A stretch of 64,000 bases of DNA. It comes from Thermosipho melanesiensis BI429 (lineage in GTDB: Bacteria > Thermotogota > Thermotogae > Thermotogales > Fervidobacteriaceae). Position 1 is the first letter of the stretch, and each line of letters starts with the position of its first letter. Where the stretch lies: contig NC_009616.1 of NCBI RefSeq assembly GCF_000016905.1, positions 1,488,001 through 1,552,000 on the forward strand. Direction: 5' to 3'. The notes beneath the pieces were generated by a model. It ran no database searches, was not told where the DNA came from, and saw only the letters and a program-made list of their open reading frames with translations. Position numbers and translations under genes: made by a program. This document shows positions 1 through 64,000 of this stretch, in pieces.

Positions 1-311
1 CTTGTTTCAGTTTCTTTGAAAAGCAGAAAACCTTGAGCTTTATCATCTTCAAAAACCTTTAGTTCATTTGCTTCTAAATTTTGTACGTCGGGAATATTAA
101 TTTTTAACCTGACATAATCTGGAACGGAGATAGGAACAAGGAATGGATTTTTGTCTATTGTTAGGTAAAAATCAAAGTCAGTGTAAGACGCAGGAGATGG
201 TTTTGTGACTCCTTCTGGATCACTCGGAATTAATTTTGGTAGTGTTGGAATATTTACACAACCAAAAGCAAAGATCAAAATAATAAAGGATAAAAATACA
301 ATCTTTTTCAT
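1..311 (-). CDS. Lipoprotein, N-terminal part (gene runs off the left edge)
   Basis: Reading the minus strand from the ATG at 311 gives an open frame of 103 codons that leaves the window without a stop. It begins with a lysine pair and a hydrophobic stretch ending in a lipobox-like F-A-F-G-C, so a lipid-anchored envelope protein is expected. The ribosome site AGAGGTGAT lies just before the ATG. After the cysteine there is a proline-rich linker and then a segment with beta-like alternation. I do not recognise the family. It lies 15 bases downstream of another exported-protein gene on the same strand, so the two are probably co-transcribed. The C-terminal part and the true length are not visible. 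Confidence 0.7.
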   Translation of the reverse strand, partial: MKKIVFLSFIILIFAFGCVNIPTLPKLIPSDPEGVTKPSPASYTDFDFYLTIDKNPFLVPISVPDYVRLKINIPDVQNLEANELKVFEDDKAQGFLLFKETET

Positions 312-326
312 ATTATCACCTCTTTC

Positions 327-815
327 CTAGAATGTAAGACCTATACCAAGGTTAATTGTATAAATATCAGTGCTTAAAAATTCTAAATTAAATGTAGTAA
401 TAGCTTCAAGTGAAATCGTTATGGGTGCGCCGGTTTTCAATCCTATTTTGCCGTGAAATATGTCTCGAGAGTAAAGTCCAAATTCAAATGTTTCAAGGTC
501 TGCTATTAAAATAGGTGCAACTCCAACATAAATAGCTGAGCTTGAAATTTTTAAATTTAACGATAAGTATGGATCAATCTCTACTAATTTTATATTTGAA
601 AAGTTGGTGTTTTCTAGATCTAGGTCCGTTCCCGACATAGGGTAATACAGGTTCAGTGAAAGAGCAATAATACTTGAATATGAACCTATTTCGGTTCCCA
701 ATACATATCTATTTTTTCCTCCTAATTCCTTTCCAATGTTTGCACCTAAGAACATGGAAAAATAGATGTTCGAAAATATAAGTATAAATAGAATAAGTAG
801 TTTTATTTTTTTCAT
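327..815 (-). CDS. Small exported protein, probable outer-membrane beta-barrel
   Basis: 162 residues. I chose the ATG at 815 because AAGGAGG ends 8 bases before it; a GTG at 824 lies inside that ribosome site. Residues 1-20 form a signal peptide (K-K-I-K followed by a hydrophobic run). The mature part has many short stretches of alternating polar and hydrophobic residues and ends in phenylalanine (L-G-I-G-L-T-F), the usual C-terminal signature of outer-membrane barrels. At about 145 residues the mature part would fit a barrel of roughly eight strands. Family unknown. Together with the downstream lipoprotein gene it suggests a small outer-envelope operon. Barrel nature is inferred from pattern, not homology. 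Confidence 0.65.
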   Translation of the reverse strand: MKKIKLLILFILIFSNIYFSMFLGANIGKELGGKNRYVLGTEIGSYSSIIALSLNLYYPMSGTDLDLENTNFSNIKLVEIDPYLSLNLKISSSAIYVGVAPILIADLETFEFGLYSRDIFHGKIGLKTGAPITISLEAITTFNLEFLSTDIYTINLGIGLTF

Positions 816-967
816 AACTACCACCTCCTTAAATTCTATGATATCATTTTTTTTGAATAATTTTTATATAGGTTTATTGTTTGGATTTATGCCTTATATC
901 TAAATAAAATCAATTAAGTTAATAATGCTTATCTTTTTGTATTTTGGTATGAAATTTCTTGGATTTA

Positions 968-976
968 TGTTAAAAT
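968..976 (+). promoter_or_regulatory. Extended -10 promoter for the rlmN operon
   Basis: TGTTAAAAT (TG, one base, TAAAAT) lies about 30 bases before the rlmN start, with a good ribosome site (TTGGAGGGA) between. No convincing -35 box is seen at 17 bp. The same TGTTAAAAT form occurs upstream of the genes at 10827 and 48940. The AT-rich interval 825-967 must also hold the promoter for the minus-strand barrel gene, but I cannot place it. Confidence 0.5.
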
Positions 977-1006
977 AATAGTAGTAAAACATTTGGAGGG
1001 AATTGC

Positions 1007-2029
1007 ATGAAGAACATTTTGGATCTTAAATATGAAGAGTTGGTAAATGAATTTCAAAGAATTGGATTGGAAAAGTATAGAGTTGATCAAGTATTAAATT
1101 GGATTTATAAAAAGAAGGTATTCGAATTTGAAAAGATGACAAATCTTTCAAAGGAGCATAGAAAATTATTAAGTGAAAAATTTTTTATAGATCTTCCAAA
1201 GTTGTTAGATATGCAAATTTCAAAAATTGATAAAACCACAAAATTTTTATGGGAACTTAGGGATGGAAATACAATTGAATCAGTTGCATTATTTCATTCT
1301 GGAAGAGTTACTGCGTGTATTTCTACGCAAGTTGGTTGTCCTGTAAAATGTGAATTTTGTGCTACAGGCCAGAGTGGTTTTGTGCGAAATTTGACAGTAG
1401 GGGAGATTGTAAGTCAAATTTTGGCGATAGAGTTAAACAGAAAAATAAAAGTTGGAAATGTAGTATATATGGGAATGGGAGAACCTTTGTTAAATTTTGA
1501 AAATGTAATTGATAGTATAAAAATGTTAAACGATAAAAAAATGTTAAATATTGGCATTCGAAGAATTACAGTTTCTACAGTTGGAATTCCAGAAAAAATT
1601 ATTGCACTTGCTGAAAGTGGATTAAATGTAAAACTTGCATTGTCTTTGCATGCGGTTACTGATTATAAAAGAGATCAAATAATTCCCTTGAATAAAAAGT
1701 ACAGTGTAGAAGAATTGATATATTCGTTAAGAAAGTATCAGGAAATCACTGGGAACAGAGTTACAATTGAATATATTCTTATCAGAGAATTTAATGATTA
1801 TCCTGAAGATGCAATTAGATTAGTTGAATTACTTAGGGGATTAAGTGTTTATGTGAATCTTATACCGATAAACCCAGTAAATCCAAAATTTCATAGACCA
1901 AATAGATGGGCGTTAGAAAGATTTAAAGAGATTTTAGAGAAGAACGGAATTGAGTGCGAAATAAGAAAAGAAAAAGGAACTGATATAGATGCAGCTTGTG
2001 GGCAGTTGAGAAGGAGGAAGTTAAGATAA
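1007..2029 (+). CDS. rlmN: Dual-specificity RNA methyltransferase RlmN (23S A2503 / tRNA A37, C2 methylation)
   Basis: 340 residues, normal family length. The radical-SAM cluster motif C-x3-C-x2-C is at C111, C115 and C118 (G-C-P-V-K-C-E-F-C-A-T-G). The cysteine that carries the transient methyl is in the C-terminal D-A-A-C-G-Q-L motif (C331). The family uses two SAM molecules to methylate C2 of A2503 in 23S rRNA and A37 in some tRNAs. The G-M-G-E-P-L-L-N motif (SAM binding) is present. It is the first gene of a plus-strand run; the ribosome site of the next gene lies inside its last codons. The gene order rlmN, PASTA protein, rsgA recalls the Firmicutes rlmN-prpC-prkC-rsgA locus. Confidence 0.96.
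   Translation: MKNILDLKYEELVNEFQRIGLEKYRVDQVLNWIYKKKVFEFEKMTNLSKEHRKLLSEKFFIDLPKLLDMQISKIDKTTKFLWELRDGNTIESVALFHSGRVTACISTQVGCPVKCEFCATGQSGFVRNLTVGEIVSQILAIELNRKIKVGNVVYMGMGEPLLNFENVIDSIKMLNDKKMLNIGIRRITVSTVGIPEKIIALAESGLNVKLALSLHAVTDYKRDQIIPLNKKYSVEELIYSLRKYQEITGNRVTIEYILIREFNDYPEDAIRLVELLRGLSVYVNLIPINPVNPKFHRPNRWALERFKEILEKNGIECEIRKEKGTDIDAACGQLRRRKLR
2011..2017 (+). promoter_or_regulatory. Ribosome binding site that points to an ATA start for the PASTA gene
   Basis: AAGGAGG at 2011-2017 lies inside the last codons of rlmN. Eight bases downstream, in the frame of the next gene, is ATA (2026-2028). The nearest conventional in-frame starts are a TTG at 1996, upstream of this site, and a TTG at 2038, 20 bases downstream, both badly placed. 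The same 7-8 base spacing is used by ordinary ATG genes here, for example those at 815 and 10827. Confidence 0.6.
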
Positions 2030-2499
2030 AAAGTTTTTTGAGGTATTTGTTGGTATTTGCGATAGGAATGTATTTTGGTGGTTTATTTTTTTTAGGTGTT
2101 AATTATTATTTTCAAAGGACAAATTTTGTGAGAATTCCAGAAGATATAAAGAATATTAGAAATGATTTGAAAAAAGTAGGATTGATTCCTGAAACTTTTG
2201 GTAGTGGAAATGTAGTTTCAATTGTACCAAATCCTGGTTCTATTACAAAAAAAGGAAGGACAGTCAATGTAATTATGAGAAATGATAAATTTTCATTACC
2301 TAATCTCTATGGTATTTTTTACTTAGATGGTTTAGAGATTTTGAAAGTGTATAATTTAAATGTGGAAATTGTTAAAATAAAATTTCCAGGTCCAGATGGA
2401 AGAATTTTAGCTTCTTTTCCTAGTTTTGGTACTATGGTTAATGAGGGTGAAAAGGTAAAAATTTTAGTTGATTCTGGTGAATTTGGAGGTATCAAATGA
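2026..2499 (+). CDS. Membrane-anchored PASTA-domain protein without kinase domain
   Basis: About 157 residues if started at the ATA codon; a TTG at 1996 would add ten residues. A short basic N-terminus (K-S-F-L-R-Y) is followed by one transmembrane helix (about residues 7-28), then two PASTA-like repeats. The first covers about residues 35-85 (V-R-I-P-E-D ... V-V-S-I-V-P-N-P-G-S). The second covers about residues 90-155 (F-S-L-P-N-L-Y-G ... V-K-I-L-V-D-S). PASTA repeats bind peptidoglycan fragments in PrkC-type kinases and penicillin-binding proteins. In Firmicutes this position between rlmN and rsgA holds a phosphatase and a PASTA kinase; here no kinase or phosphatase domain remains. The gene overlaps the rsgA start by 4 bases. 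Sensor or wall-binding role is inferred. Confidence 0.8.
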   Translation: MKSFLRYLLVFAIGMYFGGLFFLGVNYYFQRTNFVRIPEDIKNIRNDLKKVGLIPETFGSGNVVSIVPNPGSITKKGRTVNVIMRNDKFSLPNLYGIFYLDGLEILKVYNLNVEIVKIKFPGPDGRILASFPSFGTMVNEGEKVKILVDSGEFGGIK

Positions 2500-3362
2500 G
2501 AAAGAAAGGTTTGGTTATAAAATTCATGTCTAATATGGCATTAGTTGAAGATTTTGAAACTAAAAAGGTTTACATGTGCAAACTTAGAGGGAAATTCAAA
2601 GAGCAAGGAATTAGACCGATAGTGGGTGATTGCGTGGAGTTTAGGCCTATTGTTGGAAAAGAAGGGGTTATTGAAAATATTCTTAACAGAAAAAATGAGT
2701 TAAAACGTCCAAAAATAGCAAATATTGATCAGGTTGTCGTGGTAACTTCTTTAAAAAAACCCAATGTTCCTTTAAAAATTTTGGATAGGTATTTGGTGTT
2801 GGTTGAAAATGCAAAATTGCCTGCTGTTATTGTCTTGAATAAGTGTGATTTGTTGAGCAGAAAAGAAATCGATAATTTTTTGGATATTTATAGTAAGTTG
2901 TATTCTGTTTATGTAGTTAGTGCCAAAAATAAAATTGGAATTGATAAATTGATAGATGTGTTTAAAAACAAGGTTTCCACTATGGCAGGAATGTCTGGTG
3001 TTGGAAAAAGTAGTATTTTAAATGCTATCAATCCAGGTTTATCTTTAAGAGTTGGTGAAATTTCTGAAAAGTTAGACAGGGGAAAGCATACAACCACTGT
3101 AATTGAATTTTTAAAATTTGATTTTGGAGGTTGGGTTGCAGATACCCCAGGGTTTGCTAATTTGGATATTAGTGATATAGAAAGGGAAAGATTAAAAGAA
3201 TATTTTCCGGAGTTTGGTTCATATTTCTGCCTCTATCCAGATTGCAATCACATCAATGAACCGGAATGTGGAGTAAAAAATGCAGTTGAAAAAGGATTGA
3301 TTGCAAAAACAAGGTATGAAAGTTATTTTGATATGTTTCAGGAATTATCGGAGGGGAATTAA
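2496..3362 (+). CDS. rsgA: Ribosome small-subunit-dependent GTPase RsgA
   Basis: 288 residues, circularly permuted GTPase that helps late maturation of the 30S subunit. An N-terminal OB-fold (about 1-70) is followed by a G domain in permuted order: N-K-C-D (G4), then the P-loop G-M-S-G-V-G-K-S-S at 165-173, then D-T-P-G-F (G3). The C-terminal zinc-binding segment has the pattern C-x4-C-x-H-x5-C (C-L-Y-P-D-C-N-H ... C-G-V). GGAGGT lies 6 bases before the ATG. The start overlaps the PASTA gene (ATGA) and the stop abuts ygiQ, so translation is probably coupled. Confidence 0.95.
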   Translation: MRKKGLVIKFMSNMALVEDFETKKVYMCKLRGKFKEQGIRPIVGDCVEFRPIVGKEGVIENILNRKNELKRPKIANIDQVVVVTSLKKPNVPLKILDRYLVLVENAKLPAVIVLNKCDLLSRKEIDNFLDIYSKLYSVYVVSAKNKIGIDKLIDVFKNKVSTMAGMSGVGKSSILNAINPGLSLRVGEISEKLDRGKHTTTVIEFLKFDFGGWVADTPGFANLDISDIERERLKEYFPEFGSYFCLYPDCNHINEPECGVKNAVEKGLIAKTRYESYFDMFQELSEGN

Positions 3363-5026
3363 TGTTTTTACCTACTACAAAATCTGAGATGAAAAAATTA
3401 GGTTGGAAAGAGTTAGATGTAATATTTGTAACAGGTGATGCATATATTGATCACCCTTCAATGGGGATATCTTTACTGGGACATTATTTGGTTTCAAAAG
3501 GGTTTAAAGTTGGTATAATTGGACAGCCCGATGTAAACAGCGATGTTGATATAACGAGGTTAGGGAGACCTCGTTTATTTTTTGGAATAAGTGGGGGAAA
3601 TGTTGATTCATTAGTTGCAAATTATACCGCTTCCTTAAAAAAAAGAAGATATGATGATTATACGCCTTCTAGTTGGGGAAATAAGAGACCTGATAGAGCA
3701 GTGATTGTCTATTCTAATTTAGTTAAGAGATATTTTAAAGGTATACCTATTGTAATTGGTGGAATTGAAGCAAGCTTGAGAAGGTTTGCACATTATGATT
3801 GGTGGGCAGATAAGTTGAGAAAATCAATTTTGTTAGATGCCAAAGCAGATTTGCTGGTGTATGGTATGGGTGAAAAAACGGTTTTGGAGATTGCAAAATG
3901 TATGGAAAAGTACGGAAGTGTTGGAAAGTGTAAAGATATACGTGGTATTGTTTGGTGGACTTCAAAAAAACTAAATGGTGCAGTTGAAATTCCATCGTAT
4001 GAAGAAATTTTAAATGATAAGATAAAGTATAACGAGGCATTTAAAAAGCTCACAATCCTTACAGATCCAAATAAAAACCTAAAAATTATCCAAAAACAGG
4101 ATACAAGGTATGTAGTACAAAATTCTCCTCAGTTTCCATTAGATAGGCGAGAATTTGATAATTTGTATCTATTACCATTTGAAAGAGAAGTACATCCTTT
4201 TTATCTAAAATATGGTAATGTTAAAGCAATAGAAACTGTCCGTTTTTCAATAACTGCCGTTAGAGGTTGTTATGGTATGTGTGCATTTTGTGCTTTAACA
4301 CAGCACCAAACAACACATATTGTCTCTAGAAGTAAAGAATCTATTTTAGAAGAAGTAAAAATTTTGAAAAGAATGAAAAAATTTAAAGGTACGATAACTG
4401 ATGTTGGTGGTCCTACAGCAAATATGTATGGGGTTGATTGTAGTATAAGAAGGTTTATGGGACAGTGTGAGAGGTTTTGTTTGTTTGAAAAGCCATGTAA
4501 AAATGCTTTGGTTGATCATAGTATTTTGTTGGATTTATTGTATAGTATAAAAAAGGAGGTAAAAAATGTTTTTATTTCGTCTGGAATAAGGCATGATTTA
4601 GTACTTGCCGATAAAAATTTTGGCGAAATTTTTATCAAAGAACTTCCAAAATTTACTCCTGGCCAGTTAAAATTGGCGCCGGAACATTCTCATGAAAAGG
4701 TATTAAGACTAATGAGAAAACCAAGCATAGAAAAATTTTTACAATTTAAAAAGATGTATGAGTCAAATGCAAAGAAAAGATATGTAATTGCGTATTTCAT
4801 AGTAGGACATCCTGGAGAATCTTTTAAAGAAAATAATCATTTAAAGAAGTTTATAAGAAAAGAATTAGGATATAAGCCTCAGCAAATACAAATTTTTACA
4901 CCTACTCCTGGAACGTTAAGTACTGCTATTTATTATACAGGGTTTGATCCATTAACTAATGAAAAAGTTTATATAGAAAAAAGGTTAAGTATAAGAAATA
5001 AAATGAAAAAGAATATTATGATATAA
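3362..5026 (+). CDS. YgiQ family radical SAM protein (UPF0313)
   Basis: 554 residues. The N-terminal motif of the family is clear (F-L-P-T-T-K ... V-T-G-D-A-Y-I-D-H-P), followed by a B12-binding-like Rossmann segment. The radical-SAM core carries C303, C307 and C310 in G-C-Y-G-M-C-A-F-C. The length is typical or slightly short, because the basic tail of proteobacterial members is missing. The biochemical role of the family is not established. ATG at 3362 follows GGAGGGGAATTA and overlaps the end of rsgA by one base. A TGATATAAT at 5019-5027, across its stop codon, could act as an internal extended -10 for the next gene, but the leader would be very short. Confidence 0.9.
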   Translation: MFLPTTKSEMKKLGWKELDVIFVTGDAYIDHPSMGISLLGHYLVSKGFKVGIIGQPDVNSDVDITRLGRPRLFFGISGGNVDSLVANYTASLKKRRYDDYTPSSWGNKRPDRAVIVYSNLVKRYFKGIPIVIGGIEASLRRFAHYDWWADKLRKSILLDAKADLLVYGMGEKTVLEIAKCMEKYGSVGKCKDIRGIVWWTSKKLNGAVEIPSYEEILNDKIKYNEAFKKLTILTDPNKNLKIIQKQDTRYVVQNSPQFPLDRREFDNLYLLPFEREVHPFYLKYGNVKAIETVRFSITAVRGCYGMCAFCALTQHQTTHIVSRSKESILEEVKILKRMKKFKGTITDVGGPTANMYGVDCSIRRFMGQCERFCLFEKPCKNALVDHSILLDLLYSIKKEVKNVFISSGIRHDLVLADKNFGEIFIKELPKFTPGQLKLAPEHSHEKVLRLMRKPSIEKFLQFKKMYESNAKKRYVIAYFIVGHPGESFKENNHLKKFIRKELGYKPQQIQIFTPTPGTLSTAIYYTGFDPLTNEKVYIEKRLSIRNKMKKNIMI

Positions 5027-5049
5027 TTTTTGTGGAGGTGGTTTTTAAG

Positions 5050-6342
5050 ATGGAAGATCCTTTAAGTTATTTTTGGTCATTTTTACTTTTAGTGGTTTTG
5101 TTGTATTTATCGTCAGTTTTTTCCGCTTCTGAAACAGCTTTAACTTCTGTAAGTAGGTTGAAACTAAGAGAATCTTTGAAAAAAGGTGAAAAAAAGGAAG
5201 AAGAGAACGAATTACATCTTTTCAACAAGTTGTTAACTGTGATTTTGATAATGAATAATTTGGTTAATATTTTGGCTTCATCTGTTGCAACATTGTTAGT
5301 TGTTGGGTTGTTTAAAAATATTTTTCCAAGTAGTATCTCAGCTCTTATTAGTACTTTAGTTTTGACATTTTTTATTCTTATCTTTGGAGAGATTACCCCA
5401 AAAATTTATGCAAGGCAAAATAATGAAAAAATTTTTAATAGAACAATTAATATTCTTTTGTTTCTTTCGAAAATATTCTCTCCTGTAATAAAGTTGTTGG
5501 TTGGAATATCTAATTTTGTAATAAGATTAATAGGTGGTAAGTTAGTAGAAGAAGCACCATTTATTACCACAGAGGATATAATTATGTATGTTGAAGTGGG
5601 AAGGGAAGAAGGGACGCTCAAACATGAAGAAAGTTTTATGTTAAAAAGAACTCTTGAAATGGAAGAATCCATGGTAAAAGAGATTATGATACCTCGTGTG
5701 GATATTGTAGCAATAGAAGAATCTGAAACGTTAGATGAAATTATGAAAATAATAAAAGAAGAGGAATATTCAAGGATACCTGTATACAGAGAAACCATTG
5801 ATAACATTGTAGGTATTTGTTATGCAAAAGATGTTTTGGTTTTTGTAAGTGAAAGAGGTTCGGAAATATCGAGCAAAGTAAAAGTAAAAGAAATAATGAG
5901 AGAACCTTTATTTGTACCTGAAACAATGAAAGTGTCGGAGCTTTTAAAAATTTTTAAAGAGCAAAAGATACATATGGCTATAGTTGTAGATGAGTATGGT
6001 GGAACTGCAGGATTAGTTACAATGGAAGATATTTTAGAAGAAATTTTTGGAGAGATTATGGATGAATACGATCAGAATGAAAATATAGGTATAAAAAGAC
6101 TTGAAAATGGGGCGTATATAGTTGATGCTACAGTACCAATTAATGATTTAGAGAGAGAATTTGGAATAGAGTTTCCTGAGACTGATTATGAAACGCTTGC
6201 AGGTTATATATTAGAACATCTTCAAAGGATTCCAAAAGTTGGCGAAGAAATCCTTCTTGATGGTTTTTCTTTTAAAATAATTGCAGCTTCTAAGAATAGA
6301 ATTGAAAAAGTTTTAGTAAAGGTGGTGGATAGGGATGGATGA
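5050..6342 (+). CDS. CNNM/CorC (TlyC-like) membrane protein with CBS pair
   Basis: 430 residues from the ATG at 5050, which follows GGAGGTG by 9 bases; an earlier in-frame GTG at 5032 is at the ribosome site itself. Domain order: DUF21/CNNM transmembrane domain (about 1-190, with F-S-A-S-E-T-A-L-T and the acidic-helix motif I-F-G-E-I-T-P-K), two CBS motifs (about 205-325, with V-D-E-Y-G-G-T-A-G in the second), and a CorC-HlyC C-terminal domain (about 340-425). Families of this layout are linked to magnesium or cobalt efflux; the old haemolysin name is misleading. It overlaps the cdd start by 8 bases. Confidence 0.92.
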   Translation: MEDPLSYFWSFLLLVVLLYLSSVFSASETALTSVSRLKLRESLKKGEKKEEENELHLFNKLLTVILIMNNLVNILASSVATLLVVGLFKNIFPSSISALISTLVLTFFILIFGEITPKIYARQNNEKIFNRTINILLFLSKIFSPVIKLLVGISNFVIRLIGGKLVEEAPFITTEDIIMYVEVGREEGTLKHEESFMLKRTLEMEESMVKEIMIPRVDIVAIEESETLDEIMKIIKEEEYSRIPVYRETIDNIVGICYAKDVLVFVSERGSEISSKVKVKEIMREPLFVPETMKVSELLKIFKEQKIHMAIVVDEYGGTAGLVTMEDILEEIFGEIMDEYDQNENIGIKRLENGAYIVDATVPINDLEREFGIEFPETDYETLAGYILEHLQRIPKVGEEILLDGFSFKIIAASKNRIEKVLVKVVDRDG

Positions 6343-6724
6343 AAAATTAATAAATATGGCTATATCAGCAAAAAGTAATGCATATGCACCTTATTCTAAT
6401 TTTAAGGTTGGTGCTGCTTTGCTTACTAAATCTGGAAAAATATACACGGGCTCAAATGTAGAAAATGCTTCTTATGGTTTAACTTGTTGTGCGGAACGTG
6501 TTGCTGTCTTTAAAGCGGTTAGTGAAGGAGAAAAGGAATTTGACACATTAGTTGTGGTTGGTGATACCGAAGAACCTATTTCTCCTTGTGGTGCTTGTAG
6601 ACAGGTAATGGCTGAATTTGGAAATTTTAATGTAATTCTCGTAGGAAAGGATGGAAAAATAAAGAAAACCTCAGTAGAAGAGCTATTGCCATATCATTTT
6701 AAAAAGGAGCATCTAGATAGATGA
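6335..6724 (+). CDS. cdd: Cytidine deaminase
   Basis: 129 residues, the size of the homotetrameric class. The zinc site is visible as T-C-C-A-E-R (cysteine ligand and catalytic glutamate) and P-C-G-A-C-R-Q (two cysteine ligands). The N-terminal A-Y-A-P-Y-S-N-F-K-V-G-A-A-L is typical. It deaminates cytidine and deoxycytidine to uridine forms in pyrimidine salvage. It sits between the CorC-like gene and recN with overlaps on both sides (8 bases and 4 bases), which suggests coupled translation rather than functional linkage. Confidence 0.96.
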   Translation: MDEKLINMAISAKSNAYAPYSNFKVGAALLTKSGKIYTGSNVENASYGLTCCAERVAVFKAVSEGEKEFDTLVVVGDTEEPISPCGACRQVMAEFGNFNVILVGKDGKIKKTSVEELLPYHFKKEHLDR

Positions 6725-8244
6725 AATCGGCACAGGTGTTATCCGTGCATTTGCATGATTATCTTTATTTTAAGGATATAGATATATTTTTTGATTCCAG
6801 ATTGAATGTTATTACCGGCGAGACAGGTGCAGGTAAAAGTTTAATTTTAGATGTGTTTGGGATTTTGTTGGATGTTACAAGTGGTAGGGTTGATAATTAC
6901 AGTGCAGATGTGGTTATGAATATTCTAACGGATTATCCTGAATATAATATATATTCAGGGGAAAATGTTTTTTCGATAACAAAAAGAGCAAACAGAACAG
7001 TTTTTAAGATAAATGGGAAGGTTTATCCTAAACGCATTGTAAGCAATATCCTTTCGGATTATATTACTTTGCATCGGCAAAATTCACAGATGAAAATATT
7101 AGATCCAAATTTTATTCTAAATTTTTTAGATGAGGTATCTCAAAACCAAGAAATTTTAAAAGAGTACAGAAATTGGTTTGAAAAGTATGGGAAAATCCAA
7201 AAACTTTTGAGTGAGTATTCATTAGAAAAGCTTAAAATGGAATTTGAAGTTATAAAGGAAAAAATTGAGGAGATTGAAAGAATAAATCCTTCTATAGAGG
7301 AAGAAGAGGATTTAAATAGAAAATATAAAGTAGCGCTTAAGTTTCAAGAAACAGTTGAAAAATACGGGAATATAATAAACTATAGTGAAGAAGTTACAGA
7401 AAGATTGTGGGAGATAAAAAATTTAGTTGACGAAAAATACGAAGATTCTGTAAATACAGCGATAGATATTGTGGAAACTTTAAAGTTAGATCTACAGAAG
7501 GAACTAGATGAAATAGAGGGGTATGATGCAAAAGAAATAGAAGAGAGAATTTGGGATTATAATCTTTTAAAAAGGAAATATGGGCCTACGATAGAAGATG
7601 TTTTAGAAAATTATAAACTTTTAAAAAAACAAGAAAAAGAAATAACTGAAAGAATAGAATTGTTGGAAAGTTCATCTGAAAGAAGAAAAAAAGTTTTGGA
7701 CAAAATGAAGCAATATGCGAAAAATTTATCCGAAAGAAGAAAAAAAGCTGCGGAAAAAGTTTTAAATGAATTTTACAAACATTCCAAGGATTTAAATTTA
7801 TCTTTCGAGTTGGAATTTGAGTTTTCAAAAGTAGAATTTAATAACTTTGGTTATGACAAGGTAGAGTTGCTAGGAAGTGCAGTAAAAGGTGAAAAATTAA
7901 AACCAGTTAGAAATGTAGCTTCAGGAGGGGAATTATCAAGATTGATGCTTGCTTTAGAACTTTCAATAGTATCGGATGGGGTTTTAATATTTGATGAGGT
8001 AGATGCTGGTATAAGTGGAATTACGGGTAACAAACTTGCCGATAAATTGAAAGAAGTTTCTAAGAATTATCAAGTGATAGTTGTAACTCATTTACCACAG
8101 ATTGCAATTAAGGCAGATAAACATTTTATGGTTAATAAAGAAAAAGATTTTGGAGAAGTGTTAGAACTAGACGAAAGAAGAAGAACTGAGGAAGTAAAAA
8201 GGATGTTGGGAGATGAAACTGTTTTAAAGTTTATTAAGGAGTGA
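6721..8244 (+). CDS. recN: DNA repair protein RecN
   Basis: 507 residues, a little shorter than the usual 550. SMC-like layout: Walker A G-E-T-G-A-G-K-S at 33-40, coiled-coil arms (about 160-360, very rich in Lys and Glu, with E-R-R-K-K repeated), then the ABC signature S-G-G-E-L-S-R and Walker B L-I-F-D-E-V-D-A-G near 422-430. RecN acts early in double-strand break repair and holds DNA ends. The shorter length falls in the coiled coil. Start overlaps cdd (ATGA); AAGGAG is about 11 bases upstream. A lipoprotein gene follows 4 bases later. Confidence 0.95.
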   Translation: MKSAQVLSVHLHDYLYFKDIDIFFDSRLNVITGETGAGKSLILDVFGILLDVTSGRVDNYSADVVMNILTDYPEYNIYSGENVFSITKRANRTVFKINGKVYPKRIVSNILSDYITLHRQNSQMKILDPNFILNFLDEVSQNQEILKEYRNWFEKYGKIQKLLSEYSLEKLKMEFEVIKEKIEEIERINPSIEEEEDLNRKYKVALKFQETVEKYGNIINYSEEVTERLWEIKNLVDEKYEDSVNTAIDIVETLKLDLQKELDEIEGYDAKEIEERIWDYNLLKRKYGPTIEDVLENYKLLKKQEKEITERIELLESSSERRKKVLDKMKQYAKNLSERRKKAAEKVLNEFYKHSKDLNLSFELEFEFSKVEFNNFGYDKVELLGSAVKGEKLKPVRNVASGGELSRLMLALELSIVSDGVLIFDEVDAGISGITGNKLADKLKEVSKNYQVIVVTHLPQIAIKADKHFMVNKEKDFGEVLELDERRRTEEVKRMLGDETVLKFIKE

Positions 8245-8248
8245 TTTT

Positions 8249-10787
<2,539 letters not shown>

Positions 10788-10826
10788 AATTTAGAGAAAC
10801 TAATTAAAATTTAAGGAGGTATTTAT

Positions 10827-11045
10827 ATGATAAACTTTTTAGCATTTTTAGGAGTAATTTTTCTCGTAATCTTGGGTATTGTGTTTTTTCCGTTTTTATC
10901 GCCAATGTTGTCCATAGTTTTAGGTATTTTGCTAGTAGTTTTGATTTTTATTGGATTAGTAACTATAGTATTACCAGTTGTATTAGTATTGATTGCAATA
11001 GCACTTATAGTAAAAGGTGTTAAATATTTATCTGGAAAAAGGTGA
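10827..11045 (+). CDS. Small hydrophobic membrane protein
   Basis: 72 residues, almost entirely hydrophobic, with two or three predicted membrane helices (about 3-22, 26-45 and 47-64) and a basic tail (K-G-V-K-Y-L-S-G-K-R) that should be cytoplasmic. AAGGAGG lies 7 bases before the ATG and a strong own promoter precedes it, so it is a genuine monocistronic gene. No family recognised. Its stop codon is the first part of an 18-bp palindrome shared with the end of rnr. Confidence 0.75.
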   Translation: MINFLAFLGVIFLVILGIVFFPFLSPMLSIVLGILLVVLIFIGLVTIVLPVVLVLIAIALIVKGVKYLSGKR

Positions 11046-11059
11046 GGCTTAAGCCTCAC
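11042..11059. terminator. Palindromic terminator embedded in two convergent stop codons
   Basis: GTGAGGCTTAAGCCTCAC is a perfect 18-base palindrome: a 7-bp stem with a TTAA loop. On the minus strand it is followed by CTTTTT, giving a regular intrinsic terminator for rnr whose TAA stop lies in the loop. On the plus strand it is followed by TTATTT, a poorer tract, and contains the TGA of the small membrane protein gene. Confidence 0.75.
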
Positions 11060-13163
11060 TTATTTCGAAATCTATCTGCATTCTTGTTTTATTTGCATTT
11101 ACAACCTTCGCTTTTAACTTATCTCCTATTTTGTATATTTTTCCATTTCTTTTGCCAACCAAAATACTTTTTTCTTCGTCATACAAGTAATAGTCATCTA
11201 GCGTAGATATATGAATTAATCCAGAAATATTTTTTTCAATTATTTCGACAAATAATCCGAATTTTGTTACTGACGTTATTACTACATCGAATGTTTCACC
11301 AATGTGGTTAGATATATAGTCTATCTTTTTTAAGGCTACATAATCCCATTCTGCTTCATCTGCTACCCTCTCTCTTTTACTTGAATAAGCAGCAATTTTA
11401 GCTAACTTGTCATTTAGTAGTTTTTTTTGTTTTTTGCTTAATTTGTCTTTTTTAGATAAGAATTTTTTAATTAGTCTGTGCACAATAAGATCAGGATATC
11501 TCCTAATAGGAGAGGTAAAGTGTGTATATGCGTATGAAGCTAGGCCAAAATGTCCTATATTTGTGGACGAATATACAGCTCTTTTCATGGATCTCACAAG
11601 TAATTTTTCAATACTATCTCTCAATGGATGATTACTAGTTTTTTCTAATAATTCTTGTAAAATTCTTGAAGTTATTTTCTGTGGAACTTTAAAGTCAATG
11701 CCAATGGCTGATAGATAGTTTTTAAGTTGAATGATTGTATCTGGTTCAGGTTTTTCGTGTATTCTATATACGAAAGGTAGGTTATATTTATGGAAAATTT
11801 CGGCTATGGTTTCATTTGCTTTTATCATAAATTCTTCTATTATTGTTTCGGTTTCTCCCCTTTTTCTTGGAATAATGTCAATAGCATGTCCTTTTTCGTC
11901 AAGGATTATTTTTACTTCTCCTCCCTCAATATCTAAAATTGCACCTCTTTTTTTTCGTGCATTTCTGAGTATATTTTTTAATTCTTTCATTAACAATAAT
12001 GTGTCTTTTAAATCTCCAATTTTTTCAATAGCTTCTTTTTTTCCTTCAAATAAGTCATTTACGTCATCATAGACAAGTCGTCTTTTACTTCTAATTATCC
12101 CAGGCGTAACTTCGTAGTTTATCACTTTTCCTTCCTTGTTTATTTCCATTATCAATGACATAACTAGTCTGTCTTCTCCTTGTACTAGACTACAGATACC
12201 ATGTGAAAGCTTAAAAGGAAGCATTGGAATAACTCTGTCGATTAGGTATATGCTGGTTCCTCGAAAAAAGGCTTCTTTATCCAAAGCACTTCCTTCTTTT
12301 ACATAATGTGAAACATCTGCAATATGTACGCCGAGTAAGTAATTCCCATTTTTTAATTTTTTTACACTTACTGCATCGTCAAAATCTTTTGCATCAGATC
12401 CATCAATTGTTACAATTAACTCATCTCTGAAGTCTTTTCTTTTTTTCAATTCTTTTGGAAGAACCTTTTCTGGAATATTTGCAGCTTCTTTCATAACATC
12501 ATCAGGGAATGAGAGGTTTATGTCATGTTTTACTATTACCGTTGGAAAATCAGTTGCTGGATCATCTGCATATCCTAAAACTTCTACAACTTTTGCTACG
12601 GGATTTTTTGTTGGTGTAGGGTATTTAATGATTTTTCCTACAACTTTTTGACCGGGTTTTGCATTGTTAAAAAACTCTATTGGTACGTAAAAATCATATT
12701 GAATTTTTGGATCATCAGGAATTAAGAAAGCAGCTTTTCTAACAGGTTGGAATGTTCCTACAATCTTTTTTAGACCATGTTCGATTATTTTTATTACTCT
12801 TCCTTCAGGTATATCGTACCATTTTCCTTCTATTTCAACTATTACTTTATCTTTGTGGATTGCATTTCCTGCTTTTTCTACAGGGACTGCTATTTCTTCA
12901 CCAGAGCTTGTCCAAACAAATGCTATGGTACCATTTCTTGTAAATTCAATTGTTCCAACGATGTGATTTTTTGTAATTGGTCTATATCTTCCTTTGCCGT
13001 CTTTATATATTTTTTCCTCTTTAATTAATTCAGTTAGTATTTTTCTTAATTCTTTTTTTTCTTTTTTTGTCTTTAGTCCTAAAGATTTGTAAAGCTCTTT
13101 TTGAATCATTGGTTTGTAATTTTTTGAATTAATAAAATTTAATACTTTTTTCTTAGTAATCAT
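11049..13163 (-). CDS. rnr: Ribonuclease R (RNase II/R family 3'-5' exoribonuclease)
   Basis: 704 residues. Domain order: N-terminal winged helix (about 1-65), cold-shock OB domains (about 66-220), RNB catalytic domain (about 245-570) with the metal-binding aspartates in D-G-S-D-A-K-D-F-D-D (D254 to D263), and a C-terminal S1 domain (about 620-700). It degrades structured RNA processively. ATG at 13163 follows AAAGGAGTG. It lies 4 bases downstream of rsmB on the minus strand and ends at the palindromic terminator. Confidence 0.95.
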   Translation of the reverse strand: MITKKKVLNFINSKNYKPMIQKELYKSLGLKTKKEKKELRKILTELIKEEKIYKDGKGRYRPITKNHIVGTIEFTRNGTIAFVWTSSGEEIAVPVEKAGNAIHKDKVIVEIEGKWYDIPEGRVIKIIEHGLKKIVGTFQPVRKAAFLIPDDPKIQYDFYVPIEFFNNAKPGQKVVGKIIKYPTPTKNPVAKVVEVLGYADDPATDFPTVIVKHDINLSFPDDVMKEAANIPEKVLPKELKKRKDFRDELIVTIDGSDAKDFDDAVSVKKLKNGNYLLGVHIADVSHYVKEGSALDKEAFFRGTSIYLIDRVIPMLPFKLSHGICSLVQGEDRLVMSLIMEINKEGKVINYEVTPGIIRSKRRLVYDDVNDLFEGKKEAIEKIGDLKDTLLLMKELKNILRNARKKRGAILDIEGGEVKIILDEKGHAIDIIPRKRGETETIIEEFMIKANETIAEIFHKYNLPFVYRIHEKPEPDTIIQLKNYLSAIGIDFKVPQKITSRILQELLEKTSNHPLRDSIEKLLVRSMKRAVYSSTNIGHFGLASYAYTHFTSPIRRYPDLIVHRLIKKFLSKKDKLSKKQKKLLNDKLAKIAAYSSKRERVADEAEWDYVALKKIDYISNHIGETFDVVITSVTKFGLFVEIIEKNISGLIHISTLDDYYLYDEEKSILVGKRNGKIYKIGDKLKAKVVNANKTRMQIDFEISEA

Positions 13164-13167
13164 TTCT

Positions 13168-14418
13168 TCACTCCTTTATTTTTCTTAATATTGAAACGTA
13201 GAACGGTGTTAATATTTCATCAGGATAGAATAATGTACCATAACCATCCCAGACATATTTTATTCCAAATTTTTCCAATCTCTCCCTAATATCTACAAAT
13301 TCCGCAAATGGTTTCCATTTTTTTACGGTATTTGTGTTTTCCTCGATAGTTACTGTGCAAGTTGAATATATCATTATCCCATGTTTTTTTAGGTATTTCC
13401 AAAGATTTGAGATGATATTTATTTGTATTTCTGAAAGTTTTTTAAAGTTTTCCTTTTTTTGCCGTCTTAATACCTCGGGATTTCTTCGTGCAATGCCTAG
13501 GCTACTGCAAGGAGCGTCTATGAATATTTTGTCAAATTTGTCTTTTAAGGTTATTTTTTGCGCATCAAAATTTAATATTTTTTTTGGTCTTAGATTTAAT
13601 CGTTTGAATTGGTTTTCAAGAATTTTTATTTTTTGCTTTTCAACATCGTTAATAACAAGATTAACGTCACAAAGTTCCAATATGTGCGTGGCTTTGCCTC
13701 CAGGTGCAGCACATGCATCAAAAACTAATTCATCTTTTTCAAAATCAACTAATAAAGGAATTATTTGTGATGATTCGCTTTGGTATGTGATGTATCCATT
13801 TATGTATTTATCTAGTTTCCATGGATTTTCTTCAATTTTTTCAAAATATATTCCCACGGGCGAATGAGGAGTTGGAAAAATATTTTCAATTTTTAGCTTA
13901 TCTCTATCAATTTTTCTTTTGTTAACTCTTGCAGTTGTTTTTAAAGGATATTGATTATATTCAAGTATTTTGTATATGTAATCTAAGGGGAGAAATTTTT
14001 TCCAATATTCTATTAACCATTTTGGATGTGAATATTTTAAATATAATTCTTTAGGTTCAGTATATCCAATTTTTGATATCTTTCTTAAAATGGCATTAAC
14101 TAGTCCTTTAAATGATTTTTTTTCAACCAATTCAACTGTTTCATTAACAATTGAATAACTAGGCTTGTTTGTAAATAAGAGTTGGTATGTACCTATTCTA
14201 AGTATTGTTCTAATAGATGGAGGAATATCTTTTTTCTTCAAAAGAGAATTTATTACCCAGTCGAGGTATTCTTGCTTTCTTAAAACTCCAAAAATTAGGT
14301 TTTTAAAAAAAGCTTTCTCCTCCACATAGGAGAAAGCTTGGTAAAATTCCGTTGAGAAAATTCCCGATCTGAATTTTTTTCTTAGCAGTCTATAGGCAAT
14401 TATTAAATCACTTTTCAA
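13168..14418 (-). CDS. rsmB: 16S rRNA cytosine-C5 methyltransferase RsmB
   Basis: 416 residues. An N-terminal NusB-like RNA-binding domain (about 1-130) is followed by a Rossmann methyltransferase with SAM motif A-A-P-G-G-K-A-T at 237-244, and the two family cysteines C304 (D-A-P-C-S-S-L-G) and C354 (S-T-C-T-V). It methylates C967 (E. coli numbering) of 16S rRNA. TTG start at 14418, chosen because AGGAGG ends 9 bases before it; it overlaps the protease stop as TTGA. Codons 27-37 contain a strong terminator-like hairpin (see that entry). Confidence 0.93.
   Translation of the reverse strand: MKSDLIIAYRLLRKKFRSGIFSTEFYQAFSYVEEKAFFKNLIFGVLRKQEYLDWVINSLLKKKDIPPSIRTILRIGTYQLLFTNKPSYSIVNETVELVEKKSFKGLVNAILRKISKIGYTEPKELYLKYSHPKWLIEYWKKFLPLDYIYKILEYNQYPLKTTARVNKRKIDRDKLKIENIFPTPHSPVGIYFEKIEENPWKLDKYINGYITYQSESSQIIPLLVDFEKDELVFDACAAPGGKATHILELCDVNLVINDVEKQKIKILENQFKRLNLRPKKILNFDAQKITLKDKFDKIFIDAPCSSLGIARRNPEVLRRQKKENFKKLSEIQINIISNLWKYLKKHGIMIYSTCTVTIEENTNTVKKWKPFAEFVDIRERLEKFGIKYVWDGYGTLFYPDEILTPFYVSILRKIKE
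14310..14339 (-). terminator. Terminator-like hairpin inside the rsmB coding sequence
   Basis: AAGCTTTCTCCT (14310-14321) and AGGAGAAAGCTT (14328-14339) form a perfect 12-bp stem with a 6-base loop. In the sense direction of rsmB (minus strand) the stem is followed directly by a T-tract (14309 downward: TTTTT), the layout of an intrinsic terminator. It begins about 80 bases into rsmB. It may act as an attenuator for rsmB-rnr or be a chance result of codon choice. Confidence 0.55.
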
Positions 14419-15107
14419 TCTTTATTTCCTCCTAGAAAACCAGCAATTAATAACATGCGGAGTAATTGTAAAAATGCCATTAATGTACTTGCAACATAAG
14501 TCATTGCAGCAGCAGTCAATACACTTTTCACGCCACTTATTTCATTTTTTGGCATCATTAAGTTGGAACTCAATAGTTTAATTGCACGCCTACTAGCATC
14601 AAATTCAACAGGTAGTGTGATTACCGAAAATAACACGGCTAGTGAAAATAAAAAAATACCTATTTTGACAAGTGCAAAATTGGCAAATATAAAGCCTATA
14701 ATAAAGAGAATCCATGAGAGATTTGAAGAAAATGAAACGACAGGAGCAATACCATTTCTTATTACCAACGGAACATACTTTCTTGCGTGTTGAATAGCAT
14801 GACCAATTTCATGTGCTACAACCCCCAATGCTGCAACTGAGTTTGAATTATATGTTGCATCTGATAATCTAACAACTTTTGATTTTGGATCGTAGTGATC
14901 AGTTAAATTTCCAGGAACTCTTTCAACAGAAACATCGTAGATTCCAGACGATTCAAGCATAAACTTTGCAAGTTGCGCCCCTGTCATGTTTAAGCTTGAT
15001 GGTATCCTGGAATATTTTGAAAACCTTTCTTGAACGTAAATTTGTGCAACAAATGCCAAAATTAACCCAGGTATGAGAATGATAAAAGTTGGGTCAAAAA
15101 AAAACAT
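14415..15107 (-). CDS. YugP-type membrane zinc metallopeptidase
   Basis: 230 residues. Zinc-protease motif H-E-I-G-H at 99-103 (V-V-A-H-E-I-G-H-A-I-Q-H). One helix lies at the N-terminus (about 6-24) and three or four lie after the motif (about 120-220). This matches the DUF/peptidase family of Bacillus YugP. GGAGGTG precedes the ATG. The substrate of the family is not well defined; membrane protein quality control is a common guess. It lies between the response regulator gene and rsmB, overlapping the latter by 4 bases. Confidence 0.88.
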   Translation of the reverse strand: MFFFDPTFIILIPGLILAFVAQIYVQERFSKYSRIPSSLNMTGAQLAKFMLESSGIYDVSVERVPGNLTDHYDPKSKVVRLSDATYNSNSVAALGVVAHEIGHAIQHARKYVPLVIRNGIAPVVSFSSNLSWILFIIGFIFANFALVKIGIFLFSLAVLFSVITLPVEFDASRRAIKLLSSNLMMPKNEISGVKSVLTAAAMTYVASTLMAFLQLLRMLLIAGFLGGNKD

Positions 15108-15113
15108 GTTTTT

Positions 15114-15770
15114 TCACCTCCAATTTATCGTATATCCTATTCCTCTAACAGTTTTTATTAAATCCGATGATATCTTTTTTCTCAAGTAGTTTATGTAAAC
15201 TTCAACTATATTTTCTGAACCTTCGTATGAAAAGCCCCATACAGCATCTAAAATTTCTTCTTTTGAGACTACTCTATCTGAGTTTTTAACAAGATATAAG
15301 AGTAAGTCAAATTCTGTTTTAGAGAGGTTAATTAATTTATCTTTGAAGGTTACTTCTCTTTTTAGGATATTTATTTTTAATTCTCCTAAATTAATTTCTT
15401 CATCTAGTACTCCTTTTCTTCTTGCGAGAGCTTTTGTTCGAGCAAATAATTCTTCAAAATCAAAGGGTTTGACTATGTAATCATCTGCCCCACTTTCAAA
15501 TCCTTCTAATTTATCCTTTTTTTGAGAAAGAGCTGTTAGCATAATAATTCCTGCAGAAGGATCCAATTTTCTTAATTTTTTTGCAACTTCTGTACCATCA
15601 ATATCAGGAAGCATTATATCCAAAATCACCACATCTGGTTTAAATTCTTCGTATATTAACAGGGCATCTTCGCCAAATTCACATGTTTTAACTTCACAAT
15701 TCTCGTGGTTGTATTCAAGCTCCAAAAGCCTTCTTAATTTTTCATCATCTTCAACTATTAAAATTTTCAT
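15114..15770 (-). CDS. OmpR/PhoB-type response regulator (no kinase nearby)
   Basis: 218 residues from the ATG at 15770, preceded by GAGGTG. An in-frame upstream ATG at 15818 would add residues ahead of the conserved K-I-L-I-V-E-D-D start and is rejected. Receiver domain about 1-118 with D8, D9 and the phospho-acceptor D51 (L-D-I-M-L-P-D). DNA-binding winged helix about 125-216, with the usual S-K-T-E-F-D-L-L and T-V-R-G-I-G-Y. The start overlaps the end of rlmB by 20 bases. No histidine kinase gene is present in the window, so its partner must lie elsewhere. Confidence 0.93.
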   Translation of the reverse strand: MKILIVEDDEKLRRLLELEYNHENCEVKTCEFGEDALLIYEEFKPDVVILDIMLPDIDGTEVAKKLRKLDPSAGIIMLTALSQKKDKLEGFESGADDYIVKPFDFEELFARTKALARRKGVLDEEINLGELKINILKREVTFKDKLINLSKTEFDLLLYLVKNSDRVVSKEEILDAVWGFSYEGSENIVEVYINYLRKKISSDLIKTVRGIGYTINWR

Positions 15771-16467
15771 TTTGTCTATACACCTCGTATAATAGTATTC
15801 CGGCACTAACTGAGACATTTAAAGATTCCACATTATTTTTCATTGGAATAGATATTAAATCATCACATTTATTTTTTACATTTTCTCTAATACCGTTTCC
15901 TTCGTTTCCTAGAACAATTGCTACAGGTTTTTTTAGGTCTACTTTAAAATATTCTTTTCCATCCATTGCAGCACCGTATACCCATATTCCCAAAGTTTTG
16001 ATTTTTTCTATAAATCTTGCTATGTTTGTTACTTCAATAATGTTCGTTTTAAAGAGCGTTCCGACGGATACTTTTACAACTGTTGGTGTAACTTTTACGG
16101 AATTATTTTTTGGGATTACCAAAGCATCTGCACCAGCAGCTACCGAAGTTCTAATAATTGCTCCAAAATTATGGGGATCTTGTATCTGATCAAGGATTAC
16201 TAAAAAAGGTTTTTCCATTTTTTCAATAATTGATTCATCTTTATATTCAAAATCCCCTATATCAATAACTACTCCTTGATGTTTTTTTTCATTTGAAAGT
16301 TTCTCTAAAATTCTATTATTTGCAATTGTAAAAGGTAGTCTTTTTTCTTTTACTAACTCTATTAATTTTTCTATGGACTTTGATGAAACATTTGAAAAAT
16401 AAATCATTTTAACATTAACATTGTTTTCCAAGATCTCTTTGAGAACGTTTCTACCATATACTTTCAA
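15751..16467 (-). CDS. rlmB: SpoU/TrmH family RNA 2'-O-methyltransferase (RlmB-like)
   Basis: 238 residues. N-terminal substrate-binding domain (about 1-75, starting V-Y-G-R-N-V-L-K-E-I-L) and a knotted SPOUT domain with the family motifs L-D-Q-I-Q-D-P-H-N-F-G-A-I-I-R-T, L-G-N-E-G-N-G-I and I-P-M-K-N-N-V-E-S-L-N-V-S-V. This layout fits 23S rRNA Gm2251 methylation. TTG start at 16467, preceded by GGGAGGAG at about 9 bases. It overlaps mazG by 4 bases and the response regulator by 20 bases. Confidence 0.93.
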   Translation of the reverse strand: MKVYGRNVLKEILENNVNVKMIYFSNVSSKSIEKLIELVKEKRLPFTIANNRILEKLSNEKKHQGVVIDIGDFEYKDESIIEKMEKPFLVILDQIQDPHNFGAIIRTSVAAGADALVIPKNNSVKVTPTVVKVSVGTLFKTNIIEVTNIARFIEKIKTLGIWVYGAAMDGKEYFKVDLKKPVAIVLGNEGNGIRENVKNKCDDLISIPMKNNVESLNVSVSAGILLYEVYRQNENFNS

Positions 16468-17219
16468 TTTTTTGACTCCTCCCAGTATTGATTTAGTTCA
16501 TCAATTGAAAGATTTTCAAGTTTTTTCCCATCTTTTAAGATTAATTCTTCCATTTTTTGGAATCTTTTTATGAATTTCTCAGTTGCTTTTCTCAATGATA
16601 CTTCAGGGTCTACTTTTAAAAATCTTGATAGATTTACTAGTGAAAAGAGTAAATCTCCAAATTCTTCTTCAATTTCATAGTCATTCTTAGCTTTTTTTAA
16701 TTCGTTTAATTCCTCGTATACTTTATCATAAACGTCTTCTATATTATTCCAATCAAAACCTACAGTAGCTGCATTTTCTTGGATTCTTCTTGATAAAGAA
16801 AGTGCAGGAAGCGATTTATTTACTTTTCCTATTATAGAGTATTTTTTCTCTCCTTTTTCAAGAGCCTTTATTTTTTCCCATCTTTTGTATGAGAATTCTT
16901 TTTCAGTTCCAAAGACATGAGGATGTCTTCTAATTAATTTTTCTATTAATGTATCAATAACATCATCTATTGTAAAAGAGTTATTTTCAGTTGCAATTTG
17001 TGAATGAAATATTACTTGTAAAAGTATGTCTCCTAATTCTTCGGCCATATTTTTGTAGTTTTTGGCCTTTATTTCTTCAACTAATTCGTAAGATTCTTCA
17101 ATTAGATATGGGATTAAAGACTCATGTGTTTGTTTTTTATCCCAGTCGCATCCATTTGGACCTCGTAATGTTTTCATTATTTCTAAGAGTTTTTCAAATT
17201 TTTCCCCGGTTTTTCCCAT
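16464..17219 (-). CDS. mazG: Nucleoside triphosphate pyrophosphohydrolase MazG
   Basis: 251 residues from the ATG at 17219, which has GGAGG 6 bases upstream; an in-frame TTG at 17249 has no such site. Two tandem all-alpha MazG domains: the first starts L-R-G-P-N-G-C-D-W-D-K-K-Q-T-H with E-E-S-Y-E-L-V-E-E-I and E-E-L-G-D-I-L-L-Q-V; the second has E-E-F-G-D-L-L-F-S-L-V-N. It hydrolyses NTPs to NMP and pyrophosphate, cleaning damaged nucleotides. The first 37 bases overlap the 3' end of the permease gene upstream. Confidence 0.94.
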   Translation of the reverse strand: MGKTGEKFEKLLEIMKTLRGPNGCDWDKKQTHESLIPYLIEESYELVEEIKAKNYKNMAEELGDILLQVIFHSQIATENNSFTIDDVIDTLIEKLIRRHPHVFGTEKEFSYKRWEKIKALEKGEKKYSIIGKVNKSLPALSLSRRIQENAATVGFDWNNIEDVYDKVYEELNELKKAKNDYEIEEEFGDLLFSLVNLSRFLKVDPEVSLRKATEKFIKRFQKMEELILKDGKKLENLSIDELNQYWEESKN

Positions 17220-18178
17220 CTTTTTCCTCCCAATATATATTCTACCCAATATCTTTTTATGAATAAAAGACTTGGAATAGCAATTAATATGCCTATAAAT
17301 CCGAATATATCTCCGAATATAAGTATGGAAATAATCAATACGAACCAGTGAATATTGAAGTTGTCACTTTGAATTTTAGGAGCAAGTATCCAACTTTCAA
17401 TTTGATTAACTGTTATTAATATTAATATGCTTATCACTATACCTTTTATTCCCAAAGATGAATATCCAAGCATTAACATTGGAATTGAAACAATTATTAC
17501 TCCTAAGAAAGGAATAAAATCAGTGATAAACGATAATGTTCCCAAAAAGAACGCACCCTTTATTCCAAAAATCCATGAAAATATTCCAACCATTATTCCA
17601 ACAAATAAAGCTATAATTACTTGTCCACTAACAAATTTTTCAAAATCTCTGTAGAATTTTTTAACAAATTTATATCCTCTTTCTTTATCTTGTATAAAGA
17701 AGAAATTTATTCGTTTTTTTAAGTATTCTTTTAAGTTTGCAACGGCTATTGTGGTTATAATTATTAGTATTGTCATTGTAATTATTGATGGTGTATAGCT
17801 GAAAATTTTGTTTAAAATATTGAGTGCAAAATTAGATATTTGTTGGTTTGCACTGTTTATAAACTCTAAAATCCATTTTGGTAGGTTAGAATTAACAGGA
17901 ATAGTTATATTTGTGAGTTCTAAAAATAACTTTTTCCCTTCAGAAAAAACAATAGGGAAAAAACTAACTGCAGAATAGAAGATTAATGATAGTAATAAAG
18001 TGTAGGAAAGAAATTTTGATAATTTAGGATTCATTTTTTTTGAAAGATATTTTGCAGGGACATCTAATACTATTGATAGATAAAACCCTATTACAACTGC
18101 CCCTAATATAAATGGGGAGACTTTTAATAATATGAGAAACAATAAGAAGAAAGAAAAAAGTATTAAACTATCTGCCAT
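17183..18178 (-). CDS. AI-2E family (PF01594-type) membrane permease
   Basis: 331 residues from the ATG at 18178, preceded by GGTGA; this ATG overlaps the previous gene by 11 bases. About seven or eight membrane helices with a central soluble segment, and the family's conserved C-terminal part (I-F-G-I-K-G-A-F-F-L-G-T-L-S-F, I-P-F-L-G-V-I-I, W-I-L-A-P-K-I-Q). Members transport different small solutes or ions; the AI-2 name should not be read as a substrate. It is embedded in a housekeeping run with mazG. Confidence 0.88.
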   Translation of the reverse strand: MADSLILFSFFLLFLILLKVSPFILGAVVIGFYLSIVLDVPAKYLSKKMNPKLSKFLSYTLLLSLIFYSAVSFFPIVFSEGKKLFLELTNITIPVNSNLPKWILEFINSANQQISNFALNILNKIFSYTPSIITMTILIIITTIAVANLKEYLKKRINFFFIQDKERGYKFVKKFYRDFEKFVSGQVIIALFVGIMVGIFSWIFGIKGAFFLGTLSFITDFIPFLGVIIVSIPMLMLGYSSLGIKGIVISILILITVNQIESWILAPKIQSDNFNIHWFVLIISILIFGDIFGFIGILIAIPSLLFIKRYWVEYILGGKRWEKPGKNLKNS

Positions 18179-19382
18179 TTTTTTCACCGTCTTTTTTTCT
18201 GAATTTTCCAAAAATTTTGTCAATTAAAGATTCCTTTTCTGTACTAACTTTTGAGATGTGAGAAAATTTGTTTCTTTCTTTTTTTAAAAGTAAAATAAAC
18301 AATTTTAATATTGAAGCTTTTGAATCTAAATTGGGAAATGTGATTTTACCAATACCCTCAATAACATTTTCAAGTGTTAAATCTTCATTTGAAAGAATTT
18401 CACGTTTTAGAATAATGCTATTATCTTTTATGTAATAGTTGTTGTTTTTGTCTTTTCTTTTTAGCATGTTACTTGAAATTAATATTTCAATATCAAGATT
18501 TAGTTTATTTAATAGATTTTCTATTATTTTTAAATTTTCTTTTTCTTTGTCTGTTAGTGTTTTTTTGTCTATATAATTGAACTGAAAATTTTTTGAATAT
18601 TTTTCAAAGAAAGAGTTTATAGTATTTATTTTTTCGCCTAAAAGGTCTTTTTCATACTCAATTTCATCCTTGATATTTTTAGATATGAATATAGGTTTGT
18701 AACCATTATCAATTGCAATATCAACTAAATGGTTAAATTTTACATAATCTGATTTTGTAATGAAAATGTACTTTTTAAAAACATTAAGTAATTTGACGGC
18801 ATGAAGCTGAACATCTTTCCAATTAATTTCGTCATGAGCGGTACCATTGTCAATTTTTTCTAAATCTTTTGCTAGATACATAGCTGTTTCAGCATTCTCA
18901 CAGTTTAGTAATATGTTTTTTATTTTGTGTACGTATGCGGTTCTTTTAAATGGAAGTTCAAAATTTTCAATTTTTTGAATCATATTTTTTGAAGGAGTTT
19001 TTATATTATAACTAAACAAAAAATTTTTTTCAACAGCTACCAAAAAGCCATTTACATAAATCTTTGAATCATTATCTTTTAGGAAAACTTCTCCTTCGCT
19101 GTTTGATTCAAGAGGCTTTACATTTTGTAAAAACATATTTTTTATTTTATCTGTTACTGGGATATTATAAAATAAAATTTTTGCATTTTCAACTATTGGA
19201 AAATTTGGATCACTTTCTGATTCAAGTATTTTGTAGTTTTGGATTTTTAAATTTTTAGTATGAACTTTGTCTACTGAAAGGGCAATCTCATTTTTTCCGA
19301 ATTCAATTTTATAATTTGAGTTCACAACTATATTTGCCAATGAAAACACAAGAGATTTTTCAAATTCGTTAAAGTCAAACAT
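18168..19382 (-). CDS. Protein of unknown function, possibly a GHKL-ATPase relative without its ATPase core
   Basis: 404 residues, no signal peptide or clear membrane helix, rich in Lys, Asn and Ile. ATG at 19382 follows GGGGGGATTAT. Three stretches resemble, from memory, the middle and C-terminal parts of large cytosolic ATP-binding (GHKL-type) proteins. These are I-Y-V-N-G-F-L-V-A-V-E-K-N-F-L-F-S-Y-N-I, G-T-A-H-D-E-I-N-W-K-D-V, and a tail I-I-L-K-R-E-I-L that in those proteins precedes an H-E-x2-H-like helix. Neither an ATP-binding N/G box nor HExxH is present here. If the likeness is right, this is a shortened, catalytically silent relative. It heads the minus-strand run ending at rnr and has its own promoter. 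Confidence 0.6.
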   Translation of the reverse strand: MFDFNEFEKSLVFSLANIVVNSNYKIEFGKNEIALSVDKVHTKNLKIQNYKILESESDPNFPIVENAKILFYNIPVTDKIKNMFLQNVKPLESNSEGEVFLKDNDSKIYVNGFLVAVEKNFLFSYNIKTPSKNMIQKIENFELPFKRTAYVHKIKNILLNCENAETAMYLAKDLEKIDNGTAHDEINWKDVQLHAVKLLNVFKKYIFITKSDYVKFNHLVDIAIDNGYKPIFISKNIKDEIEYEKDLLGEKINTINSFFEKYSKNFQFNYIDKKTLTDKEKENLKIIENLLNKLNLDIEILISSNMLKRKDKNNNYYIKDNSIILKREILSNEDLTLENVIEGIGKITFPNLDSKASILKLFILLLKKERNKFSHISKVSTEKESLIDKIFGKFRKKDGEKNGR

Positions 19383-19407
19383 ATAATCCCCCCTGAATTC
19401 ACAATAA

Positions 19408-19416
19408 ATTATAACA
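19408..19416 (-). promoter_or_regulatory. Extended -10 promoter for the minus-strand run (gene starting at 19382)
   Basis: On the minus strand this reads TGTTATAAT. It lies about 26 bases before the ATG at 19382. It is one arm of an imperfect 24-bp dyad (19408-19431) whose other arm is the -10 of the divergent gene, so the two promoters overlap. No good -35 box. Confidence 0.5.
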
Positions 19417-19422
19417 CAGTTG

Positions 19423-19431
19423 TGGTATAAT
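19423..19431 (+). promoter_or_regulatory. Extended -10 promoter for the exported barrel gene
   Basis: TGGTATAAT (TG, one base, TATAAT) lies about 30 bases before the ATG at 19462, with GGAGGTGAT between. It is the right arm of the dyad shared with the divergent minus-strand promoter. Confidence 0.55.
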
Positions 19432-19461
19432 TAAGTTAAGAAATAGTTTGGAGGTGATATT

Positions 19462-20643
19462 ATGAGGAAATATATTATTGTTATTTCAGTAATTGTTTTT
19501 TCTATTTTTGTGTTTTCAAACGTTCCAATTAGTATTGGAACTATTGAAAGAAATAACGAAAAATATTTTGTATATGAATTAAGTCCAGAATTTTCTCTTG
19601 GTCCTGTAACAGTGGGGATAGGTTTTACAGTTTATGCTACAGATGTTGTATATGGACAACTTTACTATGGAGTACCTTCATCTACACCTAGTACAAATAT
19701 AATTAATGCATTCGTGTTAAACACGTTGGGATTTAAAGCAAATGGCTTTGAATTTCGTTATGGAAAGACTGTACCTGTCACTTTAGCTTTAGGTTTTAAT
19801 ATGAGAAGGTACATTAATGAGAACACTAGGGCTTTTGATGTAAAGTTTAAACCGGGAAATTTTGAAATTTATGCACATTTGCCATATGAGTTAACAAAGT
19901 TTGTGCCGTTTGAATTTGTTCAATCTGATAGTATATATTTTGGAAGTTTGATGTATGATACTAGTTTCTTGGATTTTCAGATATACGGAATTACAGATAC
20001 AGCTGCAACAAAAACTTATTTGTTTAATAGTACCTCTACTCCTGTAAAATATGCTGGAGGTGTTGCAACTTATATACCATTTGGATTTTTAAAACTTGGG
20101 TTTGAATATGCGCTGCAATCGGATGAGAAATTTTCATCACTTGGTAATGGTATATTTGCTGGAGTTTATGGAAATATAGGGATTTTGGAACCTATAGGTG
20201 GAATTTATTATATGCAAAATGGATATATTCCTTTCCTTTTTGGAAAAAATTACAACGAAAAGAAATATACAAATTCTTTGGAAGGTTTAAAAGATATAAA
20301 AGATAAAGCGGGATATTTTGTTGGAGTAACGATTGATTTAGAACCATATGGAAATGGAGAATTTTATGTTTATGGAAGTCTAGATGGGGCAACACCAACT
20401 GCTGAAGGAAACGTGAGGATAGTTTTACCTGAAGTGGGTAACTTTAGTGGCTTGTATATTGATGGGTTCTATTATGATTCTACTCCATTTCAAAGTGGTG
20501 AATTTTTTGATGAAGATACAGATGCTTATTTGAAGATTTCCTATCCAATAATTGGAGAAAATTTTGTTGCGGGAGTTATTTATAAATGGGAAAAGAATGA
20601 TTGGGTAAAAAGTTTATTTGTTGGTGGATTAACTAGCTTTTAA
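19462..20643 (+). CDS. Exported protein, probable outer-membrane beta-barrel
   Basis: 393 residues. Signal peptide of about 20 residues (M-R-K-Y, then a hydrophobic run ending V-F-S-N). The mature part is rich in Gly, Tyr, Phe and Asn with repeated amphipathic strands and ends in phenylalanine (G-G-L-T-S-F), as outer-membrane barrels do. Length would suit about 16-18 strands. Family not recognised. The gene stands alone: an own extended -10 promoter, GGAGGTGAT ribosome site, and a strong terminator 20 bases after the stop. An abundant toga or porin-like protein is a reasonable guess, not shown. Confidence 0.7.
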   Translation: MRKYIIVISVIVFSIFVFSNVPISIGTIERNNEKYFVYELSPEFSLGPVTVGIGFTVYATDVVYGQLYYGVPSSTPSTNIINAFVLNTLGFKANGFEFRYGKTVPVTLALGFNMRRYINENTRAFDVKFKPGNFEIYAHLPYELTKFVPFEFVQSDSIYFGSLMYDTSFLDFQIYGITDTAATKTYLFNSTSTPVKYAGGVATYIPFGFLKLGFEYALQSDEKFSSLGNGIFAGVYGNIGILEPIGGIYYMQNGYIPFLFGKNYNEKKYTNSLEGLKDIKDKAGYFVGVTIDLEPYGNGEFYVYGSLDGATPTAEGNVRIVLPEVGNFSGLYIDGFYYDSTPFQSGEFFDEDTDAYLKISYPIIGENFVAGVIYKWEKNDWVKSLFVGGLTSF

Positions 20644-20662
20644 TGTTGTTTTTTATTGATTT

Positions 20663-20692
20663 GGCTTTGGCATTTTTGCCAAAGCCTTTTTT
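20663..20692 (+). terminator. Intrinsic terminator after the barrel gene
   Basis: GGCTTTGGC (20663-20671), a six-base loop, GCCAAAGCC (20678-20686) and then TTTTTT. A perfect 9-bp stem with a T-tract on the plus strand. It ends just before the stop codon of the convergent MMPL gene (20694). Confidence 0.9.
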
Positions 20693-20693
20693 A

Positions 20694-22703
20694 TTACTTT
20701 TTAAATGTTATTTTTAGCAAAAATGGCTGGATAACTAATGTGAAAAATAAACCTATTGATATCCCAAAAATTATCAAAAGAGAAATTGATTTAAATAGTT
20801 TTAGTGGTGAGAAAAGTAAAACTAAGAACCCTAGTATTAATCCCAGACCATTTGTAAGTATAGGTGGACCAACGTTTATAACTGTTTGATTTGATGATTT
20901 TGTTATTCTTTCATCATTTGCAATGTGTATTGAGTAATCAATTACGAGTCCCATTAAAATGCTTGATGTAATAGAAGTTGAAATATCTAGATTTATTTTT
21001 AAGAGAGACATAAAAATAAAATTAAAAATAGTAGTAAAACTTATTGGAATTATTATACTTATTGATGTTTTGAGTGAGCGGAATATTATTAAAACCATGA
21101 AAAATATTATAATACTTGCAGATATAATGGATTTTATTTGGGTAGAGAGTATGCTTTTATTTATATCATTCCAGATAAGTGCAGAACCTGCTACGTAAAA
21201 GTTCTTATAGGGTATATATTTTTTAATTAGTGTTAATACAAAATCCATATTGCTATATCCTTCTTTTGTTAGGTAGATTATGAGTCTTATTTTTTCTTTT
21301 CCGGAAATATAATATTTTAAGATAGGTTCTGTCTTTGAAAAGTTATAAAGAATAGGGATGGGTATTTCAAATGGAAAATTTACATTTGAAACAAATTTAG
21401 ATTCTTTCAATTTTTTTGAGAAATTTTCCAATTTTTTGTTATCTGTTGCTAAAAATGCGGTGTCTTTTTCTATAACAAGTGAGATGGGTTCTCTGAAATT
21501 AAAAATGTTTTCCATTATTTCGGTAGCTTTTCCAAGTTCCGAATTTTTTGAAAAATATGATAGCATATCTGATTTGATTGAAATGTTTTTAATGATAAAT
21601 GGTGAAAAAATTAGGATTATTATGAATATTGTTAATGAAATTTTTGCAAAGTTGTCTCCAAGATATTTTATTCCAAATCTTTCAGGGGGATTTTTTTCTA
21701 ATTTTAAGATTAACGGTGAAAGTTCAAAAATTATAACTACATTTATAGCAAGTCCAATTGAAACTAAAACACCAAGTTCCCTAAATGCTTCTATTTTTAC
21801 AAAAAGGAAAGATAAAAATCCTGCGGCAGTAGTTAGCATAGATAATAGAATGGGAATTAATATATGTTTTTTTGTTTTAGAAAAATCTTTGTTTTTATAG
21901 AAAGAGTTATAATAATGAAGACCATATCCAGAGCCTATTATTAATAAAAACGAAAATATCATTACTGTAAGTGTGTTTAAGGGTCTACCAGTAATAAATA
22001 ATAGTGAAATGGTTATTATTGATGAAATTACAGGTGCAAGTAGTATAAAAAATGAAGTTCTTAAAGATTTGGTTTGGTAATAGAAAAATAAAAGTATTAG
22101 TATAAACATGAATGACGGATATATGTACATTTGCTTAATTAACTCTTTAAAAAGGTAACTGTCTATTACTGGTTCACCGAATAAATAATACTTACTGAAG
22201 TATTTTTTTACTATATTTTCTATTTGACTAATATACGCTCTAGAATTTGTTTCTGGTTTGAAGGTGAGATTAACAATGCAATATTTTCCATCTTTGCTTA
22301 GAAAGTTTTTTGCAGAGTTATCTCTAAGTATATCTTTTTGTAGAATGTTGTCTTTTATATAGGTTTCTCTTGAAAAACCAATTTTTGGTATGTTTACAGG
22401 ACTTATAATTGTGCTAATGTAGTCTTTTTTTAGTTCTTTTACTAAATTTATCAATTTTTCTGTTAAGGGTTTGTTGAAAAAGGTATTTTCTGAGTATAGG
22501 ATTAAGAAAATAGTATTGCCATCATTAAAGTCTTTACCTAGTTTAATAAAATTTTTAATATTTGAATTTTCTATATTTTCAATCTTTTGGTTATATTTGA
22601 AACCTGGAAGAAAAACTTCTGGGCCTGTATATATTTTTCCTTTGAAAAAAATTAAAAGAATCGAAACAAAAAGTATAATGGAAAATAGTATTATCTTTTT
22701 CAT
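20694..22703 (-). CDS. MMPL/RND superfamily exporter-like membrane protein
   Basis: 669 residues. One N-terminal helix, a large extracytoplasmic domain, a bundle of helices (about 200-330, with G-S-G-Y-G-L-H-Y-Y-N in the position of the proton-relay helix), a second extracytoplasmic domain (about 390-520), and a second helix bundle (about 530-665, with L-M-G-L-V-I-D-Y-S-I-H). This is the two-fold layout of MMPL/hydrophobe exporters, at the short end of their range. Substrate unknown; lipid or hopanoid-like cargo is typical for the family. GAGGTG precedes the ATG. It overlaps the YkgJ-like gene by 4 bases and is the last gene of the rpe-dnaE run. Confidence 0.85.
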   Translation of the reverse strand: MKKIILFSIILFVSILLIFFKGKIYTGPEVFLPGFKYNQKIENIENSNIKNFIKLGKDFNDGNTIFLILYSENTFFNKPLTEKLINLVKELKKDYISTIISPVNIPKIGFSRETYIKDNILQKDILRDNSAKNFLSKDGKYCIVNLTFKPETNSRAYISQIENIVKKYFSKYYLFGEPVIDSYLFKELIKQMYIYPSFMFILILLFFYYQTKSLRTSFFILLAPVISSIITISLLFITGRPLNTLTVMIFSFLLIIGSGYGLHYYNSFYKNKDFSKTKKHILIPILLSMLTTAAGFLSFLFVKIEAFRELGVLVSIGLAINVVIIFELSPLILKLEKNPPERFGIKYLGDNFAKISLTIFIIILIFSPFIIKNISIKSDMLSYFSKNSELGKATEIMENIFNFREPISLVIEKDTAFLATDNKKLENFSKKLKESKFVSNVNFPFEIPIPILYNFSKTEPILKYYISGKEKIRLIIYLTKEGYSNMDFVLTLIKKYIPYKNFYVAGSALIWNDINKSILSTQIKSIISASIIIFFMVLIIFRSLKTSISIIIPISFTTIFNFIFMSLLKINLDISTSITSSILMGLVIDYSIHIANDERITKSSNQTVINVGPPILTNGLGLILGFLVLLFSPLKLFKSISLLIIFGISIGLFFTLVIQPFLLKITFKK

Positions 22704-23134
22704 AATTCCACCTCAAATTTATCTACCTCAATGGCAGCATTCAATAAAATTTCTTTGAATTTTTTCCATTCATTTATTGTGTTTCTTTTTGTTAGATGTT
22801 GTATACATTTTTCGCTTTCACGTGGTTCTAATAATAGACAACCACTTGGTCGTTTTTCTAATGAAAGTTTACATCCTTTTTCAGTTAAAAATACACATTC
22901 ACCAGAAATTGCATGATCGAATATGTAAAATTTTCTACCTTTTATAGAAGGTCTTACAAAGTACTCTTCATTTTTGTCCCAATCAATAGACCATTTTCCG
23001 GATTTAAAGGCTTTAATTAAATTTTTAAATATTTCTTCTTTTGTATTGCCAAAATCTTTTGGAAGGGCAATTCCAGGGTAATTTTTACAGCACTTTCCTT
23101 GACATTTTTTACAAAGTTCAATATTAACATACAT
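22700..23134 (-). CDS. YkgJ-like (CxxCxxxCC) metal-binding protein
   Basis: 144 residues from the ATG at 23134 (GAGGGTG 6 bases before it); a GTG at 23143 is part of the ribosome site region. The N-terminal cysteine cluster C-K-K-C-Q-G-K-C-C is followed by further cysteines in G-E-C-V-F-L, G-C-K-L, and R-P-S-G-C-L-L-L-E-P, which match the zinc/iron-chelating YkgJ family. The precise function is unknown. The start overlaps the dnaE end by 11 bases and the end overlaps the MMPL gene by 4 bases. Confidence 0.8.
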   Translation of the reverse strand: MYVNIELCKKCQGKCCKNYPGIALPKDFGNTKEEIFKNLIKAFKSGKWSIDWDKNEEYFVRPSIKGRKFYIFDHAISGECVFLTEKGCKLSLEKRPSGCLLLEPRESEKCIQHLTKRNTINEWKKFKEILLNAAIEVDKFEVEL

Positions 23135-25595
23135 CACTTTCACCCTCTATTAGTATTTTGTAATCATCAAAAACGGGTCTTGCACTTTTTATTTTTAACT
23201 TTTTATCGACTATTTCAACAAATTCATTTTCATTACCTTTTTCTATGAAAAGTTTTGATGGGAGTTGGTCAATTACATATATTGCTTTTTTTATTCCGGG
23301 AAATATTTTTATCTCTTTATCATTAATGATTGTGTAAACACCGTCTGGTACATTTAGTTTTATTGTTGTAACTCCATCACTTACATAACCGCCAACTGCT
23401 TTTACGTTAATGGCTAATTTTTGCTCACGGGATAGTGCTACTGAAAGTGGTGATAAAAGGTTTTTAAATTCATCAAAGGGCTTTGAAATACAAAAACCTA
23501 ATGTGTTATATTCCATATCACATCTTTCCCATAGTTTTTCTATTTTTATTTCATTTGAAAAATTTTTTCCAAATAAGCTACTGGAAAGTTCAAGAATTTT
23601 TTCGTTTACTCCACTCCTAATTTCTTTTAATTTCATTAACAATTTTCTTCTACTTTCTGATAAATAATCAAAACTTCCTATTTTTATCAAAGATTCTACT
23701 ATAGAAAAGTTTATATTTGGGTTTTTTTCAAAAAAACCTTTTAAAGAATTATATGGGGCATTTGCTATTATTTCCTTTTCAATTTTTTCGTTTATTCCTT
23801 TTACAAGTGTTAGCGGTATGTGAAATTCTTTTTTGTTTTCCGGATTTCCATTAATATTTGGTGGTAATATTTTAAAACCTCTTGATTGCATTTCGAAAAT
23901 TATTTTTTCAATTTTTGTTGTATCGTACTTTAAAAGGGTTGAGTAAAAATCCTTAGGAAAGTGTTTTTTGAAATATGCTAATGAGTAAGAAATATATGAA
24001 TATGCAATTGCGTGTGATTTGTTAAAAGCATATTCTGAAAATTCTAATATTATCTTTATTAATTCATTTGTTTCATTTTCCGATAGTATGTTTAAAATGT
24101 TTTTTTTCAACTTTTTTATTAGAGGTTCTACCAATTTTTTTTCTTTTTTAGCTATACCTTTTCTTAATACATCTGCCTCTTCATTTGAAAAGTTTGCGTA
24201 TTTTTTAGCTATTAACATTATTTGCTCTTGAAAGACTATTATTCCAAAAGTGTCATTTAGAAGTTCAAAGCTTTTTTTTCTCTGTTTCCATTTTGCAATG
24301 GCTAATTCCCTATCTAATTTTGCTTTGAGAGGGCCAGGTCTATTTAATGAAATTACAATGGAGAGTTCATCTATTGAACTTGGTTTTATTGCTCTGATTA
24401 TTCTTTTTGATATATTACTTTCAAGTTGGAATATACCATTTGTATATCCTTTTGATATGAAGTTAAAAGTGATTTTGTCAAGTTTTGGTTTTCCAATTTT
24501 TTTTTCAAGTTTATTCATTATGGTTAATGTTTTAAGACCTAAGATGTCAAATTTTATATATCCAATTTTGTTTAAGGAATCCATGTCCCATTCTATTACA
24601 TCTTCTTTAATGGGCACTTTGATAGGAGTTTTCGAAATAATTATTCCAGCTGCATGAACGCTTTTGTGAGTGGGGAGTCCTAAAAGGTCACTTAGTTCAG
24701 ATGTGGAAATTTTGTATTCATTTGCGATTTTTTTAATTGTTTTTGGACCAATGTTTGAAAAAGTACTTATGTAGTAGACATATTTAAATTCTTTTTTTAG
24801 TAATTCTATTAACTCTTTTCTTTTTTCATCTTCAACATCTAGATCTATGTCTGGTGGTTCTTTTCGACCTTTGTTTAAGAATCTTTCGAATAGCAAATTG
24901 TGTTTTATTGGGTCAATTTTAGTTATTCCTAACATATATGAAAGTAGTGACCCTACCGCACTTCCACGTCCCGGACCAATTGCTATATCATGTTCTTTGG
25001 CAATTTTTGTTATTTTATATACTGTATGAAAGTAATCTAAGAAGTTTTTTTCCTTTATTATTTCTAATTCACGTATTAGCCTTTCTTTATATACGTTGTT
25101 TTTTATTTTATTTACATCTATAAAATTTTTTGGAGCGGTTGGAAGGGTTTGAAAGGATTTTAGCTTGTAACCATAGGCCTCTAAATTACAGTAAATGTTT
25201 TTTAACACACCTTTCTCTACGCATTTTACACCCAAGACATTACAGAATAGCTCGTAGATTCTTCGTTTTCCTGGAAAGTAATATGCAAGGTATACATCGT
25301 CTTTATCTATGTAATTAAGTTTTAGTGAGGAAAAATTATTCGTGTTATAAGCATTGAAAAGTTCGTATAACTCTTCCGTGTTTTTTGCATAGTATATTTT
25401 GTCGTTATAAAGGTACGATATTATAGGAGTAATTTTATATTTTTGACATTCTTCAATAAATTTTACTGTTGCGTGAAAATTTGTATCACATAACAACAAA
25501 GAATTTACACCTTGTTTATGTGCGAACTTTACCACTTCTTCTAATTTTAATATAGAACCTTTAAAAGAGTACGGGGATACAATAGCTGTGATCAT
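23124..25595 (-). CDS. dnaE: DNA polymerase III alpha subunit, short DnaE-type with degenerate PHP domain
   Basis: 823 residues against about 1100-1160 for standard DnaE. The polymerase core is intact: G-P-G-R-G-S-A-V-G-S (palm), the catalytic pair in P-P-D-I-D-L-D, the third aspartate in K-F-D-I-L-G-L-K-T-L, and helix-hairpin-helix and OB-like segments near the end. The N-terminal PHP domain has lost the expected metal ligands: the H-x-H motif is replaced (V-S-P-Y-S-F-K-G-S) and D-H-G reads D-T-N. The Thermotogae are known to carry a PolC as main replicase plus a short DnaE-type enzyme, so this is probably the secondary polymerase. ATG overlaps the rpe stop (ATGA) with no strong ribosome site, so coupling is likely. 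Confidence 0.88.
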   Translation of the reverse strand: MITAIVSPYSFKGSILKLEEVVKFAHKQGVNSLLLCDTNFHATVKFIEECQKYKITPIISYLYNDKIYYAKNTEELYELFNAYNTNNFSSLKLNYIDKDDVYLAYYFPGKRRIYELFCNVLGVKCVEKGVLKNIYCNLEAYGYKLKSFQTLPTAPKNFIDVNKIKNNVYKERLIRELEIIKEKNFLDYFHTVYKITKIAKEHDIAIGPGRGSAVGSLLSYMLGITKIDPIKHNLLFERFLNKGRKEPPDIDLDVEDEKRKELIELLKKEFKYVYYISTFSNIGPKTIKKIANEYKISTSELSDLLGLPTHKSVHAAGIIISKTPIKVPIKEDVIEWDMDSLNKIGYIKFDILGLKTLTIMNKLEKKIGKPKLDKITFNFISKGYTNGIFQLESNISKRIIRAIKPSSIDELSIVISLNRPGPLKAKLDRELAIAKWKQRKKSFELLNDTFGIIVFQEQIMLIAKKYANFSNEEADVLRKGIAKKEKKLVEPLIKKLKKNILNILSENETNELIKIILEFSEYAFNKSHAIAYSYISYSLAYFKKHFPKDFYSTLLKYDTTKIEKIIFEMQSRGFKILPPNINGNPENKKEFHIPLTLVKGINEKIEKEIIANAPYNSLKGFFEKNPNINFSIVESLIKIGSFDYLSESRRKLLMKLKEIRSGVNEKILELSSSLFGKNFSNEIKIEKLWERCDMEYNTLGFCISKPFDEFKNLLSPLSVALSREQKLAINVKAVGGYVSDGVTTIKLNVPDGVYTIINDKEIKIFPGIKKAIYVIDQLPSKLFIEKGNENEFVEIVDKKLKIKSARPVFDDYKILIEGESDVC

Positions 25596-26236
25596 TTTTT
25601 TCTAAGTTGTTTTGAGAAATTCTCAAGCTCTGGGTTTTTAAATATACCATACCCCATTATTAGAATATTTGCTCCAGCTGAAATTATTACATCTGCGTTT
25701 GAATCGTTTACTCCGCCATCTACTGCAATTGAATAGTTCATTCCATGTTTTTGTTTCCAATTATTTAGAGTTTTGATTTTTTCTATGGATTTTGCAATAA
25801 ATTTTTGCCCAGAAAACCCTGGATTTACACTCATAACCAATACCCCATCTATATATGGGATTACCTCTTCAATAAAAACAAGTGGGGTTCCTGGGTTTAA
25901 GGTTACAAATGCTTCTATATTGTTTTCTTTTATTTTAGTAATGGCTCTGTGGATGTGATGTGTACTTTCAATATGTACGGTTATTCTTTGTATGTCATAG
26001 TCTAGTAATTTTTCAATGTGAAATTCTGGATTTGTAACCATAAGGTGGACGTCTATTGGCAAATTTGTCACTTCTTTTACTGCACTAATTAAAGGAAAAC
26101 CAAAGGTTAAATTTGGAACAAAATGGCCATCCATTACATCAATGTGTATTTCATCAATAAGGTTTTCTACTCTTTTTAATTCTTCTTTTAAGTTTAAAAG
26201 ATTTGCCGCTAGGATAGATCCACTTAATTTTACCAT
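25592..26236 (-). CDS. rpe: Ribulose-phosphate 3-epimerase
   Basis: 214 residues, TIM barrel. Family motifs in order: S-I-L-A-A-N-L-L, D-E-I-H-I-D-V-M-D-G-H-F-V-P-N, D-V-H-L-M-V, S-V-N-P-G-F-S-G-Q-K-F and A-V-D-G-G-V-N. It interconverts ribulose 5-phosphate and xylulose 5-phosphate in the pentose phosphate pathway. AGGAGG precedes the ATG. It heads a minus-strand run with dnaE and is divergent from the purine nucleoside phosphorylase gene. Confidence 0.96.
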   Translation of the reverse strand: MVKLSGSILAANLLNLKEELKRVENLIDEIHIDVMDGHFVPNLTFGFPLISAVKEVTNLPIDVHLMVTNPEFHIEKLLDYDIQRITVHIESTHHIHRAITKIKENNIEAFVTLNPGTPLVFIEEVIPYIDGVLVMSVNPGFSGQKFIAKSIEKIKTLNNWKQKHGMNYSIAVDGGVNDSNADVIISAGANILIMGYGIFKNPELENFSKQLRKK

Positions 26237-26259
26237 TTTAATTCCTCCTAAAATTTTTA

Positions 26260-26268
26260 TGCTATAAT
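26260..26268 (+). promoter_or_regulatory. Extended -10 promoter for the purine nucleoside phosphorylase run
   Basis: TGCTATAAT on the plus strand, 26 bases before the GTG start at 26294. Its TATAAT shares a perfect 13-bp palindrome (26263-26275) with the -10 of the opposite rpe promoter. No clear -35 box. Confidence 0.55.
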
Positions 26269-26269
26269 A

Positions 26270-26278
26270 ATTATATCA
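26270..26278 (-). promoter_or_regulatory. Extended -10 promoter for rpe-dnaE
   Basis: Reads TGATATAAT on the minus strand, 34 bases before the rpe ATG. It faces the plus-strand -10 at 26263-26268 with one base between the hexamers, so the two transcription start regions overlap. Confidence 0.5.
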
Positions 26279-26293
26279 GAGGAGGTGTAAATA

Positions 26294-27091
26294 GTGAAGG
26301 GAAAATTATTAGAGACTGTTGAATATATTTCCAAAAGAATTTCAATGTGGCCTGAGATTGGTTTAATTTTAGGTTCTGGTCTTGGTTTTATGGCTGATAA
26401 AATAGAAAATTCAATAGAAATTTTTTATAGAGATATTCCAAATTTTCCTCGTTCAACTGTACCAGGACATGAGGGAAACCTTGTTTTTGGAAAATTAGCT
26501 GAGAAAAATGTTGTAGCATTAAAAGGTAGATTTCATTTGTACGAAGGATGGTCTGCTGAAGTAATAAAGTTTGTAATTTATGTTTTAAAGAAATTAGGTG
26601 TGAGAAAGTTAATTATCACAAATGCTGCAGGTGGTATAAATAAATCATTAAAGCCTGGTGATATTGTTTTGGTAAAGGATATTATAAACTTTCAATTTAG
26701 AAATCCACTAAGAGGAATTAACGATGGAGAATTTGGGCCTAGATTTCCAGACATGTCTAGTATTTTAGATAAAGATTGGGCAAAAAGGTTGCAAGAGTAT
26801 TTTGATTTGCCTGAAGGTGTGTATATGGCAGTATTAGGACCAAGCTATGAAACTCCTGCAGAGATAAAGGCGTTTAGAAAATTAGGGGCTGATCTTGTCG
26901 GAATGTCTACTGTACCAGAGATAATTGCTGCAAGGCATTGTAGGATAGACTGTTTGGTTTTATCTTGTGTTACGAATATGGCAGCCGGAGTTTTAAATGT
27001 TCCACTCTCACATAAAGAAGTTGTAGAAGTTGCAAATAGAGTCAAAGGTAAATTTTCAGAGATAGTCTTGAAAGCTTTGGAGGTGTTTTAA
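26294..27091 (+). CDS. punA: Purine nucleoside phosphorylase (PNP/MTAP family)
   Basis: 265 residues, trimeric PNP class. Motifs: G-S-G-L-G-F (phosphate loop), V-P-G-H-E-G-N, G-R-F-H-L-Y-E-G, N-A-A-G-G-I-N, G-P-S-Y-E-T-P-A-E, V-G-M-S-T-V-P-E and the base-binding region S-C-V-T-N-M-A-A-G. It splits purine nucleosides with phosphate, feeding salvage with hpt in the same window. GTG start after GAGGAGGTG. The next gene begins at the base after its stop. Confidence 0.95.
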   Translation: MKGKLLETVEYISKRISMWPEIGLILGSGLGFMADKIENSIEIFYRDIPNFPRSTVPGHEGNLVFGKLAEKNVVALKGRFHLYEGWSAEVIKFVIYVLKKLGVRKLIITNAAGGINKSLKPGDIVLVKDIINFQFRNPLRGINDGEFGPRFPDMSSILDKDWAKRLQEYFDLPEGVYMAVLGPSYETPAEIKAFRKLGADLVGMSTVPEIIAARHCRIDCLVLSCVTNMAAGVLNVPLSHKEVVEVANRVKGKFSEIVLKALEVF

Positions 27092-28075
27092 TTGGTGGCA
27101 AATGAATTTTTGAATATTGTTGGTACTTTAAATGAAGCACAAAAAATTTTGGTAGTCGGTCATATTATGCCTGATGGTGATGATATAAGTTCGGTTTTAT
27201 CTTTATTTTTGGGGTTAAAGAGTTTAGGAAAACAGGTTGTTGCTGCAATTGATTGGAAAATTCCAAGTTATTTTTTTGAAATAGAAGAGGTAAAGTATAT
27301 AAAGAATTATGAAGAAATAGATGTGTATGATTTTAATCCCGATATTATAGTTATTTTAGATGCATCAAGCCCAGATAGGGTTGGAAGATTTTCAGATGTG
27401 TTGAACGATTTTAAGGTTATTGTGATTGATCATCATGCTACTAATACTTATTTTGGGGATATAAACTGGGTAGATTCAACATATGCCGCAACTGCTCAAA
27501 TGGTACTGAGAGTTAATAAAGAGTTGCAAGTGGAATATGATGAGAGGCTTTCTTTGATAAATTTAATGGGTATAGAAACTGATACAGGTTTTTTTAGGTA
27601 TTCAAATGCAAATGAACGTGTTTTTAGAGATGTGGCAAGTTTGATTTCACTTGGTGCAAAGCCTGATTTTATTGCAAGAATGATACTTGAAAATAGAAGA
27701 TTGGAGCAATTTAAATTGCTATCAAGGATGATTGATAATCTGAAGTTAGAATGTGACGGAAAGTTAGCGTACTCTTATCTTTCAAAAAAAGATTACGAAG
27801 AATTTAACTGTACAGATGAAGATAGTGGCGGATTTGTAGGTGAAATTCGTTCGATAAAAGGAGTAGAAGTTGCTATATTTTTCTATGAATATGTAAAAGG
27901 AGAGGTTCATATAAGTTTTAGATCTAAAGAATGGTTTGATGTAAGTAAAGTTGCGTTTACATTAGGGGGAGGGGGTCATCCAAGGGCTGCAGGTGTAACT
28001 TTAAATGGAAATTTAGAAGAGATTGTTAGAGATGTTGTTAAACTGACAAAGGCAAATTTTGATTTAAAAAGTTAG
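27092..28075 (+). CDS. nrnA: DHH/DHHA1 phosphoesterase, NrnA-type oligoribonuclease / pAp phosphatase
   Basis: 327 residues. DHH domain with D-G-D-D-I-S (motif I-like, in H-I-M-P-D-G-D-D), an aspartate in V-I-L-D-A-S, and the D113-H114-H115 triad (V-I-D-H-H-A-T-N). DHHA1 RNA-binding motif G-G-G-G-H-P-R-A-A-G near the C-terminus. Such enzymes degrade short RNA oligomers and pAp; related forms hydrolyse pGpG, the breakdown product of cyclic di-GMP, which is notable because the next gene encodes a diguanylate cyclase. Start TTG at 27092 with GGAGG 8 bases upstream. Confidence 0.9.
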   Translation: MVANEFLNIVGTLNEAQKILVVGHIMPDGDDISSVLSLFLGLKSLGKQVVAAIDWKIPSYFFEIEEVKYIKNYEEIDVYDFNPDIIVILDASSPDRVGRFSDVLNDFKVIVIDHHATNTYFGDINWVDSTYAATAQMVLRVNKELQVEYDERLSLINLMGIETDTGFFRYSNANERVFRDVASLISLGAKPDFIARMILENRRLEQFKLLSRMIDNLKLECDGKLAYSYLSKKDYEEFNCTDEDSGGFVGEIRSIKGVEVAIFFYEYVKGEVHISFRSKEWFDVSKVAFTLGGGGHPRAAGVTLNGNLEEIVRDVVKLTKANFDLKS

Positions 28076-28098
28076 CTTTCGTTTCCAAGGGGGTAGTT

Positions 28099-31000
28099 AT
28101 GAATATAGTAAAATTTTTTAGAAACACTTACAATGGACCTGAATACATTGTAGATGTTGATGGCAATTTAAAAAGAATGAAAATATTGGACAAAAAATCG
28201 ATTGGAAGTTTTTTGGAATTATCCAATTACTTTAATTTGGTGAATTATATAAGCACTTTTTTAAAGCCTGAAAGGTATGAAATTGAAACTGAAAAAGCAG
28301 TGCTATATTTTTCGTATAGTGGTGAAGAATCTGTAAAATTGGAAGATCTTTCGTTGGATTTAAAAAAAGAACTTTCTGTTTTATTGTTAAATTTGGTCCA
28401 AGAAATTTATCATATTCCAAATTTGTATTTTCCAGTTTTTTCTGTTGATGATATTTTAATAAAAGGTAATTCATTTGTTATTCAACCACCTATTTGGACA
28501 AAAAAGAAAGAGATACCTGATAGTAAAGAAAATTTATTTATTGCCCCAGAGTTTATAAAGAAAAAGGAAATAAATGAAAAATCTTCAATTTATGTTATTG
28601 GGAAGGTAATTGAAAAATTAGGAATATATGAATTAAAAAGAATAGTTGAAGAAATGGTGGTTGAAGATTTTACAAAAAGAAGTGTTCATTTTGCAATGCC
28701 CAGTGTTTTTAAAAGTTTTTTAGAACTAAACTTTGTCGTTCCAACTATTCAACGACCTGAACTTAATGAATTAATGAATGTTTTAAATTTAAGAGAATCA
28801 GTTTTTATTGGTGTGGTTGGAGAACAAAGAATGGGTAAAACTACTTTGTTAAATCTACTCCAAGAAAGGCTTGTATCGGAGGGAAAACTTGTAATTAGGG
28901 CTACAGGTATAGCTCAATTTGTTTTGCAACTATTACAAATTGCCGCGGGAAAGGCAGATGAGGATATTTTAAGCCAGATAGAAAATATTATTAATAATGG
29001 TGGAAAAGTGGATACCTTAGTTCCACTAGTTGGAAGTGTTATTGATGATTTGGAGCAATTATTTGTATTAGTGGATGATTACCAAGAGAAATTTGACAAT
29101 TTTAAAGTGTTTCTAAAAGAGCTATTTTCACTGAATTTTAAAGTTAAACATAAAGTTGTTGCATTTTCCACTGAAAAATTTAGTGATTTTGATAAAGTTA
29201 TTTATTTAAAACCGTTTAGTAAAGGTCAAATTGAGGAATTGTTGACAAAAACATTTTTTAATCTGGAAAGAAAAGAAGTTTTTAGTGATTTTCTATACAA
29301 AGTTAGTAATGGATATCCTGGTATTTTAGTTGAGGTTTTAAGGACATTAGTAGAAAAAGGCTTATTGAGAAAAAATGTTGAGAAAGATTCTTGGGAATGT
29401 GAATTAGAGAAATTAGGAGATTTTGATTTTGAGAATATTTTTGATGTTTTTGATGGGTTGAATAAGGAATATTTTGAAAAGTTGAAGTATTTATCAGTAC
29501 TTGGGCAAAAATTTACGGATGATGAGATAGAACTTTTGGAAGGTGTAATTGGCTGGAGTTTTTCAGATATAATTAAGGTGGCAGAGAATAAAGGTATATT
29601 GTATAGAGAATATTCAAATTTGAGGTTTACGTTGAGACAATATTGGGAAAGATTATACGATACTGTAGAAAATAAAAAGCAATTGCATAAAAAACTTATA
29701 TGCCAGTATTTAAAACTTGATTTTTTTGGAGTTTATCAGAAAGTTGCATGGCATTTTAGAATGATTGGGGATGAGAGGAAAGCTTTGATATATTATTTGA
29801 AATCTATTAAGAGAGGTTTGGAAAAATATTACTCTCCCAACATTTTGCGGGAAATGATTGCTGAAGCTGAAAAATTGCTTCCAAAAAATAAATATTTATA
29901 TTCACTGATAAGATATAAAGTTGAGATTTATTATAGAGTGTTTAGGGAGATAGATTTTGAGATTCCGGATAAAAAGATATTTGAGTATTGGAAAATTGCA
30001 GCAAAATATGTTAATCAAAAAAACAAAGAAGTAGTTGAATTTTTTGAAAAGGATAAAGATAGGTTAAAAGGTTTTGGAAAATTTGGTACATATAGAAGGG
30101 TTTTACTCTATTATTATGCCTTATTTAATTTGAGGATGTATGAAAAAATCGATATTTTAACTTTGGAAAAAATTTCTAAGATCCCTGAAGTTGAATCTAA
30201 ATTTGTTTTAGAGTTAAAAGTTAGAGCGCTGATTTTACTTGGAAGTATAATTTCTAATAGAGATAGGGTTCTAGCAGAACATTATTATGAAGAGGCCAAA
30301 ACTATTGCGAAAGAAAAGGGGTTATTTCATTTTCTGCCTACTATTTATAATAATTTATCTATTAATATTGGTAATTTAGTTATTGCAAATCAATTATATG
30401 ATAAAGCGATTTATTATTCTGAAATAATTGGTTTAACTAATTTATCAATCACTTCAAAAATAAATAAAATTCAAAGTATGCTTTATATGGGTGATATAAA
30501 TAAATTTTTTGTGGAGCTTTTAAAGCTTCGTAGAATTTTGGAATTGAAAGATTTAAAATTTGAACTAGCAGAGACTTATAAATTAGAAGCGTTGTATCAT
30601 GTTTATAATAGGGAATTTGAAGATGGTTTGAAAGATATAATGGTTGCAAGAAATATTTTGGAAAAATTACAGTTGGGAAGTTCATATTTGCGGTTATTGT
30701 TTTTACTTTACGTATTTACGGAAAAAATAAACTATGTAAGGAATATGTACAATGAAAATAAAGATGCTAGAGATTTGAAAGATTGGGGATTTAGCTATTT
30801 TGTTAAGTTAGTTTTTGCGGAGAATGATGAAGATTTTAGAAAAATATGGGAAGAATATAGAGATTCTGAGGTTTTTTTATGGCGAGAAGAGATCTTTGCA
30901 ATTTTTGGTGAAAAGATTGCAAAGGTTGATCCAGAGGGCTTTTTTGAACAACTTAGATTTTTTGAAAAAAATTACGCAACTCAGGGTTTGAAATTATCAC

Positions 31001-32118
31001 TTGCAATGTTATATGAAGGTTTTGCAAAGTACTATAAAACATTAGGAAAAGATTACAGATACGGTTTGTATATTTCAAAGGCTTATTCTCTGTATAGAGA
31101 GATGGGATTTGAAAATTATGTGGAAATTTTGGAAAAGAAAGAGATTTTTAAAATGAATCCATACTTTAAGAAATCTTTGGATTTGACAAAGGTGTATGAT
31201 AATAAGAACTTGTCGAAAGAGTTGCGGGACTATTTTTCAAAGACAAGTTTTGCAATGGGAATATTAGAAGAATTGAAAGCGATAGAAGAAATAGAAGAAC
31301 CTCAAAATATTGTTAACTACTTTGCAAGTAAAATTTTACAGATCTTACCCGTAAATGGAATAGAGATATTTGTTAAAGATGTACAAATTGGTCAAGATTT
31401 CAAATTTTCAAGTGTGGAAAACGTTGAAAGAAGAGATTTAATAGAAAAAAACCCTTTAAGGGTTAAAATTTCAGATAAAATTGACAAATATTTAGATTAT
31501 TATATATATATTTCAAATGAAAAACTAAATATAGATGATGAGGAATTGTCAAATATATTGGAAATATTAAAAATTGTAGAATTTGGATTTATTACTGCTA
31601 TAAAATCTTCTTTATTAAGATTGAGGAGTTTTTTGGATCCACTTACAAAGTTGTATACCAGATATTATTTTGCGGAAAAGATAGATGAATATTTTGAAAA
31701 AGCGAAAAAATTTAAGGAAAGACTTTCTATTATTATGTGCGACTTGGATCATTTTAAAAAGATAAATGACAAATATGGTCACCTACTTGGAGATGAAGTT
31801 TTAAGAGAGATTGCAAAAATTTTGAAAGAAAATGTAAGAAGAAACAACGATATAGTCGGAAGATATGGTGGAGAGGAGTTTATAATACTACTTCCAAATT
31901 CTTCTTTAAATTATGCAAAAGAAATTGCAGAAAGATTGAGAAAGAAGATAGAAGCTATTGATAAATTTCCTTTTAAAGTTACAATGAGTTTTGGTATAGC
32001 AAGTTATCCAGAAGTTTTGGTTAAAACTTCTGATGAATTGGTTGGTTATGCAGATGATGCTTTGTATAAAGCAAAAGAACTTGGAAGGAATAGGGTGATT
32101 GTTTTTGAAGTTAATTGA
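28099..32118 (+). CDS. Large signalling protein: kinase-like N-terminus, STAND ATPase, helical repeats, GAF-like, GGDEF
   Basis: 1339 residues. About 1-190 recalls a degenerate protein-kinase fold (F-I-A-P-E-F resembles the APE motif) without a visible catalytic loop. A STAND/AAA ATPase follows, with Walker A G-E-Q-R-M-G-K-T-T at 241-249 and Walker B-like L-F-V-L-V-D-D near 321-327. From about 420 to 1040 there are TPR-like helical repeats. A GAF-like domain (about 1045-1180) precedes a C-terminal GGDEF domain with G-G-E-E-F at 1257-1261. The product-inhibition I-site R-x-x-D (R-N-N-D) lies five residues before it, so cyclic di-GMP synthesis with feedback is expected. AGGGGG lies before the ATG. 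The gene end overlaps murB. The input signal is unknown. Confidence 0.88.
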   Translation: MNIVKFFRNTYNGPEYIVDVDGNLKRMKILDKKSIGSFLELSNYFNLVNYISTFLKPERYEIETEKAVLYFSYSGEESVKLEDLSLDLKKELSVLLLNLVQEIYHIPNLYFPVFSVDDILIKGNSFVIQPPIWTKKKEIPDSKENLFIAPEFIKKKEINEKSSIYVIGKVIEKLGIYELKRIVEEMVVEDFTKRSVHFAMPSVFKSFLELNFVVPTIQRPELNELMNVLNLRESVFIGVVGEQRMGKTTLLNLLQERLVSEGKLVIRATGIAQFVLQLLQIAAGKADEDILSQIENIINNGGKVDTLVPLVGSVIDDLEQLFVLVDDYQEKFDNFKVFLKELFSLNFKVKHKVVAFSTEKFSDFDKVIYLKPFSKGQIEELLTKTFFNLERKEVFSDFLYKVSNGYPGILVEVLRTLVEKGLLRKNVEKDSWECELEKLGDFDFENIFDVFDGLNKEYFEKLKYLSVLGQKFTDDEIELLEGVIGWSFSDIIKVAENKGILYREYSNLRFTLRQYWERLYDTVENKKQLHKKLICQYLKLDFFGVYQKVAWHFRMIGDERKALIYYLKSIKRGLEKYYSPNILREMIAEAEKLLPKNKYLYSLIRYKVEIYYRVFREIDFEIPDKKIFEYWKIAAKYVNQKNKEVVEFFEKDKDRLKGFGKFGTYRRVLLYYYALFNLRMYEKIDILTLEKISKIPEVESKFVLELKVRALILLGSIISNRDRVLAEHYYEEAKTIAKEKGLFHFLPTIYNNLSINIGNLVIANQLYDKAIYYSEIIGLTNLSITSKINKIQSMLYMGDINKFFVELLKLRRILELKDLKFELAETYKLEALYHVYNREFEDGLKDIMVARNILEKLQLGSSYLRLLFLLYVFTEKINYVRNMYNENKDARDLKDWGFSYFVKLVFAENDEDFRKIWEEYRDSEVFLWREEIFAIFGEKIAKVDPEGFFEQLRFFEKNYATQGLKLSLAMLYEGFAKYYKTLGKDYRYGLYISKAYSLYREMGFENYVEILEKKEIFKMNPYFKKSLDLTKVYDNKNLSKELRDYFSKTSFAMGILEELKAIEEIEEPQNIVNYFASKILQILPVNGIEIFVKDVQIGQDFKFSSVENVERRDLIEKNPLRVKISDKIDKYLDYYIYISNEKLNIDDEELSNILEILKIVEFGFITAIKSSLLRLRSFLDPLTKLYTRYYFAEKIDEYFEKAKKFKERLSIIMCDLDHFKKINDKYGHLLGDEVLREIAKILKENVRRNNDIVGRYGGEEFIILLPNSSLNYAKEIAERLRKKIEAIDKFPFKVTMSFGIASYPEVLVKTSDELVGYADDALYKAKELGRNRVIVFEVN

Positions 32119-32983
32119 TACTTTATTGAAATTGGGAAATGATGTTCATATAAATGAAAAAATGAAATGTCATGTGAGTTTTAAAATAGGAGGACCTGTG
32201 AGGTTATTTATAATACCGTATACAGTTGATATGTTTTTGGAGACTTTAAATGTTTTGGATAACGTAAAAATCTTAGGAAATGGAACAAATGTGTTACCTA
32301 AAGATGAATATATGGACTTTAATGTTATTTCAACTGAAAAACTTACAGGGATTTTTGTGGAGAATGACACGATAATTTGCGAAAGTGGACTCAGTTTAAA
32401 AAAGTTATGTTTATATGCGGCAAAAGAAGGTTTTTCAGGTTTTGAAAATGCTTATGGAATCCCCGGGAGTGTTGGTGGAGCCGCCTATATGAATGCCGGA
32501 GCCTTTGGATGGGAAACGGCGGAAATGATTGAGTTTGTTGACGTTTATGATGGAAAAAAAGTATTGAGATTAGATAGGACAGAGATGAAATTTTCATATA
32601 GAAACAGTATTTTTAAAGAAAACGAAGATTTGATTATTTTAAGAGTTGGATTTCGGATAATAAAAGGAGATAGTTATAATATTTTTTCAAGAATGAAACA
32701 GGTAATGATAAAAAGGGTGGAAAAGCAACCTTTGGAGTTTCCAAGTGCTGGAAGTGTTTTTAAAAGGCCAAGAAAAGGTTTTTACGTGGGAAGTGCCATT
32801 GAAAAAATAGGTTTAAAAGGTTTTAGAATAGGTGGAGCAATGATTTCAGAAAAACATGCAGGATTTATAATAAATTATAACAACGCAAAATCCTCTGATG
32901 TGAAAGATATGATTGAACTTGTAAAGGATAAAATTTATAAAAATTTTGGTGTAAAATTGGAAACTGAGATAGAAATTTGGTAA
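32105..32983 (+). CDS. murB: UDP-N-acetylenolpyruvoylglucosamine reductase MurB
   Basis: 292 residues from the TTG at 32105, which is 7 bases after GGGTG; a TTG at 32099 is also possible. FAD-binding motifs G-N-G-T-N-V-L and Y-G-I-P-G-S-V-G-G-A-A-Y-M-N-A-G-A-F-G, the catalytic region S-Y-R-N-S-I-F, and P-S-A-G-S-V-F-K-R-P with the active-site serine. It makes UDP-N-acetylmuramate for peptidoglycan. It overlaps the end of the GGDEF gene by 14 bases. Confidence 0.94.
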   Translation: MKLIDTLLKLGNDVHINEKMKCHVSFKIGGPVRLFIIPYTVDMFLETLNVLDNVKILGNGTNVLPKDEYMDFNVISTEKLTGIFVENDTIICESGLSLKKLCLYAAKEGFSGFENAYGIPGSVGGAAYMNAGAFGWETAEMIEFVDVYDGKKVLRLDRTEMKFSYRNSIFKENEDLIILRVGFRIIKGDSYNIFSRMKQVMIKRVEKQPLEFPSAGSVFKRPRKGFYVGSAIEKIGLKGFRIGGAMISEKHAGFIINYNNAKSSDVKDMIELVKDKIYKNFGVKLETEIEIW

Positions 32984-32995
32984 AGGAGGAGTATT

Positions 32996-34336
32996 ATGGA
33001 CAATCTTTGGACGATTAGGAATACTAATGATGTGGAAAAGTTTGTAAAAAACTACAGAAATTTTATCGATACAGCGGTAACTGAAAGACTTGCAATATCT
33101 TTTTTTGAAGAAATGTTGAAAAAAAGTGGGTTTATCTCTCTTAATGAGTACACTGGAGTTGAAGAAAAAGTCTATTATATTAATGCTAGTAAATCTTTAA
33201 TTGCGGTAAGAATAGTCAGTGATCCAAAAGAGGGATTTAATATTATAGCCTCACATGTTGACTCTCCAAGATTTGATCTTAAACCTAATCCACTTTTTGA
33301 AGATGAAGCTATTGCAATGTTGAAAACTCATTATTATGGAGGAGTTAAGCTATATCAATGGTATAACATACCACTTGCATTGGTTGGAGTAGTATTTAAA
33401 GCTGATGGAACAAGAATAGATATAAACATAGGATTTGATGAAGATGATCCGATATTTTTATTTGCGGATTTATTACCACACCTTGATAGAAAAGACGAAA
33501 AATTAAGCGAAAAGTTTCAAGGGGAAAAAATGAATTTAGTTGTTGGTTCAATTCCTCTTGAAGGTGAAGAAAAAGATGCGGTAAAGCGAAATGTATTAAG
33601 AATTTTAAAGGAGAAATATAATATCGAGGAGGAGGATTTTATTAGTGCTGATATAGAAATTGTACCAGCTTTTAAATCTAGGGAAGTGGGTTTTGATAGA
33701 AGTATGATAGCTGCGTATGGTCAAGACGATAGGATTTGTGCATTTCAATCTGTAAAGGCTTTGATTGATGCTGAAAATTTGGAGAAATCAGCTGCAGTAA
33801 TTTTATTCGATAGAGAGGAAATAGGTAGCGAGGGAAATGCAGGTGCAAAGGCAAGATTTTACAAAAAGTTTTTTAGAAAAGTTTTAAAAATCAAAGGTGA
33901 AAAAGATGTAGAATTTGCTTTAGATGAGTTAATAGAAAATTCATTTGTGGTTTCGGCTGATGTTGCAGCACTTGTAAATCCTAATTTCAAGGATGTCCAC
34001 GATAAATTAAATGCTCCTAAAATAGGAAAAGGGGTAGTTGTAGTAAAATATACTGGTATGCGTGGAAAAGCAGGTGCAAGTGAAGCGCATGCTGAAACAT
34101 TATTACATGTTAGAAAGGTTTTAAATAACGCAAATATAAAGTGGCAAGTTGGTACTTTAGGAAAAATAGGTGTTGGTGGTGGTGGAACCGTAGCAAAATT
34201 TTTAGCCCAGGAAGGATTTAATGTAATTGATATGGGTCCAGGTTTGTTGAGTATGCATTCACCTTATGAAATAGTGTCAAAAGTGGATTTGTTTGAAACG
34301 TATCTTGCATACAAAGAATTAATTTCAAAGAGGTGA
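32996..34336 (+). CDS. M18 family aminopeptidase
   Basis: 446 residues. Metal-binding motifs of the M18 family are present: A-S-H-V-D-S-P-R-F-D-L-K-P, the Asp of Y-G-Q-D-D-R, F-D-R-E-E-I-G-S-E-G-N-A-G-A, S-A-D-V-A-A-L, and the C-terminal G-P-G-L-L-S-M-H-S-P-Y-E. It is expected to be a cytosolic, multimeric zinc or cobalt aminopeptidase. AAAGGAGGAG precedes the ATG. It lies between murB and a MarR gene with small gaps. Confidence 0.93.
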   Translation: MDNLWTIRNTNDVEKFVKNYRNFIDTAVTERLAISFFEEMLKKSGFISLNEYTGVEEKVYYINASKSLIAVRIVSDPKEGFNIIASHVDSPRFDLKPNPLFEDEAIAMLKTHYYGGVKLYQWYNIPLALVGVVFKADGTRIDINIGFDEDDPIFLFADLLPHLDRKDEKLSEKFQGEKMNLVVGSIPLEGEEKDAVKRNVLRILKEKYNIEEEDFISADIEIVPAFKSREVGFDRSMIAAYGQDDRICAFQSVKALIDAENLEKSAAVILFDREEIGSEGNAGAKARFYKKFFRKVLKIKGEKDVEFALDELIENSFVVSADVAALVNPNFKDVHDKLNAPKIGKGVVVVKYTGMRGKAGASEAHAETLLHVRKVLNNANIKWQVGTLGKIGVGGGGTVAKFLAQEGFNVIDMGPGLLSMHSPYEIVSKVDLFETYLAYKELISKR

Positions 34337-34340
34337 AATT

Positions 34341-34766
34341 GTGTCAAAAAAGGTTGAAAATTTATTAAGAGATATTTGTTTTAGGATAAAAGTAAAAGGT
34401 AGGGAAGTTTTAAAGGAATTTCCAATAACCCCTGCACAGTTTGATCTAATGCAAAAACTTTATTTTGCTGGAGAACAAACCATGACTGAATTAAGCCGAA
34501 TGTTAGGTATTGCAAAAAGTACTACAACTGGATTAGTATCAAGATTGGAGAATGAAGGTTTTGTGGAAAGAAAAAGAAGAAAAAATGATAAAAGGATTAT
34601 TATAGTGGTTTTAACAAAAAAAGGTGAATATGTTATTGATAAGGTAATTTTCAAAAGAATAGAATTTGTTGAAGAGGTTTTAAAAGATTTTGATAATAAT
34701 TCTAAAGAGGTATTAGTTTCACTACTGGAAAAACTTAACAATTCGGTAAAAAGACGTGGGGGATAA
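34341..34766 (+). CDS. MarR family transcriptional regulator
   Basis: 141 residues. Winged helix with T-M-T-E-L-S-R-M-L-G-I-A-K-S-T-T-T-G-L (recognition helix region) and a wing rich in basic residues (R-K-R-R-K-N-D-K-R). GTG start after GAGGTGAAATT. It sits directly upstream (2 bases) of an envelope gene group (PEGA protein, Omp-alpha-like, FapA-like, manA) and may control it; no operator could be identified. Confidence 0.9.
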   Translation: MSKKVENLLRDICFRIKVKGREVLKEFPITPAQFDLMQKLYFAGEQTMTELSRMLGIAKSTTTGLVSRLENEGFVERKRRKNDKRIIIVVLTKKGEYVIDKVIFKRIEFVEEVLKDFDNNSKEVLVSLLEKLNNSVKRRGG

Positions 34767-34768
34767 AT

Positions 34769-36142
34769 ATGAAAAAAATAATTTTGTTATTTTTAGTTAT
34801 TTCGTATACTTTGTTTGCCGAATTGGTGATTATTACAGAACCTAGTGCTATGGTTTATTGGAATGGAAACTTAATAGATGTTGTGCCACTAAATGGGATA
34901 TTAAAGATTTCCAATATAACTTATCCAGGAAAGTTAAAAATTGTAAAACCGGGTTATTCGGTTTATGAGACTGTAGTTTCGAGTGATGCGACTTTAAATA
35001 TAAAATTGACATTACCTTCATACGTTGAGATAACAACCGAGCCTGAAGGAGTAAAGGTGTATATAAACGATAAGTTTTACGGGTTAACCCCTGCAGTATT
35101 TGAGGTGCCCTCTGGAAATTTGAGAATTTTTCTTGAAAAAGATGGATATATATTTAAGACAATGGATTTATTCGTAAGCCCTTCTAAAATAAATAAGGTG
35201 AAAGTTAAATTGAAAAAATACGTTGATTTAAAGATAAACGTGAAAGAAAAGGTTAGAGCAATATTTAATGGCAAGTTAGTGACTTTACCAATTGAACTAA
35301 AGGTTTTACCTGGAAAATATAATTTAGAATTGCTGGATTCGGATTATGTTAATTTAAATCAAGAAGTGGTAGTTCCAAGTGTTGAAAACTATGAGTATAA
35401 CGTGGATGAAACAAAGTTTGCAAGACTTTATGTTTACGGTTATCCAGAAAACGCAGAGGTAAGTTTAGAAAACGTTTCAAAAATTAGTCCGGCAAGTTTT
35501 AGAGTCATTCCAGGAAAATATAGTTTAACTATAAGGAAAGATGGATATAGAGAATTGAAGAGTATGATTGTTTTAAAGTCTGGGAGTAATAACTATGTAT
35601 ATAATTTGAAAACAAAAGTTATTTCTAAAACAAACGAAGATTTGCTGTTTTTCTTGGATGGAATGAAGGTTTCTGAAAGTTTTGTCGCAAAAAGGTTATA
35701 TTTTACAAAAATTGTTGGACAAGGTAGAGAGTGGTATGGTTTTACAGATGGTTCAATTGAAAAAATGCCGGAGAGTTATAGTATAATTTTAGGTAGAGAA
35801 GGTTCGTTGATTTACAAGGGAATAAAATATGATTCACCTGTTGTTATTAATGCAAAATTTAGTGAAATCATAACTTATATTTCTGAAACTTCTTCTAATA
35901 ACTTTACAGTTGTGGGAAATCTGATAATTGATGATGAAAATCATTGTGTGGTTAATGTTTATTCAGAAGATAGTATGGAAGTTTTTATTAACGATAAATT
36001 TTTTGGAAAAACTCCTCTATATTTTTTGATTTTGCCAAGAGGGATTTATAGATTTAGATTTGTAAAGGATGGAATAATAGTTTCTGAAAAAAGTATAGAG
36101 ATAAAACAAGGTATTTTAAACGAGGTATTTGGAGGGGATTAG
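34769..36142 (+). CDS. Exported protein with PEGA repeats
   Basis: 457 residues. Signal peptide of about 16 residues (M-K-K-I-I-L-L-F ... L-F-A). Repeated beta-rich PEGA units are visible. Examples are V-E-I-T-T-E-P-E-G-V-K-V-Y-I-N (about 90-140), L-Y-V-Y-G-Y-P-E-N-A-E-V-S-L (about 215-285) and M-E-V-F-I-N-D-K-F-F-G-K-T-P-L at the end. PEGA domains are common in surface proteins of diderms and may bind wall or carbohydrate. It lies 2 bases after the MarR gene and abuts the Omp-alpha-like gene. Confidence 0.85.
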   Translation: MKKIILLFLVISYTLFAELVIITEPSAMVYWNGNLIDVVPLNGILKISNITYPGKLKIVKPGYSVYETVVSSDATLNIKLTLPSYVEITTEPEGVKVYINDKFYGLTPAVFEVPSGNLRIFLEKDGYIFKTMDLFVSPSKINKVKVKLKKYVDLKINVKEKVRAIFNGKLVTLPIELKVLPGKYNLELLDSDYVNLNQEVVVPSVENYEYNVDETKFARLYVYGYPENAEVSLENVSKISPASFRVIPGKYSLTIRKDGYRELKSMIVLKSGSNNYVYNLKTKVISKTNEDLLFFLDGMKVSESFVAKRLYFTKIVGQGREWYGFTDGSIEKMPESYSIILGREGSLIYKGIKYDSPVVINAKFSEIITYISETSSNNFTVVGNLIIDDENHCVVNVYSEDSMEVFINDKFFGKTPLYFLILPRGIYRFRFVKDGIIVSEKSIEIKQGILNEVFGGD

Positions 36143-37441
36143 ATGAGAAAGCTATTTTTTATTTTATTACTTTCAAGTGTAATTGTTTTTTCAGCGGAGA
36201 TAACTATTACTGATTTGTCACCTATTGTACCTGAATATTCTGCTGTGGAGTTTTTGGTTAAAAACCAAATAATGGAGCTTGATATTAATGGTAACTTCAA
36301 ACCTTCTTTGCTTATGACAAGATTGGATATTGCAAGGATTTTATATACAGTTATCCAGAAGTACAATTTAAATAAACTTTCAGAAATTGAAAACTTACTT
36401 TTGGATATTAATAATGAATTGAAGACTTCAAAAAGTGCTATTACTGGTATAGATAAAAGAGTTTCCTTATTAGAAGATGAATTTTTAGACACTAGAGACA
36501 GATTTGATAAGTTGGAAAAATTTGTTGAAAAAGCTTCTGAGACAATTTTATCTGAAGATAGAATAAAAAAACTATATGAGAAAATAGATAGTATGGAGAA
36601 CACTTACGCAAAAGTGGATGATTTAAATAATTTATCAGCTCAAATTTCTTTAATTTCAGAAGTGTTTAATTCACAAATAAAGAAATTTGACGAAAAAATA
36701 TCTGATATTGAAAAGATAAGTGAGATTGAAAAAAAATTAAGTATTTTAAATAGTGAACTTGATGAGTTAAAGACAAACTTTTTGGAAGAACAAGCAAGAA
36801 ATTTGGCTAAATTTTCAAAGTTGAATGAGCAGTTAGGAAATATTCCTACAGATGTGACAAATCTCAATTTAATGATTTCAAAGATATCAAGTAAAGTAAA
36901 TGCGATTGAAACTCTATATACAAAACTTCAGAATTTAAAACCCGAGGATTTTGAAAAAATAGCGAAGATTTCGGAAATGGAATCGAAAGTAAATGAAATG
37001 TATTCCATATTGTCGGATTTGAAGGCATTTTCAGGGGATTTAGATACATTAAGACAGAGGTTGGAAGGAATTGATGTGTTAACAGTAAGAAATGTGGTAA
37101 ATAAATTTGGAATTATGGAAAATAGATATCGGCAGCTTGAAGAAAGAATGCAAAATTTGGAAGAATCAGTTTCAAAATTTGGAGTGTATAACCAAAAAAT
37201 AAAGGAAATCGAATTGCAATTATCTGAAATTGAGAATAAAAAGATAGCATTGGATAACATTGATAAGATATCCAGTGATGTCGAATATTTGAAAAAATCA
37301 AAAGAAGAAACAGAGAAAGTATTAAATGTAATGACAGATAAGATTGTTGAAAATGGAAATAAGGTTAATTCACTTTATATTGTTTCGATTATTTCAATGA
37401 TAATTTCAATAGTATCTTTGGTCATTGTTTTTGCAAAATAA
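36143..37441 (+). CDS. Omp-alpha-like SLH / coiled-coil / membrane-anchor protein
   Basis: 432 residues. Signal peptide (about 1-18), one SLH-like domain (about 20-80; P-E-Y-S-A-V-E-F-L-V-K-N ... M-T-R-L-D-I-A-R-I-L), a very long coiled coil (about 85-405) and a C-terminal hydrophobic helix (about 411-430) ending F-A-K. This is the layout described for Omp-alpha of Thermotoga maritima, the rod-shaped spacer that binds peptidoglycan through SLH and anchors in the outer membrane (toga) by its C-terminus. Length is close to that protein. GGAGGGG precedes the ATG, and the start directly follows the stop of the PEGA gene. Confidence 0.82.
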   Translation: MRKLFFILLLSSVIVFSAEITITDLSPIVPEYSAVEFLVKNQIMELDINGNFKPSLLMTRLDIARILYTVIQKYNLNKLSEIENLLLDINNELKTSKSAITGIDKRVSLLEDEFLDTRDRFDKLEKFVEKASETILSEDRIKKLYEKIDSMENTYAKVDDLNNLSAQISLISEVFNSQIKKFDEKISDIEKISEIEKKLSILNSELDELKTNFLEEQARNLAKFSKLNEQLGNIPTDVTNLNLMISKISSKVNAIETLYTKLQNLKPEDFEKIAKISEMESKVNEMYSILSDLKAFSGDLDTLRQRLEGIDVLTVRNVVNKFGIMENRYRQLEERMQNLEESVSKFGVYNQKIKEIELQLSEIENKKIALDNIDKISSDVEYLKKSKEETEKVLNVMTDKIVENGNKVNSLYIVSIISMIISIVSLVIVFAK

Positions 37442-37452
37442 AGGGGGGTTTT

Positions 37453-38823
37453 ATGTTAATAAATGTGAAAGTATCTGAAGATAAAATGAGTGCAAGTGTG
37501 ATTTTGGAAAAAACATCTGATGAAGAGAGAATTACTCCAAAAGATATTTTGGAGGCTTTAAATGGCGAAGGGATAGTATTTGGAATAAATCGCGATGTAA
37601 TAACAAGGATATGTAATGAGCCAGAATTTAATGTTCCAATAAAAGTTGTATTTGGAAAACCACCTGGTAATGGTATAGATGGTTCAATTGAATTTGTGGA
37701 TTTCGAAAAAAGTAGTGAAAATAAAAAGGGAAAGATAGATTTTAGGGAATTTCCATCACATAGAAGGATTATTGTAAAGAAAGGTCAAAAAATAGCAACT
37801 ATTATCCCTCCGACAAAAGGGGAAGATGGTATAGATGTTTTTGGCAATACCATTCCTGGACTGGATGGAAAAGAAGTAGAGATAAAACTTGGAAAGAATG
37901 TTGAAAGAATAGATAACGAAATATTTTCAAAGATTGATGGAATTTTAAAAGTGGATTCAGAAACAAACTTCATTGATGTAGAAGAAACTTTAGAGATAAA
38001 AGGCGATGTTGACTATTCAGTGGGAAATATAGATTTTCCAGGTGTTGTGGTGATAAAAGGTGATGTTAAACCGGGATTTGTAGTAAGAGCGAAAAGAGAT
38101 ATTGAGGTAAATGGTGTCATTGAAGCTGCTACTGTAATTTCTCTTGAGGGAAGTATAAAAGCAAATGGGATAAAAGGTAGGGAGAAAGGGATAGTAAAGT
38201 GCAAAAAAAACTTGAATGTAAAATTTGCTGAGAATGCAATTATTGAAGCTGAAACGGTAAAATTCGCTGATTTACTTAATAATTGTAAGGTTAAGGCTAG
38301 AAAATCGATATTTTCAGAAAATGGCAAAGGTGTAATTGTTGGTGGAACTTATTTGGCGGGATTTGAGATTATAGCAGAAGAAATTGGTACAGAACTTGCT
38401 ATTCCTACACATTTAGAGGTTGGAATTTCACCCGAGCTTTTAGAAGAAAGAAATTTATTAAGAACTCAAATTATGCTTGACAAACAAAATGCTGAAAAGT
38501 TATTGAGAATCTTAAAGCAATACAAAAGTTTAAAAGAGAAAAATGTTGAAATATCAGAGGATAAGAAAAAACTTTTTCTTAAATCATCAAATACTTTAAT
38601 GGTAATAAAAGAACAATTAGAGAAAAATACTGTTAGACTTCATGAAATAGAAGAAAAAATACAAAGTACAAAAGTAAATGCAAAAATAGTTGCCAAAAAA
38701 ATTATATATCCAGGTGTAGAAGTTGCAATTCAGGGAGTAAAGTATTATATTAATAAGCCTATGTCTAAGGTTGTTCTTAAATTAGCTGATGAAAAAATCG
38801 TAGTAGGAGGTTATAGCGAATGA
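37453..38823 (+). CDS. FapA-like (DUF342) protein
   Basis: 456 residues. N-terminal domain (about 1-90), then the DUF342/FapA beta-helix region with G-K-P-P-G-N-G-I-D-G, P-P-T-K-G-E-D-G-I-D-V-F-G-N, and regular beta turns with G-D-V repeats (about 175-320), then a coiled coil (about 325-405) and a short tail. Called flagellar assembly protein A in Firmicutes, but found in non-flagellar settings too; polymer-forming scaffold roles are suspected. The last codons overlap manA (ATGA). Located in the envelope group. Confidence 0.85.
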   Translation: MLINVKVSEDKMSASVILEKTSDEERITPKDILEALNGEGIVFGINRDVITRICNEPEFNVPIKVVFGKPPGNGIDGSIEFVDFEKSSENKKGKIDFREFPSHRRIIVKKGQKIATIIPPTKGEDGIDVFGNTIPGLDGKEVEIKLGKNVERIDNEIFSKIDGILKVDSETNFIDVEETLEIKGDVDYSVGNIDFPGVVVIKGDVKPGFVVRAKRDIEVNGVIEAATVISLEGSIKANGIKGREKGIVKCKKNLNVKFAENAIIEAETVKFADLLNNCKVKARKSIFSENGKGVIVGGTYLAGFEIIAEEIGTELAIPTHLEVGISPELLEERNLLRTQIMLDKQNAEKLLRILKQYKSLKEKNVEISEDKKKLFLKSSNTLMVIKEQLEKNTVRLHEIEEKIQSTKVNAKIVAKKIIYPGVEVAIQGVKYYINKPMSKVVLKLADEKIVVGGYSE

Positions 38824-39608
38824 TAAAAGTTCAACCACAATTTAGAAACCAAATTTGGGGAAATAGGATGTTAAATAATCTTTTTGGTATTAATGACGGA
38901 AAGATTGGTGAGGTGTGGTTGTTATCTGGCCACCCGCTTTTTACTACGTTAATTGATAATAGAAGTATAAATGATATTTCTAAAGAATTGTGTGGGAAAG
39001 ATTTTGAACGTTTTCCACTTCTTATAAAGCTTATTTCCACTTCTGATTGGCTTTCAGTACAAGTTCATCCGGATGATGAATATGCGAGATCTGTTGAAAA
39101 GGAGCCATGGGGTAAGAATGAGGCATGGTATTTTTTAACTGATGGTGAAATTGCAATTTGTGAGGAACCTTCACGATTGGTGGAAGCTTTTGAAAAAGGA
39201 AATTGGAGTGATGTACTTAGAATAGAGAAGATAAAAAAAGGAACTTTTGTAAATATTCCCGCTGGTGTTATTCACGCCTTAGGATCAAATTCAACAGTAA
39301 TAGAAGTTCAACAATCTTCAGATTTAACTTATAGAATATATGACTGGGGAAGGCCTAGAGAAACTCATATCAAAAAAGCTTTAGAAGTTTCCAAAGCTGT
39401 AAAATTCGAAGAATTGATAGTTGAAAAAATAAATACAAAGTATTTTATAATGGAATACGTAAAGACTTCAAAAATAAATGGTTTTAGTGTTGTTGTTCCA
39501 ACGATATTAGAAAAAAACTTTGGAGCCTTTGTTATTCCCAAAGACTCCAGAGAGTATGTGGAAAACTCTGTTGTTATAAAACTTGGTGAATTCTTTTTGA
39601 ATTCATAA
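38820..39608 (+). CDS. manA: Mannose-6-phosphate isomerase, class I
   Basis: 262 residues, short form (Bacillus members are around 315). Zinc ligands can be placed in Q-V-H-P-D-D (H83), K-N-E-A-W-Y, and I-P-A-G-V-I-H-A-L-G. The active-site arginine region is Y-R-I-Y-D-W-G-R. It interconverts mannose 6-phosphate and fructose 6-phosphate, feeding glycan precursor synthesis, consistent with the envelope genes upstream. Its final 35 bases overlap the convergent DUF89 gene. A weak AT-rich hairpin (TGAATTC, T5, GAATTCA at 39587-39605) lies in the overlap. Confidence 0.93.
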   Translation: MIKVQPQFRNQIWGNRMLNNLFGINDGKIGEVWLLSGHPLFTTLIDNRSINDISKELCGKDFERFPLLIKLISTSDWLSVQVHPDDEYARSVEKEPWGKNEAWYFLTDGEIAICEEPSRLVEAFEKGNWSDVLRIEKIKKGTFVNIPAGVIHALGSNSTVIEVQQSSDLTYRIYDWGRPRETHIKKALEVSKAVKFEELIVEKINTKYFIMEYVKTSKINGFSVVVPTILEKNFGAFVIPKDSREYVENSVVIKLGEFFLNS

Positions 39609-40458
39609 ATATTTTTGAGCCTTGAGCTACTTTGATATAATCTGATATTACTTTGCATTTTGCAACTAATGCAAAATAAATGTTGTTCTTTTTTATGTCG
39701 GATAGTCCTTCGAAATTTCCCTGACCTTTTGCCAAAATAATTTCATATTCAAAGAAGGCATCTCTAAATACTTGATTTGCTTTTTCAAGATTTGTACCGG
39801 GGGTGCTTAGTCCAGTATTAATTAGGTTTGCAAATTTGTCTAGCCCAATGAAAAGAGCATCTTCCACTGTTGCATCGTTTATTATCGGATAACCTTTTAA
39901 AGCAACAGAAATATTAAGATCATTGTAATGTTGTTTAATTGTCTCTATAAACAACATATCAAATACTGCTTCTCCAACGTTGTCTACAATGTAAAGAAGG
40001 TTGTTGGAATTCGATATGTCTTTTTTAAAATATTCAAAATCATCAATGGAAAATGGCTGTGCCCAAAGTTCGTTTATCTTTTCAAACATTTCTTCTGGAG
40101 AATTATTTAAAGCTCCAAAGTCTATTAAATTACCAGCAACTGCAAGCTTTGCGGCTTCATACAAAGGGTCAGAGCTATCCATGACTTTTAATTTGAAATC
40201 GTTATAAAGTGAAAGCGCTATTTTATTAGATTTTTCCTTTTCCAATTTATAAAGATCTTCTTTTTTCAAAAGAATTTCTAGCTTTTTGTATAGAATCTCT
40301 GCTATATCAATGGGCATAACACCGAAATCTACAGTAGCCAGCTCTTTTAAAACTTCATTTAATATTAGCCATTTTTCCTGTTCAGATGTGACAAATTTAT
40401 CAATTATTCTTTGAGCTTGTTCAACATGACAAGTTAAACATTTACTTGTTGCCCTCAT
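39574..40458 (-). CDS. DUF89 / ARMT1-like metal-dependent phosphatase family protein
   Basis: 294 residues. N-terminal C-L-T-C-H motif, a helical domain, then the family's Rossmann-like core with Y-I-V-D-N-V-G-E-A-V-F-D (metal-binding D-N) and L-A-K-G-Q-G-N-F-E-G. DUF89 proteins with an N-terminal CxxC form subfamily I and include damage-control phosphatases. The start is one base after the acpP stop on the minus strand. The 3' end overlaps manA by 35 bases. Confidence 0.88.
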   Translation of the reverse strand: MRATSKCLTCHVEQAQRIIDKFVTSEQEKWLILNEVLKELATVDFGVMPIDIAEILYKKLEILLKKEDLYKLEKEKSNKIALSLYNDFKLKVMDSSDPLYEAAKLAVAGNLIDFGALNNSPEEMFEKINELWAQPFSIDDFEYFKKDISNSNNLLYIVDNVGEAVFDMLFIETIKQHYNDLNISVALKGYPIINDATVEDALFIGLDKFANLINTGLSTPGTNLEKANQVFRDAFFEYEIILAKGQGNFEGLSDIKKNNIYFALVAKCKVISDYIKVAQGSKIFMNSKRIHQVL

Positions 40459-40459
40459 T

Positions 40460-40714
40460 TTATTCTTCTCTGCCTTTTAGTTTGGGTTCAAGTATATTTA
40501 ATAAATCTTCAATAGTTGAAATTTGTTCGAGTTCTTCATCTTCAATTTTTATGCCATATTCGTCTTCTAAAATCATTACTAAGTCAACCACATCTAATGA
40601 ATCTGCGCCTAAATCATCGATAATATGTGAGGATTCATCTATATCTTCAATAGGAACATCTAGTTTTTCAGCAAGGATTTTGCTTACCTGTCTTAAAAGT
40701 TCTTCTCTTTTCAT
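40460..40714 (-). CDS. acpP: Acyl carrier protein
   Basis: 84 residues, acidic, four-helix carrier fold. The phosphopantetheine serine is S39 in G-A-D-S-L-D. AGGAGGGAT precedes the ATG. It carries acyl chains in fatty acid synthesis. No fab genes flank it; it is followed by the DUF89 gene and has its own promoter. Confidence 0.96.
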   Translation of the reverse strand: MKREELLRQVSKILAEKLDVPIEDIDESSHIIDDLGADSLDVVDLVMILEDEYGIKIEDEELEQISTIEDLLNILEPKLKGREE

Positions 40715-40746
40715 TTTATCCCTCCTATTAGATTATTTACAATTAA

Positions 40747-40775
40747 GATTAAACACAATTTTTTAAAGTTGTCAA
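40747..40775 (-). promoter_or_regulatory. Promoter for acpP
   Basis: On the minus strand: TTGACA (40775-40770), 17 bases, then TTAATC (40752-40747) with a TG one base before it (TGTTTAATC). Consensus -35 with a moderate -10; about 35 bases upstream of the acpP ATG. Confidence 0.6.
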
Positions 40776-40798
40776 GTATATTATACTACAAAAAGTAT

Positions 40799-40826
40799 TT
40801 GTTAATGAGAATTTTTATGGTATTAT
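40799..40826 (+). promoter_or_regulatory. Promoter for ruvB and the long downstream run
   Basis: TTGTTA (40799-40804), 16 bases, TATTAT (40821-40826), with TG one base before the -10 (TGGTATTAT). The AAGGAGG ribosome site follows at 40833. Confidence 0.6.
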
Positions 40827-40832
40827 TTCAAT

Positions 40833-40839
40833 AAGGAGG
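40833..40839 (+). promoter_or_regulatory. Ribosome binding site that points to an ATT start for ruvB
   Basis: AAGGAGG, followed after 7 bases by ATT (40847-40849) in the RuvB frame. The frame is closed by TAA at 40832-40834, and between that stop and the TTG at 40913 there is no ATG, GTG or TTG. The site therefore leaves only ATT (40847, or the preceding ATT at 40844) as a well-spaced start. Confidence 0.7.
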
Positions 40840-40846
40840 TGTAATT

Positions 40847-41854
40847 ATTTCAGAAAGAATAATTGATCCAGAGAGATTACCAAATGATATTCAAACCATA
40901 CGTCCACAATATTTGAATGAATATATAGGGCAGGGTAATATAAAAAAACGACTTGGGCTTGCCATAAAAGCTTCAAAAATTAGGAAAGAAGCTTTAGATC
41001 ATGTATTACTTGTTGGACCACCTGGGCTTGGCAAAACAACATTGGCACATATTATTTCAAATGAACTTGGAACAAATATTCATGTAACTAGCGGTCCGAT
41101 TCTTGAAAAACAGGGAGATGTAGCGGCAATATTGACTAATCTTGAGCATGGTGATGTGTTATTTATTGATGAGATACATAGGATGAATAGATCGGTTGAG
41201 GAAATACTGTATACAGCTATGGAGGACTTTCAAATTGATATATTAATTGGGAAAGGGCCTTCAGCACGTTCAATTAGAATTGATTTACAACCTTTTACGT
41301 TAGTTGGGGCTACTACAAGAAGCGGCTTGTTAAGTGCACCTCTAAGAAATAGATTTGGATTGATAATGGAATTAGATTTTTATTCAATTGATGAACTTAG
41401 TAAGATTATAGAAAGAGCGGCAATTGTTTTAAATGTTGAGATAGAGAAGGATGCGGCTATTTTACTTGCAAAGAGATCACGTGGAACACCACGTATAGCT
41501 TTGAGATTGTTAAGAAGAGTAAGAGATATGAGTACAATTCGTGGAAAGGTAAAGATAGATATTTACATGGTAGAAGAAATTATGTTTCTTTTGGGAATAG
41601 ATAAAGAGGGGCTTGATGAACTTGATAGAAAAATATTAAGGACAATAATAGAAGTGTATAACGGTGGGCCTGTTGGAGTGAAATCTTTGGCTGCATCTGT
41701 TGGTATTTCTGAAGATAGTATTTCTGAAGTTTATGAACCTTATCTTCTTCAAAGCGGATTTATTGCAAGAACACATAGGGGAAGAATAGCTACGAAAAAG
41801 GCTTACAATCATTTGGGAATAAAAGTTCAAAGGGGGCTTTTTGATGAAGAGTAA
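40847..41854 (+). CDS. ruvB: Holliday junction branch migration ATPase RuvB, apparent ATT start
   Basis: About 335 residues if started at ATT 40847, normal for RuvB. The 22 residues before the first conventional start (TTG 40913) contain conserved family sequence: S-E-R-I-I-D-P-E-R ... I-R-P-Q-Y-L-N-E-Y-I-G-Q. Walker A G-P-P-G-L-G-K-T-T, Walker B L-F-I-D-E-I-H-R, sensor A-T-T-R-S-G, arginine finger region R-N-R-F-G, and the C-terminal winged helix (G-G-P-V-G-V-K-S-L-A-A) are all present. RuvB is the motor that drives branch migration with RuvA. It overlaps the next gene by 11 bases. Confidence 0.95.
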   Translation: MSERIIDPERLPNDIQTIRPQYLNEYIGQGNIKKRLGLAIKASKIRKEALDHVLLVGPPGLGKTTLAHIISNELGTNIHVTSGPILEKQGDVAAILTNLEHGDVLFIDEIHRMNRSVEEILYTAMEDFQIDILIGKGPSARSIRIDLQPFTLVGATTRSGLLSAPLRNRFGLIMELDFYSIDELSKIIERAAIVLNVEIEKDAAILLAKRSRGTPRIALRLLRRVRDMSTIRGKVKIDIYMVEEIMFLLGIDKEGLDELDRKILRTIIEVYNGGPVGVKSLAASVGISEDSISEVYEPYLLQSGFIARTHRGRIATKKAYNHLGIKVQRGLFDEE

Positions 41855-42530
41855 ACTAGAAATAAGGTATTATAATGTATTAGATTCAATTAAGGAGAAA
41901 GCATTGGAAGTTGGAAGAGATTATAATAACATAAAGCTTGTAGCAGTCAGCAAGACTTTTCCAGTTGAGGTGATAAAAGAGGCATATGAAATAGGAATAA
42001 GAATTTTTGGAGAAAATTATGCACAAGAATTGAGGGATAAATCAAAACTGTTGGAAAGTTACGATATTGAATGGCATTATATTGGAAGAATACAGTTAAA
42101 TAAATTAAAGTATATTGTTCCTGTTTCAAGATTGATTCATTCTGTAACGAGGATAGAGGAACTTAAAGAGATTAATAAATTATGTAGGAAATATAATAAG
42201 GTTCAAGAGATCTTAATTCAGGTTAATATTTCAGGGGAAGAAACTAAAGCAGGTTTAAAACCAGATGAAGTCGGTGATTTTTTGAGGGAAACTGTAGATT
42301 TTGAAAGGGTAAAGATAGTAGGTTTTATGACTATGGCCCCTTTTACAGATAATAAAGAAATTATTAGAAACGTTTTTAAAAACGCAAGAGTATTACTGGA
42401 AAAATTTTCATCTGAATTTTCTAATTTAAAGGAACTTTCCATGGGGATGTCAAATGATTATTTAATAGCAATAGAAGAAGGTGCTACGATTTTGAGAATT
42501 GGTAGTAAAATTTTCGGGGAAAGAGGGTGA
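41844..42530 (+). CDS. YggS-type PLP homeostasis protein
   Basis: 228 residues from the ATG at 41844 (GGGGG about 7 bases upstream). TIM-barrel PLP protein with the PLP lysine at K37 (L-V-A-V-S-K-T-F-P) and the motifs F-G-E-N-Y-A-Q-E, W-H-Y-I-G-R-I-Q-L-N-K, and S-M-G-M-S-N-D-Y at the phosphate-binding site. The family has no defined catalytic reaction and buffers PLP. It is followed by yggT, a very common pairing in bacteria. Confidence 0.93.
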   Translation: MKSKLEIRYYNVLDSIKEKALEVGRDYNNIKLVAVSKTFPVEVIKEAYEIGIRIFGENYAQELRDKSKLLESYDIEWHYIGRIQLNKLKYIVPVSRLIHSVTRIEELKEINKLCRKYNKVQEILIQVNISGEETKAGLKPDEVGDFLRETVDFERVKIVGFMTMAPFTDNKEIIRNVFKNARVLLEKFSSEFSNLKELSMGMSNDYLIAIEEGATILRIGSKIFGERG

Positions 42531-42534
42531 TGTG

Positions 42535-42825
42535 GTGTTTATTTTCGGCAATTTTTTAATTGGATTAGGTATTGCAATACGTATACTTATAAATATTGAG
42601 ATAATGTTTATAGTTATTTCCGCTATTTTAAGTTGGTTTCCTATTTCACAAAATATTTATTATTACTTTCAAGCACTTGCCGATATAGTAGAAAAACCAA
42701 TTAGAAGATTTCTTCCAAGGATAGGGCCAATTGACATTTCTCCTTTAATAAGTATAGTTTTGTTGGTATTTTTAGATAGATTCTTAATACAGAGTATAAT
42801 TGAATTGGGGTATTTAATGAAATGA
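42535..42825 (+). CDS. YggT family membrane protein
   Basis: About 96 residues from the GTG at 42535 (a GTG at 42532 is equally possible), with GAGGGTGA just upstream. Two membrane segments (about 5-30 and 65-90) flank the conserved motif L-S-W-F-P-I-S and [19 protein letters not shown]. The family is linked to envelope or osmotic functions and, in Gram-positives, to division gene clusters. Ends with an ATGA overlap into nadK. Confidence 0.88.
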
Positions 42826-43577
42826 AAGTTTTAGGAATTTTTCATAAACCAAGTTTAAAAAGTGTTGCAGAAAAATTTAGTGAAATTCTTTTTGATGAAA
42901 ATTTCCATGTAGAATATGTTGGAAGTGAGATTCCGAGTATAGAAGTGGATTTAACTTTGGTATTAGGCGGAGATGGAACATTTTTGAAAGCGGCTCACAA
43001 GGTAAGGAATCCACTTGTTGGTTTTAAAGGTGGACGACTTGGATTTTTATCTAGTTATACGCTAGGTGACTTTGATAAATTTTTGGAGGATTTGAAAAAC
43101 GAAAATTTTGAAAGGGATATAAGATATTTTTTAAAGGCAGGAGATTTCTATACCTTAAATGAAGTTCTCTTGATTAGAGATCCTGTACAAAAAATGGTTG
43201 ATATACAGATATTCTTTCAAGATGGAGATTTTTATTTCCATGCTGATGGGTTAATTATAAGTACCCCAACAGGATCAACCGGTTATTCGCTATCGTTAGG
43301 TGGACCTATAATGCTTCCAAATGTTAATTCGTTTGTTATTACACCAGTTGCTCCACAATTTTTGGCATCTAGAAGTATCATTGTACCTGATGATGAAGAA
43401 ATTATTGTGAGGATTGATCAGGAAATAAATTTAATATTAGATGGTATGGATTTTGGAAAGGTTAGAGAAGTTAATCTTAAAAAGTCTAGAAGGAGGATAG
43501 TTATTTTAAGACCAAAAGATTATAATTTTTCCAAATCTATAAAAGAAAAATTAGGATATGGAAAGAGATTTTTGTAA
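42822..43577 (+). CDS. nadK: NAD kinase
   Basis: 251 residues. G-G-D-G motif at 49-52 ([10 protein letters not shown]), the second conserved motif [12 protein letters not shown], and the N-E motif (L-N-E-V-L). It phosphorylates NAD to NADP. The start overlaps yggT by 4 bases. Confidence 0.95.
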
Positions 43578-43592
43578 AGTAAGGTGATATAT

Positions 43593-44294
43593 ATGGATTG
43601 GATATTAAAAGAAAATATAGAAGAATTAAAAAAGATGGTTTTGAAAGAAGGTTGGCTTATTGAATCTCTTTTAAATCAAGTTTTAAATGCTTTAAAAGAA
43701 AGAGATAAGGAAGCAGTGTTAAACGCTTTAAAAAATGAGAATGAAATTAATGTAATGGATATGAAGATAAAGGAGAAGGCTTTAATTATTTTATCTACTT
43801 TAATGCCCATGTCCAAAGATTTAAGGATGGTAACGGGAAGTTTTGTAATTTCAAGTTATTTTCAAGATATTTCTGAAAAAACACTTGATATTGCCAGAAA
43901 AATTTTGGAATTAATTAAAGAACCACAATTAAAACCACTTATTACTATACCAGAAATGACTAAAATTTCTTTGATAATGTTAAGGGAAAGTATGAGAATG
44001 TTTGCTGATCAAAATATATTGGGGGCTGAATCAATTTGTGAAAAGGATGCTGAAATTGACAATTTTTTTGATGACATTAGAAAAGAATTAATGGTTTATA
44101 TGATGGAAGATGCAAGGTATGTAAAAAGGGCTTTAATATTATTAGAAATCTCTCAAAAGATTGAAGAAATAGCAGATATTGCAACAAAGATAGTGGAAAC
44201 AACTTCGTACATAATAACCGGTAGGCAATATAAATGTTTTGGCGATAAATTGCATACCATAGAGACTTTAGAAGATATGGGGGATAAAATTTGA
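43593..44294 (+). CDS. PhoU-like regulatory protein
   Basis: 233 residues from the ATG at 43593 (AAGGTGATATAT upstream); a GTG at 43584 is inside that ribosome site. Two PhoU three-helix repeats with the E-x3-D metal-binding motifs (E-K-D-A-E-I-D; E-I-S-Q-K-I-E-E-I-A-D). PhoU modulates phosphate uptake or phosphate-responsive kinases. No pst or pho genes are adjacent; instead the stop overlaps the Lpt fusion gene as TTGA. Confidence 0.87.
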   Translation: MDWILKENIEELKKMVLKEGWLIESLLNQVLNALKERDKEAVLNALKNENEINVMDMKIKEKALIILSTLMPMSKDLRMVTGSFVISSYFQDISEKTLDIARKILELIKEPQLKPLITIPEMTKISLIMLRESMRMFADQNILGAESICEKDAEIDNFFDDIRKELMVYMMEDARYVKRALILLEISQKIEEIADIATKIVETTSYIITGRQYKCFGDKLHTIETLEDMGDKI

Positions 44295-47200
44295 GGGTTT
44301 TAACAAAGTATATCTTAAAGCTTTCAATAGGTCCTTTTATAATGGGTGTTGCTGCATTTGTTTTGTTTGCAAGTGTTGAGTTACTTTATCAACTATCGGA
44401 TATAATTGTAAGGCATAGGGTTGGTATACTTAAACTTTTTGAGTTAATATATTATAATCTTCCGTATTTTGTTTCTATGGGAATACCAGTCGGTGTTTTG
44501 TTTTCTATATTTTGGGTTTTGTCACAACTTTATAGTTCTAAAGAAATTACTGCTATGCTAGTCCATGGAATTCCATCAAGAAAATTGGTTTATCCATTCT
44601 TTTTATTATCTGTTTTGTTTGGCCTTTTTGCATTTTATCTAAATGATCAAATGGTTCCAACATTTAACCACAAGGCAATGAAGACTATTTCAAAGTATGT
44701 GTATAAAAGACCGGAGATTTCTATTAGGGAAAATGTCTTAACAAAAATAGATGAATCACAATATTTTTTTGTGAAAAGATATGATCAATCAAGTGGGATC
44801 TTGTACGATGTAGTCCTCTTTCAACATATTCAAGGAGAAGAACGTATAATTACAGCAGAGAAGGTTCAAAAAGATGAAGGAAAGTGGTTTTTGATAAACG
44901 GAAAAATGTATGTAACAGACAAAGATGGTTTTCTAAAGTTTGATGTAAATTTTTCGAAAATTTCTTTGGATTTAAAGGATGATTTAGAAAGTCTAATGAG
45001 AGTTGGAAAATCTCCACGAGATATGACTGGCGATGAATTAAAAAATAAAATTAAAACTTTTAGGAAGTTGGGGGTAGATCCTTCCCCGTGGATTGTGGAG
45101 TTACATGGAAGGTATGCGAATTCTGTTGGGCCCTTTATAATAACTATTCTTGGAGTTCCATTGTCTTTGTTATTTGGATTAAAAAGTAAATCCTGGAGTG
45201 TGATTTTTACCTTTGCTATAGTTATTTTGTATCAGGGTTCTGGTGCTTGGATTTCTGCAATGGGTAAAGAGAATCTTTTAAATCCAGTGCTTGCAGCATG
45301 GTTTCCAAATTTAGTATTTATTTCGGTGGGTTTATTTTTGTTTTTAATGCTTGATACTCCTTTTGCTTATAAGTTAAGAGAGCTGTTATCAAAATTTATG
45401 ATAGTTATTTTTTTAATTGTAATATCTACTAATGTTTTTTCAAATACAATTACATTGGAAGCTTCAAATGTTATTTATAAAGATAATTTTATACACGCAA
45501 AAGAGAATGTGCGTATTTTTTGGGATGAGAATATTTTAACTTCTAGTGAAGCGACGATTTTAGTGGAAAATTCAAAGGCAAAAATTTTAGAGGCATATGG
45601 AAATGTGAAATTTAATAAAGAAGGAAAGGTTTATAATGCAAAGTACGTGAAATATTTTTTTTCTGAAAAAAAATCATATGCCGTACGTGTAAGAGGAGTT
45701 GAAAAATATAAATCTAAAAAAGGTAAAGTAGATTTGTATTTTGGTGCGGAAAACTTTGAGAAAAAAAAAGGTTATATTAATCTAAACGAAGCATATATTA
45801 CAACATGTGAACTTGAAAAACCACATTATAGAGTAGAAGCGTTAGATGTTTATATTTATGAGGATAGATATCTAGTAGCTGAAAATTCCATGTTATTTTT
45901 GTTTGAATTTCCTTTTTTTCCATATCCTGTGTATTTTTCAAGTTTGAGTGAGGATTCCAAATCTCCATTTTCATTTTCATTTTCAATAGATAGCAAATTA
46001 AATTTTTCAACTCGTCAAGAGTATAGCTTATACGTGGATAACTATTTGTTAAGTACCACTTTTGAAACAGGGGAAGGTTCTAATTTGATATTTACAATTT
46101 TAGATGGTAAAGAAAAAATTTTTTATATTGATTACGGAAAAAAATATCTTTTGGTGGATTTAGGATATTTAGAATATAACACTAGATGGGATTTAAAGAC
46201 AACAAATTTAAAGCTAACATTTTTCCCGTTTTACTATTCTGAAAGTTTAAACACATTATGGTTTAAAAGAATAGGAGTATCATTTAAGACTAAAAGTTAC
46301 TTTTTTGACTTAAACTTAAATAGAAATGATAAGGAATTTTCAATAAATAACGTATTTAGTTTAAGTGGATTAAAGAAAGATTTAGATTTTACAGAGCTTT
46401 ATATTAGCAATTTTAGATTTATAAGTTCAGTTAAAAAAATTAGCGAAGAGATCTTATTTGATGAAACGGGAAGTTATAATGTTTCTTTTAAAGATAAATT
46501 TTACACTACAAATTTCAGTGGAAATTTAAAGAATGAAAGTTATGTAAGTAAAATATTTCATAAGTTTAATTTACCTTTTGAATATAAGAGTGATTTTTTT
46601 GATGTTAATTTTGAATATAACTTTGGGTTAAGTTGTTACAATGCTTTAACTGATAAATATTACTTGAGATTGGGATTATATGATGCCTATAAATTATCAG
46701 GCAATCTAAAATTTGAGGTACTTGAACTCAAGCCTGAGTATGGATATAGAAAAAATTTCAGGGATGAGGCAACAAATACGGAATATAATAAATTCAGTAT
46801 AAGGCTTTACGTAAAGAGCAAATTTCTCAATTTTTTATTAACACAAGGGTATGATTTTTTTTATAATAAGATGTTAAATGACAAAATTATGGTAAAGTTT
46901 TCTTGGAATAAATTTTTTTTACAGGCTGATACGGAATACGATTTCAAGTTAAAAAAACTGAACCCTTCTTCTGTGAAGATTTCGTATGTAGATTCATCTA
47001 TCCCTTTAAATTATAGTGCTAATTTTAAATATTACCATATGGAACAAATACCAGTTAGGGAAATTACTCATTTGGTAACTTTTCAGAAATTAAAGGGTCG
47101 TGTACGTCAATCGATAGAGGAAAATTACATAAAAAATGCGTATTTTAAGGGAAGTTTTTTTGTAAATAAATGTGAGAATATTTTGGAATTAAATTATCTG

Positions 47201-47581
47201 AAAAAGAGCAAAGATTCAGACCCTTCTTATACATTGAATTATAAATTAAAGAGTGGTGATGATACATTTTTGTTGGGTTATAAAAGCAATTATAAGTATT
47301 TAGAAATAGGAGTTAATTTGAAATCTATTGATCCTGGATTAATATTAGATGCGGTGTATAACTTTGAAACTGAAAAATTTAAGGAACTAAAGATATCAAT
47401 TCTAAAGAGGCTTCACCATTGGATGTTTGAATTTTCGTCAGAGTTCGAGTTTAACGATGATGGAATCTTTGATTTAGATGATGTGAATAAACTTTCAGTA
47501 CTGTTTTATATAATAGAATTTGAAGATAAATTTTTTGGATGGGACTTTAAAGAAAATAAACCTAATATTGGCTTATTCTAA
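44291..47581 (+). CDS. LptF/LptG permease fused to an OstA/LptD-like envelope protein
   Basis: 1096 residues in one uninterrupted frame. Residues 1-360 are a complete LptF/G permease: three N-terminal helices, a periplasmic domain (about 125-260), and three C-terminal helices (about 275-355). A short basic loop (K-L-R-E-L-L-S-K) follows, then a signal-peptide-like helix from M370 (I-V-I-F-L-I-V-I-S-T-N-V-F-S). The rest (about 385-1096) is beta-rich. It has OstA/LptA-like strands first (I-T-L-E-A-S-N-V-I-Y-K-D ... A-K-E-N-V-R-I), then LptD-like motifs (Y-I-T-T-C-E-L-E-K-P-H-Y-R and F-P-Y-P-V-Y-F), then aromatic-rich barrel-like sequence. In proteobacteria LptF/G, LptA and LptD are separate proteins carrying lipopolysaccharide across the envelope. 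TTG start at 44291 after GGGGGATAAAAT; it overlaps phoU. Internal initiation at M370 (45398) cannot be excluded. Confidence 0.85.
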   Translation: MRVLTKYILKLSIGPFIMGVAAFVLFASVELLYQLSDIIVRHRVGILKLFELIYYNLPYFVSMGIPVGVLFSIFWVLSQLYSSKEITAMLVHGIPSRKLVYPFFLLSVLFGLFAFYLNDQMVPTFNHKAMKTISKYVYKRPEISIRENVLTKIDESQYFFVKRYDQSSGILYDVVLFQHIQGEERIITAEKVQKDEGKWFLINGKMYVTDKDGFLKFDVNFSKISLDLKDDLESLMRVGKSPRDMTGDELKNKIKTFRKLGVDPSPWIVELHGRYANSVGPFIITILGVPLSLLFGLKSKSWSVIFTFAIVILYQGSGAWISAMGKENLLNPVLAAWFPNLVFISVGLFLFLMLDTPFAYKLRELLSKFMIVIFLIVISTNVFSNTITLEASNVIYKDNFIHAKENVRIFWDENILTSSEATILVENSKAKILEAYGNVKFNKEGKVYNAKYVKYFFSEKKSYAVRVRGVEKYKSKKGKVDLYFGAENFEKKKGYINLNEAYITTCELEKPHYRVEALDVYIYEDRYLVAENSMLFLFEFPFFPYPVYFSSLSEDSKSPFSFSFSIDSKLNFSTRQEYSLYVDNYLLSTTFETGEGSNLIFTILDGKEKIFYIDYGKKYLLVDLGYLEYNTRWDLKTTNLKLTFFPFYYSESLNTLWFKRIGVSFKTKSYFFDLNLNRNDKEFSINNVFSLSGLKKDLDFTELYISNFRFISSVKKISEEILFDETGSYNVSFKDKFYTTNFSGNLKNESYVSKIFHKFNLPFEYKSDFFDVNFEYNFGLSCYNALTDKYYLRLGLYDAYKLSGNLKFEVLELKPEYGYRKNFRDEATNTEYNKFSIRLYVKSKFLNFLLTQGYDFFYNKMLNDKIMVKFSWNKFFLQADTEYDFKLKKLNPSSVKISYVDSSIPLNYSANFKYYHMEQIPVREITHLVTFQKLKGRVRQSIEENYIKNAYFKGSFFVNKCENILELNYLKKSKDSDPSYTLNYKLKSGDDTFLLGYKSNYKYLEIGVNLKSIDPGLILDAVYNFETEKFKELKISILKRLHHWMFEFSSEFEFNDDGIFDLDDVNKLSVLFYIIEFEDKFFGWDFKENKPNIGLF

Positions 47582-47596
47582 GTGGAGGTTAGTATT

Positions 47597-48904
47597 ATGA
47601 AAGAAATTGTTTATATTGAGAAAATGGCATATGGTGGTAATTCGATAGGGAAATTACCGGGTGGAAAAATAGTCTTTGTCGAAGGAGCATATCCTGGTGA
47701 ACTTGTTGAAATCACAATTTTGAAGGATAAGAATGATTATGCGATAGCAAAAGTTGATAAAATTTTAGAAACTATTCCTGAAAGAAGTACGCCAAAATGT
47801 CCATATTTCAAAGAATGTGGAGGATGTGATTTTTTAGATTTAAAATACGATAAACAGTTAGAGATAAAAAAACAGGTTTTTTTGGAACAACTTTTAAGAA
47901 TTTCGGGATTAAATATTAAAAATGTGGAAATTGAAAGGAGTAATTTTGAATATAACTATAGGTTGAAAATGGAATTTTCCGTGACTAGGAATAAAAAATT
48001 AGGGTTTAAAAGAAAAAAAAGTAATAGGGTTGTAGAAATAAAAAAGTGTTTAATTGCACCTAAGCCTATGAATCAAGTTTTGGATGTTCTTCCAGAAATT
48101 TTAGATGCTTTTAACGTTTCAGTGTATAATGGAAGAAATGGAGTTTTGAAAAATATAGTATTAAGATATTCTCCTAGGGGAGAGTTGATGGTGGTTTTTG
48201 TTACCAAGATGGAAAATTTTAAAGATGCAAAAAAAATTGCAAATGTTTTAAGCAAACAAGTGTCATTAATAACTTCGGTGGTTCATGTTATGAATAGTAA
48301 TGATAAAGTAGTATTGAGAGGACCATATAGGATTTTAAAAGGTGAAGGTGTTATATCATATGAGTTTAGTTGGGAAAAATTTCAAGTACCTCCAACTGCA
48401 TTTTTCCAAAACAACTTTTATGTAACGGAAAAAATGATAGACTATTTGACTAAGAATCTAGATTTGAATGGTAATGAAGTAGTTTTGGATTTGTTCAGTG
48501 GTCTTGGGACATTTTCCATTAGACTTGCGTTATTGTCCAAATTTGTAGTTGCTGTGGGATCAAATCACGTTTCAGTAAAAGCAGGACGTGCAAATGCAAA
48601 CATTAACGGATTAAGGAATATTAAATTTATAGAATCTGATGCTTATGAGTTTTTAAAAAATTCAGAGAAAAATTTTGATGTGTTAGTAGTTGATCCACCT
48701 AGGTCTGGTTTGGGAAAGGAAATGTGTAATGAAATTTTGTTACGCAAACCGGAGAAGATAGCTTATGTGTCTTGTAATCCGTCGACTTTTTCAAGGGATT
48801 TAAAAATGTTGATGGAATTGTATGAGATAAAGAGTATAAAGTTATTTGATATGTTTCCTCAAACTTATCACATTGAATCAATAGCAATATTAGCTAGAAA
48901 ATAA
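47597..48904 (+). CDS. rlmD: RlmD/RlmCD-type 23S rRNA uracil-C5 methyltransferase (TrmA family)
   Basis: 435 residues from the ATG at 47597 (GGAGG upstream). N-terminal TRAM domain (about 1-60), iron-sulfur cysteines C-P-Y-F-K-E-C-G-G-C plus a later K-K-C, and a methyltransferase core with V-L-D-L-F-S-G-L-G-T-F, V-V-D-P-P-R-S-G-L and the nucleophile in Y-V-S-C-N-P-S-T-F. The acidic residue that usually ends strand 2 of the SAM fold is absent (V-A-V-G-S-N-H). Which uridine is modified (m5U1939, m5U747 or both) cannot be told. An internal promoter for purH overlaps its end. Confidence 0.9.
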   Translation: MKEIVYIEKMAYGGNSIGKLPGGKIVFVEGAYPGELVEITILKDKNDYAIAKVDKILETIPERSTPKCPYFKECGGCDFLDLKYDKQLEIKKQVFLEQLLRISGLNIKNVEIERSNFEYNYRLKMEFSVTRNKKLGFKRKKSNRVVEIKKCLIAPKPMNQVLDVLPEILDAFNVSVYNGRNGVLKNIVLRYSPRGELMVVFVTKMENFKDAKKIANVLSKQVSLITSVVHVMNSNDKVVLRGPYRILKGEGVISYEFSWEKFQVPPTAFFQNNFYVTEKMIDYLTKNLDLNGNEVVLDLFSGLGTFSIRLALLSKFVVAVGSNHVSVKAGRANANINGLRNIKFIESDAYEFLKNSEKNFDVLVVDPPRSGLGKEMCNEILLRKPEKIAYVSCNPSTFSRDLKMLMELYEIKSIKLFDMFPQTYHIESIAILARK

Positions 48905-48909
48905 AAATG

Positions 48910-48918
48910 TGTTAAAAT
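48910..48918 (+). promoter_or_regulatory. Extended -10 promoter for purH
   Basis: TGTTAAAAT, about 22 bases before the purH ATG and just after the rlmD stop. No clear -35. Same sequence as the -10 elements at 968 and 10779. Confidence 0.45.
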
Positions 48919-48939
48919 AAAGATAAAAGGAGTGAGAAT

Positions 48940-49539
48940 ATGAATATAAAGAGAGCTTTAATTAGTGTTTCAAATAAGAGTAGAATTGTTGATTTTGCAA
49001 AAAAGTTGGAAGAATTTGGTGTTGAAATAATAAGTACAGGTGGTACGGCGAAACTTTTAGAAGAAAATGGAATAAGAGTAAAAAGAGTGTCTAAAATAAC
49101 TGGTTTTCCGGAAATTTTGGGTGGAAGGGTAAAAACGCTGCATCCAAAAATATTTGGAGCAATTCTTGCAAAATTTGATAACAAAGAACATTTAAGAGAT
49201 CTTTCTGAAAATGATATTGTGCCAATTGATATGGTTGTAGTAAATTTGTATCCATTTGAGAAAGTGGCAAAAGAAACAAGAAATGAGGAAACACTCATTG
49301 AGAATATAGATATTGGTGGAGTTTCTCTTTTAAGAGCTGCGGCAAAAAATTATAGGGATGTGGTTGTAATATCTGATCCGGAAGATTATGAAAAGGTTAT
49401 AAGAAGTCTTGAAGAATGTGGGGATGTGCCTTTACAAAAAAGAAGGATTTTTGCGTTAAAGGCTTTTTACAGGACCATGAAATATGATGCAGAAATACAT
49501 AGTGTTTTATCTGAGTTATTTGCTTCTGAGAATTTTTAG
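48940..49539 (+). CDS. purH: IMP cyclohydrolase domain of PurH, standing alone
   Basis: 199 residues, against about 450-530 for bifunctional PurH. The whole protein corresponds to the N-terminal MGS-like IMP cyclohydrolase domain: [37 protein letters not shown], and [15 protein letters not shown]. It ends near the end of that domain ([12 protein letters not shown]). The AICAR formyltransferase domain is missing and is not found downstream in any frame. The domain closes FAICAR to IMP, so the formyl transfer step would need another protein. AAAGGAGTG precedes the ATG. Confidence 0.92.
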
Positions 49540-49548
49540 GTGAGGTAA

Positions 49549-50148
49549 ATGTATGGAGTTGTTTCTGATACGTATAAAAATTTGGTTAAGTTGAAAACCA
49601 AAAATGGTGAGGTAATAGTAAAGTCAAATAAAAAAATACCTAAAGGGTTAAGGGTTGAGGTAAAGAATATAGGAGAAGGAGATTATAAGGGAAAGCTTGT
49701 GGCAGGGCCAAAAGGTTCTTTACCGCCTTTGAGGTATGTTTTTTTGGCAACAAAAATAACGGAAGATGAAGTATACATTGAAAGGATTTCTAAGCTTTTT
49801 ATTGAACTTGAAAAGAGGATAAAACTAGATAAGGAGTTTTTGTCTAGATTTAGAGAGTATTTTGAAAATGGAGAAGATAAAGAATTTGAAAAATATATTA
49901 ATATTTTATCGGGACAAGTGGGATTTAGAGTTTTTGGAGATATTAAGGTGTTTTATGATAGATTGTTGCAGAAGTTTGAAATCTTTTATGAAAAAGGTGT
50001 TATTGAGGGATATATAAGTGACGATGAAATAACATTGAAAACGAGTACAATAATAGAGAATGTGGAGGATTTAAAAAAAAGATTAGAGAAATATTTCAAA
50101 TATGTATTTGTAAAGTTTGAAGGTTTTGAGGGTGGTATATACGTCTAG
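49549..50148 (+). CDS. Hypothetical protein, possibly FliK/YlqG-like
   Basis: 199 residues, no signal peptide or membrane helix. The N-terminal 55 residues look like a small beta domain (K-L-K-T-K-N-G-E-V-I-V-K-S-N-K). The middle is helical, and the C-terminal 80 residues (R-V-F-G-D-I-K-V ... K-Y-V-F-V-K-F-E-G-F) have the beta-alpha pattern seen in the C-terminal domain of FliK-type hook-length proteins. In Firmicutes a FliK-like gene (ylqG) precedes an FlhB-tail gene (ylqH), and here an FlhB-tail gene follows with a 17-base overlap. The assignment is by context and pattern only. Confidence 0.6.
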   Translation: MYGVVSDTYKNLVKLKTKNGEVIVKSNKKIPKGLRVEVKNIGEGDYKGKLVAGPKGSLPPLRYVFLATKITEDEVYIERISKLFIELEKRIKLDKEFLSRFREYFENGEDKEFEKYINILSGQVGFRVFGDIKVFYDRLLQKFEIFYEKGVIEGYISDDEITLKTSTIIENVEDLKKRLEKYFKYVFVKFEGFEGGIYV

Positions 50149-50401
50149 AGAAAAGTTAGCAGTTGCTTTGAAATACAATCCTAAAACAGATTTTGTTCCT
50201 TTTGTTGTTGCAAAAGGCAAAGAAGAAGTTGCGGAGAAAATTATGGAACTTGCCAAAAAAAGTGGAGTTCCAATCGTAAGATCTTCCAAAATTGTTGGTG
50301 AGCTTTTTAAGCTAAATGTTTTAGAAGAAATTCCTGAAAAGATGTATGTTGTCATAGCAGAAATTATAGCGTTTATTCAATCGCAAAAAGGAAGTGAATA
50401 A
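50132..50401 (+). CDS. FlhB C-terminal-domain homologue (YlqH-like)
   Basis: About 89 residues from a GTG at 50132; TTG codons at 50126 and 50117 are alternative starts, and no strong ribosome site settles it. The sequence A-V-A-L-K-Y-N-P-K-T-D, V-V-A-K-G-K, G-V-P-I-V-R-S, L-F-K-L-N-V and I-P-E-K-M-Y-V-V-I-A-E-I-I-A-F matches the cytoplasmic tail of FlhB. The autocleavage N-P-T-H motif is absent (S-R-E-K stands in its place). Stand-alone FlhB tails can substitute for the FlhB C-terminal fragment in export switching. It overlaps the preceding gene by 17 bases. Confidence 0.85.
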   Translation: MVYTSREKLAVALKYNPKTDFVPFVVAKGKEEVAEKIMELAKKSGVPIVRSSKIVGELFKLNVLEEIPEKMYVVIAEIIAFIQSQKGSE

Positions 50402-50402
50402 T

Positions 50403-51305
50403 ATGAAAAAAATTTTCGCTTTGTTACTTGTTGTATTTTCGGTAATTTCCTTTTCAGAAATTTCTATAAGTTTTGGGATATCTTTTGGGAATTTAGAAGG
50501 TTTAAGTGACTATTCTTTAGTTATAGTAACAGGAGAGTCTTTCATGGATGTGTATGTTGATGGAGAATATATGGGTCAAACTGATATTTTTGGGCAGTTT
50601 ATTGTAACTTTTGAGGAAAGTGGCTATCATTTTGTTGAAGTGCAATCGGAAGACTATATTGTTTTTTCAAGAATGATTTTTATTCGAAAAGAGGGGGTAG
50701 TTTTAAAGTTAAAACCAATTAAAGCTGGTAGAATAGTTGTATTTTCAAATGTTTATCCAATAAATGTGTATATAGATGGAATTTTTTGGGGAGAAATAAA
50801 GAACGAGAATGAGGAGTTGAAGCTACCCATTGGAGAATATAAAGTAATGTTTTCATCACCTGGATATGAAAAGTTAGAAAAAGAATTAGTAATAGATTTT
50901 AAAAGAGTAACACCTGTTGAACTTTTTTTAAAAAAGTTACCTTTGGAGATGTATTTAAGAAGCGATTATAATGAATTTTCACCGAATGGTGATTGGTATA
51001 GAGATAATTGGGAATTAGAGATTTTGTTGACTACTTTTTCAACGGTTACAGTAGATATATATAAAGGGGATTTAAAAATTGATAATTATGTTTTTTCAGG
51101 TGTTCCAGGTGTAAATTTGTTTAAATGGAATGGTGTGAAAGAAGAAGGAGATTACTTAGTAAAAGTTAGTGCATATGATGAAGATGAGATTGTAACAAAG
51201 AGTACTAATGTGAAAATAAATATGAAATATACGTATTTGAAAGAGTTGGTTATTATAAGTTTACTATCCTTAGTTGGTGTTATTGTATATTCAATTGTGA
51301 AATAG
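50403..51305 (+). CDS. Exported PEGA-domain protein with FlgD-like Ig domain and C-terminal anchor
   Basis: 300 residues from the ATG at 50403 (AAGGAAGTG upstream). Signal peptide about 1-18. PEGA-like beta units (about 35-100: M-D-V-Y-V-D-G-E-Y-M-G; about 105-175: I-N-V-Y-I-D-G-I-F-W-G). Then a domain starting F-S-P-N-G-D-W-Y-R-D (about 195-270), the hallmark of FlgD/CHU_C-like Ig folds. A single hydrophobic helix closes the protein (about 279-299). Likely anchored in the membrane and exposed to the periplasm. It overlaps nothing and lies one base after the FlhB-like stop. Confidence 0.85.
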   Translation: MKKIFALLLVVFSVISFSEISISFGISFGNLEGLSDYSLVIVTGESFMDVYVDGEYMGQTDIFGQFIVTFEESGYHFVEVQSEDYIVFSRMIFIRKEGVVLKLKPIKAGRIVVFSNVYPINVYIDGIFWGEIKNENEELKLPIGEYKVMFSSPGYEKLEKELVIDFKRVTPVELFLKKLPLEMYLRSDYNEFSPNGDWYRDNWELEILLTTFSTVTVDIYKGDLKIDNYVFSGVPGVNLFKWNGVKEEGDYLVKVSAYDEDEIVTKSTNVKINMKYTYLKELVIISLLSLVGVIVYSIVK

Positions 51306-51323
51306 AGGAGGTTTGGAGTTTTT

Positions 51324-52433
51324 ATGATAGATTACGAATTAAAACAGAGAATTGATGAAGTGAAGAAAAGATATGAAGATATTGTAAAAGTATTTCACCC
51401 AGAAGATAAAAAAAAGGAATTGGAAGAACTTGAAAAATTAATGGGTGAGTCTGATTTTTGGAATGATCAAAAAAGAGCAAAGGAGATTTCTCAAAATGCT
51501 CAAAGGATTAGAAAGATAATAGATGATATGGTAGATATTGAGAATAAACTTGAAGATTTGGAGGCGGGTTTAGAACTTTTAGAAGAAGATGCAACGTTTT
51601 TGGATACTATAAAACAACTAATTGATGATATAGAGAGAAAGGTCAAAACATTCGAACTTGAATTGATACTAAATGAGAAGTTTGACTCGAGTAACGCATA
51701 TCTTTCCATACATCCTGGGGCAGGTGGAACGGAATCGCAGGATTGGGCATCTATGTTGCTTAGAATGTATATGAGATGGGCTGAAAGAAGAGGATTTGAT
51801 GTTCAAATAGTTGACTATCAACCGGGAGAAGAGGCGGGAATAAAAAGTGCAATGTTGTATATAAAAGGAGAATATGTGTATGGATATCTTAAGTACGAAA
51901 GAGGAGTACACAGGTTAGTTAGAATATCTCCATTTGATGCTAATAAAAGGAGGCATACATCTTTTGCATCGGTTAATGTTATGCCTGAAATAGAGGACGA
52001 TATTGATGTAGAAATTAATCCGGAAGATTTGAGGATAGACACATATAGAGCTTCTGGTGCAGGTGGCCAATATGTAAATAAAACTGAATCGGCCGTTAGA
52101 ATAACACATATACCAACAGGTATAGTAGTTACTTGTCAGACAGAAAGATCGCAATTACAAAACAAAGAAACTGCTATGAAAGTTTTAAAAGCTAGGTTGT
52201 ATCAATTAGAATTGGAAAAAAGACAAAAACAATTAGAGGAAATACAAGGAGAGCTGAAAGATATTTCATGGGGGAATCAAATTAGATCTTATGTTTTTCA
52301 ACCGTACACAATGGTAAAAGATCATAGAACCAATGTAGAGACTGGTAACATTGATGCAGTAATGGATGGAGATATAGATATTTTTATTGAAAGTGAATTA
52401 ATTTTCTTTGCAAAAAGTAAAAACAAAAAATAG
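51324..52433 (+). CDS. prfB: Peptide chain release factor 2
   Basis: 369 residues. The RF2 anticodon tripeptide S-P-F is at 202-204 and the catalytic G-G-Q at 247-249 (G-A-G-G-Q-Y-V-N-K). The frame is continuous from the ATG: the in-frame TGA and +1 shift that regulate prfB in many bacteria are absent. The N-terminal coiled domain (E-L-E-K-L-M-G-E-S-D-F-W-N-D) is normal. GAGGAGG precedes the ATG. minD follows after 10 bases. Confidence 0.96.
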   Translation: MIDYELKQRIDEVKKRYEDIVKVFHPEDKKKELEELEKLMGESDFWNDQKRAKEISQNAQRIRKIIDDMVDIENKLEDLEAGLELLEEDATFLDTIKQLIDDIERKVKTFELELILNEKFDSSNAYLSIHPGAGGTESQDWASMLLRMYMRWAERRGFDVQIVDYQPGEEAGIKSAMLYIKGEYVYGYLKYERGVHRLVRISPFDANKRRHTSFASVNVMPEIEDDIDVEINPEDLRIDTYRASGAGGQYVNKTESAVRITHIPTGIVVTCQTERSQLQNKETAMKVLKARLYQLELEKRQKQLEEIQGELKDISWGNQIRSYVFQPYTMVKDHRTNVETGNIDAVMDGDIDIFIESELIFFAKSKNKK

Positions 52434-52443
52434 AGGTGGTTTT

Positions 52444-53247
52444 ATGGCGAAGGTTTATGTTCTTACTTCAGGGAAAGGTGGTGTTGGAAAAACTACTGTA
52501 ACTGCGAATTTGGGGTGTTCTCTTGCAAAAGAAGGAAATAGAGTTTGTTTAATAGATGCTGATGTTGGATTAAAAAACTTAGATGTTGTTTTGGGATTGG
52601 AAAATAGGATAATTTACACTATTTTAGATGTTGTAAATGGAAATATTTCTGCCAAAGATGCTTTAGTTAGACACAAAAATTTGAAAAATTTGTTTTTACT
52701 GCCAGCATCACAGATAGCGACTAAAGAAATGATTACCCCTGAGGATATGATAAGTATTGTTGAAGCGTTAAAAGATGACTTTGATTATGTGTTAATAGAT
52801 TCTCCTGCGGGTATTGAAAGAGGGTTTAGGAATGCAATTGCGCCTGCTGATTTTGCAATTATTGTTACTACACCGGAACTTCCTGCTATTTCTGATGCGG
52901 ATAGGGTAATTGGTCTTTTGGAAAATAATGGGTTTGATGATAAGGATATAGTCTTGATTTTGAACAAATTCAAAGTAAATATGGCCAAAAAGGGAGAGAT
53001 GCTTTCTGAAATGGATGTTCAGAGAGCACTTGCTATTGATTTGATAGGAATTATTCCTGAATCCGATGAAGTAATTATTTCAACTAATCGTGGCATGCCT
53101 TTGGTATTAGAAAATTCAAATGGTCTATCAAATAATTTTGAGAATATTGTGAAAAGATTAAAAGGTGAAGAAATACCATTAGAATTGGATCTTCCTTCTT
53201 CAGCCAATTTTATTTCAAAGATATTTTCTTTCTTCAAAAAGAGGTGA
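52444..53247 (+). CDS. minD: Septum-site determining ATPase MinD
   Basis: 267 residues from the ATG at 52444, preceded by AGAGGTGG; an in-frame TTG/ATG region further upstream lies inside prfB. Deviant Walker A K-G-G-V-G-K-T-T (K11 and K16), L-I-D-A-D-V-G-L-K-N-L-D, and L-I-D-S-P-A-G-I. The C-terminus S-K-I-F-S-F-F-K-K-R is the amphipathic membrane-targeting helix. It oscillates with MinE to place the division site. MinC is not encoded next to it. Confidence 0.96.
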   Translation: MAKVYVLTSGKGGVGKTTVTANLGCSLAKEGNRVCLIDADVGLKNLDVVLGLENRIIYTILDVVNGNISAKDALVRHKNLKNLFLLPASQIATKEMITPEDMISIVEALKDDFDYVLIDSPAGIERGFRNAIAPADFAIIVTTPELPAISDADRVIGLLENNGFDDKDIVLILNKFKVNMAKKGEMLSEMDVQRALAIDLIGIIPESDEVIISTNRGMPLVLENSNGLSNNFENIVKRLKGEEIPLELDLPSSANFISKIFSFFKKR

Positions 53248-53252
53248 AGTGT

Positions 53253-53519
53253 ATGTGGATGTTAGATATTTTTAAAAAACATGACAAAAAAAATTCAAGA
53301 GAAGAAGCGTTAAAAAGACTGGAGAATGTAATGAGTAGAAGAAGGGAGATTGTTCAGAGAATTCCACATGAGGTTTTTGAAAAAAGCTCTGAAGAGATAA
53401 AACAAGAAGTTGTAAAAATTGTATCTTCAAAGTTTAATGTACCAATTGAGAGGGTGAAGGTTGATTGTCAAGAAGAAGATGGATATGTTGTAATAGTAAC
53501 AAATATAAATTTCAAGTAA
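53253..53519 (+). CDS. minE: Cell division topological specificity factor MinE
   Basis: 88 residues, the usual length. Membrane-binding N-terminus (M-W-M-L-D-I-F-K-K), then the MinD-contact helix (S-R-R-R-E-I-V-Q-R-I-P) and the beta/alpha dimer domain (K-F-N-V-P-I-E-R-V-K-V ... V-I-V-T-N-I). I took the ATG at 53253 with GAGGTGAAGT before it. The last 55 bases overlap the next gene in another frame. Confidence 0.93.
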   Translation: MWMLDIFKKHDKKNSREEALKRLENVMSRRREIVQRIPHEVFEKSSEEIKQEVVKIVSSKFNVPIERVKVDCQEEDGYVVIVTNINFK

Positions 53520-54133
53520 TATTATTTGTTATATTAATTTTGTCAGGTTGTGCACTAACTTTGGATAAAATATTACCTGATACCCAAAACAATCAAATTG
53601 TAAATTTTGAAATATATTTTCAAGCATTTTTTTCGGATAATCTAAAACGAATTTTTGATGAAAAGCTTGGAACAGATTTTGGATGGTCTAATGTTAAAAG
53701 TATTGATTTTTTTTTGGATTTTAATGGCAAAAATATAAGAGTTAAGATAAAATCAGATGGGATATTAATTAAGCCATTATTAACTATTGAAAAATCAAAT
53801 TTTAATGTTAATTTAGTTGCAACAGTGACGTATACTTTAACTGATGGGATCGATGAAAAGAAAGTTAGTATTTCAACAAATCTAGATAAATTTTTTGATT
53901 TGTCGGATAAAGATAATTTGTATTTTATTGTCTATTTAATAGATAAAGGAACAGATGTGAAGTTATCTATGGAAGATTTGTTTAATGTAAAGAAAGTTGA
54001 TATAGGAAAAGAGAATAAAATATACTATATTACTCCTGATAATCAAAGATATTACTCTGTATATAATGGTATAGCTGGAGAAATTAAAATAAGTAGTGAA
54101 ATAGGAGAAGTGCAGGTGTTTTCATATCCATAA
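53465..54133 (+). CDS. Lipoprotein of unknown function
   Basis: 222 residues from the TTG at 53465, chosen because GAGGGTG lies 8 bases before it and no later in-frame start precedes the signal. The N-region is long and basic (S-R-R-R-W ... N-K-Y-K), then a hydrophobic run to the lipobox I-L-S-G-C with C29 as lipidation site. The mature part is beta-rich and polar, with no recognised family. It overlaps minE by 55 bases, an unusually long same-strand overlap for this window. A membrane-wall role is only suggested by position next to a DivIC-like gene. Confidence 0.65.
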   Translation: MSRRRWICCNSNKYKFQVILFVILILSGCALTLDKILPDTQNNQIVNFEIYFQAFFSDNLKRIFDEKLGTDFGWSNVKSIDFFLDFNGKNIRVKIKSDGILIKPLLTIEKSNFNVNLVATVTYTLTDGIDEKKVSISTNLDKFFDLSDKDNLYFIVYLIDKGTDVKLSMEDLFNVKKVDIGKENKIYYITPDNQRYYSVYNGIAGEIKISSEIGEVQVFSYP

Positions 54134-54144
54134 GGGGGTAAATT

Positions 54145-54369
54145 ATGAGGAAAAAAGATTTGGTTAAAAGGTTGTATACAATTTTTGTAGTATTTTTGGT
54201 TTCTTTTTTTGTCATAAATGTTATTACTTCATTTATTAGATATAGAGTAAGTTATGGAGAATTTTTGAAGGTTAAATCCCAATACGAGGAGGTCAAAGAA
54301 AAATACGAAAAAAAGCAGATATTATATGAAAAATTGAAAAAATTGAAAGAGGGTAGTGAAGATAGATGA
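54145..54369 (+). CDS. Small DivIC/FtsB/FtsL-like membrane protein
   Basis: 74 residues. Short basic N-terminus (R-K-K-D-L-V-K-R), one membrane helix (about 11-32), then a charged coiled coil (about 38-70). This is the layout of bitopic division proteins such as FtsB, DivIC and FtsL, but the sequence is too short for certainty. AAGGGGGTAAATT precedes the ATG. It overlaps the next gene by 4 bases and sits near minD-minE and ftsY. Confidence 0.6.
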   Translation: MRKKDLVKRLYTIFVVFLVSFFVINVITSFIRYRVSYGEFLKVKSQYEEVKEKYEKKQILYEKLKKLKEGSEDR

Positions 54370-55148
54370 GGTTTGTGGTTACAACATCTTACAATCCAAA
54401 TAGAGAACTTGTAGAGAAAGCAAAAAAACTGGCGAAAGAATACGGCGTAAAATATGTTAATAGAAATCATCTTACTAAATATATAAAAAGAAGTCTGATT
54501 GATTTTTATTATGTTATTGATAAAAAGGGTATGCTAAGTATTAAGTGGGAAGATGGAGAGTTCTTTTTTCATCAAGGTATAGCGAAAATTAGAATGGAAA
54601 ATATAAAGCATGGGCAAAAAGATTATCTTATAGAAGCAATTAGTCCAAAAGAAAGTGACATAGTTTATGATGCAACATGTGGATTAGCTTCTGAAGCGCT
54701 TTTAATAGCAAATTATGCGAAAAAGGTTGTGGCAACGGAGGGCTCAAAGCATATATATAGAGTGGTGAAATGGGGACTTTTATATTACATTTCAGGGGAA
54801 AATTGGGTTAATAATGCAAAGAAAAAGATAGAGTTGGTAAATGAAAATTATAAAAGTTATATTAGAAGAGTAGAAGATAATGCTTTTGATATAGTTTATT
54901 GTGACCCTATGTTTGAAAATCCAATTTACGAGAGTAATTCGTTAAATCCTCTAAGATCGTTTGCAATTTATGAGTCCTTGAATACCGAGGATTTAGAAGA
55001 GATGTTGAGAATTTCAAGAAAAAAGGTAGTAATAAAAACATTAAAGAAAGATAGCCTATATGATAAGATAAAGGAGTATTTTGATAAAGAATATTTGGTT
55101 AGGAAAAATGGTGTTGTATATGGAGTAATAAATAAATTGGAGGTGTAG
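54366..55148 (+). CDS. Class I SAM methyltransferase, RsmJ-like
   Basis: 260 residues. N-terminal domain (about 1-85) followed by a Rossmann methyltransferase. Motif I reads Y-D-A-T-C-G-L-A-S-E-A, and the catalytic-type motif is V-Y-C-D-P-M-F, which recalls RsmJ (16S rRNA m2G1516) D-P-M-Y/F and its Gram-positive relatives. Substrate is not proven. ATG overlaps the preceding stop region (ATGA). ftsY starts one base after its stop. Confidence 0.75.
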   Translation: MRFVVTTSYNPNRELVEKAKKLAKEYGVKYVNRNHLTKYIKRSLIDFYYVIDKKGMLSIKWEDGEFFFHQGIAKIRMENIKHGQKDYLIEAISPKESDIVYDATCGLASEALLIANYAKKVVATEGSKHIYRVVKWGLLYYISGENWVNNAKKKIELVNENYKSYIRRVEDNAFDIVYCDPMFENPIYESNSLNPLRSFAIYESLNTEDLEEMLRISRKKVVIKTLKKDSLYDKIKEYFDKEYLVRKNGVVYGVINKLEV

Positions 55149-55149
55149 C

Positions 55150-56037
55150 ATGGGTTTTTTTGAGAAATTTAAAAAAGGCCTTCAAAAAACAAGAGAAACC
55201 TTTTTTGGAAAGATAAAGGAGGTGTTGAGTGGGAAAAAATTAGATGAAGAGGTAAAAGAAGAAATTGAGGAGCTTTTGATATTATCAGATGTTGGAGTTG
55301 AAGCAACAGAGTATATTATTAAGAAAATTGAGGAAAGCAGTGGGGAAGATGCTTATGAAACTTTAAAGAAAGTATTAGTTGAGATGTTAAGTGATAATAC
55401 TGAATTAAATTTATTTGAAAAGCCTACTGTAATTAATATGGTTGGAGTTAATGGTTCGGGGAAGACTACTACTGCTGGAAAGTTGGCATCATATTTTTCA
55501 AAAAATGGGAAATCTGTTGTTTTAGCTGCGTGCGATACTTTTAGAGCAGCCGCAATTGATCAATTAAAGGTTTGGGGTGAGAGGACAAATTCAACTGTAA
55601 TTGCTCACCAAGAAGGAGCAGATTCAGCGGCAGTTGCTTTTGATGCTGTAAATCATGCTATCTCGAAAAATAAAGATATTGTAATTCTTGATACCGCGGG
55701 TAGATTGCATACTAAAAAGAATCTAATGGAAGAATTAAGAAAGATAAATAGGGTGATAAAGAAAAAGTTAGAAAGTGCACCCCATGAAATATTATTGGTG
55801 ATTGATGCTGTTACAGGGCAGAATGGATTACAACAGGCAAAAATATTTAAAGAATTTGTGAATATAACTGGTATTGTGTTGACAAAGTTGGATGGTACTG
55901 CAAAGGGAGGAATTGCAATTGCGATAGTAAAAGAATTGGGAATTCCTATTAAGTTTGTTGGTCTAGGGGAAGGAGTTGATGATTTAAAACCGTTTGACGC
56001 AGAAGATTTTGTTAATGCATTGTTAGAAGGTGAATAA
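55150..56037 (+). CDS. ftsY: Signal recognition particle receptor FtsY
   Basis: 295 residues; the acidic A domain of enterobacterial FtsY is absent, as in many thermophiles. N domain about 1-80, G domain with G-V-N-G-S-G-K-T-T-T (99-108), D-T-F-R-A-A-A, D-T-A-G-R, and T-K-L-D-G-T-A-K-G-G. It docks SRP-ribosome complexes at the membrane. GGAGGTG precedes the ATG. The next gene begins one base after the stop. Confidence 0.96.
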   Translation: MGFFEKFKKGLQKTRETFFGKIKEVLSGKKLDEEVKEEIEELLILSDVGVEATEYIIKKIEESSGEDAYETLKKVLVEMLSDNTELNLFEKPTVINMVGVNGSGKTTTAGKLASYFSKNGKSVVLAACDTFRAAAIDQLKVWGERTNSTVIAHQEGADSAAVAFDAVNHAISKNKDIVILDTAGRLHTKKNLMEELRKINRVIKKKLESAPHEILLVIDAVTGQNGLQQAKIFKEFVNITGIVLTKLDGTAKGGIAIAIVKELGIPIKFVGLGEGVDDLKPFDAEDFVNALLEGE

Positions 56038-56038
56038 T

Positions 56039-56707
56039 ATGGAATCGTTGTGGGATAAGACATATAAATGTCCTATTTGTGGGAATGAGTTTACAAGTAA
56101 AAAGGTGAGAATAGATTCTGTGAAGATATCGGGATACGATGATGATTTGAAACCAAATTATGTAGAGGTGAACCCTTTTTTGTATGAAATAGTCGTGTGT
56201 TCCAACTGTTGCTATGCAGAATATGAACCGAAATTTGAGGAAAATGTTAATATATTGGAAAAAGAAAAGATAGTAGATGCATTGGAAAAGTTGAAGGGGA
56301 AACTTTCAAATGTAAAGAAGCATTTTACAGGTGAAAGAGATATTGATTTAGCTTTAAAGGCTTATGGAATCGTTGTGATATTGTCAACGGTTACTAAAAG
56401 ATATTGTAAGCTTGCAGATGCATATTTGAAAATCGCTTGGTTGTTTAGAGAAAAAGAAGATAAAGAACAGGAAAATATTGCACTTGCTCATGCATTGAGA
56501 AGTTTTGAGGAGTGTTATTTAAAATCTAATCTTCCTGAAGGTAAACCCGAGGAAAAAGTGTTATTTTACCTTGGAGAGTTAAATAGGTATTTTGAAAGAA
56601 GAGCTGAGGCGGTAAAGTGGTTTTCTATTCTTGTAAAAAAGTACGGAAGAAGTTCGTCTTATTATGCAAAGGTGGGAAGAGATAGATGGCAAAGTTTACG
56701 GCAATAA
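56039..56707 (+). CDS. DUF2225 family protein
   Basis: 222 residues from the ATG at 56039 (GAAGGTG upstream). N-terminal C-P-I-C-G and a later C-S-N-C-C-Y-A-E form a probable zinc site. The remainder is helical and TPR-like (about 80-220), as in DUF2225. Function of the family unknown. It overlaps the following lipoprotein gene by 22 bases, which suggests coupled translation. Confidence 0.85.
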   Translation: MESLWDKTYKCPICGNEFTSKKVRIDSVKISGYDDDLKPNYVEVNPFLYEIVVCSNCCYAEYEPKFEENVNILEKEKIVDALEKLKGKLSNVKKHFTGERDIDLALKAYGIVVILSTVTKRYCKLADAYLKIAWLFREKEDKEQENIALAHALRSFEECYLKSNLPEGKPEEKVLFYLGELNRYFERRAEAVKWFSILVKKYGRSSSYYAKVGRDRWQSLRQ

Positions 56708-58266
56708 TTTTGATGTTGCTTTTGTTATTTTCTTGTAATTATGTGACATATGAACAATTCAGTCAATTAGAAAATAGAGTTTATACTTTAGAAAATATTA
56801 TACAAGAGTATGACGATAGGATTAGTGTTTTGGAAAAGGATTACAATAAGGTTTTTAATAATCTTGAAAATAGTTTAAAAGAATTGGAAAATAAATTAAA
56901 AAAGATAGATGTTAAAAAAATAGATTATTTAGATGATTTTACAAAAAAAATCGCAATCCGGATTACTAATATAGAAAATCAATTGAACAAGATAACTGCA
57001 GAGCTTACTTCTTACAATATTAGGGGAATTATTTATAGAATAAACGATGTAGAGGGATTGGTTCAAAAGCTTAATCTAAACGAAGTAAAGAACATTTTAG
57101 ATGAAGCTATAGAGAGATACAATAATGGTTATATAAAGATAATGGAATTGGAAGATAAGGTAAGAGAAATACAGGTTGAAGTACAATCTTTGGGTCAGAC
57201 TTTGGAGGAAGTAGATAGTATTGGTGGTAATGAAGGGAATATTCCTGCACTACAAATTTTAAATAAACTAGAAAAGATAGATTATTTGGAGAATACGGTT
57301 AATGATTTGCTTTTAAAGATTGACAGATTTTCTTCAAGAGAGGGTTTAGAAAAGGAATTATCACTGGTTAAACAGATAAATTCTGAAATAATGTTTTTGA
57401 AGCAAAATTTTAATAGAGAAGATATAATAGATATTTTGAAATTAAGACAAGGGTATATTTTGTATATTGTGAGAAGTGGAGATTCATTGTACAGTATAAG
57501 TAAGAATTATAATTTGGGAAGTAATGGCGTCGAAAGATTAATTTCGTTTAATGCAATAAGTGATCCAAGAAGAATTATGCCTGGACAAGTGTTAAAAATT
57601 CCTGTAGATAATTTCAAGAATTTTTTGAATTTACCTATAGAAATAAATCCTGAGAATGTTTTAGGATATTTTGGTGAGACAAAAAAAGGCGTTACAAATT
57701 TAGGAATAGATATTGATGCACCTGGTAAAAAAGTTTATCCAATTTTAGTTGGTCGTGTAACAATAAAAGGCGATAATGTTTTATATGTTGATCATGGAAA
57801 TGGAATTCTTGGTATATATAAAGGGATTGAAACTAATTACAAAGAAAACGATTGGGTAGATATAAATAAACCATTGGGAAAGATTAAAAAGATTTTTCAT
57901 TTTGAATTATGGGTGGATGGGGAACCGAAGGATCCGTTAAAACTTCTTTTTGAATATAAAGAGAAGTTTAAAGTAACATTTTATACTCCTTGGGATGATG
58001 GAAAGATACCATATTATCCGACGTTTAGATTAACTCGTTCGGGAACAATTGCAAGAGAATGGGTAACTGCTGCTGTTGATCCGGGGATAATACCACTTGG
58101 TAGTTATATATACATTCCTCAATTTAAAAAGATTTTTGTGGCAGAAGATACTGGAAGTTTAATAAGGGGTAAACGAATAGATATTTATATAGAAGATGTC
58201 AATATAGCACGTCATTATAGTGTCAAAGACTTGGATGTATTTATATTAAAAAATGGAGGTATATAA
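56686..58266 (+). CDS. Lipoprotein with coiled coil, LysM, degenerate LytM (M23) and 3D domains
   Basis: 526 residues. Signal peptide with lipobox L-F-S-C (C17), long coiled coil (about 25-245), LysM (about 259-305: Y-I-V-R-S-G-D-S-L-Y-S-I-S), an M23/LytM-like domain (about 320-415) and a 3D domain (about 428-524: A-V-D-P-G-I-I-P-L-G ... D-T-G-S-L-I-R-G-K-R-I-D). The M23 part has lost its metal ligands: the first histidine motif reads N-L-G-I-D-I-D and the H-x-H site reads I-F-H-F-E. Degenerate LytM proteins such as EnvC and NlpD activate amidases, and 3D domains occur in lytic transglycosylase-like wall enzymes. A role in peptidoglycan remodelling is inferred. Overlaps the DUF2225 gene by 22 bases. 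Confidence 0.88.
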   Translation: MAKFTAIILMLLLLFSCNYVTYEQFSQLENRVYTLENIIQEYDDRISVLEKDYNKVFNNLENSLKELENKLKKIDVKKIDYLDDFTKKIAIRITNIENQLNKITAELTSYNIRGIIYRINDVEGLVQKLNLNEVKNILDEAIERYNNGYIKIMELEDKVREIQVEVQSLGQTLEEVDSIGGNEGNIPALQILNKLEKIDYLENTVNDLLLKIDRFSSREGLEKELSLVKQINSEIMFLKQNFNREDIIDILKLRQGYILYIVRSGDSLYSISKNYNLGSNGVERLISFNAISDPRRIMPGQVLKIPVDNFKNFLNLPIEINPENVLGYFGETKKGVTNLGIDIDAPGKKVYPILVGRVTIKGDNVLYVDHGNGILGIYKGIETNYKENDWVDINKPLGKIKKIFHFELWVDGEPKDPLKLLFEYKEKFKVTFYTPWDDGKIPYYPTFRLTRSGTIAREWVTAAVDPGIIPLGSYIYIPQFKKIFVAEDTGSLIRGKRIDIYIEDVNIARHYSVKDLDVFILKNGGI

Positions 58267-58268
58267 AT

Positions 58269-58715
58269 ATGGCCGTAACAATGAAAAGTGAGTATGCATT
58301 GAGACTACTACTTCTTTTATCTTTAGATGAAAAACTGGTAAGTACGAGAGAGTTAATATCAAAGTGTAAGGCTGATATACCTTATGAATTTGCTCAAAAG
58401 ATTTTGTCAAGGCTTGTTTCATCTGGAATTTTATCCTCATCTAGGGGAAAATTTGGAGGGTATAAATTAACAAAAAAGCCGTCAGAGATCACAATTTATG
58501 ATATAGTTAGTGCTGTTGATGATATTTCAACTGTAATTACATGTTTTGTTGAGCCTGGTAAAATGAAGTTAGAACCTGAAATTTGCACAGTAAATGAAAT
58601 TTGGCAGATTGTCATGGAAAAGTTTTCAAAATCATTAATGTCTGTTACGTTGGAAGATTTAAAGAAGTCATATTTGAAAAAATGTGAGGAGTTTGGAAGG
58701 AGGAATAAATTATAA
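58269..58715 (+). CDS. Rrf2 family transcriptional regulator
   Basis: 148 residues. Winged helix of the Rrf2/IscR family (M-K-S-E-Y-A-L-R-L-L-L-L-L, then I-P-Y-E-F-A-Q-K-I-L-S-R-L, and S-S-R-G-K-F-G-G-Y-K-L). Cysteines in V-I-T-C-F-V-E-P-G and E-I-C-T-V-N-E could hold an Fe-S cluster or sense thiols, but the third usual cysteine is not in the same place. GGAGG precedes the ATG. It overlaps mnmA by a few bases; in Firmicutes Rrf2, iscS and mnmA are often adjacent, and iscS is missing here. Confidence 0.9.
   Translation: MAVTMKSEYALRLLLLLSLDEKLVSTRELISKCKADIPYEFAQKILSRLVSSGILSSSRGKFGGYKLTKKPSEITIYDIVSAVDDISTVITCFVEPGKMKLEPEICTVNEIWQIVMEKFSKSLMSVTLEDLKKSYLKKCEEFGRRNKL
58697..58703 (+). promoter_or_regulatory. 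Ribosome binding site that points to an ATA start for mnmA
   Basis: AAGGAGG, followed after 8 bases by ATA (58712-58714) and after 5 by ATT (58709-58711), both in the mnmA frame, which is closed by TAA at 58706-58708. No ATG, GTG or TTG precedes the P-loop-coding sequence. Confidence 0.7.
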
Positions 58716-59788
58716 AGGTAGGAGTAGCGTTAAGTGGAGGAGTAGATAGTGCTGTTGCTCTTTATCTTTTGAAAAAAAAGGGATATGCTGTAACAGCATA
58801 TCATTTAAAAACGGTTCCAGATTCGTTATATTTAACTAAACAGATCAAACACAAGGTTTGTTGTAGTCCATCGGACACATTTGATGCCAAAAAAGTTGCA
58901 CAAAAGTTTGGGGTAGAACTAAAAATAATACATGTGGAGAATGTTTTTAGGGAAACTATAATTAAGTATTTTATTAATGAGTATAAAAGAGGAAGAACTC
59001 CAAACCCTTGTTTTTTTTGTAATGATTGGATAAAGTTTGGAGTTTTGCTTGAGAGAATAATCCAAGATGGAAACGATTATGTGGCCTCTGGTCATTACGC
59101 GCTTTTAAGGGATGGAAAATTGTATAAAGCAAAAAATAAAGAGAAAGATCAATCGTATTTTTTGGCATCTATAAAAAGGGAAAAATTAGGTTACTTAGTT
59201 TTTCCGAATGGAGAATATAACAAAGATGAAATTAGAAATATTGCAAAAGATTTGAATATTCACATACATTCAAAGGAAGATTCTCAAGATTTATGTTTTA
59301 TTCCCGATAATAATATTTATGGATTTTTAAAGGAAAATGGAGTAGGGTTCAAGGAAGGGTTAATAATTGATACTAAAGGAAACATTTTGGGAACACATAA
59401 AGGATTGTCAAATTATACTATCGGTCAAAGGAAAATAGGTATAGCTGTAAGGGAACGTATGTATGTGTTAAGAAAAGATTTTGAAAAGAATTTACTTGTT
59501 GTTGGGAAAAAAGGAGAGGTGTTTAACAATAAGTTTACAGTATCGAAACTGAATTTTTTGCAAGATGTATATAAAAAGATAGAAGGATATGTTAAAGTAA
59601 GAAAAAAATTCAAAGAAGTAAAATGTAGGGTATATGTAGATAATGATAATTTGTATGTGGAAACAAGAGAGCCTATTTTTGCTATTACTCCAGGGCAAAT
59701 AGCGGTTATTTATGATGAAGATGGAGCAGTAATTGTATCAGGGGTTATAGAAAAGGAGGGATGGAATGGATTTGAAAGTTTTAATTGA
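58712..59788 (+). CDS. mnmA: tRNA 2-thiouridylase MnmA, apparent ATA (or ATT) start
   Basis: About 358 residues if started at ATA 58712, normal for MnmA. The ATP-pyrophosphatase loop S-G-G-V-D-S lies at residues 8-13, upstream of the first conventional start (TTG 58769), so that start would give a dead enzyme. Catalytic cysteines C100 (N-P-C-F-F-C) and C195 (Q-D-L-C-F-I-P). The C-terminal beta barrel is present. It adds sulfur at C2 of the wobble uridine of Lys, Glu and Gln tRNAs. It follows the Rrf2 regulator gene and overlaps hpt by 23 bases. Confidence 0.94.
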   Translation: MKVGVALSGGVDSAVALYLLKKKGYAVTAYHLKTVPDSLYLTKQIKHKVCCSPSDTFDAKKVAQKFGVELKIIHVENVFRETIIKYFINEYKRGRTPNPCFFCNDWIKFGVLLERIIQDGNDYVASGHYALLRDGKLYKAKNKEKDQSYFLASIKREKLGYLVFPNGEYNKDEIRNIAKDLNIHIHSKEDSQDLCFIPDNNIYGFLKENGVGFKEGLIIDTKGNILGTHKGLSNYTIGQRKIGIAVRERMYVLRKDFEKNLLVVGKKGEVFNNKFTVSKLNFLQDVYKKIEGYVKVRKKFKEVKCRVYVDNDNLYVETREPIFAITPGQIAVIYDEDGAVIVSGVIEKEGWNGFESFN

Positions 59789-60278
59789 TAAGGAAAAATT
59801 GGCAAGACGTATTAAAGAGATGGGAAGGGAAATAACGGAATATTATAAGGGAAAAACGGAGACAATCCATACGGTATGCGTTTTAAAAGGAGCAATTCAT
59901 TTCTTTTCTGACCTTGTTGAGAATATTGATTTAAATGTTGAATATTCCTTTATCCACGTTTCTAGTTACAGTGGAATGGAGTCTACAGGAAGGATAAGGG
60001 TAAAAAGTTGGATTGATGAACCAATAGAAGGGAAACATGTCTTGGTTGTTGAGGATATTTTAGATACTGGTCAAACTTTGTCATATATTTTAGGATATTT
60101 AAAGAGATATAATCCTAAAGATTTGAAAGTTGCAACTTTATTAAAAAAGTCTTCAAAAAAACCGTTAGTTGGAGCAGATTTTATTGGTTTTGATATTGAA
60201 GACAAATTTGTAGTTGGATATGGTTTGGATTTTGATGAAAAATTTAGAAATATTCCATACATAGGTTACATGGAATGA
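59766..60278 (+). CDS. hpt: Hypoxanthine phosphoribosyltransferase
   Basis: 170 residues. PRPP-binding motif V-V-E-D-I-L-D-T-G-Q-T-L (94-105), flexible-loop region S-S-Y-S-G-M, and the C-terminal purine site V-G-Y-G-L-D-F-D. It salvages hypoxanthine and guanine to IMP and GMP, complementing the purine nucleoside phosphorylase at 26294. GGAGGGATGGA precedes the ATG. It overlaps mnmA by 23 bases and the LCP gene by 4. Confidence 0.95.
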   Translation: MDLKVLIDKEKLARRIKEMGREITEYYKGKTETIHTVCVLKGAIHFFSDLVENIDLNVEYSFIHVSSYSGMESTGRIRVKSWIDEPIEGKHVLVVEDILDTGQTLSYILGYLKRYNPKDLKVATLLKKSSKKPLVGADFIGFDIEDKFVVGYGLDFDEKFRNIPYIGYME

Positions 60279-61438
60279 AGAAAGCTATTTTTTTATTAAT
60301 AGGTGTTATAGTAGTTTTATTTTCATTGAGTGTAGTTTTTATCCCCTGGATGCGCTTAATTTTATATGTAATATACTCTCCTCTTAATGAGGAGACTAAT
60401 TTTTTGGTGTTAGGTTTGGATAAGGATATTCAAGGGACGAGAAGAACAGATGTAATTATGTTTGTAAGTGTAAATTCCAAAAGTAAAGAGATAAGAATAA
60501 CAAGTGTTCCAAGAGATTTGATTATCAATGGTAAAAAAATTAATTCATATTATCAAAGAAATGGTTTAGAAAATCTTATAGGGCTAATTGAAGGATTTTT
60601 TGGGAAAAAAGTGGATAGATACGTAATAGTTGATTACGATGTGATAAAAATCATAGGTGATGAGATTGGTCCTATTGAGGTATATGTAAATCAGCCAATG
60701 AAATATACAGATTATTCACAAAATCTGGTAATTAATTTTGAGCCAGGTTTACATAAATTGTATGGAGAAGAGTTACTTGCTTTTATGCGTTTCAGAAAGG
60801 ATTATAACGGTGATTTGGGAAGAATAGAGAGACAAAAATATATTATTGAGCAACTTTTAAAAACTGCGTTGAAAAAAGATATTTTTACATTATCAAGGAC
60901 TTTTAAAAAGGTGTTTGATTTAACGGAAACTAATGTGAAAACTTCTGAATTGGTATTTTTAGCTGTAAATTTTAGGGATAGATTTAATTTAAAGGGTATA
61001 TCTTTTCCTGTTGAATACGATGTAGATGGTAACATATATCCTGGAGATATGAAACAGTTAAAGGAAAAATATTCCCAAAATGTTCAAGATAAGGAAAATG
61101 AATATGTTTTTTATATAGTCAACAATACAGAATATCAAACAAGGATATATAATGTAAATTTATATTACATGTGGAAAGCTGCAGGAGTTATTCCAGAAGC
61201 TATATTTTTCTTGGATAAGAAAATTTGGAATTATCCTAATGATTTAGTGTATATTTTAAATGAAAAAGTTAGTATTGAAAGTGTAAAGAAGATTGTAAAA
61301 ACAGTGCATCCAAAGAGGAATTTTGTTATTAAATATGCTAAAGATGATTTAGAAGGGTATTATAAATTAATTGATTTACTTACAAGCAGTAGAAATTACA
61401 TAGATTTTCCCGTTGATTTTATTGTAATTCTTCATTGA
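60275..61438 (+). CDS. LytR-CpsA-Psr (LCP) family protein
   Basis: 387 residues. One N-terminal membrane helix (about 5-25). LCP domain (about 40-200) with G-L-D, R-R-T-D-V-I-M-F, S-V-P-R-D-L, and the R-x2-R/K-D-Y motif F-M-R-F-R-K-D-Y-N-G-D-L-G-R-I-E-R-Q. A C-terminal domain (about 270-387) resembles LytR_C. LCP enzymes transfer glycopolymers from lipid carriers to peptidoglycan. Last plus-strand gene of the long run; its final 20 bases overlap nfi on the other strand. Confidence 0.9.
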   Translation: MKKAIFLLIGVIVVLFSLSVVFIPWMRLILYVIYSPLNEETNFLVLGLDKDIQGTRRTDVIMFVSVNSKSKEIRITSVPRDLIINGKKINSYYQRNGLENLIGLIEGFFGKKVDRYVIVDYDVIKIIGDEIGPIEVYVNQPMKYTDYSQNLVINFEPGLHKLYGEELLAFMRFRKDYNGDLGRIERQKYIIEQLLKTALKKDIFTLSRTFKKVFDLTETNVKTSELVFLAVNFRDRFNLKGISFPVEYDVDGNIYPGDMKQLKEKYSQNVQDKENEYVFYIVNNTEYQTRIYNVNLYYMWKAAGVIPEAIFFLDKKIWNYPNDLVYILNEKVSIESVKKIVKTVHPKRNFVIKYAKDDLEGYYKLIDLLTSSRNYIDFPVDFIVILH

Positions 61439-62099
61439 ATTGTTTCTTTAAGAGCTGAGAGTATTTATGGGCTAGTCTTGTTGGTTCAGGCAATTTGTAC
61501 TTTGTAATGAATTGTTTTGTTAATTCTAGTGATTCATCTAAGGTTATAAGATTTCCAGGAGAGATAAAAATAGGTTTTACATTTTCTCTACTTCTTAATA
61601 CAATACCAATTTTTTGGTTTTTATAAGTGATATATGTAAACGAAAATTTTTTATTTTCCGGTTCTACGTAATTTCCAAAGAGAATTTTTTTGGCGATGCC
61701 TATTGTGGGTTGTTCTATCCAAAGCCCCATGTGAGAAGCAATTCCCATGCTTCTAGGATGTGATATTCCATGTCCATCAAAAAACACTACATCTACATTG
61801 TGGTTAACCTTTTTCCATGCCTTTAAAAATATGGGGCCTTCTCTAAATGCTAACAATCCTGGAATGTAAGGAAACGTTATCTTTTCAATGTGATGATAAA
61901 CTTTTATTAATTCCATATTCTTATCTAAAATTACAATCACTGCAAGACCATAATCTTTTACAAATGAAAGATCTACACCTGCAACCAAATTTATTTCTTT
62001 GCTGAGTGGTTTAAATGTTAATTTTTTACTTAACAATTTTTGGAGTTCTATAGCTTTTTCAGGTATTAATTTCCAAGAATGAAGTTTTTTATATTCCAT
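61419..62099 (-). CDS. nfi: Endonuclease V
   Basis: 226 residues from the ATG at 62099 (GACGGTG upstream). Metal-binding aspartate in A-G-V-D-L-S-F, Y-I-P-G-L-L-A-F-R-E (conserved Glu), and F-F-D-G-H-G-I-S-H-P-R-S-M-G-I-A-S-H. It nicks DNA one base 3' of deaminated adenine (inosine). It lies one base downstream of the exported-protein gene on the minus strand. Confidence 0.94.
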   Translation of the reverse strand: MEYKKLHSWKLIPEKAIELQKLLSKKLTFKPLSKEINLVAGVDLSFVKDYGLAVIVILDKNMELIKVYHHIEKITFPYIPGLLAFREGPIFLKAWKKVNHNVDVVFFDGHGISHPRSMGIASHMGLWIEQPTIGIAKKILFGNYVEPENKKFSFTYITYKNQKIGIVLRSRENVKPIFISPGNLITLDESLELTKQFITKYKLPEPTRLAHKYSQLLKKQFNEELQ

Positions 62100-62100
62100 T

Positions 62101-62808
62101 TTAATCACCGTCTATGTATATTAATTTTGAAATTTCAAGCCAGATTACTTTCTTTTTTTTAACTGAATATATAAAGTGTGCAAAACCAATTTTATCTGCA
62201 TGGAAGGCTCCTGAGATAGAAATATAACCTTCTAGTTCATAGGTTTTATCATTTTGAAAGTCAATTGTTTTTAGATTTGATATTCCACCAATAAATAATC
62301 TTTTGTCTTTTCCTATAAATTGTCCGTATTTATTGTAGATCTTGTTTTGTATATAAAATTCTTTTTTATCTGAGAGGTCAATATATGTATAGAATTCCTT
62401 GTATTTTATAATTGCTTTAAAACCATCCATAAAGAAACCAGATAAATTTACAAGTTCTTCGTTGTTTAAAATGATACCTTTTGTTAATGAATAAATAAAG
62501 TATTCATTAAAATTTCCGCTGCCTCCACTATCTGCTTTTATGAATATGTCTAAAGTTTTATCACCGTCAAAATCCAGAACAAATAGTTCTGGATTATATC
62601 CTCCAAAGCCTAACTTAATTTTTTTAATTAATTCAGTTGTCTTTAAAGAAATAAAAAGATCATCCCAATATATAGAGCTAATGGGTGTGCCTTCTAGGAT
62701 TATTGTTTCAGGCTTATTGTCGTTGTTTATATCTATACTTGTTGTTTGTATTATTTCTGTTAAAGAGAGAATTGGTAAAAGAATAAATAATATTATTATA
62801 TTTTTCAT
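62101..62808 (-). CDS. Exported protein with FG-GAP/VCBS-like repeats
   Basis: 235 residues. Signal peptide about 1-17. Two calcium-loop-like motifs: D-I-N-N-D-N-K-P-E-T (about 26-35) and D-F-D-G-D-K-T-L-D-I (about 78-87), as in VCBS or FG-GAP repeats. The remainder is beta-rich. No further family recognised. GGAGGTGG precedes the ATG, which overlaps the last codons of the broken DUF72 gene (ATGA), so they belonged to one operon. Confidence 0.7.
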   Translation of the reverse strand: MKNIIILFILLPILSLTEIIQTTSIDINNDNKPETIILEGTPISSIYWDDLFISLKTTELIKKIKLGFGGYNPELFVLDFDGDKTLDIFIKADSGGSGNFNEYFIYSLTKGIILNNEELVNLSGFFMDGFKAIIKYKEFYTYIDLSDKKEFYIQNKIYNKYGQFIGKDKRLFIGGISNLKTIDFQNDKTYELEGYISISGAFHADKIGFAHFIYSVKKKKVIWLEISKLIYIDGD

Positions 62809-63513
62809 AAATCCACCTCCAGTAATTTTTTTAAGATTTCTGCGTTTTTAATGACATGGCAAAAATAGTCGTTATTGAAATAAACATAAGTGGTAGTGTT
62901 AAATTTTTTAATTTTATTGGAAAATTCCAGTAATTTTTCGAACGAATATTTAGAAGCGTATAGCTTTGATGGACTATGGAGTCTAATATAAATAAACGAA
63001 GCGGTTTTAATCCGTGGACTTTTATATCTTTTGGATCAGTTATGTACATGGCTATGTTGTATTTTTCTAATAATGAGAATATTTTTACCATGAGTTATCC
63101 CTAAATTCAATAGTGTAGTTGTAACTTTTATCTAATTTTGTTAAAAAATTTTCTAAAAGTACTTCATCTTTTTTTAAAGATGGTGGAAGTTGCCAAAGTA
63201 TATTGGAAGTTTTTGATTTTATATATTCAATCCTTTCATAAAATTTTTTGAGAAATTCATCTATTTCTTTTAATTTTTGAATATGTGTAATTTTTTTGGG
63301 ACCTTTTATAGAAAATATAAAAATTTCAGGGATTTTTTTATCCCAAGATTTAACTATATTTTTGAAAGGTAATCTATAAAATGTAGAGTTAACTTCCACG
63401 ATGGAAAATCGTTTTGCATAGAATTTCAACCAATCGCTTTTTGGTAGTTTTTCGTGATAAAAGCAACCAATCCAGTGGTCGTAACTCCAACCAGAAGTTC
63501 CAATTTTTGTCAT
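62805..63513 (-). pseudogene. DUF72 family gene disrupted by two frameshifts
   Basis: Three consecutive frames together give about 236 residues of a DUF72 (TIM-barrel) protein. Frame one starts at ATG 63513 with K-I-G-T-S-G-W-S-Y and runs to E-F-R-D-N-S-W, then hits a stop at 63087-63085. Frame two continues K-I-F-S-L-L-E-K-Y-N-I to about 63005. Frame three continues T-A-S-F-I-Y-I-R-L-H through V-Y-F-N-N-D to the stop at 62805. Each break is explained by loss of one base: near 63086-63090, and in a run of four A on the minus strand (63005-63008). The final stop overlaps the next start, as expected for the intact gene. Either a real decayed gene or assembly errors. Confidence 0.85.
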
Positions 63514-63517
63514 GATG

Positions 63518-64000
63518 TCATTCCTTTGTTTTCGGGGTGTACCAACTTAAAAATTTTTTCCCTTGATAAGTTTCTTTTTCTTTTAAGGTATTTTCTATCA
63601 TGTTTATTATCTGTATTTTTGGTTTGTTCCAATTTCCAAATATTGTTCCTGTTTTTGGTGGATCTGCAACTAGCCTGTGAATAGTAATTTTTGGAGATAA
63701 AAATTCTAAGAATCTGACAACTCTTTCAATGTAGTTTTCCAAGCTACCTATTTTTAATTTACTTTCCTTGTATAATTTTCCAAGTATTGTATTTTCGACA
63801 ATATATAATGAATGAATTTTTACACCATCTACATTTAAAACGGATAGTATTTTTGCCGTTTCTATAACGTCTAATAGGTTGTCATCTGGGAAGTTTAATA
63901 TAACGTGTGAAATAAGTTCAAATCCTCTATTTTTGATTTTCAAAGCTGCATTTATAAATTCAGAAAGTGTATGGCCTCTGTTCATTTTCACTAATGTATG
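63518..64000 (-). CDS. Radical SAM protein of the TIGR01212 / YtqA type, C-terminal part (runs off the right edge)
   Basis: 161 codons, open to the window edge; a GTG and an ATG near the edge are internal, since conserved sequence (K-M-N-R-G-H-T) continues upstream. Family motifs: H-V-I-L-N-F-P-D-D (SAM-binding region), D-G-V-K-I-H-S-L-Y-I-V-E-N-T, and the C-terminal R-L-V-A-D-P-P. The cysteine cluster would lie outside the window. Function of the family is not established. Its stop is 4 bases before the DUF72 start. Confidence 0.85.
   Translation of the reverse strand, partial: HTLVKMNRGHTLSEFINAALKIKNRGFELISHVILNFPDDNLLDVIETAKILSVLNVDGVKIHSLYIVENTILGKLYKESKLKIGSLENYIERVVRFLEFLSPKITIHRLVADPPKTGTIFGNWNKPKIQIINMIENTLKEKETYQGKKFLSWYTPKTKE

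What the first reader, a model, noticed from the sequence alone, without database searches (positions are those of the whole stretch)
28099..32118. Kinase-like / STAND ATPase / repeat / GAF-like / GGDEF protein next to NrnA
This 1339-residue protein joins a degenerate kinase-like part, a STAND NTPase switch, long helical repeats and a GGDEF domain with an intact G-G-E-E-F and a correctly spaced I-site. It would couple an NTP-driven sensor to cyclic di-GMP synthesis. The gene before it encodes a DHH enzyme of the type that can clear pGpG, the cyclic di-GMP breakdown product, which hints at a make-and-clear module.
Basis: partly seen in the sequence, partly recalled or inferred. Interest (0 to 1): 0.5.

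Follow-up and report, generated by a model that had tools for sequence, protein, structure and literature searches.

The report
STAND-switched cyclic di-GMP synthase
A large, conserved protein of heat-loving bacteria appears to join a dead kinase, an ATP-driven switch and a long helical sensor to an enzyme that makes the signal cyclic di-GMP; in one order its gene sits beside a housekeeping gene that may clear that signal's breakdown product.

Summary
The gene at 28099-32118 is real (1339 aa). 53 of 103 genomes of its phylum match its non-GGDEF part. All 42 complete main copies examined (from 44 of those 53 genomes) keep P-loop and GGEEF; 41 of 42 keep an RxxD I-site five residues before GGEEF. 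Residues 1-205 look like a pseudokinase: profile comparison finds kinases in register, with the catalytic loop and DFG gone. Next come a STAND-type ATPase and TPR-like helices. The GAF label is not confirmed. Best reading: a MalT/NLR-like ATP switch whose output is a canonical, product-inhibited diguanylate cyclase.

The neighbour is the orthologue of Thermotoga maritima TM1595, a solved DHH/DHHA1 phosphodiesterase. The pair is adjacent in 39 of 39 genomes of this order with the family, including family f2, where the other two local neighbours are elsewhere. But DHH is in 102 of 103 genomes, is adjacent in 0 of 14 outside the order (two not judgeable), and should serve the genome's many cyclases. 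A dedicated make-and-clear module is possible, not shown.

Genera g2/g3 carry a tandem copy without P-loop and I-site but with GGEEF: a natural experiment on both controls. New variant of known kinds.

The parts
28099..32118 (+). Complete gene, 1339 aa: pseudokinase - STAND ATPase - TPR-like helices - linker (GAF-like, unproven) - GGDEF
28087..28093 (+). Shine-Dalgarno-like AAGGGGG, 5 bases before the ATG
   Evidence: read
28099..28713 (+). Kinase-like domain, residues 1-205, predicted catalytically dead (pseudokinase)
   Evidence: no Pfam hit in the window protein
28543..28551 (+). A-P-E motif, residues 149-151, followed by the helix-F-like SSIYVIG
28744..29388 (+). STAND-type P-loop ATPase core, residues about 216-430 (R219 invariant in 26 rows)
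28819..28842 (+). Walker A GEQRMGKT, residues 241-248
   Evidence: 42 of 42 complete main copies keep GxxxxGK[ST]
29074..29079 (+). Walker B Asp326-Asp327
29311..29322 (+). G-x-P-G, residues 405-408, at the place of the STAND GxP motif
   Evidence: motif name recalled
29686..31188 (+). Helical TPR-like sensor region, residues about 530-1030 (borders approximate)
   Evidence: TPR_12 in 14 of 35 members
31216..31608 (+). Linker domain, residues about 1040-1170; GAF identity unproven
31624..32115 (+). GGDEF (diguanylate cyclase) domain, residues 1176-1339
31840..31851 (+). I-site RNND, residues 1248-1251
31867..31881 (+). A-site GGEEF, residues 1257-1261
   Evidence: 42 of 42 complete main copies
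27092..28075 (+). DHH/DHHA1 phosphodiesterase gene (NrnA type, orthologue of TM1595), 23 bases upstream of the main gene
26294..27091 (+). Purine nucleoside phosphorylase gene, frequent partner of the DHH gene
32099..32983 (+). murB, overlapping the end of the main gene by 20 bases (if the TTG start is right)
   Evidence: next to the family only in f1

Best explanation
A soluble diguanylate cyclase gated by a STAND switch. At rest the ATPase core holds ADP and is kept closed by the TPR-like helical sensor (inferred by analogy with MalT and PH0952). An unknown inducer binding the helical sensor and/or the N-terminal pseudokinase lets ATP in; the protein opens and multimerises. This brings C-terminal GGDEF domains together in pairs, and they make c-di-GMP from two GTP. 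Product bound at the RxxD site shuts the cyclase off again. Shown here: the parts, their order and the conservation of their key residues across 42 complete main copies. Inferred: nucleotide exchange, oligomerisation, inducer and direction of control. In the window's order the gene is kept, on the same strand, directly behind an NrnA-type DHH phosphodiesterase gene that probably can finish c-di-GMP breakdown (pGpG to GMP). The likeliest meaning of the pairing is shared expression, not a dedicated circuit; co-transcription was not tested.
For: GGDEF E 1.3e-46; GGEEF in 42 of 42 and RxxD in 41 of 42 complete main copies. D1215, N1223 and D1232 are invariant in 35 of 35; their spacing (8 and 9 residues) matches Asp126, Asn134 and Asp143 of T. 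maritima tDGC, which bind Mg and guanine (PMC4215984, passages). The Asp/GGEEF combination made a test enzyme solely a diguanylate cyclase in PMC6456294 (passages). Walker A in 42 of 42; D326, G405, G408 invariant and P407 at least 90% in 26 rows. AAA_16 above cut-off in L080. In a PDB profile search 2fna (an archaeal STAND-like ATPase, recalled) matches residues 373-513 at E 0.0013; most of the other 39 hits are general P-loop proteins. TPR_12 in 14 of 35. Kinase-like part. Three shorter relatives with helices plus GGDEF, no ATPase match in Pfam, suggest that the gate is a separable module. Neighbourhood. NrnA cleaves pGpG: PMC6256023 (passages). STAND model: abstract of PMC6468293 and start of the abstract of PMC4381067 (listing).
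Against: No activity, nucleotide binding or oligomer state can be tested here. The ATPase of the window protein itself stays below every Pfam cut-off. Structure models failed. GGDEF proteins with intact motifs need not be active cyclases, so motif integrity is not proof of synthesis. The tandem copies in g2/g3 have kept GGEEF without a P-loop over a long branch, so the cyclase can be maintained without ATP switching. One of 42 main copies (L062, same genus as the window) lacks the strict I-site. In f3 and f10 the kinase-like APE stretch is missing.
Confidence: 0.62

Rival explanations
1. The DHH and cyclase genes form a functional make-and-clear pair: the DHH enzyme specifically terminates the signal made by this cyclase, perhaps in a complex. 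(The rivals are not mutually exclusive with the main reading or with each other.)
For: Adjacent and same strand in 39 of 39 genomes of the order that hold the family. In family f2 the pair stands in 11 of 11 although the purine phosphorylase gene is next to DHH in only 1 of 11 and murB next to the family in 0 of 11. With the first start codon taken, the two genes overlap by 4-151 bases in 14 of 15 f2/f3 loci mapped. NrnA cleaves pGpG, and a B. subtilis mutant lacking both nrnA and nrnB has raised c-di-GMP (PMC6256023, passages). No Orn match in this genome.
Against: DHH is in 102 of 103 genomes, the family in 53; outside the order 0 of 14 are adjacent. About 14 other GGDEF places, 12 HD-GYP and 1 EAL in this genome make pGpG a common pool. 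NrnA also degrades short RNA (title and abstract start of PMC9757072). T. maritima has the pair, yet EAL did not ring there, and the Orn model did ring there, so the DHH enzyme may not be alone. Genomes of one family share ancestry, so the counts are not independent.
Confidence: 0.25
2. The protein is chiefly a c-di-GMP receptor or scaffold: the I-site senses c-di-GMP and feeds back on the STAND hub; synthesis is minor.
For: The I-site is almost as conserved as the A-site (41 of 42 against 42 of 42); STAND proteins usually act as hubs.
Against: The catalytic residues D1215, N1223, D1232 and GGEEF are invariant in 35 of 35, which is not expected of a mere receptor.
Confidence: 0.1
3. The N-terminal domain is an active, unusual kinase rather than a pseudokinase.
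For: Kinase-like register over 158 columns; K25 and R26 invariant in 8 of 8 f1 rows and D118 at least 90% in 22 rows.
Against: At the aligned places the HxD Asp and the DFG Asp are absent. In f3 and f10 the APE stretch is missing too.
Confidence: 0.05
4. The gene order is plain hitch-hiking of an ancestral purine operon with no functional link at all.
For: Purine phosphorylase and DHH genes are neighbours in 26 of 39 genomes of the order with the family and in 8 of 14 outside it, so the cyclase gene may simply have landed downstream of an old gene pair.
Against: In f2 the only one of three local pairs present throughout is DHH-cyclase: 11 of 11, against 1 of 11 and 0 of 11. This is one family, hence perhaps one event.
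Confidence: 0.4

Closest known systems
STAND ATPases with TPR sensor (MalT; PH0952 of Pyrococcus; AfsR; PknK recalled)
   Same: P-loop core with hhhDD and GxP, followed by a long TPR-like helical sensor; presumably an ADP/ATP switch and multimerisation
   Different: Output is a C-terminal diguanylate cyclase, not DNA binding; the N-terminus is a pseudokinase
Stand-alone and sensor-linked diguanylate cyclases (PleD, WspR, T. maritima tDGC/TM1788)
   Same: GG(D/E)EF, Mg and guanine residues, RxxD I-site with the right spacing
   Different: The gate is a STAND ATPase with helical repeats instead of PAS, GAF, REC or HAMP
Hybrid kinase - AAA - GAF - histidine kinase proteins (HstK of Anabaena, fungal group X kinases; recalled, no call found them)
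   Same: Order kinase-like domain, ATPase, helices, GAF, then an output enzyme
   Different: Kinase part is degenerate, GAF is unproven and the output is GGDEF instead of histidine kinase
TM1595 / TmPDE of T. maritima (PDB 5O1U and others), NrnA family
   Same: The DHH gene of the window is its orthologue (58% identical to the copy in G090, whose protein contains the TM1595 stretch exactly) and the family gene is its neighbour there too
   Different: Nothing notable found

Membership tests
Diguanylate cyclase (GGDEF) | Whole GGDEF domain above curated cut-off | tested here: met
   158.8 bits against 23.8
Diguanylate cyclase (GGDEF) | A-site GG(D/E)EF with Mg Asp and guanine-binding Asn/Asp | tested here: met
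   GGEEF in 42 of 42 complete main copies; D1215, N1223, D1232 invariant in 35 of 35
Diguanylate cyclase (GGDEF) | RxxD I-site five residues before GGEEF (optional feature) | tested here: met
   Window RNND; 41 of 42 complete main copies, 0 of 10 tandem copies
Diguanylate cyclase (GGDEF) | Synthesis of c-di-GMP | not testable with these tools
   needs an enzyme assay
Hypr GGDEF (cGAMP synthase) | Ser/Thr in place of the guanine-specificity Asp, together with GGDE[F/Y] | tested here: not met
   D1232 and GGEEF; criterion from PMC6456294 passages; that D1232 is the matching position is inferred from spacing to tDGC Asp143
STAND ATPase | Walker A and hhhhD[D/E] Walker B | tested here: met
   Walker A in 42 of 42; D326 invariant in 26 of 26
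STAND ATPase | GxP motif after the ATPase core | tested here: met
   G405 and G408 invariant, P407 at least 90% in 26 rows; motif recalled
STAND ATPase | Curated STAND/AAA model above cut-off | tested here: inconclusive
   Below cut-off for the window protein, above for relative L080 with AAA_16; two nSTAND models in 8 and 7 of 35 at E <= 0.05
STAND ATPase | ADP/ATP exchange and inducer-driven multimerisation | not testable with these tools
   needs protein
Ser/Thr (Hanks) protein kinase | Kinase fold | tested here: inconclusive
   Profile support; single-sequence AlphaFold model failed
Ser/Thr (Hanks) protein kinase | Catalytic HxD and DFG aspartates | tested here: not met
   Absent at the aligned places; hence pseudokinase, not kinase
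GAF domain | Profile match to GAF | tested here: inconclusive
NrnA / DHH-DHHA1 phosphodiesterase (neighbour) | DHH and DHHA1 domains, homology to solved NrnA enzymes | tested here: met
   Pfam; TM1595 E 1.8e-115; the NCBIfam NrnA model is matched below its cut-off, 117.7 against 350
Anti-phage defence protein | Convincing match to a PADLOC model | tested here: not met
   Window protein: only mad8 at E 0.0041 on the P-loop stretch 227-272

The most novel reading that the evidence does not exclude
An NLR-like (STAND) assembly whose effector is second-messenger synthesis. [quoted passage not shown] In the g2/g3 genera a duplicated partner that lacks both the P-loop and the I-site adds an ungated, feedback-free cyclase half-site to mixed assemblies.
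Probability: 0.22. Interest if true: 0.68.

Novelty: new variant of a known kind. Interest (0 to 1): 0.45.

Why it matters
c-di-GMP synthesis is normally gated by small sensor domains (PAS, GAF, REC, HAMP). A phylum-wide family that puts it under a STAND ATPase would link the switch of NLR/MalT-type receptors to c-di-GMP. It would give a soluble system, probably thermostable, for structure work. The natural duplicate that lacks P-loop and I-site, but kept the active-site motif, makes the roles of both controls directly testable. The T. maritima orthologue sits beside TM1595, an enzyme whose structure is solved.

Tried and rejected
GAF identity of residues 1040-1170: PDB profile, Pfam and hhalign gave no convincing support. 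Defence role: no PADLOC match beyond P-loop noise, and in the tree each genome family's main copies group together, which speaks against a roaming island gene. Hypr/cGAMP synthase: rejected (D1232, GGEEF). A genome-contig scan with the window protein returned three loci, all matching only in the C-terminal part (residues 1102-1331 or less), so relatives outside the phylum were not established either way. Promoter/terminator scan was uninformative: 70 promoter-like sites against 59.9 (sd 7.9) in shuffles, 5 terminator-like against 3.0 (sd 2.3). The first hhalign run (83.9%) contained wrong-strand translations; it was redone with the strands corrected, 14 of 16 chosen kinases kept; only the second, lower result is used.

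Literature searches that found no description of a STAND-gated diguanylate cyclase in their listings: (open-licence PMC papers only; listings, with passages of one paper). No paper there names TM1594; that this would be the T. maritima gene's name is a guess from the TM1595 number. TM1595 substrate data (pApA, pGpG; Drexler 2017) are recalled; that paper was seen only in reference lists.

Counts and rows left out: 53 genomes match. In G025 the only match is a short relative without ATPase (L169), in G044 only a 463-aa frame. 44 of the 53 (window plus 43 loci L062-L104) gave sequences for the motif counts; nine were not fetched whole (G025, G044, G045, G047, G048, G059, G065, G077, G096). Of 54 sequences, 42 are complete main copies, 10 tandem copies, 2 incomplete (L078 at a contig end, L097 broken); the tree used 52. 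Alignments used 35 (A1), 22 (A3), 25 (A4) and 26 (A5) of these. The GAF comparison used 24 of 25 chosen rows. The distance cut-off missed 5 of 20 f1 genomes, because the weak match to the tandem copy begins inside its gene; the ORF map shows them adjacent, so 34 by script plus 5 by map make 39 of 39. In G077 the main copy lies on another contig and the tandem copy is the neighbour. Of the 14 genomes outside the order, G048 has no DHH match and G010's copy begins at a contig end, so 12 can be judged.
Full report
What is there. The ORF 28099-32118 (+) starts with ATG behind AAGGGGG and encodes 1339 aa. The window is 1488001-1552000 of a 1,915,238-base single-contig genome. From memory that size is Thermosipho melanesiensis; no call names it, and 'Thermotogota' and 'Thermotogales' below rest on the T. 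maritima match and on recall. Three same-genus genomes hold the full-length protein at 65, 54 and 54% identity. A search with residues 1-1164, leaving out the GGDEF domain, matches in 53 of 103 genomes of the phylum; in one of these, G025, only a short relative is found. In the tree of 52 sequences the main copies of each genome family group together, which suggests inheritance within these lineages.

C-terminal output. Pfam GGDEF matches at E 1.3e-46. GGEEF is present in 42 of 42 complete main copies examined and RxxD, five residues before it, in 41 of 42; the exception is L062. D1215, N1223 and D1232 are invariant in 35 of 35 aligned members; their spacing equals that of the Mg- and guanine-binding residues of tDGC of T. 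maritima (PMC4215984, passages). The Asp plus GGEEF combination is diguanylate-only in the mutants of PMC6456294 (passages). The inference is that the domain makes c-di-GMP and is product-inhibited.

The switch and the sensor. Residues 216-430 hold GEQRMGKT, LVDD and GYPG, with R219, G241, G246, K247, D326, G405 and G408 invariant in 26 aligned rows. Pfam AAA models see the window protein weakly (AAA_22, 20.7 against a cut-off of 27 bits), but AAA_16 passes its cut-off in L080. A PDB profile search finds 2fna on residues 373-513 at E 0.0013, among 40 hits that are mostly general P-loop proteins. The helical region gives TPR_12 in 14 of 35 members at E <= 0.05. MalT and PH0952 are the archetypes: ADP-closed, ATP-open, multimerising, with a TPR sensor (abstract of PMC6468293).

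The N-terminus. Residues 1-205 carry A-P-E, then S-x-x-Y-V-x-G, then E-D-x-x-x-R, as in the kinase C-lobe; relative L091 reads APEILDGK...ASDTYVLGKIL...DEDPKVRPSHF. A profile of 22 members gives 111 PDB sequences up to E 10; of the 60 shown 57 are named kinases, in that register, but the best E-value is 0.045 and many rows are copies of IRAK4 or JAK2. Against 14 kinases of the phylum hhalign gives probability 64.6 and score 39.7; 100 column shuffles reach at most 1.34 and 20.6; four unrelated families at most 0.32 and 17.7. The catalytic HxD and DFG aspartates are missing at the aligned places. This is a pseudokinase by sequence; its fold was not shown, since the single-sequence model failed. 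In f3 and f10 even the APE stretch is missing.

What was not confirmed. The stretch before the GGDEF domain (1040-1170) is conserved but was not shown to be GAF: no GAF among PDB profile hits, one weak Pfam hit in 25 members, hhalign 4.9% against at most 0.74% for shuffles.

The module is built from parts. Three shorter proteins in families f7 and f9 (L166 865 aa, L168 826 aa, L169 892 aa) match the helical part and end in GGDEF, with no ATPase or kinase match in Pfam. In genera g2 and g3 (Fervidobacterium by recall) a tandem copy stands between the DHH gene and the main copy. All 10 tandem copies examined, of 11 matched, lack the P-loop at the aligned place and the I-site but keep GGEEF. They form one group with 100% SH-aLRT. 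The cyclase can thus exist with or without the gate, and in this one lineage gate motif and feedback site are both missing.

The neighbour. The upstream gene is the orthologue of TM1595 (E 1.8e-115 to PDB 5o1u). The DHH protein of genome G090 contains the TM1595 stretch exactly, so G090 is T. maritima or a very near strain, and its copy of the family (1206 aa) overlaps the DHH gene by 53 bases if the first start codon is used. Adjacency of DHH gene and family: f1 20 of 20, f2 11 of 11, f3 8 of 8, other orders 0 of 14, of which 12 can be judged. Local controls: family to murB 18 of 20, 0 of 11, 0 of 8, 0 of 14; purine phosphorylase to DHH 18 of 20, 1 of 11, 7 of 8, 8 of 14. So in f2 only the DHH-cyclase link is present throughout, which argues against pure hitch-hiking, though f2 may be a single event. 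Against a dedicated circuit: DHH is in 102 of 103 genomes. Six genomes of f3 have DHH without the family. The window genome has 16 GGDEF matches (this one included, two of them pieces of one broken gene), 12 HD-GYP over the cut-off, 1 EAL and 1 PilZ. Published work shows that NrnA cleaves pGpG, that a B. subtilis nrnA nrnB double mutant has more c-di-GMP, and that V. cholerae HD-GYP proteins did not raise pGpG cleavage in lysates of cells lacking Orn (PMC6256023, passages). The window genome has no Orn match, but the T. maritima control did ring with the Orn model; NrnB and NrnC were not tested. The DHH enzyme is therefore a likely general end-point of c-di-GMP breakdown here.

Verdict. The mechanism - STAND-gated, product-inhibited c-di-GMP synthesis - is the best reading (0.62). 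The make-and-clear module is a live but weaker idea (0.25). I found no description of a STAND-gated diguanylate cyclase in the listings, which cover open-licence papers only. It is a new variant of known kinds.

Noticed in passing
L070-L079, e.g. L070:4743-8330: Tandem second copy of the family in genera g2 and g3 that lacks P-loop and I-site but keeps GGEEF; one group in the tree.
   Followed up: partly
L166:3492-6089 (-), L168:3463-5943 (+), L169:3251-5929 (+): Shorter TPR-like-GGDEF relatives without ATPase or kinase match; in L166 and L168 beside an anaerobic ribonucleotide reductase-like gene (named by eye).
   Followed up: partly
L097:8262-11192 and 11171 onward: In genome G092 the family gene is split into 976 aa and a 258-aa GGDEF piece, either a real break or an assembly error.
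   Followed up: no
G000:C1:862404-862886: A broken GGDEF gene with several stops in the window's genome.
   Followed up: no
window 23124-25595 (-): A short (823 aa) DNA polymerase III alpha-like protein, smaller than usual; identified by eye only.
   Followed up: no
G000:C1:814318-815865: An HD-GYP match and a GGDEF match lie within 1.6 kb on the same strand, a possible make-and-break c-di-GMP pair.
   Followed up: no

What the first reader, a model, noticed from the sequence alone, without database searches (positions are those of the whole stretch)
44291..47581. Inner-membrane LptF/G permease and OstA/LptD-like part in one polypeptide
A single 1096-codon frame holds a full six-helix LptF/G-like permease, then an internal signal-peptide-like helix (from M370), then about 710 residues with OstA-like strands and LptD-like motifs. 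In known systems these are separate proteins (LptF/G, LptA/C, LptD). With both ends of an LptF/G unit in the cytoplasm, the extra helix would put the second part in the periplasm. The chain could then bridge the inner membrane, periplasm and toga, or be processed at the internal signal site. Thermotogae are not known for classical LPS, so the cargo is open.
Basis: partly seen in the sequence, partly recalled or inferred. Interest (0 to 1): 0.75.

Follow-up and report, generated by a model that had tools for sequence, protein, structure and literature searches.

The report
Fused lipid exporter and outer-membrane translocon
In Thermotoga-type bacteria one gene encodes both the inner-membrane pump and the outer-membrane exit pore of a lipid-export machine, joined by what looks like a preserved cleavage signal, so the two parts are probably made as one chain and then cut apart.

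Summary
The frame 44291-47581 (+, TTG start, 1096 aa) is a complete LptF/G-type permease (Pfam E 5e-75) followed by a complete LptD-type outer-membrane translocon. No single-sequence Pfam search sees the second half. A family profile and an AlphaFold model (pLDDT 88) do: the top 34 solved-structure matches are all LptD (best E 7e-19), and the profile aligns with E. coli LptD through Cys173 (E 1e-5).

The fusion is the rule, not an oddity. All 103 Thermotogota genomes searched have a match, nearly always as one frame, usually with a single LptF/G copy. Bipolaricaulota have the fusion too. Two lineages that split the halves nest inside fused clades.

At the junction the 79 fused proteins examined keep a signal-peptidase-I-like pattern two residues before the LptD part: A/G/S at -1 in 72 of 79. 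Separate LptA-like proteins carry the same pattern in their signal peptides. The toga lies about 50 nm from the cytoplasmic membrane; the LptD arm starts at the membrane and spans only some 5-6 nm. I conclude this is probably a polyprotein cut between S384 and N385, releasing LptD for BamA insertion, rather than a covalent bridge. The cargo is unknown (no LpxC).

The parts
44291..47581 (+). Fused gene, 1096 aa: LptF/G-type permease plus LptD-type translocon
44291..45349 (+). LptF/G permease, residues 1-353, six transmembrane helices
   Evidence: PF03739 over 352 of 353 positions, E 4.8e-75; helices in the model; Foldseek LptG/LptF, TMt up to 0.75
44735..44968 (+). Periplasmic beta (jellyroll-type) domain inside the permease, residues 149-226
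   Evidence: strands E149-226 in the AlphaFold model
45377..45442 (+). Internal signal-peptide-like segment, residues 363-384 (RELLSK, hydrophobic core, STNVFS)
   Evidence: hydropathy; helix 357-380; aligned in 79 relatives
45440..45445 (+). Predicted signal peptidase I site S384|N385
   Evidence: A/G/S at -1 in 72/79, neutral residue at -3 in 76/79, F/Y/W at -2 in 59/79, two residues before the first LptD strand; inferred, not shown biochemically
45446..45925 (+). LptD N-terminal beta-taco (OstA/LptD_N-like), about residues 386-545, with TTC motif 504-506 aligned to E. coli LptD Cys173
45968..47569 (+). LptD beta-barrel, about residues 560-1093, with C-terminal K-x-LH(C/H)W motif at 1039-1044
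   Evidence: AlphaFold pLDDT 87.8, Foldseek LptD E 7.3e-19; invariant C-terminal columns

Best explanation
The gene encodes an Lpt polyprotein. The permease part (residues 1 to about 353) inserts in the inner membrane with its C-terminus in the cytoplasm. As the genome has no other LptF/G, it forms a homodimer with two LptB ATPases. Residues about 363-384 act as an internal signal peptide that starts export of the rest through Sec. Signal peptidase I cuts between S384 and N385. The freed LptD (about 712 aa) is inserted in the outer membrane (toga) by BamA. A separate 207-aa LptA-like protein forms the periplasmic bridge, and the machine carries a non-LPS amphiphile, probably a glycolipid, to the outer leaflet. 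Shown by sequence or model: both halves, the phylum-wide fusion, single LptF/G, LptB, LptA-like, BamA and signal peptidase genes, no LpxC, the conserved motif. Inferred: actual cleavage, homodimer, BamA insertion, cargo.
For: Permease identity. LptD identity. Fusion in 103/103 Thermotogota genomes, nearly always one frame, and in Bipolaricaulota. Single LptF/G in own genome and no second LptD. LptB over cut-off next to an OmpH/Skp-like gene. LptA-like protein with its own signal peptide. BamA, signal peptidase I, no LpxC. Cleavage motif at the junction: -1 A/G/S in 72/79, versus 0-58% at shifts of one to six residues; same x-F-S/A pattern before the first strand in LptA-like signal peptides; most Bipolaricaulota read WA|QEPPP or LA|QEPPP. 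Hydrophobic-core length varies while the motif stays. Natural split in L098: permease stops at KRLLG*, LptD restarts with its own signal peptide ending KVFS. The unfused genome G045 and L098 nest in fused clades (quick tree). Geometry: toga about 50 nm from the cytoplasmic membrane (PMC3387000) against a taco of about 12 strands starting some 4 residues after the helix.
Against: No biochemical proof of cleavage. An E. coli-derived site matrix separated the junctions from other transmembrane-helix ends only modestly, and a matrix trained on 19 local signal peptides did not separate them from their own shuffles (p 0.10). Conserved small residues could also serve helix packing. Conservation of the fusion over two phyla could mean that the covalent link itself matters. 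The tree is a quick one with long branches for the unfused copies. The 5-6 nm taco length is an estimate from strand count.
Confidence: 0.72

Rival explanations
1. The chain stays whole and is a covalent bridge: permease in the inner membrane, periplasmic taco, barrel in the outer membrane, one polypeptide from cytoplasm to surface.
For: One uninterrupted frame in two phyla; the model places the first LptD strand about four residues after the helix, so cargo could pass directly from the permease domain to the LptD taco.
Against: About 12 taco strands span roughly 5-6 nm (estimate), while the toga lies about 50 nm from the cytoplasmic membrane (PMC3387000); the cleavage motif is kept; two lineages manage with separate genes; a separate LptA-like bridge protein exists.
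Confidence: 0.1
2. Partly processed or dual-role chain: an uncut fraction uses the extra helix plus taco as a built-in LptC (helix and beta-taco beside the permease), and a cut fraction supplies LptD.
For: No LptC by Pfam in the genome; helix plus taco next to the permease has the layout of LptC.
Against: LptC is fast-evolving and may be missed, and the LptA-like protein could fill that role; an uncut chain would leave a barrel in the periplasm.
Confidence: 0.1
3. Separate translation: LptD is made from an internal start near codon 370.
For: ATG at 45398 opens a signal-peptide-like stretch.
Against: M370 is not conserved; no ribosome-binding-like site before it; only 10 of 79 relatives have any start plus such a site near the junction, at scattered positions, against 41 of 79 at the chosen gene start.
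Confidence: 0.05
4. The second half is an unrelated barrel (porin-like), not LptD.
For: No single-sequence family match; two of 25 relatives match Porin_4; TM-scores to LptD are only 0.3-0.4.
Against: The 34 best structural matches are all LptD; the profile aligns LptD through the taco, Cys173 and the P-FY-P motif; 78 of 79 keep the TTC cysteine and most keep a C-terminal cysteine.
Confidence: 0.02

Closest known systems
LptF/LptG permeases of the LptB2FG transporter
   Same: Full six-helix permease with periplasmic beta domain; Pfam LptF_LptG over the whole model; LptB present.
   Different: One gene instead of two, so probably a homodimer; carries an exported C-terminal extension of about 712 aa.
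LptD (OstA/Imp), outer-membrane translocon
   Same: N-terminal taco, barrel, TTC cysteine aligned with E. coli Cys173, C-terminal LHCW-type motif in most relatives.
   Different: No gene of its own; begins inside the permease frame; no LptE sought; in the window's genus the C-terminal cysteine is His, so the usual disulfide is probably lost.
Borrelia LPS-independent Lpt system (PMC10353723)
   Same: Lpt machinery in an LPS-lacking diderm, glycolipid cargo proposed.
   Different: There LptF, LptG, LptA, LptC and LptD are encoded by separate genes.
Bradyrhizobium FbcH (cytochrome b/c1) polyprotein, recalled from memory, not tested here
   Same: Bacterial membrane polyprotein separated at an internal signal sequence.
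   Different: Both products stay in the inner-membrane bc1 complex; here the products would go to different membranes.

Membership tests
LptF/LptG permease | PF03739 match over the whole domain | tested here: met
   E 4.8e-75, 1-352 of 353
LptF/LptG permease | Six transmembrane helices with periplasmic beta domain; partner ATPase LptB in the genome | tested here: met
   model, LptB 293 bits, cut-off 240
LptF/LptG permease | Two distinct permeases, LptF and LptG | tested here: not met
   only one PF03739 gene in the genome; NCBIfam LptF and LptG equivalog cut-offs not reached
LptD | N-terminal LptD_N/OstA taco | tested here: met
   20 of 25 relatives; profile vs LptA/LptD; window sequence alone gives no hit
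LptD | Large C-terminal beta-barrel arranged as in LptD | tested here: met
   Foldseek top 34 all LptD, best E 7.3e-19, but TM-score only 0.3-0.4
LptD | Cysteines for the taco-barrel disulfide (E. coli C173-C725) | tested here: not met
   C506 present, but the C-terminal partner is His1043 in the window protein; a C-terminal Cys is present in most relatives
LptD | Outer-membrane location | not testable with these tools
   needs fractionation
LptD | Partner lipoprotein LptE | not tested
   too divergent to search reliably
LPS export (Lpt) pathway | Lipid A synthesis (LpxC) | tested here: not met
   no LpxC in the genome
LPS export (Lpt) pathway | LptA/LptC bridge | tested here: inconclusive
   one 207-aa LptA-like protein; no LptC by Pfam
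Signal peptidase I substrate | Basic n-region, hydrophobic core, small residues at -3/-1 | tested here: met
   enzyme present; matrix tests weak or negative; cleavage itself not testable here

The most novel reading that the evidence does not exclude
The chain is not cut, or not fully cut, and works as a single polypeptide running from the cytoplasmic ATPase partner through the inner membrane to the cell surface, at places where toga and cytoplasmic membrane come close: a covalent trans-envelope lipid exporter.
Probability: 0.1. Interest if true: 0.88.

Novelty: new variant of a known kind. Interest (0 to 1): 0.64.

Why it matters
A published survey states that Thermotogae lack nearly all outer-membrane genes it studied apart from bamA, and that lptD is never found in atypical diderms (PMC8871954). 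Here every Thermotogota genome searched matches the fused family, and the LptD sits in a frame whose only single-sequence family match is the permease. The toga is therefore probably served by a full Lpt-type lipid route, which makes the open question of its surface lipid directly testable. A permease-translocon polyprotein with fixed 1:1 supply would be a new way of building a trans-envelope machine. The shared fusion is also a rare genomic character linking Thermotogota with Bipolaricaulota.

Tried and rejected
Single-sequence Pfam, NCBIfam and PDB searches of the second half found nothing. An E. coli signal-peptidase matrix was too alanine-rich for this phylum and gave only a modest separation. 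A matrix learned from 19 local signal peptides was over-fitted and did not separate junctions from shuffles. I then used the alignment-anchored column counts with shifted positions and the LptA-like signal peptides as controls. Internal translation start: rejected. Assembly or sequencing artefact: rejected by 79 distinct fused proteins. The apparent splits in G001, G027 and L122 look like frameshifts (sequencing error or mutation) and the one in G098 like a contig break; only L098/G094 and G045 look like real fission. Other phyla near Thermotogota (Synergistota, Deinococcota, Atribacterota, Caldisericota) could not be sampled under the caps. Literature search found no description of the fusion; two likely reviews (10.1093/femsre/fuv026, 10.1038/s41579-024-01088-0) are not held, so prior mention cannot be excluded.

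Full report
Observation. The frame 44291-47581 is intact, 1096 aa, TTG start, overlapping the preceding PhoU-domain gene by four bases. Its first 353 residues are an LptF/G permease (structure). The second half has no family match on its own.

The second half is LptD. A profile of 25 relatives matches LptA (E 1e-3) and, weakly, LptD chains, the LptD alignments running through the taco and the motif TTC...P-FY-P. Twenty of 25 relatives match Pfam LptD_N. hhalign against E. coli LptD gives E 1.1e-5 and puts C506 on Cys173. AlphaFold gives a taco and large barrel at mean pLDDT 87.8. Foldseek returns only LptD in the first 34 ranks, best E 7.3e-19; the low TM-scores (0.3-0.4) mean the domain orientation and barrel shape are not well matched. 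The full-length model returns both LptG/LptF and LptD.

Distribution. All 103 Thermotogota genomes searched have a match, nearly always as a single frame of about 1070-1490 codons. The gene order ruvB-yggS-yggT-nadK-phoU-fusion is kept across Thermotogales and in several other families, which points to vertical inheritance. Bipolaricaulota also have it: eight loci contain both halves and one was confirmed with both Pfam domains over cut-off. In a search of that phylum, about 76 of 91 genomes with an LptF/G carry it in a frame of 960 codons or more (the second half was checked only in the eight).

Two real separations were found. In L098/G094 the permease ends at KRLLG* and LptD starts four bases later with its own signal peptide. 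In G045 two adjacent permeases and a separate 849-aa LptD occur. Both nest inside fused clades in a quick tree. The fusion therefore looks ancestral and the separations secondary; in G045 separation came with a second permease.

The junction. Seventy-nine fused proteins were aligned. A basic segment (R-E-x-L-S-R/K in many) is followed by a hydrophobic core of varying length and then a fixed pattern: A/G/S at -1 in 72, F/Y/W at -2 in 59, a neutral small or aliphatic residue at -3 in 76, in most of them two residues before the first LptD strand. Shifting the reading by one to six residues either way drops the -1 share to between 0 and 58%. The LptA-like proteins of the same phylum, which have true N-terminal signal peptides, show the same x-F-S/A pattern at a similar distance from their first strand. 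Bipolaricaulota read for example AWA|QEPPP. Two matrix-based tests were weaker or negative, so the case rests on the aligned pattern and on the natural splits.

Geometry. In T. maritima a coiled coil holds the toga about 50 nm from the cytoplasmic membrane (PMC3387000). The LptD taco begins about four residues after the helix and has some 12 strands, roughly 5-6 nm by my estimate from strand spacing. An uncut chain could not place its barrel in the toga except where the membranes come close. Processing is the simplest reading.

The rest of the machine. The genome has one LptF/G, no second LptD, one LptB over cut-off beside an OmpH/Skp-like gene, one LptA-like protein, BamA and signal peptidase I. 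It has no LpxC and no LptC by Pfam. The cargo is thus not classical LPS; glycolipids have been proposed for LPS-lacking diderms, T. maritima among them (PMC10353723).

Literature. A 2022 survey reported that Thermotogae lack nearly all outer-membrane genes studied apart from bamA, and that lptD is never found in atypical diderms (PMC8871954). PMC10353723 cites Lpt orthologues in T. maritima; a text search of it for 'fusion' and 'fused' found nothing. The literature searches returned no paper describing the fusion; two key reviews are not held.

Verdict. Real, conserved and functionally informative; a new variant of the Lpt system. Identity of both halves about 0.97; processing at the junction about 0.75.

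Noticed in passing
window 43584-44294: A PhoU-domain gene overlaps the start of the fusion by four bases and is its neighbour in most of the order; no reason for the pairing is known.
   Followed up: partly
window 47405-47422: The C-terminal LHCW motif reads LHHW in the window's genus and one sister genus, so the LptD-type disulfide partner of C506 is lost there but kept in most relatives.
   Followed up: partly
L131 2410-4743 and L132 3753-6302 (genome G045): Unfused organisation: two adjacent LptF/G permeases and a separate LptD; freeing the permease coincides with duplication into a pair.
   Followed up: partly
L046 and L047 (1201 and 1179 aa): The fusion carries an extra OstA-like stretch between the signal-like segment and the TTC motif; other Thermotogota have chains enlarged to about 1450 aa.
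   Followed up: no
L121 and L159: A disordered-looking linker of about 50-60 residues sits between the predicted cleavage site and the LptD part.
   Followed up: no
L133 4774-5951: An OmpH/Skp-like chaperone gene directly precedes lptB, pairing outer-membrane protein and lipid export genes.
   Followed up: partly
window 50394-51305: PEGA-domain protein with N-terminal signal peptide and C-terminal hydrophobic segment.
   Followed up: no
L160 2076-5409 (genome G001): The fused gene is broken by a frameshift in the barrel part; sequencing error or recent mutation.
   Followed up: no
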